A stretch of DNA of 64,000 nt from Nymphaea colorata. Taxonomy: Eukaryota > Streptophyta > Magnoliopsida > Nymphaeales > Nymphaeaceae. The DNA lies in assembly GCF_008831285.2 (NCBI RefSeq), contig NC_045150.1, positions 7,514,001 to 7,578,000 on the forward strand, in the 5' to 3' direction. The notes under the pieces were generated by a model that saw only the letters and a program-made list of their open reading frames with translations, was not told the origin of the DNA and ran no database searches. A program made the position numbers and the translations under genes. Position 1 is the stretch's first letter. Every line of letters begins with the position of its first letter. Shown in pieces: positions 1 through 64,000 of this stretch.

Positions 1-2169
1 CAAAATCTGACTAAGAAACTGGTAGGTGATGGCCTTAGAAATCTCACTTCTATGATAGGCAACAGGTTCTAGTATCAGCAGGCCTGTAGCAGCCTGTCTC
101 ATCCAAGAGCCAGACTTTCTTTACAAGATCCTCATGTTCAAGATCAAGAGCATTTGTTTAACTTCTCTGCACCTAGTACTCAAAATAGGTAGCAAGAAAA
201 TACGACATTGTAAGGCTGGACCTTCCCTGGACACAACGACAATCAGCATTACCCCCCAAATTATGCACTTAAGTAGCTCAGCCATGCTGATAAGCACTGA
301 GACTGGCCACGCCTCACACTCTCACGTATTTGGCTGCTAAGGACACACAGATCCTGGAACAATATCAAAAAGTTAACCCCTATGAAATATTATTACCAAA
401 AGTCTGAATATCTTTACAAAGAGGATAAAGCCTCATTTATAGACATATACACCTAACCTGCCCAGTTCCCCTTGGCCAACAATGACCTCCAACGGCTTGA
501 CCTCCCTCACCCAAAGCTTTATTGTAACTGGATGTCCCAGTCATTTTCAAGAACCTAGCCTCCATTGGCCAGAGTAGGTCAACATACTGACAGTATTAAG
601 CAGATGGTTGGCCCTGCTCAAGTCGGTCAGACCACATCTTGGAACCCTAAGCGTACTAGGTGCTCTGCTGCAGCCTACCTTGCTCTTGCAGGACCTCCTA
701 TGTCATGTTAACTGTGTCCTATGTGCGGCCATCCACGCGCCTTGCACGTGACCATACACATGCCTGCTCATTTGCTCTCAGCGATGCAGAACCAACATGT
801 TATACCACTCTAACTGTGGCTGTCTGCAACTCCCCATTGTGGCAGCCCCACCACCTCTCATCTGCCCACTAGACTCGTCAACTGAAAGCTTCACTACTGC
901 AGATCTCAGCTTCCTGAAGCTGCTGAAATGCCTCTACGTGCTACTCATGGCCAATGCTCCGCTCTGCATGACCTGGCAACATCCTTCGCATGGCCCTGTT
1001 TAGCCTCTCCAAGGTCAGTCAGGTTCATTCAGTATGCCCATACTCATCCATTGCCCCAGATCTCAGGCCTTGCATGGGAAGGCTTGTATCACTGGGCTGC
1101 CTAGAAGCCTAAGTTAAAGAACTGCCTTAAAATCCCTTTGTTTCCTCTTTTGTTCCTTCTGATTTTGCCTTTCTTTATTATTTTTATTCTTTTTTTCCCT
1201 TCTCTTCTTCCTCCTCCTCCTCTTTTCTTCTTTCATTCATTGTTTTCTGCCTGCTAGCCAAGTAGGTGTCACCTTGCTTTTTTTCTCCTCCTTTTTTTTA
1301 ACTAATAAACCACAAACTTGACGCCTATGCTCTACACTGTCCCAATGGGAGAGAGACAAAGAGAAAGAGAGGGGGAGGGAGGATAGGACAGCACTTACGG
1401 ATGAATTTGAGGCAGTTTTTGCTCCTCAAATTCTGATAAGACTTTAAAAACCAAAAGGGAAAGAAAAATGAGTTCTGATTTCTAGGAAAGGGCTGTCTTA
1501 CAATCCACATGCAAAAATCCTCTACAAATAGCAACGGGGACCTTCTCTATTAGAAACCCATCAAACACATTACAACTTGCTTCTACATGCATTTCCTGCA
1601 TACCATAACCTTTGATATATTGCCTCAAAGAAAAAGTTCTGCTTCCCACATACCACGGTCACACATCACAGCAAATGCTACACACACGACAAGGTATATC
1701 TTATTGGTTACAATATTGAGATTAAAATCTTTACTTAATTTTATTTTACTATGGATGATGCCAACCCGAAATTAAGTTTTTGGACTCTAACACATGGAAT
1801 ATGGTTCTCTTTAGCTAAAAAAATTATGACATTAAAAAGTAATAGCATTTCTCCTCCATTATTTCCTGTACAAATCCAAGCAATTCTATTGTTAACTGTC
1901 ATTGTCAAGAAGAAACAAAACAGATTTGTTTTCATAAAAGCCAGAAACCATATTTCACAATGACTACTATCCTGATGTTGGTGCCTGGCCATGGGAAAAG
2001 AACTAAATCCAGTCAGCTATCAATAGAACACCAAAACCAGTGATAGAACAAACTAACAAAAACTATTGATATACCCTCCTACATCCAAAAGAAAAGGGAA
2101 AACCCACAAACCCCAGTTTCTCCTTCAGAGAAACTGCACCAAGAAAAGGATGAAGGCATCAGATTTTAC
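1..2169. other. Gene-free flank; probably intron or 3' side of the TAP46-like gene
   Basis: No convincing exon is visible on either strand. Positions about 600-1100 are relatively G+C-rich but every frame is broken by stops, and I recognise no product. Positions 1130-1320 are a T-rich/CT-rich tract. Since the TAP46-like exon at 2170-2273 is on the minus strand, this stretch would be its first coding intron if the gene is intact, with the remaining exons beyond the left edge. I looked for the expected second exon and did not find it. Confidence 0.4.
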
Positions 2170-2273
2170 CTGTTCGATGGATGAATCCACAGCTGCAGAG
2201 TGCATCTTCCGAGCATGCTCGAAAAGTGCAGGAAGAGACATCTCCTCCATCTTCACGTCCACCATCCGTCAAC
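2170..2273 (-). CDS. First coding exon of a TAP46-like PP2A regulatory subunit (alpha4/IGBP1 family), partial
   Basis: The exon is bounded by a good acceptor (T-rich tract then TTTGTAG) and a good donor (CAG/GTAAAA). From the ATG at 2265 it reads 32 codons and leaves phase 0. The peptide starts MVDVKMEEMSLPALFEHARK and continues MHSAAVDSSIEQ, which resembles the N-terminus of plant TAP46 (M-E-E-M-x-L-x-x-L-F-E-x-A-R-K-x-H-x-A-A pattern). In that family the protein binds PP2A-type phosphatase catalytic subunits and acts in TOR signalling. The acceptor lies eight bases upstream of the ATG, so a 5' UTR exon is expected at higher coordinates. No later exon is visible in the 2.1 kb to the left, so the gene either has a long first coding intron and leaves the window or is a fragment. 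Identification rests on about 27 residues. Confidence 0.62.
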
Positions 2274-4213
2274 CTACAAACAAAATCAAGGGAAAAAAAA
2301 GAAAACCTAAACATAAATAGAAAAAGAACTGTAGAAGAAACCACAAGAGATGCATCAAAAAATCGAGACTGAAACTACCAGAAAGAAAAGGGGGAAGAAA
2401 CAAACAGGAAATGATTGCACAAGTGAGAAAGATTGCCTGGAAAGAGGAGAAGCAATCAAATGGTATTACTCACAGGTCAGAGGCTCTCTGACGAGAAAAG
2501 AAAACTGGCTGGAATTAGACCAGGAAAAAGAAAGCAGTGGGTAAATGATGGGGGAGGAAGGGGGCCGTTGCCATGACAGTAAATGATATAAGAGGAGTTT
2601 ACCAACTTTCCTTAATGCGGGGAAAACTAATGTCACACTCATATATATCATTCAAAAGTTACATGAAAAAGCAGAAAAATGATTTAAAGATTATGAAACT
2701 ATCTAAATATGTATTTCTAAATAAACCCTAATATTTTTTTTTAACATAAAAAAAATTAGACGAATGGTGATGAAGATCCTAGCTCAAGTTTTGTTACAAA
2801 CAGATGGCATATCTACCTTGCGATGAGTGAATAATCTAAATACTTCTGCAGCTATATCCTAGCAAAAACTCTGATCAATCCAGCCAATTTGTCGAATAAT
2901 GCGCTGAAGCATAAGCTTCAGGATCTAAACTGTGAAGTATATAATATTTTATGAAAATAATAAAAAATTTAAAAATAAGATGATAAGACTCAAAATAAGA
3001 TCAAAATGCTCAATTTGAACACTGCAAAAACTCAAAATTCAACAGCATAACATTAAAGTGCTGCAGCAAAATGCTCAAATAACATCAGCGTCTGAGACCA
3101 CCTACAATTTCATAGGTGTTACAACTTACAACTTACACGTTCAAACTTTGACTTCACTATTTTGTTATCCAAATCCCTATTTTTTAGTGAAAAAATTAGG
3201 CCAACTTGAGTTCAAAAGAGGAAAAAAAGCAGTAAAAAATTGTCAACTTATATGTAATCTTGAATTATACAGAAATTTCAGGTCAGCGTAACAGCACATC
3301 ACAATTATAAAGAAATTTAGATAATGAATTTTTTTTTTTAACTAAGAGACACATGTATATATTGAAATTATTGAATGTTGTTGGGACCTGTATATTTGCA
3401 TTGAATAAAGGACTAAATACGTTGCTTGGTATGATAATAGGCCAAATTGACAAATTATCAGAAAATGGACAGGGAATATGTGAAGCTAATGCTTTCTGAA
3501 AACAGCATAAAGAATAGAACGGCAACAAAAATTTGTACGAACAAAAAAGAATAGAAAATCAACTTTCTTGGTGGGTAACAGCATAACAGTGATGATAAAC
3601 CATAGGCTGGTTTACACTTTACAGAACCACGTTAAGAATGATCTACGAAGTTCATGATTTGCTTATCTAAGATTCACATGAGATGAATATAAACTTTTAA
3701 AGAGCGCAACAGGATAACAAATAAGTTATCAATTAAATAATTGTACGGATCTTTAATATCGGATGGATAGATAAAGATGATGTCTCTCCCTTCATTTTCT
3801 TGATGCATATGTAGATACTAGATACAGCATCATATGATTCGTATTGTATTTGCACATTGCACGGCATCAACAATTTGACAATCAACACATGATTAGAGAG
3901 AAAGAGAGGTAGGGCGAGGGCTGCAGGCCGGCCATTGCTGGCCGGAAGCCCTCTTGTGCTGTAAATAAAGAGAGAGAGAGAGAGAGAGAGAAGGCAACAT
4001 TAGAAAGAGAGAGAGATATGGAGAGCAAGAGGAGGGCCGGGGCTGCCGGCTGGCCAGCAGTCTTAGTTTGCAGAAGAGGAAAAGAGAATAGATATTCAGA
4101 GACACAAAGTAAGGCAGGGGCTAGTGCTACCGGCCGGCCAGTGGCGCTCAATCGAGAGCCTGAGGCGACGGAAAGAAGCTCCTTGGGCAAGAAAGACAGA
4201 CTCTGGCCGGCGG

Positions 4214-4255
<42 letters not shown>

Positions 4256-4689
4256 TAAAGGCGGTGACCGACCGGAATCGACACCGAATGACCCCGTCCA
4301 GTTAAGTATACCGTGAATCGACAGAAAGAGGCAGCTTCAAGTCTTCAATGCTGACACAGAGAGAGTTTCGACCGAGTTGAAGAAGTTAAAAGACCACATC
4401 AAAATAGGGAATTTTTAATAAAAATAAACGTTGTGCCTGAAGCGGACGGCCTGGGTGAGGCGTACGCTTCACCCGGCGATCAATCCCGAGAAACCTAACT
4501 CCAACTAGCCGAACGATGAAAAGCCCAAAACTCACGCATGGATCAACAGAAGAGAGTTTAGGCCGGAACTAGCAATGGAATTGATTGCATAGCACAATAA
4601 AAAATAGAAACCATCAAGCGGAATCAATATTCAGAAATCCGATTCCAAAAAACAATTCAGAACAGAAGCGAAAGATAAAGTACGGTGGC
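2274..4689. other. Probable 5' UTR intron of the TAP46-like gene; otherwise gene-free
   Basis: A+T-rich sequence with no supported coding exon on either strand. It ends at the acceptor of the TAP46-like exon, so it is most simply read as a long leader intron. It also contains the GA/CCGGCC repeat cluster described separately. The ORFs in 3880-4300 are translations of GA repeats (Ser-Leu or Arg-Glu runs) and not genes. Confidence 0.35.
3895..4252. repeat. Degenerate tandem block: CCGGCC palindromes alternating with (GA)n tracts
   Basis: Three to four diverged units are seen, each with a G+C-rich self-complementary core (GGCCGGCCATTGCTGGCCGG at 3925-3944; related cores near 4038-4060, 4129-4142 and 4205-4213). 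They are separated by GA runs (3968-3992, 4004-4016, 4219-4250). The cores share a pattern of purine-rich arm, GGGGCTGCCGGC-like centre and GGCCAG-like end. This is a local G+C island in A+T-rich DNA. Confidence 0.55.
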
Positions 4690-4830
4690 CTGCGATCTTC
4701 AGCGAGGCAGAGTTCGGAGAGATTCGTCCCCAGCGATCCCCGGCAGTGCAGACGGCTCAGAACGTAACCAGGGGCTCTGAAACTATGAACTCATCAAGTA
4801 CCGTCGGGCATCCACCGCCTTTTGAGTTTT
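4690..4830 (-). promoter_or_regulatory. Candidate 5' UTR exon / transcription start region for the TAP46-like gene
   Basis: On the minus strand a G+C-rich, stop-rich leader-like segment lies just downstream of a TATA box, and is followed by T-rich intron-like sequence with a possible weak donor (ACC/GTACTT). It is the only leader-like segment found upstream of the TAP46-like exon on that strand. This is inference; no transcript evidence is available here. Confidence 0.28.
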
Positions 4831-4855
4831 CCTTTTCTTTTCATTTTTTAGCTTC

Positions 4856-4864
4856 TTTATAAAA
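4856..4864 (-). promoter_or_regulatory. TATA box candidate
   Basis: TTTTATAAA on the minus strand, about 30 bases upstream of the proposed leader exon. The spacing fits a plant TATA box, but such matches are common in A+T-rich DNA. Confidence 0.3.
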
Positions 4865-4869
4865 TGTTA

Positions 4870-6524
4870 TAACACTGTCCGGCACAGATCGGATCGCTCT
4901 ATCGAGGCACTCACAACCCATTATCCGCTTCAGCATCCCTCAATGACGCATGTGTTGATGTCTCAGTATCCGGAATTTTAGGAATGTTAACGGATCCGAT
5001 TCAAATTGTATCATATGTGATTTATCAGATGCAAATATGAATGAAAAGGTCTATATCATAGCCTAACCCAATTTTGAAATTCACAATTTAGATTCAGTTT
5101 TAATAGGAATGTTATTTTCACATTGAATCTAGATCTGAAAGTGTATACAATCGAATCCAAACCGCATTATGATGTGTTAAGAACCGACTTCTAATAGATA
5201 TAGGTTATCTGATTTAATACGTATTTAAAACTGAATCCAAACATGTATATGTTCCAAACGTCATTTCTTAAATCTGAATTTCATATAATGTTAACTTTTT
5301 CTTGTACATATAATATAAGAGCTTTTCATTGAATATCAGATATTGGATCCAAATCCAATCTGTTAACTAACAACAGCCCCTAGCTTCCCTCCCGATGGAC
5401 GCATCATTTTGGTCCCTCTCGTTTAAGCAAGCAACGGTCGCCGGCGGATCTGAAACGACTTGTGAAGGTTTTTGCAATATATTATTTTCTTGTACATGTC
5501 TTTCGCCCATATAGCCGTTAATTTTCGCTTGCAACAAGTGGCTACTTTATATCTACAAATACCAAACGGAGACTCCAGATTGCCTCAAGATTGCTGAAAA
5601 ATGCGACATGGAAGGAACCAAAAGAATTATTAATCTACTGCCCATAAAAATCGAATTCAACTCGAACAGAAATATGACAATTTAGTGAATCCATCGGTTC
5701 AACATTAATATATATATATATCTATATATATAAAGAAATTTATATATATACGTATCTAATAATTCAATATAAAGAAAATTTTGCATACTTTTTTAAATGG
5801 TTTAAACTTGAATGTGGCAACGTGGGTCTTATGTCGGTTTTAATGTTGATATCGACCACGTTGCATCAACCGTTGAACACAAGCATGTGGCATCCATGCT
5901 TGAGAGGGAAAGTGAGAATCTTTGTGCGGATGTTATTATATGGCTAAATATTTAAAAATTACGGTTAAATGTAATATAAACCTTTATTAAAAATATTATA
6001 AATTGTCATCCGGTAAATTCTCTAGCTGGCTAATTTCAATGCCTTTGCCTGAGCGAATATCTTTTAATTGCTAGTATTTTACAAAAACACCAAATTAGCA
6101 GCCGTATTTCCCAAAAAAAAAAACATATTAATAGTTGTTTTAAGTTTATGACAAGCGCAAGAAGCAGCTCCTTCTTTATCGTAAAATATTTCCAATATTG
6201 ATATTTGTGAGCAATTTTTCTCATTTACATGTTGGTGTTACTTAAAAATTTGAAAATTTACACTTAATGCTCTTTAGCCAGAATTTTCTGGCCCCTGCAC
6301 AAAACCCTTTTGATGTTTGCAGAATACTTATCTGAAATTGGTGCTTCTTAATCTGTTCCTCCAAGAGACGTTATTATATTGAATCAACAAGCTGGTAAAA
6401 TATCAGAATACCATCCGATCATAGAAATGCCTATTACACAACCAGAAGCAACACTGGATGAAAGTGAAACCAACATTCTGGAAAACACAAAGATACCATA
6501 GATCAACCAACTTTTACCCAATTG
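4870..6524. other. Intergenic, A+T-rich, no gene seen
   Basis: No supported ORF or RNA gene. It contains a short (TA)n-rich patch at 5707-5752 and several sequences of the type ATCCAAATCC/GATTTGGAT that recur elsewhere in the window, suggesting old repeat debris. Confidence 0.5.
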
Positions 6525-6725
6525 ACAATGGGTGTGTTTGTTTTACCATGATATGAAATCCATGGCTTTAAGGTCGGACCTCCCCGGTCCAACCTTAAAT
6601 CCACGGTTTTTTTACATGTAATATGGATTTAAGGTTCACATTATTAAGATCCTCAGCTTGTTTAAATTGATGATCTTACAATGCAGCCTTAGATATGAGA
6701 TCTCATATTATCAAACACTACCTAA
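6525..6725. repeat. MITE-like copy, 'GTTTGAT...ATCAAAC' family
   Basis: The left end has GGGTGTGTTTGTTTT and the right end TATCAAACACTACC, so the termini are loosely inverted. The interior carries ATCCATGGCTT, AAATCCACGG and AGATATGAGATC motifs found in the same order in the copy at 47690-47955, and related in 22055-22330 and 34630-34870. Superfamily not assigned. Confidence 0.5.
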
Positions 6726-6854
6726 GAAAAGGGAGGTATGAATCTCCCTATTTGAAGAAATCGGCAGCACACACTGCATGCCATCAATAGAGTCTGCGGA
6801 TAGGACTAGTGTCTCTGCCTGAGCCTAATTAAGTCAGTACCCAATTGATCTTCA

Positions 6855-7180
6855 AACCATAGTTATAAATAACGTTTCGAAGTTTTAAACAGTGAGGTTT
6901 TTCTCATGTATAATACGAGAATCCTGAAAAAAAATAAAAAATATGGTAAATTTTTAAAAATTAAAAAAAAACTGAAAATGAAAAGTGAGAAACTAATAAC
7001 ACAAACATGAAACGGTAAGTATATTTGCAACAAATAAAAAATTAAAAATTTAAAAAACCTGTTTGACATTAAAAAAATAAAAAAAAAGTGAAAAAACGTG
7101 TTTTTAAATGTTTTAAACAGCAATTTAATTGCGTTTTTGAGGGTTTTTTTTTAAAATGTGCTTTTTGTGACTATGCTTCA
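6855..7180 (-). repeat. A+T-rich dispersed repeat, copy 1 of an inverted pair
   Basis: This stretch is the reverse-complement relative of 32780-33150. Both copies carry the same order of landmarks: a CATAGTNANAAAT-like end, a tetrapyrimidine-rich body, a GTTTGTGTTATTAGTTTCTCA core and a TTTAAACAG-like block. The 86-codon Phe-rich ORF it contains (the same order of hydrophobic residues is seen in the other copy) is a by-product of the T-rich sequence, not a gene. Confidence 0.6.
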
Positions 7181-7559
7181 AACTATAAATGTCATTTTGC
7201 ATTTTTCCAAACTATAGATGCCAACTGATTTGAGTGCCCCTCAGGATACAATTGTAAATCAAATAGAAACAAAGAAATAGAAACAGAATTAATAGGACAC
7301 TCTTCAGATGGACACATACATTACTTTGCAAGGTCATGGCAAACACTCATGCGCATTATGCACATCATTTGTGCCATAAAAAAACTAGACGTTGGGGCAA
7401 ACTTTCATGATATGTGAGTCAGTGAGTGCATTTTAATATATGGGGTTAAATATTTTACTATGATCCCCGCTGTCTCCCTATTAAGACAAACAAATGGGCA
7501 TTTCTTAAGAGGCCATCACTCGAGGTGTTAAAGGAAAAAGAGGAATCTAAAATTTAACA

Positions 7560-8028
7560 TTGTTAAGAAACAAATATCCTCTGGGAACATGCTCCACCTA
7601 AATGTCAGTAATGATGCGTTTGGTGATCCCACGCCAGTGCAACTGGAAAACCATTAGTGACGCAAGGTGGGCAGCATCAATAAAGATATATTTTACGTAC
7701 TGTTCTTTCTTCTACGTCAAAGAAAGTTAAAAAGAAAAAAATATTGTACTTTCAGTGACTCACAGCGGATATGTCAGTAAAATTTTGACGGCACCCATCC
7801 ATGTCAATAATGATGGTGCCTTTACTGACGTCTAGTGGTCCCTGTCAATTGAACTAAATAGAACCATTAGTGATAGATGTTGGTAGCATCTTGGACGATG
7901 ACTTTATATCATCATTTACTAACGGTTTGTTTACAAGCGTTACTGAAAGCATATTTGAATATGAACCATTTACTGATGGTTTCTGTTTCTCGTGTCAGTA
8001 ATGCTTTTTTTTATCTATTTTTGTAGTG
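7560..8028. mobile_element. CACTA-like transposon end (right terminus) with subterminal repeats
   Basis: The segment ends CTATTTTTGTAGTG at 8015-8028, the reverse complement of a CACTACAAAAA-type terminus characteristic of CACTA (En/Spm) elements. Internal to it are at least eight short repeats of the form (T/A)TTACTGACGG / GTCAGTAATG in both orientations, as expected of the subterminal transposase-binding regions of that superfamily. Similar motifs continue at about 8160-8180. I could not find the matching left terminus, and no transposase is present, so this is a partial or decayed non-autonomous element. Confidence 0.5.
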
Positions 8029-8402
8029 CACCAGTCATGGAAAAGAAATCGTTGGTAAGTCATCTATTGGACGTCAGCAGCGGAAATGTAGTTTTTTCTT
8101 TCTATGATTGAACAATTGTTGACGCATTCCTGGCATCGTTACCAAATAGTTTCGTTTCACAACATTACTGACGCGTGAAGTACAAAAATTAGTGGCTGTC
8201 TTTCGTGCGAGAGATCCTCGGCTCATAAGGCGCGTACAAACGTCCCCCTTCCCCCCCTTTTTCATTTTTCCCTCCGATTTCGTCTTCCCAAGCGCGCTCT
8301 CTTCCTCCCTCGATGGTGCGGTTTTTCTCTTTATCTCGAAGCTATCCAATGACGGTGCAATTTCTTATAAAACTTAAATCTTTCTCTCTCTCTCTCCCTT
8401 AA
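8029..8402. other. Intergenic; no gene seen
   Basis: Contains a few more TTACTGACG-type motifs that may belong to the CACTA-like remnant, then a C/T-rich stretch. No coding potential recognised. Confidence 0.4.
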
Positions 8403-8869
8403 GGGCCTGTTTGGTTGAAAGGAAAGGGAGGGATTCAGCAATCCCTCCTGTGTTTAGTTGGCTAATTGGCTAATTAGAAAGGAGGGAAAGGAAGGGAAAA
8501 AGAGAAAGTCTGTTTGGATGGGAGGGGAGGGAAAGGAAAGGAAAGGATTGTATAGTGTAAATTCAATCCCTCCCAAATCGAACGGATTGGGAGGGAAAGG
8601 AAAGGGAGTAAGTACAAAAGTGTTGACTGCCCACAATACCCCTCCACGTTTTTTTTCTCCTTGCCTCTCAACTTTTGACTATTGAGGGTATTATTATAAA
8701 TTGTATTGTTTCCTTTCCATTCCATTCACTTTTATCCAAACAAGCTTTTATAATCACCTCTTTTCATTCCATTCACTTCCCTTCCCTTTCTCTTCCCTTC
8801 CCTTCCCTTTTCATTCCTTTCCTTTCCTTCCCTTTCCCTCCATCCCTTTCCCTCCAACCAAACAGGGCG
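8403..8869. mobile_element. Tourist-like (PIF/Harbinger) MITE, 467 bp
   Basis: The terminal inverted repeats are GGGCCTGTTTGGTTG on the left and CAACCAAACAGGGCG on the right, inexact only in the outermost bases. They are flanked by a perfect 3-bp duplication TAA (8400-8402 and 8870-8872), the TWA-type target of PIF/Harbinger elements. There is no transposase. The left arm is almost pure purine (GGGAGGGAAAGGAAAGG-like) and the right arm almost pure pyrimidine, so the element should fold into a long imperfect hairpin. The ORFs across it are translations of this low-complexity sequence. Confidence 0.75.
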
Positions 8870-8872
8870 TAA

Positions 8873-11720
8873 AAGGACCAGGTTAGATCAGTAAACTTGT
8901 ATCATAGTCCCTTTCTCTAGTAAGTAGCTTTGCCTTGATAACAAAATCTCTAATCTTTGTTTGTAGGTTTTTGGGGGGTCTTGCCGGGCCTTCAGCACGA
9001 CCGGTGCATTGAAATGAGCTAATATTCTTACGACTGTTGATGCATCGTCAACGTTTACGAGTTCCCTCAAGAGGATTCGCGGATTTACCATGAAATCGTA
9101 CTCCTGAGATTGCTAATATTCTGATTGCGAATACCGCTCGATCTTTACATGAGGGCCAGTGAGAGAGCAGAGGAGGTGAGCATGAGTCTGCGTAAAGAAA
9201 TAACCAGAATCTTGCCGCCTTAAAGCTCCTTAGCCTACGCGAGCAGCAGCTTGTTGATTGTGATCATGAGGTAGGTCGTCACTTTTTTTTTCTTACTTCT
9301 TTATTCATTATCATGCTCGGTTTTTACCTTTTAGGTGGCAACTGTTGCAAACATGGGGGCCTTGTAGCTTGTGACCCTTATCGTGCTGGTTTGGACCTTC
9401 TTTTGATGGTTGGAAGTGTGCGTGAGCAGATCCAGGCGGACAGATGACAGATCCACTCAAGGCATTGGGTAGGCAGTTCCTCTCATGGTGTCCTTCTGAA
9501 GCTGAAAATGAAATTCTAAAAGACATGATCTTTTTCCATTCCCGAGCACATTTTGAGAGCCTTATGAATATCTCTGTTTTCTTTTTGCTTGGTTAGTTCC
9601 TTTCGATTTTTTATTTTCTGGTGGCTGCTTAATGATGATTATCATCAAACGATAACGCGTCTTTTCTTGCATAGTTGGCTCTTATTTTTTGCATCAGTTA
9701 TTTCAGCTGAAATTCTTGACAATTAGATATGAATTTGGTTTATTGTGATTTGTTTGTGTTTCCAACATGTGACACTATGCATAAAGCACCTTGTCATTAT
9801 GGGAATTGCTCAAGAAGGACCACACCTTCGCGTACATGTGTGGACTGAAAGGAACCGAAAAAAAGGGACTGACAACATTAATGAATTAACTTTATGTCTT
9901 ATTCTTCTAACTGTGGCCATGTTCTGATTGTAGGCATCGATTCACTTGAGTACGAAGAAGAGTTGATGAAGGCAGAGCAATGGAACGTTGAATTACACTG
10001 ATGCTTGGATCTTCCAGTTCCCATAATCTTCTTTTCACCAATAACAGTATGTTGGGAACCATCGTCCTACTGTGCTATGTCGATAGTTAACCAGCTCTTA
10101 TACGTATAACTTTTTCTTCAATTTTCCATTTCTCTCAAGGTAAAGCATTTTCTGTCCCCTTCTTGTATAGATACCTTATTCTATTGATTGGACTTGTGCA
10201 GGGCATTTAACAAGCTGTTGGGTCTGGAGGTGCTTGTGCTTTTGTTACTTGATGTTTATCAAGTGACATTTTCTTGTTGGGTTAAATGGTCAGTGCAGAA
10301 ACATATATGATGAACTAGCTATTGGTCAATGGACTCTCACCTGTCCGTGTTTTCCTTGCTGAAGACTGTTTATGACAGTTTCTGATTAAGAGATATTCTG
10401 GTTTTGCTATTGCTATTAGAATTAGGTCATCGTAATGCCTATGTAATTGATTTGCATGATCTAACTCTAGACATGAAGCACATAAAGGATTTCATATTGA
10501 TCAATTGCATACAGTATCCACCTTAATTAGACTTGTGTTTCTGTGCCATTTTAGTCTGAATTTTTGTCTGTGCAACTTTCCTCTTAATTTTCTGCCATGA
10601 TTTTCTTGATTGGGATGTTGTAGGTTCCCCTGGATTTTTGCCCTGTAAATAGTGGCAACTGGTTTGTCTCTTCTGCAAGAGAATTTTTTTTGATGCACCA
10701 GCTTTATGCATGTCGGTTCTACTCTGTTCTGATACATATCACGTGCATCTTTGCCTGGCACTGTTGTTGTCTAATTAGATATGAAGTGTTGCTGTAACCT
10801 CTTGTTTACTGCATCCTGTGCGGCATGTGCATGCTTTTTTTGTGCTATTATCATTAGGAGTCACTGAAGATAAAGATGTTGGTGCATCTGTTAAGCAGTG
10901 ATGCTTCTTGCTTTGCATTTTCTTCCCTGCTAATAACATTGTCAAGATGGTTTCAATATTTTTGATGTTTTAATGTAGGTCCCTCTGGTCAACTTTCAGG
11001 TTTTTGCTTTTAAGAGTGTTTTGTAGAAGTCAATCAGCTTTATCCTAGCATAGGGAAAGACTGTTACTTCTGTTGCTCTTGTATATCACATGGCCAAACG
11101 AGGCTAAAGACAGAGCCTGGTATGTAATGGTTTTACATATTTTATCATTATCCAACAACTTCGTTGTATCTTATCTGCCAGGTTTTTGTTCCATTAATTA
11201 TTGTCACCACTCGCTTGCTAGGTTTTGGTTTGTGCACCATGTAATGTGGCTGTTGGTGGATTTGCTGATAAGAAAACAGAATTGATATAGATATTTCTTG
11301 AAAATGTTTGTTATACGACTCAACATAACTGTCTTCATGTTCTGGTTTGAAGATGACATGGAATTGATGTAGATCAGTGTCTACATGAACATAGATTGGC
11401 TTGGTATTGAGTACCGAACGCAATAAGTTCATAGTTTCCTGTCCTGCTATGAGCATGTTTTATAGTAATAATCTATACTTTGTCTCTACACAAATTTCTC
11501 CTTTTTATACGTACAGGTTTTGTTGTACTGATATACAGCATATATAAAAATATATGTGATAACTTAAGAAGAGGGTTTTTGTGGCAGATTTTGATATATA
11601 ATTTAATATTCACTCTTTTGGTATGCCAGGATTCAAATTTAAACATGCAATTCATATGTAATTTTATGAAATTTTGCTTCATTCAGATTTTTTAATTTAA
11701 TTATCAAGGATATGGCGGTG
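8873..11720 (+). other. Unassigned region, possibly a degenerate multi-exon gene
   Basis: T-rich intron-like sequence surrounds several short open stretches bounded by plausible splice signals on the plus strand. Examples are a stretch ending ATCATGAG/GTAGGT near 9272 followed by an acceptor TTTTAG/GTGG near 9335, an open stretch at 9440-9560 (reading DPLKALGRQFLSWCPSEAEN and on), and a stretch after TTGTAG at 9934 reading IDSLEYEEELMKAEQWNVEL and then a stop near 9999. In-frame stops interrupt any continuous product in the first part. I do not recognise the protein. It could be a decayed gene, a non-coding transcript or chance; 10.0-11.7 kb holds no visible exon. Confidence 0.25.
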
Positions 11721-14356
11721 CGAAATTCACCGGAAAGATCATTCGCAGTAACCCTAGCTGGTAGTTTCATTGAGTCGCAGCAGTTGTCTCACTGTTACTC
11801 TAAATTATCATTGACACGATTCCTGCGTCAATAAAAAGTGACTACCTAAATCACCTCAACTATCTTCTGTGACGTTTATTTTGATCTTTTTCAACGCTAA
11901 AGTATAGCATCTTTAGAACCTGCCAATATTTCGAAGGCCTTATCATGTGTCATGATTTTCAAAGGCAGTTTTATAAGCTAAAATTATTGTAGAAATTTAT
12001 TTTAAAAGAGTTTTAAGGAGAAAAAAATCGTTAAGAATTTTGAGTTAGTAGTTAAACTTGTAGTGAAACTTCCTCAATATCTATTTTGTACTGGTTATTA
12101 TGATCAGTATATAAATTAGATCATCCTAATCATGTTGATAATGACTTTTTCAACCTTTTATAAATGGTTGTTAAGTTGGAAGGGCTTCTCAATTATCAAG
12201 TCAACCGAGATTCAAGGTCTGGATTTAATGCAGACAATGACCTTTAACACTAGTTCTTGAAAGTGTGTGTGAAAATAGATCCTCAAGAGTGTCGGTGCAA
12301 CGGTTGGGGCGAGGTGATAGGCAGTCAGTCTTCATTTCGAACTATTGTGGCCTCAACCCTCTGTGCTGCAAAAGCAGGGAATCGATATGCAAGTTGAAGT
12401 ATAATGAGGGTGCCTCCTCAAATCACCATAGAACAGTGGGAATAGCCTCTTGCTCACCCAAAAGTATGTATGAAACAATTTTTTCTTTTGACATGCATAT
12501 AAAGTTTATATACACAGCCACAAAATCTGGCTTCTAATGGCAAAGACAGTGAAAATGAAAATTCTTTATTCTGTCACTTTCTCTCGCACTGCTTAGATCG
12601 AGATAGAAATCAGCCCCCTGAATTGATTAATTAACTTTTATTTGTGAAATATTACAACATTATAGATATCAACGATCTTAGGAATGATTCGATAGGAAAC
12701 ATAGGTTAAATGATTTTTGGCCGTTTTAAAAAATGTTTTGACTGAGTTTTTATTGATATATCAAATTAAGGTAACATTGACAAAAAAAAGTTTAAAAATA
12801 TAGATAAATAAAATTACTTATATAATAAATTATAAATATATATATGCTCTCGCCTCACCTGCACCCAATTTTTTTAGAACTTACCACATCTTACATCGGC
12901 ACCCGCACCCCGTACACATGTGACATAGCTGTCAAGGTTTTTCGGAGAATCAGAATCTATATATATGTGGGATAATTCTATATTACTGGTCATGTTGAAG
13001 AGGACAACTAAAAATTAAAATCCACTGCTAGAAGTACCATATTGTTAATGTTTATACATGAACTAATTGTTAGTAATAGATTTTTAAATTTTAGTCATCC
13101 AGCAACATTCGACACATGACAATATAAAACTCATATATAATATATAAAAGAAAAACCAACAAATGATTTTTACAACGTTGGAGTCTCTCTCTGTCTCCAT
13201 AGTCAAATACATGAAGCACCGACCAGTTTTTGTCAAATCCATTACGCATCGTTGTGTAATACAAAAGAGCTATTTGTCTACAGCAGAACTTATTTGTCCG
13301 AAATGGGGGGAAAATCTTGGAGCTGGAAAGATGTGGACTGCTGTGGAAAAAAATCTTAAAAAAAAAAAATTGGTGCTCATGAACTCATATATGCGGACGA
13401 GAATGGGTTGATTTGGGATACAATTTTTGTATAATATTCCATTGGAATCTTGCAACACATACTTCTAAGTGTTTTAAAATGACTTTTTGTTGTTGAACGT
13501 GCTTATTTATTACTCATTGTTAAATATGTACGACATCCAGTATTTTATAATGTTCAGTACATGCTTCTAGAGAGGTGCAATTAAGTGACTGATAGAATCG
13601 AACATTTGGTGATGAAATACTATTAGTTTTTTTATATAATTATCTAATCCGATATCACAGGCTTTCTTAAGTAAATGGACCGCAATGTAGAACAACTTTT
13701 TTACATGAAAAAAAACACTCGTTAATTTGCTGTCTTTTTCTTTAAAAGACTGCTGAAAATGAGCCTTAACAATGTCCAAACTTACTCTAAAATGCAGCTG
13801 TTGGTAGATTTCAATACACCATATACTCAATTTAGGTGTTTTGAGGAACATAACATAGGTGGTTGGACATACAAATCAATGAAAGTTTAGTTATGGGTGT
13901 TACTTCTTTCTATTGTAAATGGTAAAAATGTGATACTTGACAGGGGACCTCACCTAAATACTAGTTGATATCTTTCTCCGAAAACGAATGTCTCATATTG
14001 CAGTAAAACTTTTTCTACCTCATTACAAGAAAACAATCAAATCGTTTTTTTATTGTATCTAATATTGGAAAACAGACCAACGTATTCAGCTGGAGTACAT
14101 TAATTGCCTGCGTTTACAACTGAGAGAGAGAGAGAGAGATGGTGGGTCTGTGTGCATGCGCGTCAGAGTTGACCTTGGGATTTTCAGAGAGAGAGAGAGG
14201 AATGGGGGAGGAGGGTGGACTGTGGAGACTCGGTTATGGAACATTTACGTAGGTGCTGAAAAAAAGAAGAAGAAAAAATAAGCACAAAAAGGTGCAAGAG
14301 ACTTTCAACCCGCAAACGAGGGAGGGAGACAAGAGTCCGGCCGGCATCTTCATCCG
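11721..14356. other. Intergenic downstream of the DREB gene; no gene seen
   Basis: A+T-rich with no recognisable coding exon. Positions 12280-12530 contain an open 90-codon stretch of mixed composition that I cannot assign to any family. A GA run lies at 14122-14140. The sequence adjoining 14356 is the expected 3' flank of the minus-strand DREB gene. Confidence 0.45.
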
Positions 14357-14971
14357 CTAGGAGACGCAGGAAAAGTTCCACAGGCACACATCCGTAACGC
14401 AATCCGGCGACCACTCTTCCACCTCTCCCACGGCCTGCCCGCAGTCCAATCCCGACCACCACTCCTCGTTGATGTTCCCCTTGAGCAATGCCGGCAACTC
14501 CTCCCAGAAGTCGTCCTTGTTGCCATCTCGTCCTTCGCCACCAACGACGAACTCTTCGGCGACCCCCACCACCAAGGCGGCTCCACCATCCGCACAGGAA
14601 CCCGTCACCGACTTCCCCACGAAAGACGAGGCAGCCGCTGCAGCGGCGGCCTGGATGTCCCTAGGGGAGGAGGTGGCGGGACGTGGAAGAAGCTCCGCCT
14701 CGTCCGGGAAGTTGAGGGCTGCCTTCCTCCCCTTCAGGCACAACGCCGCCGCGTCGTATGCTCGCGCGGCCATCTCCGGAGTCGGGAACGACCCCAGCCA
14801 AATCCTCGACTTCTTCCGCGGCTCTCGGATCTCCGATACCCACCTTCCCCACCGCCTCTTCCTTACCCCCCTGAACACTGGATGCCTCGTCGCTTCTCCG
14901 CTACTGCCGCCCACCGCCTTTCGCCTCTCATCCGCCGGAATTTCCGATCTCCGGTCGCTGGACGCCTTCAT
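14357..14971 (-). CDS. DREB-subfamily AP2/ERF transcription factor
   Basis: Single-exon gene for a 204-residue nuclear DNA-binding protein. One AP2/ERF domain occupies about residues 33-90, with the [19 protein letters not shown] strand region and the RAYDAA helix region. Val and Glu at the positions that separate DREB from ERF members (Val45 in W-V-S-E and Glu50 in R-E-P) mark it as DREB type, which in known members binds the DRE/CRT core CCGAC. The [20 protein letters not shown] segment is closest to the TINY-like (A-4) group in my judgement. An Ala-rich run follows the domain and the C-terminus is acidic and Trp-containing, plausibly an activation region. The open frame extends further upstream only through non-ATG codons; the ATG at 14971 is the first in frame and lies below a TATA-like box, so it is the start chosen. 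No intron, typical of this family. Confidence 0.88.
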
Positions 14972-15014
14972 CTCCCTTCCGTTCCCCGCTCGCTCCCTCC
15001 TCACTCCCCATCCT

Positions 15015-15024
15015 CAATATATGG
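15015..15024 (-). promoter_or_regulatory. TATA box candidate of the DREB gene
   Basis: CCATATATTG on the minus strand, 44-53 bases upstream of the chosen ATG. It would place the transcription start near 14985-14990 with a very short leader, consistent with initiation at 14971. Confidence 0.4.
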
Positions 15025-15298
15025 CTCCTCGTGAAAACTGAAGCCTCGCTTTCAAAGATAACTGGAAAAAGTACATTTAAAACGTGGCCCAATCAAATCA
15101 GTTTAATAGGACACGTTGGATGATGTCAGCCGTAGGATGCCCTCTGTATCCTACGGAGAAAAAATCCCACTAGCCTCCTCTCGTGGGCTCCAGCTGGGTT
15201 GCCAGTACGATCTTGCCAGGTAAGAGGAGGGATTATGGATCCATATCATGAAAAACCCGACCCGATCCATTATTGGTCCCTTGGACCCTGTGTAATTG

Positions 15299-15356
15299 CA
15301 CGTGGTGAGAGCGACCCTTTCGGTCTTTAGAAACGTGGTGCGTGGCTTCACGTGTC
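15299..15356. promoter_or_regulatory. Two G-box/ABRE motifs upstream of the DREB gene
   Basis: CACGTG occurs at 15299-15304 and again at 15349-15354, the second as part of ACGTGTC, the ABRE core bound by ABA-responsive bZIP factors. A third ACGT core (AACGTGG) lies between them near 15332. They sit roughly 330-385 bases upstream of the ATG. Paired ABREs are typical of ABA/osmotic-stress induction, so stress regulation of this gene is a reasonable inference. Confidence 0.5.
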
Positions 15357-15399
15357 CTTCCGCCGAGCCCACTTCACTTCAGGCTAAGTCGTCGAGCCC

Positions 15400-17320
15400 A
15401 GCTCGAGTCAAGTCCCCTACCATAAAAAGAATAAGAATTTGACTGGAACCTTCGCCTCTCCTCACTCAATCCAAACGAAAGGTACATCAAATTTATGACC
15501 GAATAAATGAATGGAGGGTAGATATTTTGATTCTGTAAGTTTCTTCTTGTATTATTTTTTTTAAAGGAAATGTGATTTGACAGATGAGATTACTTAATCT
15601 ACTGGACTGCTTAGCACGCACTGACACTCCCCATTACGTGCCATGTGACGAACCCTAAAAGCCGTGAGTACGTAAGTTAAAGAGCATGCATGCGTATTTA
15701 TGTGCCTCCCCACGAATAATTTTCTTTAGACAACTTGTTCATTGTTTATAAATGTTGTAGGTCATTATGTTCAACCATATGCTGGGGATGTTTCCTTGGG
15801 TACGCAAAGCGGCTGCTTGGACGAATCGAAGAAGTACTCCATACGTTTCATTTGAAGCGAATATGCTCTTTATAAACACCCACTAAAATTAGCAGAGAGA
15901 TGAGTTTTTTTAATAAACCAAAATGAAAAAATAAGTTTACATTTTAGAGAAAGAGACACGTCAGAAATTTAATCCCGTATTAAAGATTATGAGGAATCTT
16001 TAAGAGCTTATAAAAGAGGGTCATCAAAAAGATGATTGTCTTGTCTTGGTGCTTAATAGTTTTGTTGTGGTTAGAGCCGAAAATGTTAGGGGTGGGTTGG
16101 GATCCACTGAACCAAGGGCCCGAGCTCAAAAGTGAGTCGGGTTGTTTCAGAACGAAAAAGGAGGACCTCTCTTTGATTGATGTGAGGAAGAAGGCAATCT
16201 TGGTAAAATAACACAAAATCAATGTACTAAACTTATGGATCAACTGCATCTCTAACTTGTAGCTTTCAAAAGGTAAGTCCGTGTTCGACTTTTCATCAAT
16301 AGTGGATGAATTAATTATGCAGCACTCAGTAAATTATCCAAAGTTTTGCCACAAGGATGACAACATTATTCTTAAATATAACCGGTTTTGAATGTAGTGC
16401 AATAAAGACCTTTGAAATGTCGTTGTTACACTTTTTTGGCGTGTGCATGTCAAACGTGCATGACATGTGACAGCTTGTAGTAACCCAGCAAACACCGTCG
16501 CAGTACTGTCATTCTCTCCTTTGGCTGGTCCTCACAAAATAGTACAATATGCTGAGGTTTGAAAATGTCCCATGGCCACTAAATAATTTTTTTTTTTGAA
16601 AATTTTTAATAAGGGTCAAGCCATCTTTTCTCTAAAATATTTTAAGGCACAACTAAAATTTTTGAAAAATTTAATGGGTAAAATTTAAATGTTTAAAACT
16701 TGAGAGGGTGATGACTCTCTGCCAATTTCACCTTTCCTTCTATCCCTGTATGCAGAAGAAGGTTATATGCTGCATCATCACAGGAGTGTGAAATGATAAA
16801 AAAATATCCTTAAGGAAGTGCAAAACGGAGGGTTTTAAAAGGACAAAAGGAAAATTGTAAACAAGGTTAAAAGTTTAAAAGATACACTTCATCATAAAAT
16901 ATTTTTAAAATACTCCACTTTTCCCTCTGTTTCCTTTGAGTGTACATTTGTTGCAGGAACAGGCAACTCGATCTCGTTACAACCTGAGGAGCAGTGTTGG
17001 TCCATAAGAAGTTTGCAGCCCAGCTCAAACAAGTAGAATGTGGCATTACCGAGTAAGAGAAAGGTGAAGATAATGGAAAGGATTGAATAACATGACGAAC
17101 GGGAGCCATACATAGATTGGGAGCATGGATTCATAGAGAACAAGAAGTAGGTCGGACAGTAAATCAATGGCAAAGCCAGAAAAAAGTTTTAGAAAAGGGA
17201 CACTCTTCACATATTTTCGTATCAAATGGAGCACTCATATACATAATTTAGCAAATATTCAAAAATATTAGTTTGAAAATGAAAAAAAAAAAAACCTTTG
17301 ATGGCCTGGTGTGCCGATAT
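15400..17320. other. Intergenic; no gene seen
   Basis: No supported exon or RNA gene on either strand. Positions about 16560-16720 resemble the decayed interior of the hAT-type 'TGGCTCCGCC' repeat family. The rest is unclassified A+T-rich sequence. Confidence 0.45.
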
Positions 17321-17321
17321 G

Positions 17322-17541
17322 CAGGGGCAGAGCGAAGGCAGGGCCTGAATGGGCTCTAGCCCCACCTCGATTTTTTTTTTTTTAAATTTACATGTAAATT
17401 TTTAAAAAATTTCACTTGTTCTACGTAAAAATTTTTGAAAAATGATCTTTCGGCCTTAGTTAAAATTTAGAAACTTTAATTCGGCCCCCTTTATAAAAAA
17501 AATTTGAACTCTACCTATGCTCATATGTGGCTCCACCTATG
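17322..17541. repeat. hAT-type MITE copy, 'GGGGCGGAGCC...GGCTCCGCC' family
   Basis: Begins CAGGGGCAGAGC and ends GTGGCTCCACCTATG. The interior has the family signature: GCCCCACCTCGA, a TTTTAAATTTACATGTAAATTTTTAAAA block, and GGCC(C)-flanked A+T-rich sequence. Other copies appear at 23478, 29045, 34305, 40215, 56268 and 57388. Confidence 0.55.
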
Positions 17542-17545
17542 CAGT

Positions 17546-20500
17546 GAAGCATATTAATTTGATTTGATTCGAGTTATCATTTGAAGCTCTTGGATCTGGA
17601 CTTGCTGTATGTTCAAACATTCTTAGCGTTTGCTTGTTTTAATTTGATCTCGATCTCGCTCCGGATCTTTCGGAGATTGGCTTTAAGTGCACTTAGCGCG
17701 GGAGTTTGTGGTCAGAATTCCTTCTTTCTCTAAAACTATTGCTTGATTTTCTCCTTCCCCAAATCATTTTCTTCTTCCCTTAAACTCATGGATGAATGGA
17801 TTTAGCACTGTCGTGGTGCCATGATCGGCACCCTCGCCTACCACCATCCTGAGCTTCACTGATCTGATGGTACTTCTTAAGAGAAGCCACACTCATGGGA
17901 TCGTTAAAATGAAGCTGCTTCTGGGGACGGGGATGATTTTCATCGTTGCAGCGAGTACTTCTGAAGCACCAATTACCCGAAACAGTCACATTCGCATGAA
18001 CTTCATAAAAAAAAAGAAAAGAAAAGACGTTAAAATAAATATGTAACGACACATTTACCTCATCAGTTAAACAAAACGAAAATAATTTTGTCCGCAGTAC
18101 TGAGGACAGTTTGTCCGCAGTATCCAAACGAGATCACTGCGGTGAAAAGAAAGCTGGATCTTCATCGGCCAGTCCGTTCCATGTTCACGTCATCTCAACG
18201 TCACTGTCTAACCCGTCTATTCAGCCTTTCCAATCCATCTTTCTGGTGGAGGAGGAAGAACCCGATCAGACACGTCTTTGTGATATTTTTTGGTTGGATG
18301 AAAAAGTACAGTGCTCAGAGGAACTTAACTGAACTTAACTTTGTTTGGACACATGTTGAAGTTGTAACATGGTTAAAAGTAAAAAATACCATTAAAATGT
18401 CACCGGTTGACTTTTTAAGCCTTGCTCGCTCGGCTCGTGCTGCGTCAAAGGTTTCCTCAGAATTTAAGTTTGTTAAAGTGTTCATCAATCTTTTGAGACT
18501 GTGGATTAGACGAGAAGTGCAAAGCACTCGACCCATCATCACCCAAATTTATTTTTTTGTAAATCATCAATAAGTTGTTGTCATGAGGCATTGTCAGAAC
18601 GTCGCCATTCTTTCAAGTACCTATCTATTTCCACACAAAATCTAGGTGGGGGAAGACTTCCCTTGAGAAGAAGTCTCCAGCCGAAACTAGTTGACGACGA
18701 TATGTCATTAAGTAAGGCGGCCGACCATCGCCTTACTCGACGATGAACACTCATTTGTTCATTCTCGCGTGTCTCTACACGATTGTGGAACGCAGTATAT
18801 GCGTCTTAAAAGAATTGTCCCTAACACATGCTTTTATACTAGTATTAGCAATTTATCATGTAATAATGATTCATGGTACTTTTAGTGACAATTTATTTAA
18901 TTTTTAATTATGTGACAACAACGAACAACAATTTCAATCATGTCAGACTTATAACGACATGCAATCACATCTTTGAAAGAAGTAGCTGTTTAGTTCATTG
19001 CTTTGGATTCGTTTCGAGGCGAGGCTCGGTGTAAGTTTGATGCGACCACACTACTTTGGGGTGGCAGCTTCCATCTTTTCGTCCGCGACAAATAACGACA
19101 GATTTGGACCCTTCTTCACCCGTCTTGATAATCTCAATATCCTGATCCACGTGAAAAAGAATATCAGCGGTTACTTTACATTATATTAGCAAACTAAACA
19201 ATTATACACACGCGCATGTATAACATATATTGGAAACTTCTGTCTACACATCTTGGACAATTTAATTTTAATTCTGAGTCCCACCGTTAATTAAATATTC
19301 AATAATGAGCATATATATGTCCAAGAGATGAAAATAGAATAATAAAAAAAATTGTCTAATTAGTCTCAAGGTCTAGCTGTTTTTTTCTCTTTATTAAATA
19401 ACTGACAACTTGGCTTCAATATTTGTCTCTTGTTGTTGACACCATTATTGAACATTTAGTCAAATATATATATATATATATATATAGCGAGAGAGAGAGA
19501 GAGAGAGAGAGAGAGCATGGTGAGTATGTCTAATTTATTGGCAAAATATATGTGGACAAAAATAATATTCAAGGACAAGATGTGGTCTTTAAATAAGACA
19601 TGAATCAATGCACATTAAACGCTATATCATTGACGTTAAAGATGAATAAATTGACTTAAATTAAAGGCCACAACTACATGAAAATGAAATTGAAAAATCT
19701 ATTCACATTAAGGCTACAAATTTACTGCGGAAGACCTTTTTTGGATGTCCAGATTCATGTAGGATACACTTTCTAAATGTTGGAGCTTTCCATAAATAAA
19801 CAAACGAACAAATATGAATTAAATGGACATAAAATATTTGAAAAAGCAAATATGTGGACCATATGCACTTGTTTATGAGCATTCGGACCAACTTCTTTGG
19901 TGATTTGTAAAGTGTTACACATACGCAAATTCATTTTTTCAAACACGTAAAAAAATAACCAGTGATATTTTGTCTTTGTAAACATAATTTGATGTGGGAA
20001 AATGACATACATGGTTGTGAAGTTGGACAACAATATTACAACGAAGCAGACAAGGAAAGATCATCCTATATATGAATTTGGATGCATCTAAGAAAGGACC
20101 CTTCAAAGTCGTGATTCTTTGTCGCAGGACCGCATGAGTTGCATATTTTGTCGTACGATCAACGATCGCGTGATGCATGCTTCCAAGTCTAATAATGCTT
20201 CAGCACTTGTAATTTCCTCCCGCAAGAGGCTGTCGAAGTAAAGGGCGGCTTTGTCACTACCACGTGAGCATGATGAATATGGGCAATAGTGCAATCATGT
20301 CCCATCTTTGCAAAGGCACTACGTTAAAACCAGTTACAGATCTTATTCACACGGGATCTTATTCTGATTGGATTCCGTATGCGGATTTCGTCTTCTTCTG
20401 TCAGGGAGAGTATGATCGAAATTGAATCTATTTTCACGCAACCGACGGCACCATTCTTTTATATATATATATATATATGTGTGTGTGTTTCAATTTTTTT

Positions 20501-20625
20501 CTACTACAAGGAATTTAGTCCTCCAATAAATAGAAAAACTTAATAGTTAAATCTTGGGTAAACCCCAAAATTCAACATCTTACATAAATCGTAAGAAAGT
20601 TTGGGACTAGGTGTTGATATATACT
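17546..20625. other. Intergenic; no gene seen
   Basis: A 161-codon open frame at 18088-18573 was examined; its composition is that of random translation and I see no domain. Contains the microsatellite at 19464-19515. No RNA gene found. Confidence 0.45.
19464..19515. repeat. Compound microsatellite (AT)n-(GA)n
   Basis: About 11 AT units followed after a 2-base break by about 13 GA units. Confidence 0.9.
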
Positions 20626-20629
20626 CCAA

Positions 20630-20880
20630 GAGGCTTCACGTAGCTAGTCGGGCGGTTGTGCAGGTGAAGATTCTGTTGGCCATTTGATTCTTGTGGGTGC
20701 TAAGGTTCTGGATTGGAACTGGTGCAAAGTGTGATACTCTGGTTGATAGAGGTACTGTAGGTTTACTTAAGTCCTAAAGTAGCTCTAGACCTTAGAGGCA
20801 AGGGAATGGAGAGGGGGCTTTGGGCGTTCCGCCTCTTGGAAGAATCTCCACTACACCTTTCAAGAGAAAAAGAAGTTAAA
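20630..20880 (+). mobile_element. tRNA-derived SINE-like repeat, copy 1
   Basis: The head has a pol III A-box-like TAGCTAGTCGGGCGG and, about 45 bases on, a decayed B-box-like CATTTGATTCTTGTG followed by GGTGCTAAGG. Further on it shares GATACTCTGGTTGATAGAGGTAC with the copy at 22665 (ACACTTTAGTTGATAGGTGTAC). Family membership rests on three copies in this window. Confidence 0.45.
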
Positions 20881-21659
20881 AAAAAGGGTCAGTTGGTTAA
20901 ATACATTAACAGCTAACAATGGTCTAAGACCAAGGAAGCAAAATTTATGGCTCAGTTTATAGAATTTTTCTTTGTAAATTTTTTTTGTCTGGCAGCCTTC
21001 CTTTTGCTGTTAAAGGCATGAAAGATCCTCGTTGCTTTTAATTTCCTATCACCGTCAACTGCTTTTCTTAAGTTTGACAAGTGCAGTGTCAGGTTAAAGT
21101 TTGCCAGTCAATTTTGAAAAAGCTGGAGAAGAACTGAAGTTCAGGTTACTTAGAGTGGATATAGCTGGGAAGCCATAAAAAACATGTCTCTTTCTGAAAT
21201 TAAGGGAAAGATTAGGTGGCCTGCCTGAATTTTTTAAGTTTCTTTCTTCCAGCTGAGCTGAGCAGCAAGATGAGGTACAGTGTCACATGCACAAAATGCT
21301 TGTAAACACTGCCCAATGTTTTAATTAGTGTAACCAAGCAGAACTTGTTATTAGCCAAGAAAAGCTGTATGCTAGTTTTCCAACATAAGACTTATTTATG
21401 ATATATTTAATATGAAAGATCCTCTAGATTTTGTAAAATAATGCCTTAATTTCTAAGTCCCTTAGTCAACATTGTAATATTTTTCAGGTGATGGATTTCC
21501 CAAGGTCCAAAGGAGCTCATGTAATGGGGCAGGCTATGCCTGTCAGATTTGCCCTCAGTCGTAATTTGACTATCATTGGCATCACTAGTTGCATATCCTG
21601 AGCTAATTTGGTGAAATTCTTGGAGCCGCTAGTAGTTGAACTAAGGGAATATTAGTTAG
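20881..21659. other. Intergenic; no gene seen
   Basis: T-rich sequence with no supported exon, ending at the target-site duplication of the hAT-like element. Confidence 0.45.
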
Positions 21660-22046
21660 TAGGGGCAAACACGAGCAGAGTCGAGCCCGAGTTTAGTCAG
21701 CTCAAGCTCGAGAATAGCTCGATGGAAGCAGCTCGAGCTCGACTCAGTAGTTACGTGTTGAGCACGAGCTCGACTCAATTAAGGCTCGACAAACTCGTTT
21801 GAATAGAATTGATATTCATCGTTACGTGTAGAGCTAGAGTAAACTCATTTTAATATATCAACTTGATTAAGGCTCAAACTCAACTCGACGGGTACGTGTT
21901 GAACTCGAACTCAACTCGATTATTTGAACTGAATCAACTCATGAACTCGACCTCGACTCATTAAGCAAATGACTCGGTTCAAACTCGTTCAAGAGCCGAG
22001 CTTTAATGAGTCGAGCTAGAGTAGCTTGATTCGTTGTTCCCCCATA
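21660..22046. mobile_element. hAT-like MITE with GAGCTCGA-rich interior, copy 1
   Basis: The left end is TAGGGGCAAACACGA and the right end TCGTTGTTCCCCCATA, imperfect terminal inverted repeats. Flanks TTAGTTAG (left) and TCCGTTAG (right, 22047-22054) match at 6 of 8 positions, consistent with the 8-bp duplication of hAT elements. The interior is built of degenerate CTCGAGCTCGACTCAA-type units also found in the copy at 45433. No transposase. Confidence 0.65.
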
Positions 22047-22054
22047 TCCGTTAG

Positions 22055-22330
22055 CCTTAGATTTGAAATCCTCAATATTTGAGAACCGTTGATTTAAGAT
22101 CAGACTCTCCCTACCCCGATCTTAAATCCGACTTTTTCTCAATAAAGATCTTAAATGTGAAACCTTAGGTTTGTCCTAAGATCCTTAGTTTCATGGACAA
22201 ATGAATTTTATTGTGTATCTTTTGTCACATCAGTAAAAACATGCTACATGATATCCAAATCAGATCTATGGATTTCAGATCTATGGATTTCAAACATGAG
22301 GCTATCAAACCGCCCTTAACCGTTTTTACT
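22055..22330. repeat. MITE-like copy, 'GTTTGAT...ATCAAAC' family
   Basis: Carries the AGATTTGAAATCC, AAGATCAGACTC, CTTAGGTTTG and ATGGATTTCA blocks of this family and ends GGCTATCAAACCGCCCTTAACC. It abuts the hAT-like element to its left. Confidence 0.45.
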
Positions 22331-22664
22331 GGCTGCTCTTAGGAGATCAGTTCTGGTTTTGATTTTAAATCCCTTGTCCGGCATGTAAAACAGTCATGGC
22401 CATTTCCTTGACCTAGGGTGTTTGATAAGTAGAACAATGGGCTCTTGAAATAAATGAACCGAGAATAAATGCATTTTTCAAGAGCATCATGTTTTAATTT
22501 TAAAACATAGAGTGATTATCAACATTATTCATAAGGGCAACAATAAAAAATAGACATAACGACACAATATTTCCACACAATACTTCATGGGTCTTAAGAA
22601 CAAACATTATCATTTCGAACATGTCGCATAATAACATGGATTTCAATAACATAATCATAGTCTA

Positions 22665-22870
22665 AAGGGGTGTAGCGTATTTGATTGAGTTGGTGGGCCC
22701 ATGAGAGGTTTGATCCCTATAGGTGCTAGTCCTTTAAATTGCAATCTGCGACAGTATGACACTTTAGTTGATAGGTGTACTTTAGAAGCAAAGGGAAAAG
22801 GGCAGTTGGGAAGGGAGAGGGCTTCAGTCTTTTTTCGAGTGGCTTTCACTCACCCAAAGAACATAATCAT
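22665..22870 (+). mobile_element. tRNA-derived SINE-like repeat, copy 2
   Basis: Best preserved copy: GGTGTAGCGTATTTGATTGA as an A-box-like head, then GAGGTTTGATCCCTATAGG, a B box (consensus GGTTCGANTCC) with a C-to-T change at the CpG. The body ACACTTTAGTTGATAGGTGTAC matches copy 1. A 61-codon ORF across it is incidental. Confidence 0.5.
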
Positions 22871-22936
22871 ATGTCAACAGACATGATTGCAAATTTTCAC
22901 ATCTGTGAAAATTGATTCTGTTATTTTTTAACACAT

Positions 22937-22937
<1 letters not shown>

Positions 22938-22981
<44 letters not shown>
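22938..22981. repeat. (TAA)n microsatellite
   Basis: About 14 perfect trinucleotide units. Confidence 0.9.
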
Positions 22982-22982
<1 letters not shown>

Positions 22983-23477
22983 GAAAATGATCTTGTTGGA
23001 GTAAGGTCGCTGTGCCATAATCAAGAACATAACTTTTCCCAGCGTGCGTGAGCCATACAAATTCTTGTGGCCAACCGTTGCCATCTCCACATTCTTTTAT
23101 GCAATGAAACACGCGTACAAAAAAAACCCGTGGTTCTCCGTTTTTAAATGATTCATCTTTTCTTAGAAACCCACATGTCACTAGAACCCATGGTTCTTCT
23201 TTCTTTTGGTCCCTCAAAGAAGGTTTTCAATGCAAGCTGGTGGGAGATCAGTCTCCCCCCACCTTTATTCAAAATAATTCTAAACGAACAAGATCAAAGC
23301 AAAAAAAGAGGAAACCAAAAGTACTACCAACATTGTCCGCTTCTTTCTTATCAAAGTCACAATTCTTGTCCAAAATATGCAAAGTAAAGGCATCAAGGGA
23401 AGGGACATAGCTCATACGAGAGGGCGGGAATGTGTTATGCAGCAGGTCCCCAGTTTGACCTGCGAGAGTTATCAATT

Positions 23478-23640
23478 TTTTATAAGGGGACCATATTAAA
23501 ATTCATAAATTTTGACAGGAGCCAAAATATTATTCTTTAAAATTTTTATACAAGACAACTTAAATTTTCTAAAATGTACATGTAATTTTTTTAAGGGAGG
23601 GCCCAAGCCCCTACGGCCCCCCTCATTAGAAGTAATTCAT
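23478..23640. repeat. hAT-type 'TGGCTCCGCC' family copy, decayed
   Basis: Shows GGGGACC, a long TTTAAAATTTTTATA / ACATGTAATTTTTT body and the GGGAGGGCCCAAGCCCCTACGG block shared with the copies at 29045 and 40215. Terminal TIRs are eroded. Confidence 0.45.
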
Positions 23641-24645
23641 AAATGTCACCAAGTTGGTGCGACTTTATGGGGCCATTTGACATTGGGAATAAGAACAAAT
23701 TGTTACATGTATCTGCTCCAAGTGAAAAGATTTGTTACTGTTTCACTTGCCAAATAACCCGTGTGATGTGAGTTCTAAATGTGAAACTCCTTTGAATTCC
23801 CATAAAGGCTGAAGCTAGATAGGTGTACTACCAAATCGACGTTAAGTTGTTTGTGAACCAAGAAGATCTCAACCATGTGACCATTCATCTCTCTTTCTAA
23901 GTTGAATACAACATCTGACCTACCTTACACTGACATGCACATGTATTATTTAATATCAAAGTATTTTGTAATCATTGATACCACACAATGGGCTAAATGA
24001 AGCTAATACTACAAGATTTAGCATTTGTAAGACAAATTTCACTTAATTAATATAATTGTCCATATAGTGTAATATCTTCATAAATTAAAGCGTTTAATTT
24101 TGCACTGTTGAAACATGAGTCTTAATATTTTCATTTGGGATTCTTTCAGAAACCAAACGAGTTTTAATTTATTAAAAACAAGAAACATGTTTTTGCAAAA
24201 CACTTTCATCGAGAACTTTTACCTTTGGTTTACGTAAGGTTTCTCCATTTGGTAGTGAGATTGAAAGGGACAACAAATACGACAAGAAAAATAACAACAA
24301 CAACGATAATGTATTAGCAGCCAGCTCGTGCATCATTGTCCAACTATCAGTCATCTTGGGTAAGAAGTAAAAAATCAAAATTAAGGTTCCGAAAATTTAC
24401 TATAAATGCAATAGTGTCATTCTTTGTCCTTGAATACATAAATGGCCTTCGAAGAACATAACAAAGAAAGAAAAAAATCAACTTTTCCGTATTTGTGGTC
24501 CAGCGCATGTGCGTTATAATGGGGATTCTCATGAAAAATGTGAAATATAGAAACGATTAGAAAAAAACCACACATTAAAAAAGCTACATTAACGTCTAAC
24601 ATGATCCATCTTTTGCGGTCTTCTAAATTTGAAATTATAAAAAAA
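23641..24645. other. Intergenic; no gene seen
   Basis: A+T-rich with no supported exon or RNA gene. Confidence 0.45.
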
Positions 24646-24647
24646 AT

Positions 24648-24743
24648 TATATATATATATATATATACGTTTAATCTCATTTTAATCGATAACTCATATG
24701 ATTTTCATTAAGTCGATCTAATATGTATGAGAGTCTGGTACTT

Positions 24744-24798
<55 letters not shown>

Positions 24799-24805
24799 TT
24801 AAACA
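24648..24805. repeat. Micron-like unit embedded between two (TA)n tracts
   Basis: A 78-base unit (24668-24745) sits between a (TA)10 tract and a 49-base (TA)n tract at 24746-24794. GTTTAATCTCAT at 24669-24680 is the perfect inverted partner of ATGAGATTAAAC at 24794-24805, so the whole can fold as a hairpin closed over the TA tract. A diverged relative of the unit lies at 25007-25065 next to another dinucleotide array. Association of small elements with TA arrays is the hallmark of plant micron MITEs. Confidence 0.4.
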
Positions 24806-25062
24806 TAGATTAAGTTACAAATATAGAAGCTAAGTTGTTTTTAAAGATTCAAAATACCCATCAAGAGGGAGAAAAAAAGAGAGTGACAAATAAATGAGTT
24901 CCCTTAAAAGAAATCCATTGCCTCATTTGAAGGGTATTCTGGTTTCTTGAAAAAATAATATGACTTATATATTTGCAACTTAATTTCCCCTATCTGATCT
25001 ACTTGTAATTGACATCATATATGATTCCAATTAAGTCTGGTATATGAGGTTTAGCAGCTACC

Positions 25063-25065
<3 letters not shown>

Positions 25066-25115
<50 letters not shown>
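25066..25115. repeat. Compound microsatellite (AC)15-(AT)10
   Basis: A perfect AC array switching directly to an AT array. Confidence 0.9.
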
Positions 25116-26790
25116 TGTCACACAGCAACAATTTATGATACAACAACAGTTCATGGTTCTCTTAGCAACATAGTGTCGTAATTTACTTTTCTTTAAGAAA
25201 CATGACATTAGGTTTTACTGTTGAACATGCATGACTTTAATGCAAACTGTAACAACTTAGTTAATGTTGAAGTTTTTTTTTTCGTAATTTCTTGAAAAAT
25301 TTGAAAATAATGTGCTTGGCATCCAAAATGGTGAAGTAAATGAGGCAAGCTATAATTTTTAACTGAGGGGCTCCGATTTAAAAAATCTAAAACCCTTCAA
25401 TATATAGTAAAATAGTTTATGGAATTTACATAAATAGACAGATAACTGCGAATAACTAATATATAACTAAGGAACTTGTGGGAATCTATGTGGGAAGTTG
25501 CTCTCACAAATTTAATGGAAATAAGTTTTGCTTTCAAAAAAAAAAGTAAATAACCAAATTTAATTTTCCTGGCTCGTGCTAAATCCTCAGTGTTTCCATT
25601 GCCAAACACCCCTAGATATTATTATATGGTATCCAAAGTTCAATAAATCGAGAGAGCTCCATTTTGGAGTAAATCTGCTGAACACCAATTAATTTGCACA
25701 ATAAAAAAAAAATTCAAACGTTTTTCGTGATTAGTATTAATACCAAAATAAACTTTTCAGCCGCCTTTACTTTTAAGAGGCGTTTGACCTTCCCTAGAAC
25801 TTGAATAGATTCGTCGCCAATTTTGCCAAATTGATGGAATGGCGACGATTCAATGGATTCTGTGGACAATATTCTGTTTCTCACATCAAACGCCCTTGTA
25901 TATATTGTTCTGTTTCTCACAGCAAATGCATTCACACACACACACACACACGTATATATATATAATTTTGACTTTTCATTCATAAAGATGGAAAGCCAAA
26001 GCGTTCAATGAAGCTCGTGCTTTCTCTTTCGTTGCGTGTTTGTATTAATGTAAGCCGCAAGATAGGTGATCATTTTAAAGTAAAATATCAACTAGAAGAA
26101 AAAAATCAGGATTAGAGATCACATGCATGCATTTAAAGAAAAGATTTTATTGTATTGTTTGCCCTAGCTGCACTAAGTGGATGATTCTTTTCGGGTGTAA
26201 TTTAAATTATCAATCGCACTCATAGGGAACGTGCATTCCGGCGTTGCCCAACAAAATAATATAACCAGCGGCGAAGATGCTCCAGGGCAGGTGTTTCATC
26301 TTGAATGCGTAATTGAAGACAGATTGTCCCATGAGACATTGTGTCTCACGGTATATAGTAAGAATAAATTTAAAGCATTTTAAGGCAAACCATAGTAAGA
26401 CAATGCATCTGATCAGATGGTTTGTCTCATCACTCTTGCAAACAATGACATGGAGGAATACCTTTTTGCTTTATTTTATTTGGTTGGTTTGTTCCAACTC
26501 CAATATCGGCAAGCCATAGCATTAATAACTACTAAGTAAACTAAAAGGATTATAGAAATTTATTTCACATGGAAAACAAGAATCTTCTGATAATGAATCC
26601 CAATCTGTTCGGTCTTGTTCTATGATCTGGTTCGAACTTGCAGTCCAAATAATCCTGTATGTCCATGACATGTCTGTCCTTAATGGAAGAAGGTATTTTG
26701 AATGTAGAACACATGGGTCCGCTGTGTCGTATCGGTATCTTGTAGGCGAAATGCCAAGGACGGATGCTTTGTGAAACATCAAATACGGCT
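25116..26790. other. Intergenic; no gene seen
   Basis: No supported exon. Contains an (AC)n tract at 25932-25951. Confidence 0.45.
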
Positions 26791-26796
26791 CATCTT

Positions 26797-26931
26797 AGGG
26801 GCATCTGGCAATAGGAACACTGATACAGTGTTATTAGTGTTCTACGAATCTGTACTCCCAAACATTCCATCAATAGAAATACAGTTTTATGAAGCATTTG
26901 TGTTAGTGTTCCTCATGTTGCCAAACACTCG
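26797..26931. mobile_element. Small MITE, 'TTTGGCAACAN...GAACAC' type
   Basis: The left end GGCATCTGGCAATAGGAACAC is the imperfect inverted partner of the right end GTGTTCCTCATGTTGCCAAAC. Length about 135 bp, no coding capacity. Target duplication not clear. Confidence 0.5.
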
Positions 26932-27036
26932 ATCCGTTAATTAGTTTGCTTTTGTTCTTTTCATTGGTTGAGTTTTAAGAATAAAATTAAAACCAAATGC
27001 ATTTTAAGGCTTCCTTCTGAAACCACATTGCCACTC

Positions 27037-27178
27037 TAGGAGTTGTTTGGTAGCAACGACACTCTATGAATATCCCACGAATCTGCTGCAGTGATTGAGA
27101 AGTTTTAATGTTCCATGAATTTGACCAAAGATTCATGAAACTGTTACATAGTGTCCCCACTGCCAAACGGCTCTTAAG
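27037..27178. mobile_element. Small MITE, second member of the same type
   Basis: Left end GTTGTTTGGTAGCAACGACAC, right end GTGTCCCCACTGCCAAACGG, imperfect terminal inverted repeats of about 20 bases resembling those of 26797-26931. Confidence 0.5.
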
Positions 27179-29044
27179 GCTGTCTTAATGCACATTATTG
27201 CAATAAAATATAAGCCTGCTGATGCCCTAGCAAGCGAAATCTGCCACCATCTACTTCTCTCTCTCTAAATAAATAACTGCGTTACATTTCCGAGTTCATA
27301 TTTAACATGGAAAAGTATATGTAATTTTAGGCCTAAGATAGGATCATCCACGTTCTCTAAGGTTATAATATTATATCCTTGATCAAGATCTACGAGTATT
27401 ATTCGAATATATTATGGCTATCTGTTACATCATATATACGGAACAACACCATCTTTACTTGGAGATCTACGAGTCATTTGCCTACACGAATTTCATTAAA
27501 TAAGATTAGGATTTGATCTCCAAAATGGTACCTAGAGAACTTTTCCTATAAAATAGTTCACTAAGATCATTGGATAATGCAATGAGTTAGTTGACTTGGC
27601 CCAAATTACTTCCTTGTATACGACTCTTTGATTAATACGTGTGTGTGTGTGTGTGTGCATGTAAAGACTAGATCAAGACGACTATATATACAATACAAGT
27701 TAGGATATGTAGTTTAGCTTTGTATATCTCCTTAGATTTTTTGACAATCACTTGTAGAAGATCCCACCCTCCATATTTTCTACCAAAGGCTGAGCTTGGG
27801 AGCAGCTATTAGTATAAAAGGCACCATTATTAAACAAATAATTAAATGGTGTGCCTTTAATGTTTCTATTGCAAAATCTTTTTTTAAACAATTCAAATAA
27901 TTTCTAAATGATGCACGTAATTTTTTTTTTTTGAAAGAAATTTTTAAACACATATTTTGGAAGTGTGAAAAAGACCACCAAAAACACACCCAAAAAAAAA
28001 CATCAAATGGCTTACAATGCTTGTTCTAGAAAACAATAATTTATTAAAAGAAGATTCGAATCAATGACTTGTGAAAGAAAACATTAAATTCATCTAAATA
28101 TCAAATTAAACAGTAAAGCAAGAACAATTATCATTTAATATGAGGCACAGAAGAAGACAGCAAAACTTAAGAACCGTCCTTCGTCGGTTACACAAGTCAG
28201 ATCTAGAAATCAATATTGCGATGTACGCAGCTTAGAAAGCATGGTGTGGCTGAGCTTGTGACATGCAAGGCCATCCACCTATGACTACGAGCGATGAAGA
28301 CAGGCATCGTGAACATTGAAAGGCATTGAAAGCTATCGATATCGTCGATTGGACTTGTTGATCATTTATTGCACTCTTGATGGTGTATGTCTCTTTTTCT
28401 TAGGAAATTTGTCTAAATATAAAGGAATCTTGATCATGCACAGAATAGTGGAAATTAATTAGCTATAAAGTGATATTTCATCCTTAGAACTACTGCCCTT
28501 GAATTTAAAACAAGTAGTATAAAGAGGGTACTTAAAACCGATGCAAAAGCTACTCGGGATATTGTCATTCACATATTTAAAAGCTATATATATATATGTG
28601 TGTGTATATATATATATATATATAACATTGACGTATCTGGCTCCGCCACTGCTTCATATCCTTATAAATGCAGGTTCTATGATGCATTGAACTCTGCGCA
28701 TGCACACCCAAATAAGTGCATGCGGTCCTGAGGAGCTAGCACTTTGAACGTTAATATGCTTTTAATCTTCATACAGTTGAACATTGCTATCGGAAGGCGC
28801 CTGTTACACTCGTCTGCTTTCATGGAGGTACTGCTCAACCGGGCCTTAAGTAAGTCGTCTGTAATGGTTAAAATATATTGTCACTAAAGAAGTTAACATC
28901 TGATCCAGATAAAGCTCGAATCTAGTTATTTCATTGCTCGTTTTGCAAAATAAAAAATTTAAAAACATGCTTTTACGTGTACTTGTGTGTGCATGCATGC
29001 ATGGATTTACATGTATATGGCATAATTATGTGCACTTGTACATG
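27179..29044. other. Intergenic; no gene seen
   Basis: No supported exon or RNA gene. Contains (GT)n at 27639-27657 and a (TA)n/(TG)n tract at 28585-28624 that is directly followed by a TGGCTCCGCCACTG hAT-type terminus at about 28638-28652. Confidence 0.45.
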
Positions 29045-29215
29045 GCGCAGGATCAGAAATTTTCATAAAAAGGGCCAAATTATAATTTCAAAATTTTAAG
29101 AAGGGCCAAAATATATATAAGATAAATATTTTTTTTTTAAAATTTAGTTGTAAATAAAAAAAAATTAAGGAGGGGACAAGCCCTTACCAGCCCCACGTTG
29201 GCTTCAGTCCTGGCT
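29045..29215. repeat. hAT-type 'TGGCTCCGCC' family copy, decayed
   Basis: Carries the AAGGGCCAAATTATAATTTC, TTTTAAAATTTAGTTGTAAAT and GGGGACAAGCCCTTACCAGC blocks of the family and ends in ACGTTGGCTTC, a degraded version of the terminal ACGTTGGCTCC. Confidence 0.5.
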
Positions 29216-29288
29216 TCGAGGAGTGTAATATAATTGGCGAGACGTTGGCTTCAGTCCTGGCTTCGAGGAGTGTAATATAATTGGCGAG
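29195..29288. repeat. Perfect 47-bp tandem duplication
   Basis: The unit starting ACGTTGGCTTCAGTCCTGG and ending ATTGGCGAG occurs twice in direct succession (29195-29241 and 29242-29288) without a mismatch, spanning the end of the hAT-type repeat. The perfect identity indicates a recent event. Confidence 0.9.
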
Positions 29289-31308
29289 TTTGTGCCTGCC
29301 GTAATTACAGTAATTTCCTTAGATCGTAAATGGTGGGATTTGTGATACTCAAATGGGTATCCACCTGAGCCTGAACTTGCAAAATTAATCTACAACACAT
29401 GCACTTTATGTTATTAATATGTTTTTTTTTTTTTCACTTAGTACACATGCACAGTACATAATTGTTAAGATTGAGAAAGGTATATCTACACGTACATCTA
29501 TGAGTCCATTTCTTAAAGCTTCATATCGTGTTTTTCGGACAGGTGCCAAACTTTTGCCGACTATTGCGAAATGAAGACTTCACATCAAATCAAATCATGT
29601 TAAAACACGTCAAGTTTTAAATTATTTTCCAATTCCATGCAACGACGATTGGAATTGGTTTTTTCTTTGCACAACAATGAAAAGCAATACTGCTGCCATT
29701 CAATTTGACTGATTATTTAACCAGGCGTGTGGATCTTCCTTTTTTGGACTGCTCTTTGTTAAGAAAGATTTGCGGAGTGCAGTAGAATTTCAAAAATGTT
29801 AAAAATAAGGCCATTCATTTCCATCAAGATTTGATGTAACATTTTGATTGGTAAGGATTATATATATATATAGAAAGAGAGAGAGATTCTTAAAACAATT
29901 GCCATTACAAGTGAAGTCAAAAGTTATTTCAAGCTCTATAAAGGGGGTGATTTTTTTAATTGACAAAGATAAAGTCTGGATCTAAATCAAACCATGAAAT
30001 TTATCTTTGAATCCAAAGGTTTTTCTTATAGTTAGATGCTGACGTCGGCCTCTACTTTGCATGATTTCTTAATGAAGTGCATGTAACACGATTACACTGC
30101 ACAAAAATGAACGTCAATTTGGAATATCGACGACCAACATGAAATATTCGTTTTTCCAATTGCTTCATCGTCTTCTTATTATTTTATGAAAATTAATGAC
30201 ACGCTATTTCTTTTAAAAGGGTTAGGCAACCTAACCCAAATTATTTATCATGTTAGATAATTTCATCGCATTGTATAATCATAGAGCTTTTAAGATCAGC
30301 GCCTTAATTAAAACCAATAGAGGATATATTAGAATATGGCCGCAAGATTATTTGATTGTTAGTGCAGATCGCAATAAATAAGCCGCGTTGAAGATGCCTT
30401 ATCGTGGGAGAAATAAGTTTTTAAAAGAGATGTTCTTCCTGCAAGATGACTACGGCCTTGACTTATGGGCAACTGACACTAAACCAGCTAGCTCTGGACT
30501 TAAGCGATGAACATGCATTCTGAAACAAATTAATTGAATCATTGATTTGTTACTTAGAGTTAACATAACTTATGCCAATTGGAGACACTTGAATATATGT
30601 CTCTCTTGTCTCGTTTTTGACTTTTCATTCTTATTCAAGATGCGTATCGTTTCATTGGCTAAATTTTTAAAAACAGTATCAAATAATTTGTCAATAGCAA
30701 TAACGCAGCTACGAATTAGTGAGAACACAGACTCTCTCTCTCTCTCTCTCTCTCTTTCTTTCTCTCTCTTATTTGTCTGATTTTTTTTACAAAGTATTCA
30801 AAATAAGAAAACTTTTTCCATTACTCCAGTTTCAAATATTTCTTGTTATATTTGTAATTGCTTTTTTTCTTTCTTTTCTTGTTAGGCAGAGAAATCTGGA
30901 TTTGGGTAGACCTAATCAGAATCCACGTTTTCATTTAACATATGCTGATACACGTATATTTGGATTCCATTTTAAAATCACCTGTTATCTGGATCATGTT
31001 CTGATATATGGATCTATATAATGAACTTATCATTCTCATATCCATGTCTTAAGTTCATATATATTGGGATGGGTTCCATAGTCGATACTTAACCAGTGGA
31101 AAGCCCAAGTTACATGTTCGTGGAGGCAACCATGGATGAAAAACGTCTAACAAACAATCTAAGGCCCGCACTGATTAATAGTAAAACGGAAAAAGGTTAT
31201 TTCTAAATCAAATGAAGTTTGCTTATATATATATATATATTATAGTACAGGAGAATAAATACTAGCCCATAGTTGTTGCCAGAATTGTGGCCAACAAGGC
31301 TTTAGATT
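29289..31308. other. Intergenic; no gene seen
   Basis: No supported exon or RNA gene. Contains a (CT)n tract at 30732-30770 and (TA)n at about 31225-31240. Confidence 0.45.
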
Positions 31309-31792
31309 GGACCCATGTCTACCGAGGTCCAACATGTAAATTCAATGTTTTAGATTGGGCTCTGTAGAGCATATCTCCGCCCCTGATCTAGAGATTTAGG
31401 TTTCATTATAGGAACGTGAGGAACGTCTCGTTTTTAGTTTTTCTACAACTGTCGATGCTGAGCATATACAGGAGGTAATCATATGGAAGGTGTTGATGAA
31501 TTTGGACAAGCTAAAACATATATATGAGGAGTCGATTTGGATCACAGACATACTGACAACAGAGAAGGAAGGTCTTCATACGAGATCTGATTCATCTGCA
31601 ACTTTAAAATCAAGTGCTAACTGAGTCAGGTTAGCAGTAAAGGACGATGCCCATTGACTAACTAGCAGGAATGTACAAGGAGCTAGCTTAGCTTAGCTCG
31701 AGTTGGGCTGGAGTGACATATTACTCAGCTGAAACTCAATTCGAGCTTCATGAGGCAGGTCGAACTCAATCTTGACCTACTTAAGCTCGTGT
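31309..31792 (+). repeat. Left arm of a ~984-bp inverted repeat
   Basis: Reverse complement of 31804-32292 with an 11-base loop (31793-31803). The region about 31455-31690 is nearly identical between arms; outer parts are more diverged, and one 12-base insertion lies near 31706. The arm contains a 60-codon open stretch running on the plus strand (IQEVIIWKVLMNLDKLKHIY and on, ending KSSAN-stop), conserved in both arms; I do not recognise it. The inner 100 bases use the same CTCGAG/CTCAACTCGA wording as the hAT-like MITEs. Confidence 0.9.
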
Positions 31793-31803
31793 CTCGTGTC
31801 ATT

Positions 31804-32292
31804 ACACGTGCTTAAATAGGTCAAGATTGAGTTCGACCTGCCTCATGAAGCTCGAGTTGAGTTTGAGCTGAGTAATATGTAACTCGAGCTAAGCTAAGCT
31901 AGCTCCTTGTACATTCCTGCTAGTTAGTCAATGGGCATCGTCCTTTACTGCTAACCTGACTCAGTTAGCACTTGATTTTAGAGTTGCAGATGAATCAGAT
32001 CTCGTATGAAGACCTTCCTTCTCTGTTGTCAGTATGTCTGTGATCCAAATCGACTCCTCATATATATGTTTTAGCTTGTCCAAATTCATCAACACCTTCC
32101 ATATGATTACCTCCTGTATATGCTCAGTATCGATGGTTGTAAAAAAACTCAAAACGAGACATTCCTCAAATTCCTATAATGAGGTGGAATTCAGAACAAA
32201 AAGAAACCTTCTCCGGATCAAGGGAGGAGATATGCCCCAAGCCCAATCTAAAACTTTGAATTTACATGTTGAACCTCGGTGGACATGGGTCC
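31804..32292 (-). repeat. Right arm of the ~984-bp inverted repeat
   Basis: Inverted partner of 31309-31792. The same 60-codon open stretch reads on the minus strand here, with near-identical protein sequence. The outermost 170 bases retain alignment (for example GGACCCATGTC-ACCGAGG next to the end) at visibly lower identity than the interior. Confidence 0.9.
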
Positions 32293-32779
32293 CGTTATAT
32301 GGGTAGCCCCACTAGACCTGAGTGACTGGCCGAAAGGCAATTGAAAATAGGTTAAATATTTCGTCCTACGAAAAAAAAAAAAAAAATCTATCTCTACCTA
32401 TGCTCCAAATACAAGGATGTTGGGGGTAGAACGGCACAAGATAAGAATACCTCTTCATTTGGGTCAAAGATGACCTGCGGTGTTTCATGTTGGTGAAGAT
32501 TGGCCAACAGAAAAGGCTTGAGCCAAGTCAAATTTAAACAAGTGGAGCTCTTGTAACTTGAACTAGACTTGTTTATAACTTAAGTTTTAACTGTCCGGTT
32601 CAGATTTACATTGTAGGGTTTGAGTTAGGGTGGATTCCTTTGGGTCTGCCTGCTGTTGTTCCGGATCTAAAGCAGGGAACGTCTGAACTGGATGCAGGTT
32701 GAATCTGGCCTTACACGGTACACGCATTGTCTTATACATTATATTAGTAGGCCCGTGACATTGTCTTATACCTCGGGAA
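32293..32779. other. Intergenic; no gene seen
   Basis: Contains a poly-A run near 32371. No supported exon. Confidence 0.4.
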
Positions 32780-33150
32780 AAAGGGTAGTGACCGAAGAAT
32801 GAAAGTTTTAACCTCGAAAAAACGCAAAAAAGGGATAAGTTAAATGGCTGTTTAAAACTTTTAAAAGTGCATTTTTTTGAAAGAAACATTAAAAACAAAA
32901 CACATTTTTTTTTCACTTTTTTCATTTTTTCAGTTTTTTTAAAGTCAAACATTTCATTTTTTATTTTTTATTTGTTGCAAATCTACTTATCTTGTGATGT
33001 TTGTGTTATTAGTTTCTCACTTATTTTATTTTATTTTTATTTTTTAAAATTTTTCAAAATTTACCATATTTTTCTTTTTTTTTCAAGCTTTCCGTATTAT
33101 ACCCGAGAAAACCTCGCCGTTTAAAACTCTACGACGTTATTTGTGACTAT
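32780..33150 (+). repeat. A+T-rich dispersed repeat, copy 2 of an inverted pair
   Basis: Inverted relative of 6855-7180, ending GTTATTTGTGACTATGGTTTT. The 85-codon Phe/Ile-rich ORF is the counterpart of the one in copy 1, which shows that the similarity is of the repeat and not of a conserved protein with a start and stop. Confidence 0.6.
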
Positions 33151-33317
33151 GGTTTTAACTGGGGTTGCAGATGGTTCACATTTTTTTTGAAGGCTTTCTC
33201 GATTTCTATTGCATTTGATAAGACTTTTAATTTATTTCTCAGGATCCAATCTAATAGTTGACCTACCACTATGTCTGAAAATAGATGGCATGTTGCAAAA
33301 ATTGAGTATTATAACTT

Positions 33318-33381
33318 GGGTTCGCAGCTCAGTATTTAACTGCAGATCAAGAGGTCACCGGTTCGAACCCGATTGGGCCGT
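33318..33381 (+). pseudogene. tRNA-Cys(GCA) pseudogene lacking part of the D arm
   Basis: The anticodon arm, variable region and T arm read ACTGCAGATCAAGAGGTCAC and then CGGTTCGAACCCGATTGGG, which match plant tRNA-Cys with anticodon GCA; the B box GGTTCGAACCC is intact. Compared with the usual 72-base gene, 8 bases of the D loop/stem (GGTAGAGC) are absent between CAGCTCAGT and ATTTAACTGC. There is also a mismatch in the T stem (CCGAT instead of CCGGT) and weakened acceptor pairing (GGGTTCG with TGGGCCG). The A box is destroyed by the deletion, so it should not be transcribed into a functional tRNA. Confidence 0.75.
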
Positions 33382-33384
33382 GCA

Positions 33385-34300
33385 GTGCTTTAAACATTTG
33401 TTTTCTTATCTAATTCCTTTATTCTTTTTCCAAGACACTTTCGGTAGTAGACTTGCTATGAATCTTCACATTGGTTGTGCTGCCTTCTTCATGATATCAC
33501 ACAACACTTTTGAAATGTGTTTTCGTCGCGTTTAATATGTTGCCTTCGTTTTTCCTTTTTCCCATCGCCTCCAATCACAGATGATTTTATCATTGATCTT
33601 TTGCCACATCAACAAAAAAATGCCATACCGGATTGTTCACGTACATGATCAAATCCATGTATTTCAAATCTAAAGTAATCAAACACCCCCTTATAGGATA
33701 GCAACGACCATGTGGATATTCTGACCAACTACTTTTTTTGTGAACCTGGTAAAATGTGCCATACATGAAATGCCACAAATAGCACAATGGAGGGCCTCTC
33801 AAGAAGGTAATTTTAACACTTCATGCAGATATATAATAATATCTCACCTTACACAAATACTTCTAGGGCAATTGTGCCAAGGACCTTTGTAATGCCATTA
33901 TAGGCAATCGTGCTAAATACCTTTTATAATGCATCTTCATAAATTAGAAGTACTCCAAACAGCAAAACATATTTGCATAACATATAAGACTCATATTTAA
34001 ATAGAAGCATAAAAAAATAAGTTATCATCAAATCACCTGAATGAATGACAAATACATCGACATGCATTCATATTGATGTTTCAAACGAAAGTCTTTCCTG
34101 TCAAAACATGCCAAAATTTAAAATTGTTACTTACTGTGAGGATTTTCCAATTTGGCGCTAGCTGTAAAAATTTAGTGTAATTATAGAAAAAGGGAAAAGA
34201 GATGAAAATAGAAGCCTCCAAAATTCTATCATGTGCATCTGAATAACGATATACGGAGGACAGCCTCCAACTATAACATGATGCATCTGCAGACAGGAGA
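33385..34300. other. Intergenic; no gene seen
   Basis: Positions about 33590-33700 carry a fragment of the 'ATCAAACACC' MITE-like family. No supported exon. Confidence 0.4.
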
Positions 34301-34304
34301 GGAG

Positions 34305-34440
34305 CCACAAGGTTTTTTGGAGGCTAAATTTGTACAGAGGATGAACAATATTTTTCACAAAGATAGGCCAAATTTACATTTTTAAAACATAAGTATAAAG
34401 GGGACATGGCCCCTGCCAGCCCCCTTCCCTCCGCCCCTGT
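34305..34440. repeat. hAT-type 'TGGCTCCGCC' family copy, truncated
   Basis: Shares AGGCCAAATTTACATTTTTAAAAC and GGGGACATGGCCCCTGCCAGC with the other copies and ends CCTCCGCCCCTGTCTGC. Confidence 0.5.
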
Positions 34441-34629
34441 CTGCAAAACTCAAAAACTTAATCTAAAATATCAACATGATGCATATGTTTATCAGAAGAA
34501 AATGTTAGTTACGTTGAAATGTCACATTACCTAACCATAAATCACAAAATATGTTAGAGCTTAGTTCAATAGAAACGAAAAGGGATTTTCAACTGGCTTC
34601 TCGTTAAAGTCCATTTAAATATCCAGAAT

Positions 34630-34870
34630 GCACATAGGTCACATTTGATCACCGCGGATCTGAGATCTATAGTGATCTGTTGGTCTCAGATCACCATGTT
34701 TTGACCTACCAATCGGATCTCATATCCCCAATTTTTACATTACAACATGGATTTGAGATCCATGTTAGGGGTGGATGTTAAAACTGTGGATTTTATTTAT
34801 TGTGGGTTCCAAATCCCCATGGATCTAAGATCTGTGGGGGAGCCAATGCAACCATAAGGAATTAATGGAA
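34630..34870. repeat. MITE-like copy, 'GTTTGAT...ATCAAAC' family
   Basis: Rich in GGATCTGAGATCTA / TGGATTTGAGATCC blocks, in the order seen at 47690-47955. Left end ACATTTGATCACC. Confidence 0.45.
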
Positions 34871-36374
34871 TGTTCCCAAAAACATGAATGGCAGGGCCTA
34901 TAGTGTCCTGTTGATTTTTTAGGTACCAAATGAAAGATGCATCTGGTTCACCTAAATGAAACATGAATGGCTAAGTGCATGTCCAAAGCTAAAATGAGTT
35001 CTATATTTTATGAATATTGGAAAATACTGATGATTAACCTCAAAAAAAAAAAAAAGCACATGCACTCTGCACTCTGCAACATGCACCCTCGCTCATATTA
35101 AACTCTAGCATTTACTATGTTTTATGGACAATCATAATGTTTGGTGGCATCAATTCCTTCAATAATGAACTAGTCTCACCAAAATAAGCATGAGCTAGAA
35201 AAGAAACATAATGAACCTGCTTAAGTAGTGGTGAAGCCAGGAAAATTGGTTGGGAGGGTCACTCGTTCAGAAATACTCATATAAAGGCTATGTTCCACGA
35301 AAAGCAAAGTGGTAAAACACACTCATTTTGCAAATTTTCTTGTTTCTCTTGAATGCAAAACTATTCAAAATGAGGATGTAATTGATTAAGGTTACCCAGC
35401 ATTTCATAAGGGAATGCACATGGATTTCACATCAATTGTAGGATTGAGGTTTTGAGAAGAACCCGTGTGTGAGGGACCGACGGCAAGAGGATGTAACTGG
35501 GTAACGTTATGCAACAAGTGACAAGAGAATGAGCACATTAGCATATGCAAGCGAACCTGGTTATATGTGGCATAGTGGTACACGATTTTTTGTGCAACAG
35601 TATAGTTGATAACTAAAATTCCCTTAGTGAAAACCTTTTGTAAAGACAAAAATTGAAAATGGAAAAAAGTAAAAAGACTATAGAGGACATTTCTTTTGTA
35701 ATAAATTATCAAAATGCCCTTTCTTCCTTTACTGCACATAGTGCGCATGGTGTGCCCGGTGCACGTAAGTTTCTCTCATATGCAAGTAATTGCAATGCAT
35801 GGTCCTAATATAGCACAGTCCTAAACATTCAGATGTTTTTTTTGTGGCGGGGAATTAGTTTAATTTGTATTAAGTTGCCAGGAGCCTCTTCCTTCAAAAT
35901 TTCTTCTTCTTCTTCTTCTTCTTTGTTGTACTTTGGACACCATCTGGCAATATTGAGAATAGAACTCCATTGAGGGGATCACTGTATCTGTGACTATGAT
36001 TGAATATTATAAGTCTGCCCCTCCTACCAAACTTTAATGCCCAGGGCACCTTCGCACCCACCACTTCTAGATGCACAAGGGAAAAGCAGGTATTTGTTAA
36101 AACATGGTATCACCAATCCCTGAAACAATTCAGAAGTGATCAAGGAATGCTAGACGGCCAAATCTTTTAGTTCTGGTTTTCGAGTAAAGTCAAACAACAA
36201 AATAATTTGAAAGAAGACAATGTCAAAGGTCAAGAGATGACAGAGTGTTTTTGTTAGTTGAAGGAAAATGCAGAGAAAGTTGGAGAGCTGTTAAAGACAA
36301 TGTAACCAAAAGGACCAAAACTATGTATCTCACTTTTTCACCCCAATAAATACTTAAAGACAACAGATGTTTAC
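34871..36374. other. Intergenic; no gene seen
   Basis: No supported exon. Contains a (TTC)n tract at 35901-35923 and at about 35222-35300 a degraded start of the 'AGTGGCGGAGCC' repeat family. Confidence 0.4.
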
Positions 36375-36760
36375 CATATGAAGCTCATCGATTACAATAA
36401 TTCCAACTTCCGAAAGTCGACTTTCTTCTAATAATCTATTTATTAGAGAGTTTGCCTTCTCAATTATACATACTGCAATAGATGTATCTTTAGGAAGTGT
36501 TCCACCACCTTGGCTCCCATAAAATCTGCAAACATGCATGTTCATTGGCTGAAGGAGTGATTCCAAATGTTCAGGAGGAAGAAGAGGTAAGAAACTATTC
36601 AATGCTTTGTCACTGACCTCAATAGTCTAACTCTACAGAGATAAAATACCTTTTCAGCACAAATTAATACATAACATAAGGTAGGACAAGCAGTGCAATC
36701 TTTCCAGTGGATAATACTTGACGAAGCATTAGGATTTCTGTAAACAAACTCTTTCCTACA
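36375..36760 (-). pseudogene. Fragment of the POLQ/TEBICHI helicase domain, two exons, broken
   Basis: Two adjacent exons of the superfamily 2 helicase part of plant DNA polymerase theta (TEBICHI), the enzyme of polymerase-theta-mediated end joining. The first (36650-36760) reads from the Walker A motif (VGKS) through GKIALLVLPYV to a segment ICAEK before a GT donor. An 8-base disruption between YV and IC shifts the frame and creates a stop. The second (36375-36572) reads [13 protein letters not shown], then [13 protein letters not shown] and the DEAD-type motif in VIDELHM before a GT donor; a proper acceptor at its 5' side is not evident. No following exons (for example the G-D-Q-H-R-G segment) are found to the left, nor the family-A polymerase domain. 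It is a truncated, frameshifted copy. Confidence 0.72.
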
Positions 36761-36879
36761 CTGAAATGCCAAGTAACTTCAGAAACATAGGCTTAAAATA
36801 TCATAGATGAAAACTGATGTAGCTTAAGGTAACACAAGCAATAAATTAGATGACACAATAAATTCTTTGGTGGATATGT

Positions 36880-37275
36880 TAGTATGATTTTAGAGGATCT
36901 TGAGTAAAAAGTACAAAATGGATGCCAAATAAGGTACTGGGTGTCTTTGTTTCTAAAACTAACTTGGAAAGCCACATGAAATGGCAATAAATAACCTCTT
37001 GGTAATTGTTGCACCTATGTATGACTTTACTCCATAAATCTTCTTTAGAAGAATTGGGACACCCGGATGTTTCATGAGCATCATCGGTACCTATCATGGT
37101 AGGGTTTTTGCTAGAGCTACCACCCTGCAGAATAATTGTAAAAGTTATAATCACTTCATTTAAAAAATAAAGAGTAAATAATCTAGAAGCCTACCATAAG
37201 CTCTTTAGGACAGCTTGAGCACTGTTTCATAGACTGCTCATTTGATTGAGAAATTATGCCATTTACACATCCAAA
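36880..37275 (-). pseudogene. Unassigned exon-like segments between the RPA1 and POLQ fragments
   Basis: On the same strand as both neighbours two open stretches are visible. One reads SSGFTPEIDFGCVNGIISQS and continues NEQSMKQCSSCPKELM up to a GT (near 37190). The other, after an acceptor at about 37125, reads GGSSSKNPTMIGTDDAHETS and on. They are hydrophilic and Ser/Cys-containing and might be the N-terminal part of the POLQ homologue or of a third gene. I cannot identify them. Confidence 0.35.
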
Positions 37276-37277
37276 AT

Positions 37278-38278
37278 CTATTTCAGGAGTGAAACCACTA
37301 GAAGTCTCAATTTGGCTTGACTTTTCTCTATCTCTGATGCGATGCATTGCTTCTTCTTATTTGTGCTCCAGTTGACAATGAATAATGAAGGTTTAACATT
37401 CCGTTTGGACCGTAGTGCTCTCTGTCTTTCATGCATTGTATCTTTTGTGAGAGAATGTTGTTCCAGTTGATTTATCGTAGAAGAAATTCCACTGTGACAA
37501 ATATTCACAGAAAATAACTGCTCCCTCAATTGATAAACCTCTGGAAACTCATGATTAATGAATAGCTGGCTCGAAGAAATCGTATCAACTGATTTTCCAC
37601 TGAAATCACTAACTCTACCAGCCTTCACAGCTAAAACAAGGCGCATCCTAGAATCACACATTTTTTGCAGCCTTTGTCCTTCCATTTTGTGAAAGTTACC
37701 CCATATGGTTAATTCAACACTTCGCCCTGACATGTCCTTCAACTGAAGAGTTCTTTTATCTGTTTTTGTACCATTTTTTCGCATTATGGTAGAGGAAGGA
37801 TGCACATAGACCTAAAGTTAAAGTTAAACTGCTGCCTAGGAATAGAACTGTCTTCGCCTAAGCATGGCTCTATTGTTAAAGTTGACTCCAAAATGATTTC
37901 TTATTCACTATTAAGGTGATTGAAGTTCTTTTGAGCTGACTTTATACTTCCCTTGGATATCAAGTACATCTTACCTACATTGATCCTATCATAAAACTGA
38001 TCCACCACCAAATTGAAGCAAGTAACATGAATTTCCCCACCACCAGAGTCTAGTATATCAAAAGAAAAAAGTTTGCCATCTCCTGTGGGATTGTTGTATC
38101 GCCAAAGCTCACCTTCTGATGTGACTCTTGCTTTAACTGTCCATCTTCCCTGACATGGGTTTAACGCAACAATTGGAATAATTCGAGCATAAGCTTCATT
38201 TTTAACAATAGGCCCTCTATTGACATATGATGGTTCCCTCGCCATAGCAATAACATCTTTTGTCAAATTCACAGACAT
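37278..38278 (-). pseudogene. RPA1 (RPA70) pseudogene fragment: DNA-binding domains A and B
   Basis: RPA1 is the large subunit of the single-strand DNA-binding complex used in replication and repair. The 5' part encodes DBD-A (NRGPIVKNEAYARIIPIVAL, then WTVKARVTSEGELWRYNN and GKLFSFDILDSGGGEIHVTC, ending AQKNFNHLNSE). A TAA at 37901-37903 replaces a codon that is sense in the family; beyond it the same frame continues with recognisable sequence (EPC..DSSIP.QQF). Near 37800-37815 roughly 25 codons are missing and the frame shifts. DBD-B then follows (PSSTIMRKNGTKTDKRTLQL, DMSGRSVELTIWGNF, SGKSVDTISSSQL). The N-terminal protein-interaction domain and the zinc-containing DBD-C are absent; after LREQL the sequence is unrelated to RPA1. 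It is a degraded partial copy. Confidence 0.82.
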
Positions 38279-39390
38279 GTCTCAAATGCACAAAAGAAAG
38301 GAGTCATAAAAAAGAAAAAGAAAAAAAGACTACAAAAACACAAACATGCAGAGACAAGTAGATGAGGACTTGAAGAGAGAAACAGGGGAACAAAGTTCAT
38401 GGAAGACAGAGCGGGCTCTCTTCTTTCTTCCGTTAAAAGGGAAGACAGAGAGGCTCATATCGGGTGGCGGGATGGATGGCGGGTGGCGGGAGAGAAAGGT
38501 GATGATGGGTGATAGGTGATGAGACAGAATGTGACAAAAAGGATGCAAAGTGCTTTAGATGTCAAAACCATATTTGGATCGTCCTTGTTTCAGATACATA
38601 CTAGATTTGATTTTCAATGCTGATCATCTGATCATAAATCATGCGTGGGGAGAGGATGGCCAAGCGAGTGAACTCTAGAAGGCAAGTTTGGCAAGTAAAT
38701 CTTGTACTTCAGTATTGTCATTTTCAATTCTCAGGATGTAGTTATGTAGATAAGATATTACACTTCATAGTCCTCTTACTTTCCCTAGATTCATTTTGAA
38801 TTCTGATCTTCAATCTCCAGATTAAAAGATACATCTTTCTTTGTCTCATGAATTCTGATCCTCAAATGTTGCATCCAGTTTCTGAGATTAAATTAGATGT
38901 TCAAACATGACATATGACTAAGCAATTGGGTATAAAATATCCACAATGATTTGGATGTTTACTCATCAAAACATGTGAATCCTCTCATTCAAATCCACCC
39001 GGACCAGTGACGGTAATCACTGGGCTCTCCCTCCTCAATAACCAGAACCTATGCAAATTTGTCTAAGCAGGTCACCTAGTGGAATTTTAGTTTTGCAAGA
39101 TTATCAAAGGCATATCTACAAGTCGGAAGGTACAATTCCAGAGTTTTGGTAACATATGTGAATTTTTACAGCAAAAAATAAATAAAATGTCATTTATTGA
39201 AATCAGATCCAGATCATGCTTATATGTAGATTTGGATGCAAATTTCAGATCTGAATTTAAGGGTGATCATTAGAATGTAAATGGGTTATCGTGTGGGGTT
39301 TGAGGGTTTCATCGTTTTCTATTTCACTAGATGACTTAGATCTCTAATTCATTTTGCTTGTTTGAGATTCCATCTGTTTAAAATCTGTCT
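38279..39390. other. Intergenic; no gene seen
   Basis: Upstream side of the RPA1 fragment. No N-terminal RPA1 domain or promoter recognised. Contains GATCC/GGATC-rich repeat debris at about 38570-38640 and 39200-39260. Confidence 0.45.
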
Positions 39391-39394
39391 AGAG

Positions 39395-39590
39395 GGGCAT
39401 ATGTAGTTGGTCGGGTCGACAAGTTTGTGGATGTCCGGTTGTTAGTTTAATTCTTGTAAGTGCCAATACTTTCGACTATAAGCACTCTAATTAACAAATG
39501 TCTCGCTCCCCACCCAGGTCTCAAGCAGTCCTACATTGTAGAGGTAGGTAAAAGGGGAGAGGAGCTTGTGCCCCATGTTTTTTTGAACAT
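39395..39590 (+). mobile_element. tRNA-derived SINE-like repeat, copy 3
   Basis: Head TAGTTGGTCGGGTCGAC corresponds to TAGCTAGTCGGGCGG of copy 1. GTTAGTTTAATTCTTGTAAG occupies the B-box position, and GCACTCTAATTAACAAATGTC corresponds to the ACACTTTAGTTGATAGGTGTAC block of copy 2. Confidence 0.4.
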
Positions 39591-40214
39591 TTGCTTGTGT
39601 GAGAAGTGATGATGACACCAATAAAATACAATTTTCAGGAAACATGGTGTGATTATATCTGGTGTTTGATTGTTGGATTTGGAAACAAAATTAATAATCC
39701 TACCATTTTTTCTTGAATAATAACACAATGTTTGTGTTTGCATGACACCATCAAAAACGTTGTTTTTTTTTGGTGAAAATATAGGTTTTAATTAGTTTTT
39801 AAAACCCAGTTTGTATGTTTGAATGACAATATCAAAATGATGTTTCTGCAAAAAGATTTTATTCCTAATCTTATGAAAAAGTTGTCTCAAAACTTGGTTT
39901 TTCAATGACATAGTTTTTAACCTTCATCTAAATAAAGCACATTTTAGAGGCAAAGCAGTATTTTGCCTTCTAGAAAGCATTTAAGAGTGTCAACCAAGCA
40001 AGCCCGATGTTCTTTTTAATATGTGTCTTGACAACTAAATGTTCTTCTTTATTTTCATTTTAACATTTTCAAATACTTTTATGTTATATACATAGTGCCC
40101 CTTTGAAAATAGAAATCTCTCTCTAATTTTTTATCCAGCTCCGCCACCATATACATGTCACCTTATTTGAAAATTTGAATTTGAAATTTTTTTGTGGTTC
40201 ATTGGCCTTTGCAG
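39591..40214. other. Intergenic; no gene seen
   Basis: A+T-rich, no exon. A degraded CCAGCTCCGCCACC terminus of the hAT-type family lies at 40136-40149. Confidence 0.4.
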
Positions 40215-40415
40215 TCATGGGCAGAGACAAAATTTTTTTATGTGGCAGACTGAATTAAAGCTTTTAAATTTTAACAAAGGCCGAAATATCATTTTTCAAA
40301 ATGTTTATACCGAACAAGTGAAATTTTTTAAAATTTACATATAATTTTTTTTTAAAAAATTGAGGTGGGGCTAGGGAGCAAACGGCCCTACGTTGGCTCC
40401 TTCCCTCTTTGCATT
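40215..40415. repeat. hAT-type 'TGGCTCCGCC' family copy
   Basis: Starts near GGGCAGAGACAAAA, has the TTTTAAATTTTAACAAAGGCC and TTTAAAATTTACATATAATTTT body and ends GCCCTACGTTGGCTCCTTCCC. Confidence 0.5.
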
Positions 40416-43098
40416 ACATCCAACTCTTGAAAATGTATTAGCCATATGTGTCTACATCCATTTAACTAAATAAGACGAGAAAAACGTGTGCCTCATTGAG
40501 GTCTGGGATATGCTCTAGAAATGGCCCTTACTAATATATTATATTTATTTAATTACTGCAAATTCCATTTGGAAGTAGCTATTCCCATTCAGTTCACATA
40601 ATATCGATGCAGATACATAAATCTAAGTTGGATGATGCAGATGTATTGATCTCGCTAATGTTCTTTGGACAAAATTCCACTATTTTCTGTTTGGGGTTTC
40701 TCAAAAAACATTGGCAAGAGATGGAAGCACAATCCATGAATTACCAATAAGAAAAAAATATCTAATATTTTCATGTTGTTGTAAGCGCATCTAAGTTTTT
40801 CTATGGCTAATAAGAAGGACCCAAAGGACTATTTTTTAGAACTTGATTGCCAAATTAGCTTAAAATTACCATTCTGTTTTCCAGAAAATAGCATGAAAAA
40901 TATGTCTGATTTTGTTAATACATTTTAGTTTTCTTGCAGAAAAACCACAAATACATTAATAAAAAGTACTGTCACATAATTATCTTAAATATTCACAGAA
41001 ACATATAATTTACTTGGAATAAATACATCACATATTAATGTTGTCGGATATAGTGAAGAAAGCTAACTCAACACAATTATCTAATAATTTGTTTTTCAAG
41101 AAGGTATATATTTTGGTCGTTTATGACCAACCTAAGCTTAAGTGGTCAATAACTTAAGATTAAGTGATTATTTTTAACTTAGCTAACAATACTAAAAGGT
41201 TAGTATGTTTTTCATTAGTACCAATTCATTAGCTGCGCTTTTCGAAATTCGTCTTACTTTTTTTTCTTGATTCTCCAATGAAAGATATTTCAATATAAAA
41301 AATAAATGTGCTAAAGCTTGGAGTTCCTTTCAATTTATCAAAGGACATGCTCAAAAGACATCGGACTTGGGTTCGTCAGCAGGTTGGGATGAAGACCAAT
41401 CTGTTGGCCAAACAAAAAACTGCATCAACGCTCATGTTGTTGAGTTGGTTCATAAGGACTTAGTTATAAGAACTGAGAAATGGTAACTGCACAACCATCC
41501 AGGTACTTGGGTAGGATCAACGACGAAAAGATTTTGTAGGTTTAATGTTTGGAGGAGTGTAGGTAATGTGCGGTTACTTAATGTTCTGTTCCTCTAGACG
41601 AGAAGATGGACTCATTGAGAATCAACTACGCAAACAGAAAACAAGATATTCCGAATGAATAGTGAAAGAACAGACACCATACAATCGCTTCTTGAAGTTG
41701 TTAGGGTATGCTCGGAACAGAGAAAGTTTCTGCTCATTTTTAAAATGTTTTTAGTTCCGCCAGAAAATTTGACTGTTGGGATACCAATTCAATAACTCTT
41801 TAATGCGGCACCTATGTATAAAAACAATGGCTGCTGGGGCACTAATATTTCAAATTTTAGACCTTTAAATGGTGAAAATATGTAAATATTTTAAAAACAA
41901 TTTGCATGGGCACGTTGCTTGTCCATACTTTAGTTTAGAGGAAAATTACAAAATCGAAAGGTCCTCAAGTCGAAAGAAACTAAAATTAAAAACAAAATCA
42001 TCCAAAACCATATCATCGATCGTTGAAATTTTTTGGAAGAATTGGTTAAAAGCAAGAGCAATAGGTGGGGGCCTATCGGCGCAGTCGGTGCCTGTGATGA
42101 AGGTGGCGGGGAACCGGAAATCCGCCCACCCGGGCGGCTGCGGAACCCAAAAATGGAAAAATTTTGCGGCACCCACAGAAGAGCAATGCGGAGGAAGCAA
42201 GGGCGCATGGGTCGACGTCCCCCATGTTCCTCCCTCCCCGAACACCGACGGCCCAATTTGCGGACTCTCAAAGCATCCACGTGGATGACCACTCAACTCA
42301 TTCAGATGTCTTAAAATGCATGCTAAATTTATTTATTAGCAACTGGAAATATACAAACCCTATGAAAGAAAAGCGGCAAGGTATGTAGTTCCTAGCCGTA
42401 GGCGACTTTAATCACTAAAAGTGCTCATTACTTAGTTTGTCTAGGCATTCACAATCGCTTGTCCCTTGAGAAGCCCGTGGGAGTTGCGCTTCTGGGGTTG
42501 CTTATTGCTTTCTTTTGAGCCTTCGTTACAAAATAAATCATTGTACAGGTAACCAAGCTAAGGTTCCACCCATATGATTATTTTCAAGCCGCCCCAAGTA
42601 GAACCAAAGCCCTCCCCCGTTTCCCCGCCCCTGAGAGGAGCATGACCATTCTCAAGTCTTCTCACATTTAAACGAACGACAAGTATGCATATCGGCTTAA
42701 AACTCCTATATCATGGAATATCATCGAAGAGCAGGAGAAAAATGGCTGCCTATATTTTTTACTGCTTAAACTTTACGTCGAATCGTCCTTTTTTGCTTCT
42801 CCTTTGCAAAAAAGTTTGACTTGTCCTCGTCTCCATTTCAAAGTTACCTCCCTGGCCTCCTCCGGCCGGTGCTCCGCCCGGTACGGCACTAACGGCGTCA
42901 TTTTCTCTCGCAGTCATTTGTGGCTATTCCTGTAATCTGAGACTGTAAGGGTTTTCAACCCGTCGCCCATCGGAGCACCACTCGGTTGGTTCATTCCCTC
43001 TTCACGCTCTTTCTGCTCTCTCCGTCGGTGTCTCTTCCTTGGCTCCCTTTCTGTGAAACCCTAGCTTTACTGGAATACACAGTACGTTGGTTTCTCTA
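40416..43098. other. Intergenic upstream of the SAE2 fragment
   Basis: No gene recognised. Positions 42050-42300 are a G+C-rich island in which several overlapping frames stay open on both strands; the peptides are Pro/Arg-rich with no domain, so I do not call a gene. Positions about 42840-43098 are CT-rich with a GTGAAACCCTAG motif and look like a promoter/5' UTR that belongs to the SAE2 fragment. Confidence 0.4.
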
Positions 43099-44046
43099 AT
43101 GGCGCCGGAGGAACAGTTAGAAGCAATAAGGTTCCGTTGGTTTCCTTCATTACCCCACCCTTTTCACATTTCTTCTGAGATTCGGGGATTTCTGTTTTGT
43201 TCCATGCTTTTTCGTTTCTTTTTCTGATTTTAGTTGGTCTTGTTGCTGAAGGGTGCAAAAGTCTTGACGGTTGGTGCTGGAGGCATCGGTTGTGAGCTTC
43301 TTAAGACGGTTGCTGTCTCGGGGTTACGAGATGTTCATACGGTAAACTTCCTTTTTTTTTCCACCCTGAGATTTGTCTGGGTAGTTTTTTGTGCTTTCTA
43401 TTTAGTGGGTTTTGGGTTTTTTTTTTTCGGTTCTACTTCTCTTGCGTCTTGAATTTTTAAAGTACGCGTGGTTGAATTTTCATGAGAAGAATGGTGTCCA
43501 CAACTCGGCGGGTTCATTCTCATAATGTGATTCTGATTATCGTAGGGATCTCACTCTTCTATTTTAAAGTGACGGAGGACATGCATTTATTCTTTTATTT
43601 TGTTTTTTTTTTCCCTTGGATTTAAAGCTTGTCTTTTTGCAGATTGGTATGGACACCATCGAAGTGAGTAACTTGAACCGACAGTTTCTGTTCCGCAAAT
43701 GGCTAAAGTAAGTCTCTGATTTTACTGAGTCTAAGTCTCTGATTTTACTGAGTCACTAACTAATTTACTAATACGCGTGATTCTTAATCTTCGCATGCTG
43801 AATAATGCTCTTCCTTGTCTTGAAAAGGTCGCGAGAGAAGCGGTTTTGAAATTCAAGCCTGACATAAGTATTACAGCATATCATTCTAATGTCAAGGATC
43901 CGGACTTCAATGTGGATTTCTTCAAGCAGTTTAATGTAGTTTTGAATGGTGTAGACAACTTAGATGCTCGTCGGCATGTTAACCGACTCTGTTTGGCTGC
44001 TGATGTCCCTTTGGTTGAAAGTGGAACGACAGGGTTTCTAGGACAG
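43099..44046 (+). pseudogene. Truncated SUMO-activating enzyme subunit 2 (SAE2/UBA2) pseudogene, exons 1-4
   Basis: SAE2 carries the adenylation and catalytic-cysteine domains of the SUMO E1. Four exons of its N-terminal adenylation domain are seen: 43099-43130 (MAPEEQLEAI), about 43252-43341 ([19 protein letters not shown], the nucleotide-binding Gly motif), 43643-43707 (MDTIEVSNLNRQFLFRK) and 43828-44046 ([14 protein letters not shown], then [14 protein letters not shown] and [10 protein letters not shown]). Lesions: joining exon 1 to exon 2 at the available AG leaves the wrong frame; the ATP-contacting Asp of the I-D-x-D-T-I motif is Gly (IGMD); exon 3 is 19 bases shorter than expected, removing the S-H-V-G-Q-S-K segment with its ATP-binding Lys and shifting the frame; nothing after exon 4 is found, so the catalytic Cys, ubiquitin-fold domain and C-terminus are missing. 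A full protein is roughly 600 residues or more. Confidence 0.8.
43709..43754. repeat. Perfect 23-bp tandem duplication in SAE2 intron 3
   Basis: TAAGTCTCTGATTTTACTGA plus GTC occurs twice in succession right behind the exon 3 donor. The first copy supplies the GTAAGT donor. Confidence 0.9.
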
Positions 44047-45424
44047 GTGATGGACTGTTTATCTGGTCTCTTGGTTTGAAGTTCCTACATCTGTAACTGA
44101 GATTATGTTTTTCAATGACACATGCTTTTTAATCTTCATTCTTCTCTGGGACTTATGTTGATCCATTCCCTCAGTTGCACATGCTGGGTGCGCTCAACAA
44201 AAACTGGATGTTTTATCTTTTTCCTTTTCTTTTTGTCATCAAATGTAACATAATGAGAGGAAAAATGTGCATGGGTAGAGGCCTATAGCAATATGAGGGA
44301 AAAGAAGGGACAAGATTATTGCATCTAGCTTTTAATGTTTTGCATAGATTTGTGGTTCATATTGCAACAAGTTGAGAGTTGGTCATGCAACCTGAGAGCT
44401 TCCCATCAATAATCTATATGGTTCCTCTACATTAACGGTATCGTTGGACCTTTTCTAGTAATCAGTCTATTTAGTTTGCAGGTTGTTTAAACTATGGTAA
44501 ATCTTGAATCTTGATACATTTCAAATGATAACATGATTAGCTATACCCAAGGGCATACATCCATGTGTAGTAATACCCGCAAACGTTTTAGGCTCTTCCT
44601 GCTAGCAGAGAGGTCAAAATATCGCATGAACTGGGTCAACAAGTTGGTTGTATGCCAGTGTCTTGTTCTTTTCTTCATGATTATGTTAAGCACGTTCGTG
44701 AAAATCCTCTTAGAAATTAGCATAGCCTGCACTATGGACACGATTGGCAAAAGCAGGTCCCCAGATGAAATTAGGGTTTTCATTCCCATAGATGGAACAA
44801 TCTCCAACTAGCTATATATTTCGAGAATGACATTTCTCTGCAGGCAATAACAACAAGCATGCACCAAAGGAGGGTGCGGTATTTTTGAATTTTTCGCAAA
44901 GTAATGGACATTTTAGCATTTTTTTAATTTTTTCTTTTTTCACAATCCCTCTTTATCCTTCTAAATAGTTACTTTTGTATTTTAATAAAATTATTTTGGC
45001 CACTGCACACCCCTTTAAACTATTCATGCTCGTATTATGAGCGACATCGGCTGCGTATTTGCCAAGTGCATATCGGCCACAAGCTGAAACGACGCTGACC
45101 AATAAAGGATATGGAACCATAATATTTTTTCTGTTTTATTGTATATTGTAAACTCCGGGGCAACTGACCTTGAAGAGACACTTGGCGTATTTTTTCTTAA
45201 TGATAAGATAAAATACGCCTGCTCATTCATAATATTATATAAATTATTTATTGACTTATTTTTAAATTGAAAAATGATATATATTGTGCTAGAGAACAAA
45301 ACGGATAGATACGGCAGCGATACAGCACTCTATTTATTTGTCTTATGCCAAGCAACACCAACCACATTTTGCTATACATTCAACATTACTAAAAACGAAT
45401 AGGGTTAACAATTGGTACATGGCC
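44047..45424. other. Downstream of the SAE2 fragment; no further exons
   Basis: A+T-rich intron-like sequence. I looked for the conserved exons that follow in SAE2 (cysteine-rich zinc segment and catalytic domain) and found none on the plus strand. Confidence 0.5.
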
Positions 45425-45432
45425 CTACGAGC

Positions 45433-45894
45433 TAGGGATGAACAATGACATTAAAGGTCCACTAGTGAATGAGTTTGAGTTGAGGCATTTGCTTAATGAG
45501 TTGAGTTTGAGTTCATAATTAAACTCATTCAAATAATCGAGTTAAGTTCGAGCTCAACACGTAACTGCCAAGTCGAGCTCGAACCTTAATCAAGTGGATA
45601 TATTCAAACGAGATTACGAGTTCATCGAGCCTTAATTGAATCGAGCTTGAGCTCAACGCATGACGATGAATATCAATTCTATTTAAACGAGTTTGTCGAA
45701 CCTTAATCGAGTCAAGCTCAACATGTAATGATGAATATCAATTTTATTCAAACGAGTTTATCGAGCCTTAATCAAGTAGAGCTGGAGCTGCTTCTGTCGA
45801 GCTATTCTCAAACTTAAGGTTTCATTAGTCGAGCCAAGCTTGAGCTGCTTGAGCTGACTGAACTTGAGCTCTACTAAGCTTGTGTTCACCCCTA
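45433..45894. mobile_element. hAT-like MITE with GAGCTCGA-rich interior, copy 2
   Basis: Left end TAGGGATGAACAA and right end TTGTGTTCACCCCTA are terminal inverted repeats. Flanking octamers CTACGAGC (45425-45432) and TTACAAGC (45895-45902) match at 6 of 8 positions, as an 8-bp hAT duplication would. Interior units such as TCGAGCCTTAATTGAATCGAGCTTGAGCTCAAC repeat several times with ~45-base periodicity. It lies in opposite orientation to the copy at 21660. Confidence 0.7.
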
Positions 45895-45902
45895 TTACAA
45901 GC

Positions 45903-46234
45903 GGCCTTCGAATGTTGGAAAAGACGGATCGCAATGTGAACTTGCTTGATCGCTCAAGTTTGTTGGTCGCTCGATAGATGATCGAGCTCATCAGCACGCT
46001 AATTGAATGAACTTGAGCTGTGGCATGGCCGACTGATACACATACCGGGCATCTAATGTAACATTATATGAAGAAGCCAACATGGATTGCAATCACGATC
46101 TAATGCTCCAAAAAGAGATGGGGAAATACATATAGGACGCATCCACAAATGAAGTAACCCATTGAGCACCAAACAATCCACACCAGAAAACATATTGATA
46201 TTGTAATGACTTACTATCCGTCTATCCCCATCAT
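45903..46234. other. 3' flank of the glutaredoxin-like gene
   Basis: A+T-rich; would hold the 3' UTR and poly(A) site of the minus-strand gene. No other gene seen. Confidence 0.5.
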
Positions 46235-47305
46235 CTAATGGCACACGGGGCACATAATCAGCCCGTTCTCGTTGCACCGTGTGCACCTTACAAACACCTC
46301 CTTCTCGTCCACGACCTTGCAACTCCCACTGCAATCCAAACAAGGAATGAACCTCAAGTCTCCGCAGGCCTCACAAGCCTCGCCGGAATTCTCACCCTTT
46401 GGGCCGACGGTGTCCAGCATCTCCCCAAGTTTCCCCCTTTCGTTGAGGTCTACCATCTCCTCCACGCCACCAACGTACCTCCCTTTGATGAACAGCCTCG
46501 GCACGAAGACTCCCTCGCCTAGCAGTTCCCTCAACTCCGTTAGATAGTCCTGGTGAAGCGATACGTCTCGCTCGTCCACCGTCACCCGGTACCCCTCCAT
46601 CACCGACTTGGCTCGCTTGCAGTCCTCAAAAGTCCGCCGGACGCCCCGAAGTGTTGTCGTGTACAAGACGACTTTGTCGGCACCGGTCGGAGGGCACTTC
46701 TCCGGCAGACCCTCCAGAGGGTCCCTCTTTCGGCGGGGGAATCTTGGCATCGAGTTATCGTCCTTGTTCCTTTGTAGCCGGTCCATAACGATAAAGTAGT
46801 TGTCCTTAAGCTTGCCGGCTTGGGTGGAGTCCAGGATTGGCTTCGCCGCCGAAGAGACGGCATTTTGGCTTGTGGGTTGTGGAGGTTTAGGCTCAGGCTT
46901 CTGTGTGAGCTTAGCATCCAGCTCCTCGAGTGTGTGGAAGGACTGCTTCTTGCTGATCGGCTGCGTCTTCTCTTCTGCCGGGGACTCTCCAGGACGTTTC
47001 TCGGTTTCCGGGCCGGGTTGGGCTTTAGGCTTTTGGTCAAGTGTAGGCTTCAGGTCTTCTAGTGCTTTACTCACCTCTGACCATGAGTGAGGAGCATCGG
47101 GTGCGAGTTCAAAGGTGTTGAGCTTTTCTAATAGAGGCTTCGGCACTTCCATTCCCTTGCCTGATTTTGGTTGCAGATGTTGCTGCTGCTGCTGTTGCTT
47201 CAGCCATGGCTCTTCTATGGACTCAAGGTTAAACAGGGCTAGGCTTGCGCCTGTTGGACGGTAAACGTCCATTGGCTCGACATGTTTCGAGGAAACGCAG
47301 CCCAT
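46235..47305 (-). CDS. Glutaredoxin-domain protein with C-terminal Cys-rich zinc-ribbon-like tail
   Basis: Intronless gene, 356 residues. The true start is the ATG at 47305; the open frame upstream has only a TTG. The protein begins MGCVSSK, an N-myristoylation signal (Gly2) with an adjacent Cys3 suited to palmitoylation, so membrane attachment is likely. A hydrophilic Pro/Gln/Lys-rich region follows, including an 8-Gln-rich stretch near residue 37-42. The glutaredoxin fold spans about 211-300: KVVLYTTTLRGVRRTFEDC, the FVPRLFIKGRYVGG segment with its cis-Pro, then the helix LNERGKLGEML. The usual CxxC redox site is replaced by TTLRG, as in this plant family, leaving a single Cys in FEDC. The tail has paired cysteines (CEAC, CLDC, CTRC, CPVC), probably binding zinc. 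Molecular substrate unknown for the family. Confidence 0.88.
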   Translation of the reverse strand: MGCVSSKHVEPMDVYRPTGASLALFNLESIEEPWLKQQQQQQHLQPKSGKGMEVPKPLLEKLNTFELAPDAPHSWSEVSKALEDLKPTLDQKPKAQPGPETEKRPGESPAEEKTQPISKKQSFHTLEELDAKLTQKPEPKPPQPTSQNAVSSAAKPILDSTQAGKLKDNYFIVMDRLQRNKDDNSMPRFPRRKRDPLEGLPEKCPPTGADKVVLYTTTLRGVRRTFEDCKRAKSVMEGYRVTVDERDVSLHQDYLTELRELLGEGVFVPRLFIKGRYVGGVEEMVDLNERGKLGEMLDTVGPKGENSGEACEACGDLRFIPCLDCSGSCKVVDEKEVFVRCTRCNENGLIMCPVCH

Positions 47306-47550
47306 CTTTGGGGTGAAGGAAAGAGTTGCAGGCAAGGAATGAATGTGCTCGGAATCTGCTTATGACATAATGTTTCGAGATGGCTTATCTCTAAGAGAAT
47401 GGCAGGTGGGCCGTGAATTTATGAACGGCACATGTCAAGGCGACGTGTGTGATGTAGAGCTGAACAGGTGGCCGGACTGGGTTGGTTCAACTTGCAATTT
47501 GCTGTTCACGGGAGAAACATGTGGTTTGTGCTTAATATGGGCCGAGAGAT

Positions 47551-47560
47551 CTTTATATGC
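47551..47560 (-). promoter_or_regulatory. TATA box candidate of the glutaredoxin-like gene
   Basis: GCATATAAAG on the minus strand about 250 bases upstream of the ATG; it would give a leader of roughly 215 bases. Match is good but position is not proven. Confidence 0.35.
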
Positions 47561-48672
47561 AAGGCAGCCATTAGTCAAGTAGTTATCTTGGCTGTGTGGC
47601 TTGGGAAGGCCAAGGGCTGATATGAACATTTAGATACATACAAAAACACTTGGGACCAGAAAAAAAAAAAGAGAGAGACAGAATGTCCATTAGGTGCCCT
47701 TGTTTGATGGCTACCATTTTACCACTTAAATTTGAATAAAGGTGCTTGCTTACGGGATCTGAGATCCATGGTGGTCTGAGATCACTACTAGGATCTCAGA
47801 TCTTTGAATTGAAGGTCTGGCATCCTCCCTTAGAGCCTTAAATCTAGGGTTTGTTACATGTAACATGGATCTAATATCCATACTATCTTAGAAAGCACAC
47901 CCTTCAATGGAGTCTTAGATATGAGATCTGAAACTATCAAACACCACTTAAATGATTAAGACAATTAGCATGATTTATTTACCAATTTCATTTGCCAACT
48001 TAGTGTGTGCATGATGATATCTTTTAAGTCATTTGGCAGAGACTATGAAATTAACTTATGCCGAGAAAAGAATTCGGGATACTTGACCTTGCGCTTAGCG
48101 ACGTGGAGAAGGATCACATCACCAAAGGAAATATAGCTGAAGCACAAACCAAAGAGCAGCCATGTATTTTTGAAAACCCAATTTGCCATGGAATTTGGAA
48201 TTGCCATTAACACAATCCACACAAACCACCAATTATGGATACGACGCGTCTGTCAAGGCACATGATGCGACATTTTTTTCAGTTTCTCTTATGAAATTGT
48301 ACACATATGGGGCACTACACTTTCAAATAACAAGTCCCTATGTGACTTGAACCACAGATGTTGCGAGTACTCCTTGGCACTTCTCAACAACCTCAATGAG
48401 CTCAGATATAAGAAAGAACGTTGAAGAACATAGGGATATTATTTTCAGAAAGAACTTAACAAGTGGCCGGACGATTTGCAACAAGGACATACGGACTAGA
48501 CCGCACCCACTAGGCTCATGACCGCACTCGAACGATGCGGTCATGTTCTTGACAGTTAGAGGTTCGACCCCAGACTAGAGCTTTCTAGATTGACAGGATG
48601 GGAAACACTGCAGTTATTAGAGGCGATCCAAATTATTCCATCAACTGATTGTAAGTTAACAAGGTGGGCAGC
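47561..48672. other. Intergenic between the glutaredoxin-like and IQD genes
   Basis: No exon seen. Includes the MITE-like element at 47690-47955. A B-box-like AGAGGTTCGACCCCAG lies at about 48560-48576, preceded by no convincing tRNA 5' half. The sequence next to 48672 is the 3' flank of the IQD gene. Confidence 0.4.
47690..47955. repeat. MITE-like copy, 'GTTTGAT...ATCAAAC' family
   Basis: Left end GGTGCCCTTGTTTGATGG and right end ACTATCAAACACCACTT form loose terminal inverted repeats. Interior carries the GGATCTGAGATCC, TCTAGGGTTTGTTACATG and AGATATGAGATC blocks. Confidence 0.5.
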
Positions 48673-51600
48673 TCACCGGAAGTTCTTTCGCCGGCCGGTG
48701 CCACCGGGAGGCGGCGTACGCTCCTCCCCACCACTCGAATCAGCACTGTAGCCGGTGACCCCATGGGTCCTTACCCGCATATCGACGGCTTTCGTGCTTG
48801 AGCTCCTCTCCTGGCTCGCCGGCGCGCCGTAACCACCGGAGCTCGATGAGTCTCCGGTGGATCCGACACGCCTGGATGGAGGCTTCCACGCATAGGCCAG
48901 GGGTGGGGCATGTCTCTGAGGAATGTGGACCCGGGCCTTGGCCATGGACGAACGTGTGTTTGCCATGTAGCTGGGTGTGGACACCACCTTCACGGAGGGA
49001 GTCATGTCCTTGCTCGGCACGTAGGTGACGGTGACCTCCTTCTCCGGCGAAAGTGGTGGGCGTCGGAAATTTCTCGCCGGAATATTGGTACTGCGGTGGT
49101 TGCCGGCGTCCACGTAGGACGATGTCCTAGCAATGTCCATCTCGACGGTCTTCTCGGACATGTCGTCGGTGTTGTTGACCGTGAGGTAGGAGCCCCCCGG
49201 TACGGCGTGGCGACCATCAGACGGCCGCGTCGAGATCCAGTGGTCCAGCCAGTCCCAGCCCCACTGCGTCTTGCCAGATTGCGCACCGGAAAAATTTTCT
49301 CCGTAGCTGGACTCCGGATGCCATTGCTGAAAGTGAAGAATATTCCTTGACATTTAGAAAGTTAAACGGAAAAGACAAGAAATACGACTTATATGGATTG
49401 GATCATGTATGTCAGAATTGATTCCCGATTCTAAGTAGGGAATCTTGTAGTCAAGAATTAACTTTCAGCAAACACAAAACAATATCGGACTAGATTATTC
49501 AAACTTAATTCCTAGCAGGATCGAGGTTCAAAATAAATAACACATGATCTTTATTGTTGTTAGAACACTTCAGGCAAATTCATAAAACAATAACAAACTG
49601 TTTCATTTGCCAAAAGATCTGAAATTCAGTTAGTGGAAGACCAGTTTATTAGATCTACGCTCATGGAAACACACAACACATTGATGCTGCTTCGAGAACA
49701 CATTATGCTCATCCATTTGCATGCATGCATGCGACACACACACACAGCCACAGCTACACATATACAGTCAACATACCTTATGGGCATATGCATAAGCGAG
49801 TTCCTTCTCACGTTCAATGACAGCATCATGTTTCCTAGAAGCAACATTCCTTCTACCTTCTTCCCTGCCATGGTTTCTGTCGTCCCAGCTATCCACTTCC
49901 AAGCTTGGCGAATAATAATCATCATCATCAACGTCGCCATCAAAATAATCACCGTCATCGTAATCCCCATACATGTCCTCTTTGCCATCATCATCGCCAA
50001 CAACAATAACAAGCTCATCTTCCTTCTGTAACTGGTCTCGGCGTCTCTCCTGTGCGATCAGAAGCCGGCGAGCCCGCACCCGGGCTTGAACCCGGACCAG
50101 TGCCTGCATGCAGCGCATGGTCACCTGCGCCTGCTTCCGCACATTGTGCCCTCGGACCAGCGCTTGCAGTCTCACGAGGCCCTTGAGTGCACGCAGGGCT
50201 CTTCTTGCCTGAAACACCACTTGTGTCGTTTAAGCACATTACATAACCGATCATTGGCTCGTCTAATCAATTGGATCGGGTCTAATGCTTATCAACCTGA
50301 TCCATGTATGATCTCCATGAAAGCAGTACTTTTAAGAGAACAATAAGCAAAAAAACACGTACACTAAGATATATTATATTTGAAGTTGATATAAAATATT
50401 TAAAAGTGGTTATTTGATTTAGATATATTATATTTCTGGTTGTAGAGTTTGAGAGTGGAAGAGATTAGGTTGGCAAACAGAACAATATATAACTATTTCA
50501 CAAATATGGTACTAATATTGAGACAAATTCATGGAATAACTTAAAATGTATTGTATGAATCTGCTCCAACTTTTGAGGTAGATCTAAAAAACATTTATAA
50601 ACCATTTTATTTGCCAAACGGACCCTGATCGAACCAAGCAACTCAATCTCTTTTCAATTGATCACAGTATAATGTAGCCTATGTAGGTGCACAATATCAA
50701 GTATATCGTAAGCCCAGAAATTACACAATGTTTTTATAGGTATTAGGTAAAGTACTCAGATCTAGATATTAATAAATCTTGTCTTCCTATTTTGGTAACT
50801 CAAGAGACTGACTTTATGAAGTTGAAATAAAAGAAGAACTTTGAAGATCCACTGGTTAAGTATCCTTAATTGATCTACCAGAGAAAAGTTTCTCCACGAT
50901 CCTTGAGCCTTACGCAGGGAAGGACCCGCATTTGTCTTCACAGAACTTCGCTCAACCGTGAAGTGAGTGTTTTTCCCTTCAGCATGAGTTGGCTGTGTTC
51001 AATCATTCCAAATTGAAGGACCTTAATTGTTGGTCCTCCCCATAGACAAAACCAACACGTGAACTTCACGTGCTCTACTTTCCTGTGAAAGGGAACTACT
51101 TTTCCCAACCTAAATGAAAGCCCATGGAAACTATGTCAGATGGATAGGTACGTATGATATGGCCAATTACTCGAGTCCTGTTGCATTTTAGAACACATTT
51201 TTTTTTTCTTCAAACTCAATTTTTGCTTTAATTTTGATTTTCCTTTTTTACTTATTTAATTTTGAGAATTATGTGTATAAATATATTCATTATATATATA
51301 TATATACACCTTACTTACTGTACCCCATACCTATAATTTTCAAAATTGATATGTTTGTACCCACACCATGGTATATATACTTGTACCCATGTAACATAGC
51401 AGGGAGATAATATATCCCAACTGGATTATTTTGCCGAGAAAGTAAAGGGGATTTTAGAAGTTGGGGGGTCTCCTAGTGCTTTGGATTGTGTCTCGATCGC
51501 TGATACAAACACAAATATGGAAATATTGCCCAGGGAGCGTGCAATATTGGATGTGACCCGAATCACCAAGATCCAAAATCAAGAACTCTGAAGTCTGAAC

Positions 51601-54371
51601 ACGCCTGACATTGATGGCATTCTAGCCCCTTGTTTTGTCTGATCCATTTGAAATTGTGACACCCTGGCTTTCATATGTCGTCCACAAGAACGAAACAGTC
51701 ATTGACTGCCAACCAATAAAGGTGAAACTCACATGGAGGCCAATATTTCCTGATCTAAGTGCAGTTTCGTTTTGATAGGAAAAAAAGAGACCCTGTACAG
51801 CCAGACCACTTAAATGGGCTTACTCCCATATTCAGATGCTTGCACTGTGTTTGGCAGCACTATAAACGTGACCAAGTTCATGAACTGTGCAGAGTCTAAG
51901 TAATGGAAGTTGCATTTTGTTGTTCATGAACTTGGTCGTGTTTGATCTGTTATCCAGGCACCGAGTTATCGTTAATAAGGATCATGGCATACCAGGTATC
52001 CTCTGTACGCCGCTTGAATGACTATAGCAGCTCGGTCTTCTCTTGAATGACGCCTTAACCCCGCAAGTTGAACAACCTTAGCAGCTGCATGAGCGGCGGC
52101 TGCAGCCGCCTCGGCCGCAGCGGCTGTAGCTATCGCTACTGCTACGGCCCGGCCTTTGTCTTCCTCTGCCATCGGTGATGCTGTGCTCTGATCTCCAGCA
52201 AGAGCTCTCCTTGGTGAGCTTTGGACCGCGAAGCGGCCTGGTAAGATCGTGTCCGATGCATCTGCTTGCCATTTTTCGCACGTCTCTTTCTGCGAAAGAG
52301 AAGAAGTTACCACATAGTAATCAAATTAACCAACATGAATTTCGGTAATTAATGGTCACGAACAATTAGTTCAAGAAACAGAGCAGGAAAACGAGTCCAC
52401 AGTAGATCTAAACGAGCTCATGAATTTCAAACACGTCGTGCGACAATGAACTCACAATAGTGTTTCACGGATTCATAGGAAGCTTATGAAGCTCAATGAG
52501 CTACGTTTGCGTCTTCAGTAGAATACAAATGAAATGACAAAGTGTTAGGAACGAGGCTCTAAATCTCACTTTCTCTTTGCTCACGAACAAAAAAAAAAAA
52601 AAAAGAAAAAAAGAGAAAGAAGAAAAAGACACAAGGGTTTATGTGGGGTTTTCCTACGTTACAAAACGGAAAATGTAAGATTATATGAATGCCCTTATAA
52701 AGTTCATGAAAATAGAAGAAACCTATTAAGTATGAATCAAGGATCAGGCTCGACACTCGTGACATCGAGTTCGTGAACTTGCAGCGACGGGTAACAGTAG
52801 ACAAATTTGGCTAAAGTCTAATAGATGCCAAACACAACAGGCCTGACACTGGGAATATATGTGGGCCACCGGCATTTGGAATCACGAGTGGCACTTACAC
52901 AAGACTGCCGATACAAGATCCAAAAGCACAACGCCCATCTAGATCATGATCCATTCCTTCTGAGAACTTAGTAGTACAAATGCAAGTTTCAATCATGAAG
53001 ATCTAGAAACGACCCACATCCGCTCCTGCCGTGCATCTCGAGATGAACGGCGCTCGTTGCAAGCATCAAGGAAGAGGACCCAACTTGCACAACCAACAAC
53101 CTTGCTGCAGAGCATCAAATTCTTGAGACGGACCGCCATTAATTGACCGTACTGAGCAGCTCGACCCCTTGATGCTTGTACGCAAGAACCGATGGACCAC
53201 AGTCACGTTAGGCGCAGTTAGGTTTATACAGTACCATGCTAAGATGACAAGAAGGTCTCTGCAACTTAAGCAAAGCAGAATGGTGCTATTTCTGATTGCT
53301 GATTACTTCGAATTCCCCAGCCACGGGAGATCCAAATCGACCTGTGAAGAACTAAGAAAGTCCTTAGAGAAACATGGTAGGAACTTGGAAGATCCCTCAC
53401 CAAGAACCTTTGTGATAATTGACAGCGAGGGCCATTGCGGTCTAGCTAGTCCAATAATGGTTTGGTTCTCCGCCTGCTTGAAAGGGATCAGAGCTATGAG
53501 GCGAAAACGATGGAAGGAGGGTAATTGCCAAGGGATGAGTATTAAGAGAGCCTTAAGAATAAAAAGGGTGTCTAAACCCTTTCTCTTGGCATGGGGTTCA
53601 AGGCACTAGCAAAGCTAAAAAAAATTTTTGTTGGGGTACTCATTTAATACTTTTAATAACAATCAAATATATCAAAACATTAACATATATATTAAACTAA
53701 TTTTGTGAGGCTGGTGTGAGTACCGTGTGGCTCCACCATTCCACCATTGGTTTAAGGATGCTTTGAAACCTGTGTGGGTTGCGACACAATGGTCAACTAA
53801 GATATCCAAACCCTTTCCCTTGACTCGGGGTTTAAGATTGCTTTGGGGCTTAAATGGAAAGCGATGTAACAATCAACTAGAGAGTCATCCATCCACTATG
53901 GTTCCACCCTTCGAGGCAACATTAACATCAAGGGACAATTAGAAAATGACATAATTAGCATAAACCATGCTGCTAGCTTGACATGTTTAAAGACCTCTGT
54001 GATTTCATTCCCTAGGAGAAACAAAAAATAATTTTTAACTCTATGGGTCCTTTTTTCACATTTGGTGTATTAATTTCTGTGATTAAAACAACTAAAGAAT
54101 AGTTGTCTCAGGAGGTTCAAGTTGCAGATTGAAAGGTGCTTACGTAGATATGTATAAAATGTTAATTAAATCGCTCTAAAGGCGTAACATTGATAAAGGG
54201 TGTAGTATCACGCTAATTAAGGCAAATAAAAGCCAACGAAACAGAAGACAAGAAAAAAAAAAAAAAACAAATTAAAAGACGAAAAATCTTTACCTTCCTG
54301 TCGCAGTCTTTGGAAGAAGACGACCTGAAAACCTTCTTCACCGTAGTGAACCAGCTCACCTTCTTTCCCAT
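48673..54371 (-). CDS. IQ67-domain (IQD) calmodulin-binding protein, four exons
   Basis: Exons 54294-54371, 51993-52289, 49777-50208 and 48673-49326, all joined in phase 0 with GT-AG introns, give 486 residues. Start [15 protein letters not shown] is the typical IQD N-terminus. The IQ67 region spans about 113-178 across the exon 2/3 junction ([11 protein letters not shown] then [41 protein letters not shown]), with IQ-type calmodulin-binding motifs, and its split by a phase-0 intron is the family hallmark. An Ala-rich helix (about 79-105) precedes it. Exon 4 has [13 protein letters not shown] (about 290-303) and a DUF4005-type segment [16 protein letters not shown] (about 386-401). Odd feature: an Asp/Tyr-rich acidic stretch at 197-222 after IQ67. 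Family members are basic scaffold proteins that bind calmodulin and often microtubules. Introns 1 and 2 are about 2.0 and 1.8 kb and hold repeats. A TTTTTAG acceptor just before the ATG suggests a 5' UTR intron. Confidence 0.9.
51867..51941. repeat. Short inverted repeat in IQD intron 2
   Basis: CGTGACCAAGTTCATGAAC at 51867-51885 and GTTCATGAACTTGGTCGTG at 51923-51941 are complementary at 17 of 19 positions around a ~37-base loop. Flanked by TTTGGCAGCAC, a MITE-like terminus, so probably the core of a small foldback element. Confidence 0.5.
52290..54293 (-). other. IQD intron 1 (about 2.0 kb)
   Basis: Contains a 145-codon ATG ORF on the opposite strand (53172-53609) that I do not recognise and regard as incidental, plus hAT-type repeat debris with GTGTGGCTCCACCATTCC near 53726. 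No other gene seen. Confidence 0.5.
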
Positions 54372-55040
54372 ACCTAAAAATGAGAGACAATTTAGATGAG
54401 AGGGAAAAAAACGAAGCATGCAGAATGAGTTAAAAACACCCCGAAAATTTTAGCAAGTCTCTTTAATCTTCGGTTATGCAAACAACGGAACGGAACACAT
54501 TTCTAGCAAACATTCGGCACCATCCCCAACTTGCCCCATCTTCCGACGCTGATGATCTCAAGCGAGAATGCTTTTCCCACGGTGATAAACTCCGCATAAA
54601 AGGATATTTTCGTCAAAAACAAAAAAAAAAACCGCTCATTTCACCGGGAAAGAAATTTCCGAAGAAGGAAAGACCGACCTGCCGGAAAATCGGCTCCGTC
54701 ACGTCGTAACGACGCCCGGCCTTCTGATCAGGCGATGATCCATCTCTTGTTTCAATGATCGCCGAGGAGCTTTTCCTTGTTTCTCCTCTGCGCTCGCGCT
54801 TCTTCAGAATTCGCCCGCCTCTGTTGTTCTATCTTGAGAAGAAGACGGAGAAAGGGAGTCAAACTTCACGGATCGCTGGAAAAGCAGGCAAATGCAACAC
54901 CTAGCGGGAGGAAGAAGAAGAGGGGTGAAGGGAGAGAAGGAGAGGAGGGAGAAAGAGGAGGAGGAGGGGGGGGAAAGGTAGCGGCGAAAGCGCCCTCTCA
55001 TAACTGCGGCGACGTGCCGTCTGCCTCAACGTATTTAACG
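54372..55040 (-). promoter_or_regulatory. Candidate leader and promoter of the IQD gene
   Basis: The bases before the ATG (CTCTCATTTTTAG) look like an acceptor of a leader intron. A CT-rich, G+C-rich segment (minus strand) at 54690-55000 would be the first exon, and GTTAAATAC at 55028-55036 is a possible TATA box. All inference from sequence pattern. Confidence 0.3.
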
Positions 55041-55356
55041 CATTCACGGGCTCTCTCTCCTACCACAGCACTCGCTGCTCTTCATTCTTCAACGGCCCTT
55101 CGCCCTTCTTCTTTTCTCGCCTACGTCCATCCCAGTAAAAACTCGTCTCTTTCTCATCCCCAAGTGTCTACACTTCGAAAGTTGCCTTTCTCTGCTTAAT
55201 TATTGAATGTGGCCCTGACTATTTACAAGAAGTTGCATCCTAAATCCGGCAATGTCGATTCTAACATTTCCCTTCTCGAAAGGAATACAATCACGCCCAC
55301 TAAAATCGCCCAACAAAAAAAAAAGTCATGATCTTTCATGCAATATGTTTCATACA

Positions 55357-55357
<1 letters not shown>

Positions 55358-55443
<86 letters not shown>
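55358..55443. repeat. (TA)43 microsatellite
   Basis: 86 bases of uninterrupted TA. The Tyr-Ile repeat ORFs here are translations of it. Confidence 0.95.
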
Positions 55444-55444
<1 letters not shown>

Positions 55445-56176
55445 GACAACATTAAGAAAAATATAAACGATAAGTTTCAGGTGAAGAGTTTTTTTTACTA
55501 TTTTGAGAAAACTTGAAAGCTCCCATCATTTTCTTTGGTTTTAGAGTCTTGAGCTGCATCAGAGCCTTGGTGGATAATGGGCCGGGCCGCCTTCTACTCG
55601 ACAGAGCACACCCCATCTTTTAGGGTTCATAAGAGTAACATACATAAAATCAAACTAGCTATGGTAGGCTCCTTGAGATGTGGAAAACAATAAATTAACA
55701 TAGTCGTTTCCTAGAAATTTTACATCATATAGATTAATGGAATTCATTGGCTAGACAAGGTGAGTAGTGGCGGGTCAGGACACGGGCTGATGGGTCCGAG
55801 CTCGGATACATACATGTCCTATTATTATACGTTTCACACCCATCTTTCAACGCCAGGCAGGCAGTTTTCTCTGTTTGAAAAGGGAAAAGAAGAGTTATTC
55901 GTTGTAAGCATGTAAGGTTCAAGATCCACTCGATACGACCAATTTTTAATAAATCAAGCAAAGATTCCTGCCTATAATAAGACAGAGGAGAGCGTCACAT
56001 GAAAGGCTAAGATAAGTAACCAAATATTGAAACTAGACATTGACCATCTAGCTACCTTGTAAAAGGAGTAGGCGTTGTAGTAATTATGCCATCAAAGTTC
56101 ATTAAGGGCCCAACATTTTACCCACAAATATAAAAAGGGCGCTCAAGCTTTCTTCATTTCTCTCTCTCTATCTTTC

Positions 56177-56260
56177 TTTATATATATATATATATATATA
56201 ACACTAAATGGTGACTTTATTTATATATATATATATATATAACACTAAATGGTGACTTTA
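56177..56260. repeat. Tandem duplication of ~42 bp containing a TA run
   Basis: TTTATATATA...TATAACACTAAATGGTGACTTTA occurs twice in direct succession, differing only in the number of TA units. Confidence 0.85.
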
Positions 56261-56267
56261 GCCAAGG

Positions 56268-56435
56268 GCAAAGTCAAGAATTTTTCGTTGCAAGGGTCGA
56301 ATTATAGTTTTAAAATTTTAATATGGTTCAAAATAGAAAATTTTTAAATTATATTTTAAATATACATATAAATTTTTAAAATTTGATGGGAGCCATGGCC
56401 TATGCTGACTTCCCTTTCCTTTGTCCATGACTTTG
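56268..56435. repeat. hAT-type 'TGGCTCCGCC' family copy, decayed
   Basis: AAGGGCAAAGTCAAG start, GGTCGAATTATAGTTTTAAAATTTT body, GGAGCCATGGCC and CTGACTTCCC end, all corresponding to the other copies. Confidence 0.4.
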
Positions 56436-56615
56436 GTTTTTTAGAGTCACTCAAACATCTAACTACAGTCGGATTTATAATGATAAATGATTAATAGAAA
56501 AACAAAGAAAAAAATGTGATAGACATTTTTATCATCTAATATTAATTTACATATTTTTTTTTCTTAACCATCTATCTATTTTAAATGGACGGCACTCATT
56601 GAATGAGTTGACTCT

Positions 56616-56716
<101 letters not shown>

Positions 56717-57387
56717 GCTCCATGCATTGTAATGAGTGGCAGTTATTAAACACATCACTTAATACAATATATATATTGGTGTGGTGAGAGGGTAGAGGAT
56801 TTTTCCATCGAGAGAGAGAGAGAGAAAAAAAAAAAAAGAAAGAAGATTATTACCATTTTATTTTGCAAAACTTTTCTACCTGAGTTAAAGGGAAAAGACG
56901 AAGGCGTTCCTTGGGTTGGCAGAAGTTAGCCGTGTCATAAAAAATTGGAAATGTGAAAGTCGCTTTTGAGTTCATTGCTGAAAAGTAGGGCCTTTATTTA
57001 AAATTGCCCAATTATGTACCATGTTCTTTTATTGGGCGCCCGTGTTGCACACCAGGTCTATCTACTTTTATACAAGTTGTTTTAAATAGAGATGTGAATT
57101 ATTGCTTCCAAGTCTTTCACGAGAGTTCCGAACTGGAGCTTTTACGGTCTCCACAAAGATATCAGCTCCGGCAGCAGTCGGACGTAAATGGCCCAAAACT
57201 TGGCATGTCAATTGGTCAGATGAAGAAATTTTGATTCAATTCATAATAGCTAGATTTTGAATTTGGTATGCAGTATAGTAACGAGATCTAAATCCAAGTT
57301 TAATGATTAAAATAAGGTGAGATTAAGATTTGATGCGATTGCATATGAATAAAATTGGATCTTGCATTGTTGGCGTTGGGTCTGACA

Positions 57388-57565
57388 CAGTGGCGGAACA
57401 AGAAAAATTGACTGAAGTGGCACTAGTTTAAAAATGCTCATATTTAAAAAATGCTCATATTTGGCGAGGGACACTTTTTATATATATAAAGATAAATGTT
57501 TAAATGTGTCCATTTAAAAATAAAGAACTTTTAAGAGACTGGTGTGACGTGGCTCTACCACTGGT
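57388..57565. repeat. hAT-type element copy with AGTGGCGGAACAAG / GTGGCTCTACCACTG ends
   Basis: The two termini (ACAGTGGCGGAACAAG and GTGGCTCTACCACTGGTG) are imperfect inverted repeats. The AAAAATGCTCATATTT motif inside is duplicated. Confidence 0.55.
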
Positions 57566-58485
57566 GTGAAAAATAATGTCTGGGAATGAGACTATGTGCA
57601 AAGCCGATTGTACGAGGTCCGGTAAACTCAAATTTGGTACAGCTTGGATCCAACTGAGCACAAATCATTTACAATGTCTCTACTCAAAAGAATCAAAAGA
57701 ATCCAAGGGGTTATAAGCAACTTACTTCCATTTCAAAGGGCCTTGCCTCTGCCAGTTGTGTTGTGGATTCAAACCTCATTGTGTCTTCTAATTGATTAGA
57801 GTTTTTGTTTGTGCAAGTCATGCAGATTCTTAAAGTTCAAAAGGTTCTCACTTGAAGGACTTGTCATGTTGGAAAAGCCACTAAAGTACGCCAGGTTAGA
57901 GCAGTAAAGCAGAATCTTCTTTCGCAATGGCACAATTTCTTGGTTTGGGTGAGCAAGAGGTTAACAACTAACTGCCCGATAAAAAAGATTAAAAGGTCTT
58001 CCATTTCCTTTATTTTTGGAGTCATGAACCGTATTAGTGTCAACAATGACAATGATGCATCCTTTAACCTAAGTATCATAACCACCACTTAAGATCTGAG
58101 GCATAACGCCCATGAGAATAAAACTAAAGATCTACATCTTTACATGCTCCTAACTCAACCAGTTACACTGTGCCCGTTAAGTCACATTTTTACTCTTGTT
58201 GCCGTTAGAGAAAAAAGCTTATAATATTTATAAGAAACATAGTGAGACCTCCAAGCAACAACTTGTTGCTTGTTCGGATATGGAAACTACAAAACATTGC
58301 CCCCAAACGCAATCAATTCACTACATTTCAAGCTTGGCTCCGAAGGAACGGGTACGTTCACCTCCAAATGAAGTGCATTATTACCATTTCGACTATATCT
58401 TTGGGGGATTATCTTTGAAAAAAATGTGCCTTTGAAAAGAATGTTTATGCATTACTACATCGGTTGCAAGTCTCATATTTTGAAG

Positions 58486-58545
58486 CCTATGGGGCGCAAT
58501 CTGGTAGCGAGTTAACAGTGCATTGCTAGTTCGATTCTCATAGAC
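58486..58545 (+). repeat. Possible tRNA-derived SINE head
   Basis: GGGGCGCAATCTGGTAGCGAG resembles a pol III A box region and TAGTTCGATTCTCATAG, about 35 bases on, a B box. No full tRNA fold is apparent (no acceptor pairing). Confidence 0.3.
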
Positions 58546-59393
58546 GTTACTCTTTTGTATCTTATATAGGTAGAGCATGTACCAAGCTGAAAAGGTACAT
58601 TATCTTTACATCATACAGCGAAGCGACCCTAAACCTAGGAGGCATTGGGAATGGGCAGGGCTTTGGCCCTCTTCTCTGAGCAGTGAGTCGCTGTTCACCT
58701 ACAAATCTCATATTTTGGAAATATGTGATCCATCTTGACAAAATAAGTTGATTAAGAATGTAAACTAATCATGAACATCCGCTTCCAAGCTCAGTCTCTT
58801 TTGTTAACTAAAGTGTGTCCCCAATAAATTCAAGATGAGTTTTGCCTGGTCTTATTTGGTCCTACACCCCTTCTTGAACCGTCCCACTTGCATTTAGACA
58901 CTGGTTGTGTTTGTCCTGATCAAGCAGGCCGGTAGGGTAGCTTTGGCCATTGCACCAGGGGAATCAAATTCCACAGGTTGGATTTTTTTTTCTTATTCTT
59001 TACTTTCATTTTGGTAACACAAAGAGGAACGGGAACTCGGTAACATGTACATCTTACATCAAATAGTCTTCATGTCAAAGATTAGCATCCAAATTTAAGT
59101 ATGCTCCTATTTGTATTCTTTTTTAGAAAAAGGCGATTTGGATGTAGGGTTGGCTCATATAATTTTGATATCTAATTAACACGGAAAAATCTAAAGAAAA
59201 AATTCGGATGAAATTTTATAAAGCATTGAACTTATATATAACAGTGGAGATTCGATTGTAGGTATATGTACAAAACAAACTGTTTTAAAAGAGTCCAAAA
59301 TACCTCTCAAATGGTATAAGAAGTCTGGTTTGAGGTCTTTTGTCAGCATCGAGTGACCATGGTTGGTTGGAGATCCATATGGCCAGAGAATTT

Positions 59394-59416
59394 TATATAT
59401 ATATATATATATAAAA

Positions 59417-59450
<34 letters not shown>
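59394..59450. repeat. Compound microsatellite (AT)n-(AG)n
   Basis: About 10 AT units then about 17 AG units with one interruption. Confidence 0.9.
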
Positions 59451-59926
59451 GGGCAAAGATTTAGCTGTACCAACAACAAGGAAGATCAATCTCACTTGTT
59501 TACGTCTTGATTGGACGGGCCGGCCTTCTCTTTGCCTTGAATTTTGTGTACAATCGATGAATTAGAATGTAAGAGGTGGTGGTTGGGTACTTGTACCCAG
59601 CAAGTAGGACCAGACTTCATGATTGGGTTGGGGACTTCAGTTTGGACAATGGCTTAGATCCATTTGATATGCTCGTTGCTGGTTGAGGATCAGAAGGACG
59701 TGGACTCGTAATTGGAGACTCCAATCAACTCCTGAATGCCACAGAGTCGAAAGGGAAGTTGTCGCACGTTTGAAACAGATGGTGCTTCTTTGTCTCATAC
59801 GCTCTTTGTCGTGAACTAACTAAAAGGGCGTGGAAAGGAAATCGTTTCCGGTGCTGCCCCTTTTTTGAGGAGAATGTGTGCGCAAGGTATTTTGCCCACC
59901 ACTGGGGCTTCCTTGAAGCTCAACCT

Positions 59927-59931
59927 CTCTA
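59927..59931. other. Candidate 5-bp target-site duplication of the copia element
   Basis: CTCTA directly outside the LTR end. The matching copy beyond the other LTR is outside the window, so this is unverified. Confidence 0.35.
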
Positions 59932-60234
59932 TGTTAAAGAAAGAGGAATAGGAACGATGGTGAGAGGAAAGAAACCGTATTTCTCATTGTATTTCTATGA
60001 ACCATTTACAAGGTATATATAGGGGCAATTGGATAAGAATAGAGAAGCGATCCTATCCCTGATTTCTGCTCATACAAGATCATCATTCCTAATTCGTTGT
60101 GATTTCTCAATCTGCAACGTCTAACAACTCATCCTCTTGATTAGGGCGATCTCTGATTCCTTGATTTTGGGCAATCTCTGATTCCTTGATTTTGGGCGAT
60201 CTTCTTCGATTGTTACAGGAAGTAACGTTCAACA
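59932..60234 (-). repeat. 3' LTR of a Ty1/copia element (303 bp)
   Basis: In element orientation the LTR starts TGTTGAACG directly after the polypurine tract and ends TTTAACA, so it is bounded by TG...CA with short inverted ends TGTT/AACA. A TATA box (CCCCTATATATACC, 60012-60025) marks the U3/R boundary. U3 contains a 25-bp tandem repeat at 60144-60193 (GGGCRATCTCTGATTCC TTGATTTT type) with a partial third unit, a typical position for LTR enhancer repeats. Boundaries are inferred because the 5' LTR is not in the window. Confidence 0.75.
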
Positions 60235-60244
60235 CTCCCCCTCA
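60235..60244 (-). other. Polypurine tract of the copia element
   Basis: GAGGGGGAG immediately before the LTR TG; it overlaps the end of the polyprotein stop codon, a usual copia arrangement and the primer site for plus-strand DNA synthesis. Confidence 0.8.
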
Positions 60245-63200
60245 AGTTGGTGCTCCAGGATCGATGAGACCCAACTTGCATCTGAATTTTACAAACGAAT
60301 CTTTTCCCAATGCCTTAGTAAAAATGTCTGCAGTTTGATTTTCAGTGTCAATTTGCTTAGTACAAATTTCCTTTCTTTGGATCTTCTCTCGAATGACATG
60401 GCAGTCGATTTCAATATGTTTCGTTCTTTCGTGAAACACCGGATTTGCAGATATGTGTATTGCTGCTTGATTGTCACAATGTAGTTCCATTGGTTGATGA
60501 AGAATAATTCCAAAATCATTAAGAATGTACTTTATCCAAGTCATCTCACAAGAAGTCAAAGCCATTGCTCTATATTCGGCTTCTGCTGAAGACCTTGAAA
60601 CAGTTGTTTGTTTCTTAACTTTCCAAGATATTGGACTTTCTCCAATAAAAATGCAAAAACCTGAAGTGGATCTCCTTGTCATTGGGCAAGATGCCCAATC
60701 TGAATCACAAAAGGCTTTGACTATCATGTCACTATGAGATGATAAGAAGACCCCATAACTTGCTGTAGATTTGATGTAGCGAAGGATTCTGAAAGCTGCC
60801 TCTAAGTGCGTTGTTCTTGGTTGCGACATGAACTGACTCAACATGTGAACACTGTGCATAATATCAGGTCGTGTAATGGTTAGATAGACCAAATGACCAA
60901 TTATTTTCCTGAAAAAGGTGGGATCTTGTAATAGTTGCCCTTTTTCATCATCCAACTTTAAATGTTGCTCCATAGGCGTTTCACTAGGTTTGGCACCACT
61001 ATATCCTGCTTCATGTAAGATATCCAGTGTGTACTTTTTTTGGGATAAAAAAATCCTTTTCTTGGATCGGGCTACTTCAATACCCAAGAAATATTTTAAA
61101 TCTCCCAAATCCTTCAATTGAAATTTGTTATTGAGGATGACTTTCAGTTTCTTAATGGCATCACGATTGTCTCCCGCAATGATTATATCATCAACATACA
61201 CAATGATGAAAATACTGTCTTGTTTATTGATATTGAAGAACAAGGAATAATCAGCCTTAGATTGAGAGAAGCCAAGGTGTTTGAGAGTCTCTGATAGTTT
61301 AAAAAACCAGTTGCGAGATGACTGTTTGAGACCATATAAAGATTTGTTTAGCCGACACACCTTGTTCTCCCCCTGTCGGGTAAACCCGGGAGGCAGTGTC
61401 ATGTAGACTTCTTCATGTAGATCACCATGGAGGAAGGCATTGTTGACATCAATTTGAGAAAGACTCCAACCTTTGATGGCTGCAACTGATAAAAGACATC
61501 GAATAGTGGTGATTTTAGCAACTGGAGAAAATGTCTCTGTGTAATCAATGCCTTCGGTTTGAGTATACCCTTTAGCAACGAGTCGAGCCTTATAACGTTC
61601 AATAGTACCATTGGCATGATACTTGATTTTATAGACCCATCGGCAGCCAATAGGGTGTTTGCCTGGTGGGAGAGAAACAATATCCCAAGTTGAGTTGGCT
61701 TCTAGTGCCCGAATTTCAGCTGCCATAGCGTCTCTCCATTCTTGATGTTGCATTGCCTCTTGGAAAGTGGACGGCTCATGGTGATTGAGGATAGATGTAA
61801 GGAAAGCTTGATAAGTAGGAGAAAACTTGTCTAAATGAAGGTAGTGACAAAGGGGGTACCTTGTTCCTTTAGGTTGCATATGTGCCGACGTCGATGCAGA
61901 AGATGTAGGCTGGGTGATGGAATTACATTGATATTCCTTAAAGTGTGAAGGTGGAACGCGCCGTCTAGTTGATCGCCGCAATTGAGTGTCAGAGGAATCA
62001 ATGTGGGGGGTAACAGTATCAACGATGTTAGGTTGATGGTGATTTGATGGTGGTGCCGGTGGTGAGTGTGTAGGTGATTGAGGTGGAGGAGGTTGTGGTG
62101 GGCTGGTTGGGGAAGGTTGTGGTACATAATCAAGTGATTCTTGAGATGGTAGAGGTATAACAACTTCACTATCTTGGACTTGGTGGTTTTGAAAAGGAAA
62201 TGTATTTTCTATAAACTTAACATCTTGACTAGTGAAAATTTCATTGGTGTCAAGATCGTAGAGTTTATAGGCATGTTGACCATAAGGGTATCCGACAAAG
62301 ACACACTTACGTGATCGTGAGTCAAATTTATGAGCTTTGCCAATGTTATATGCATAACACAGGCAACCAAAAACACGAATGTGATTATATTTGGGAGTTT
62401 GTCCATAAAGAACTTCATAGGGGGTTTTTTCTTGTAAAGGATGAGTAGGCAAACGATTGAGTAAATAAGCAGCAGTTAAAACACATTCCCCCCAAAATTT
62501 TATAGGCAAGCATGCTTGAAAACGAAGGGCACGAGCAATATTTAAAATATCTTTGTGTTTGCGTTCAACCACTCTATTTTGTTGAGGAGTGGCGACACAA
62601 GAATGTTGACGCTCGATGCCTTTATGATGTAAAAAATTTTCCATATTTGCAGAAAAAAATTCAGCTCCATTATCACTTCGGATTTTTTTAATGGAGGTTT
62701 GAAATTGATTTTCTACTAAATTGATAAATTTTTGAATATAAAAGAATGCCTCAGATTTATAACGCATGAGAAAAACCCATGTGCAACGTGAGAAATCATC
62801 CACAACAGTGAGGAAATAATGAGCGCCAGATAGTGAAGGTGTATTGTAACCTCCCCAAATATCACAATGAATCAATTGAAATATGCTAGTGGTGGATATT
62901 GAACTATTAGAAAAAGGTAAACGAGTTTGTTTGGCAAGATAACATATGGAGCAATGCTCATTAACATGAGAGGAATCAATGAAACTAAACAAGGACTTTA
63001 AGGGAGCAAATGAAGGGTGACCGAGTCTAACATGCCATAGAACAGATTGGTTTGGTGAGGCAGCGGCGGCGCGTGGTTCTTCATCCTTAAGGATATACAA
63101 GCCATTCTGCATTCTACCCTTCCCAATCGTCTTCATCGAGCGTCGGTCCTGAATGGTACAAGAATGAGTATAAAAAATAACTTGACAATTGTTTTGAGCA

Positions 63201-64000
63201 ACCAACTTGGACACAGATAAAAGGTTACAAGAAAAGGTGGGAACATATAAGACATGATGTAATGTAATAGAAGAATTTAAATACAACTGACCAACATGGG
63301 TAACTGGAGTGGTGGAACCATTAGGGAGCTTAACAGGATTAGATTGAGCTAAAGAAGGGGAAATGAGGTTAGACAAACAATTAGTAATATGGTGTGTAGC
63401 TCCGGTATCAATTATCCATACTTGAGAGGAAGCTAAGCAAACAATGGGTGACTCTAACATACCTGCCAGGTTGACTTTGGGTGTTTTGGAATTTATGAAT
63501 TCCATAAACTGATGATATAGTTCTGGTGTGAGGGGAGGCGACTGCTCTTGAGACTTTGTGGATGGAGGAATTGACAATGCATCATTGGTAGAATGAAGGT
63601 TTGCTTGAGGCTGTTGTCGTTGGCCATTAGAAGTGCTCTTCTTGGGAAAACCGTGAAGGAGGTAGCAGCGAGCCTTAATATGCCCAAGTCGCCCACAGTG
63701 TTCACATTGAGGTCTGGTTCGACTCTTAAAGCGGTTGTTGTCATGATTCTGTTTCTTCACAATAGCTGCTGAAATGTTGTCAGATTGTAGGGGAACATGG
63801 AGATCACGTTGGCATTCCTCTTGAACCAGCAGGGCGTAAGCTTTGGACGTGTTGGGGATAGGATCCATGAGTAAGATCTGGCTACGAATCGCTCCATAGC
63901 TCTCATTCAGCCCCATCAAGAACTGAATTAATCTGTCATGTTCTTGAATGTCATGTGCTTTCCTCATGGCTCCACATTCACAAGTGGGAAGAGTGACAAG
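60242..64000 (-). CDS. Ty1/copia gag-pol polyprotein, 5' end beyond window
   Basis: One uninterrupted frame of at least 1241 codons, still open at the window edge (residue numbers counted from the Met at 63967). Order of domains is that of copia: gag with a CX2CX4HX4C zinc knuckle at 88-101 (CEHCGRLGHIKARC), aspartic protease (DTGA, 187-190), GAG-pre-integrase (LWHVRLGHPS, about 310), integrase with a D-D-35-E triad (Asp369, Asp432, Glu468), reverse transcriptase with YVDD at 924-927, and RNase H (Asp1088, Glu1129 region, SSAEAEYRA). All catalytic residues I checked are present and there is no stop or frameshift, so the element is young and may be autonomous. The integrase-before-RT order excludes Ty3/gypsy. 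Primer-binding site and 5' LTR lie beyond the window. Confidence 0.95.
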   Translation of the reverse strand, partial: LVTLPTCECGAMRKAHDIQEHDRLIQFLMGLNESYGAIRSQILLMDPIPNTSKAYALLVQEECQRDLHVPLQSDNISAAIVKKQNHDNNRFKSRTRPQCEHCGRLGHIKARCYLLHGFPKKSTSNGQRQQPQANLHSTNDALSIPPSTKSQEQSPPLTPELYHQFMEFINSKTPKVNLAGMLESPIVCLASSQVWIIDTGATHHITNCLSNLISPSLAQSNPVKLPNGSTTPVTHVGQLYLNSSITLHHVLYVPTFSCNLLSVSKLVAQNNCQVIFYTHSCTIQDRRSMKTIGKGRMQNGLYILKDEEPRAAAASPNQSVLWHVRLGHPSFAPLKSLFSFIDSSHVNEHCSICYLAKQTRLPFSNSSISTTSIFQLIHCDIWGGYNTPSLSGAHYFLTVVDDFSRCTWVFLMRYKSEAFFYIQKFINLVENQFQTSIKKIRSDNGAEFFSANMENFLHHKGIERQHSCVATPQQNRVVERKHKDILNIARALRFQACLPIKFWGECVLTAAYLLNRLPTHPLQEKTPYEVLYGQTPKYNHIRVFGCLCYAYNIGKAHKFDSRSRKCVFVGYPYGQHAYKLYDLDTNEIFTSQDVKFIENTFPFQNHQVQDSEVVIPLPSQESLDYVPQPSPTSPPQPPPPQSPTHSPPAPPSNHHQPNIVDTVTPHIDSSDTQLRRSTRRRVPPSHFKEYQCNSITQPTSSASTSAHMQPKGTRYPLCHYLHLDKFSPTYQAFLTSILNHHEPSTFQEAMQHQEWRDAMAAEIRALEANSTWDIVSLPPGKHPIGCRWVYKIKYHANGTIERYKARLVAKGYTQTEGIDYTETFSPVAKITTIRCLLSVAAIKGWSLSQIDVNNAFLHGDLHEEVYMTLPPGFTRQGENKVCRLNKSLYGLKQSSRNWFFKLSETLKHLGFSQSKADYSLFFNINKQDSIFIIVYVDDIIIAGDNRDAIKKLKVILNNKFQLKDLGDLKYFLGIEVARSKKRIFLSQKKYTLDILHEAGYSGAKPSETPMEQHLKLDDEKGQLLQDPTFFRKIIGHLVYLTITRPDIMHSVHMLSQFMSQPRTTHLEAAFRILRYIKSTASYGVFLSSHSDMIVKAFCDSDWASCPMTRRSTSGFCIFIGESPISWKVKKQTTVSRSSAEAEYRAMALTSCEMTWIKYILNDFGIILHQPMELHCDNQAAIHISANPVFHERTKHIEIDCHVIREKIQRKEICTKQIDTENQTADIFTKALGKDSFVKFRCKLGLIDPGAPT

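Follow-up and report, generated by a model that had tools for sequence, protein, structure and literature searches.

The 984-base element at positions 31309-32292 of the window (the whole 64-kb stretch of DNA analysed here) is probably, at odds that we put at roughly 0.6, a non-autonomous foldback DNA transposon, that is, one with long terminal inverted repeats. Five observations point to this reading: the arms share sharp outer ends that are 94% complementary over their last 53 bases; together they span the whole element; a run of 247 of the 474 alignment columns holds only one of the 28 differences between them; the six frames of the surrounding 28-33 kb contain no Pfam domain; and foldback MULEs of like build have been published (PMC4486113). 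Against it stand the lack of a second copy in the 64-kb window, of a credible target-site duplication and of a transposase domain in 23-43 kb. Foldback elements are already known in plant genomes, and the element is most likely ordinary in kind.

The element consists of a left arm of 484 bases (31309-31792, plus strand) and a right arm of 489 bases (31804-32292, minus strand), which is the inverted copy of the left one and pairs with it around an 11-base loop (31793-31803); the left arm ends in the same 7 bases (31786-31792) with which the loop begins. It is thus nearly all arm, without an interior, and the similarity between the arms ends abruptly and at common points on both outer edges, where the terminal inverted repeat reads GGACCCATGT...ACATGGGTCC. 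Long arms that form most of the element, together with common outer ends, are features expected of foldback or long-TIR transposons. When the window was compared with itself by blastn (low-complexity filter on, E up to 0.001), the element was the sole long inverted repeat with arms no more than 6 kb apart; the other six of the seven inverted-repeat matches were 28-43 bases long, and each had one or both partners within or next to a simple repeat. The inverted repeat, its arms, its 11-base loop and its near-identical middle had all been described, with exact coordinates, in an earlier sequence-only reading of this DNA. That reading had also seen no terminal inverted repeats belonging to a known family, a statement to be corrected in that the arms themselves form a conserved terminal inverted repeat with sharp ends, which may or may not belong to a named family. 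We also observed that the ten bases TTTAGATTGG at 31301-31310 (left flank plus two arm bases) recur 48 bases further in, at 31349-31358, which may be chance or the remnant of a repeated end.

When aligned with each other, the arms differed by 16 transitions and 8 transversions, which makes 24 mismatches over 470 ungapped columns, and by four gaps, or 28 differences in 474 columns if each gap is counted as one event. These differences were unevenly distributed. The outermost 53 columns (31309-31361 on the plus strand, 32240-32292 on the minus strand) had 3 mismatches. Over the next 93 ungapped columns inward there were 16, and this part also contained the gaps of 3, 7 and 12 bases. The following 247 columns, in the middle of the arm, had a single difference, and the inner 77 columns, preceded by a gap of 11 bases, had 4 mismatches. 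The 247-column stretch lies within a gap-free block of 302 bases, 97% complementary between the arms (31403-31704, plus, and 31881-32182, minus), and 27 of the 28 differences fall outside these 247 columns. With gaps counted as events, none of 200,000 random placements produced 247 consecutive columns holding one difference or fewer; for mismatches alone, the corresponding figure was 5e-6 for 262 ungapped columns with one mismatch, a span that crosses the 11-base gap. The outer ~170 bases of each arm had previously been described as diverged, which is correct for the block just inside the ends and incorrect for the outermost 53 bases. Because the differences cluster non-randomly, the proposal of gene conversion between the arms is strengthened, and the near-identical block, judged from its sequence, is likely to be a conversion tract.

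The bases flanking these ends were compared as a possible decayed target duplication. The 9 bases on the left (31300-31308, CTTTAGATT) and on the right (32293-32301, CGTTATATG) agreed at 6 of 9 positions, a level attained by 1.5% of 20,000 random 9-base pairs from the window. With the length left free, the best observed flank score was equalled in 9.7% of 3,000 random flank pairs, and with both length and position free in 12.1% of 3,000. Candidates away from the exact ends reached 7/9 (which requires moving both ends by 2, unevenly) and 8/11. A decayed 9-base target duplication is possible, while the agreement of the flanks, considered over lengths and shifts, does not appear to exceed chance; the earlier observation that no clear target-site duplication is visible was thus confirmed. 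According to PMC3903597, MULEs make target duplications of 8-11 bp, with at most 2 mismatches if these are 9 bp or longer. The flanks at the exact ends fail this rule, which the 7/9 off-end candidate would pass by count; because of this failure, and because no related transposase is known, we do not assign the element to the MULEs.

Within the 64-kb window, blastn self-comparison found no second copy of the foldback; with up to 4 mismatches allowed, a 25-base end matched in the window only at the two ends themselves, and a 15-base end matched at five further scattered sites, as looser matches would give. A search of a plasmid collection gave no match to the foldback, and the exact 29-base terminal pattern was found 0 times in genome and viral contig collections which, by their description, hold prokaryote, plasmid and viral DNA; such negatives mean little for a plant element. 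Two 15-letter terminal strings had no match in the literature, and an 11-letter string matched 14 papers, whose titles deal with human, rodent or clinical studies or with the RNA biology of animal cells.

These results bear on the main competing explanation, a local inverted duplication of non-coding DNA, leaving a single-copy hairpin that would give rise to siRNAs of the IR71/IR2039 type if transcribed. The absence of a target duplication above chance and of a second copy in the window are both in keeping with it, as is the long and near-perfect hairpin; moreover, loci of this sort are described in Arabidopsis (PMC4687873) and in rice, there as probable precursors of small RNAs (PMC7649420). 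Against it, conservation is higher in the outermost 53 bases than in the adjacent inner block, as would be the case for transposon ends, although conversion could also yield this pattern. We regard a local duplication as a possible but rather unlikely origin.

The element was further considered as a carrier of coding sequence. The longest open stretch common to both arms has 70 codons (31412-31621, plus strand, in the left arm; 31964-32173, minus strand, in the right arm, in the same frame). Since the arm middles are the same DNA, its presence in both arms is one observation rather than two. When the left arm was shuffled by mononucleotides, 70.55% of 2000 trials contained 60 or more consecutive open codons in one or other of the six frames, and of the nine differences between the arms within the 70 codons, seven change an amino acid and two are silent, as unconstrained DNA would be expected to show. 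Pfam gave no match for this stretch, nor for any of the six frames of 28-33 kb (E up to 0.001). On its plus strand, the right arm also has a longer open run of 94 codons, for which the Pfam coverage is the six-frame search of 28-33 kb only; the left-arm equivalent has just 59 codons. A coding reading of the open stretch was therefore rejected on its chance-level length, its 7:2 ratio of changing to silent differences and the lack of a Pfam match. The shared stretch that had been pointed out earlier is indeed present in each arm, as their common DNA entails, and gives no evidence of coding; the same Pfam comparison and chance-level length give no support to the idea of an inverted duplication of a gene fragment.

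Folded as RNA, the element formed one long hairpin of -811 kcal/mol, compared with a mean of -258 kcal/mol for 20 shuffles, none of which was as good, which puts the fold far beyond chance. The earlier statement that RNA copied from the element would form a long hairpin, on which Dicer-like enzymes might act, is thus true by structure; the modelled structure says nothing about transcription. No Rfam family reached its gathering score anywhere in the window. At relaxed thresholds, five sub-threshold matches appeared at the hairpin tip, to four miRNA families and with one of them on both strands, scoring 52.8, 51.8, 51.3, 49.2 and 35.1 bits at E-values between 7e-11 and 4.5e-5, where the curated cut-offs for these four families are 54 to 100 bits. 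As read from the alignments, the agreement lay largely in base pairing and not in the letters, and a near-perfect hairpin might score in this way against miRNA families in general. The hairpin shape and these tip matches (35.1-52.8 bits) are what would favour a young MIRNA gene, or a hairpin that carries a fragment of a host gene and silences the parent gene. Such an origin appears very unlikely: all five matches are below the curated cut-offs, are spread over four families and depend largely on pairing, Pfam shows no similar protein, and the open stretch, at chance level, has seven amino-acid-changing against two silent differences. The young MIRNA locus suggested by the sequence-only reading is accordingly not supported. 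Highly improbable, too, would be a single-copy, transcribed 0.98-kb hairpin that is kept young by recurrent conversion between its arms and serves as a source of siRNAs from long dsRNA, without decaying into a MIRNA.

An assembly artefact, in which a single arm was read twice through a foldback chimaera, would account for the near identity of the arm middles and is just as improbable, since such a doubled read would not place 24 substitutions and four gaps of 3 to 12 bases in blocks, 27 of the 28 outside the middle 247 columns.

The window itself reads as plant nuclear DNA, judging from three regions recognised with Pfam: an AP2-domain open frame (14360-15013, minus strand), a frame of the glutaredoxin type (46238-47359, minus strand) and, on the plus strand, an exon of the ThiF type (43735-44076). 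Such AP2 factors are characteristic of plants. Six chosen frames were compared with Pfam; four matched, and neither 49771-50229 nor the open stretch of the foldback itself did. Closest to the foldback among the recognised exons are those of the OB-fold type (37278-37811 and 37901-38281, minus strand), the nearer one being of the replication protein A type. When the region was searched in 5-kb pieces, Pfam found no transposase domain in 23-43 kb, no domain at all in 23-28, 28-33 and 38-43 kb, and only the OB fold in 33-38 kb; exons split by a piece boundary can escape such a search, as did the exon across 38000. Recognised Pfam domains are thus absent for about 8 kb to the left and 5 kb to the right of the foldback. 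The OB-fold gene (37278-38281) has no further Pfam domain downstream to 23 kb; it is perhaps only part of a gene, or some of its exons may have escaped Pfam.

Several other repeats were observed in the window. Inverted CGAGCTC-rich repeats at 21657-22008 and 45449-45897, about 71-74% similar, look by their sequence like members of one old dispersed family; the copy at 21.7 kb had no Rfam match at relaxed thresholds. Descent of the inner tip of the foldback (31690-31797) from these repeats at 21.7 and 45.5 kb was considered in four comparisons and is not relied on. On the same strand, 1.3% of 300 shuffles in each case scored at least as high as the actual alignment, on the opposite strand 8.7% and 13.7%, and the exact blastn matches were of 17 and 14 bases (E 0.017 and 0.71), so that kinship is suggestive at most. 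A dispersed A+T-rich repeat, inverted and ~80% identical over its best 251 columns, lies at 6851-7113 and 32884-33158, the latter copy about 600 bases from the foldback; a further inverted dispersed pair, ~78% identical, lies at 17330-17519 and 40216-40399. Exact tandem duplications are found at 29195-29288 (47 bases), 43709-43754 (23 bases) and 56181-56260 (41 bases).

If the element is a foldback transposon, it would have been inserted by a transposase supplied from elsewhere, which recognised the terminal repeat. After insertion the arms would have diverged, and gene conversion, by copying arm on arm, would later have restored near-identity over about 250 bases midway along each, possibly through a cruciform or a hairpin repair intermediate. 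If transcribed, the self-folding RNA could feed the ordinary Dicer-like silencing of transposons. The putative conversion tract is a warning that the identity of the arms may mislead as a clock for foldback elements, and that even a nearly perfect hairpin may be old.

The element was compared with several known systems. In models of MIRNA precursors that originate as hairpins, whether MITE-derived or by inverted duplication (PMC10004981), a long hairpin such as this one is the proposed starting form; unlike those precursors, the foldback has no Rfam family at threshold and no parent gene found by Pfam. With IR71, IR2039 and the long inverted repeats of rice it shares a long inverted repeat that would be a substrate for Dicer-like enzymes if transcribed; for those loci, transcripts or small RNAs are reported. 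MuTAnT of Medicago, with which FARE1 and Jittery are named as similar (PMC4486113), is 292 bp long, with 144-bp arms that form a foldback. It differs from the present element, which has arms of 484 and 489 bases, no clear 9-base target duplication (6/9), a site outside any TA microsatellite and, within the 64-kb window, neither a related autonomous element nor a second copy. Nematode Mutator/foldback elements, whose composite arms average 93.15% identity within an element (PMC3169594), are similar to it in architecture. Like MuTAnT, FARE1 and Jittery, the element consists almost wholly of two long inverted arms able to form a hairpin, and by this analogy its architecture resembles that of the plant foldback MULEs.
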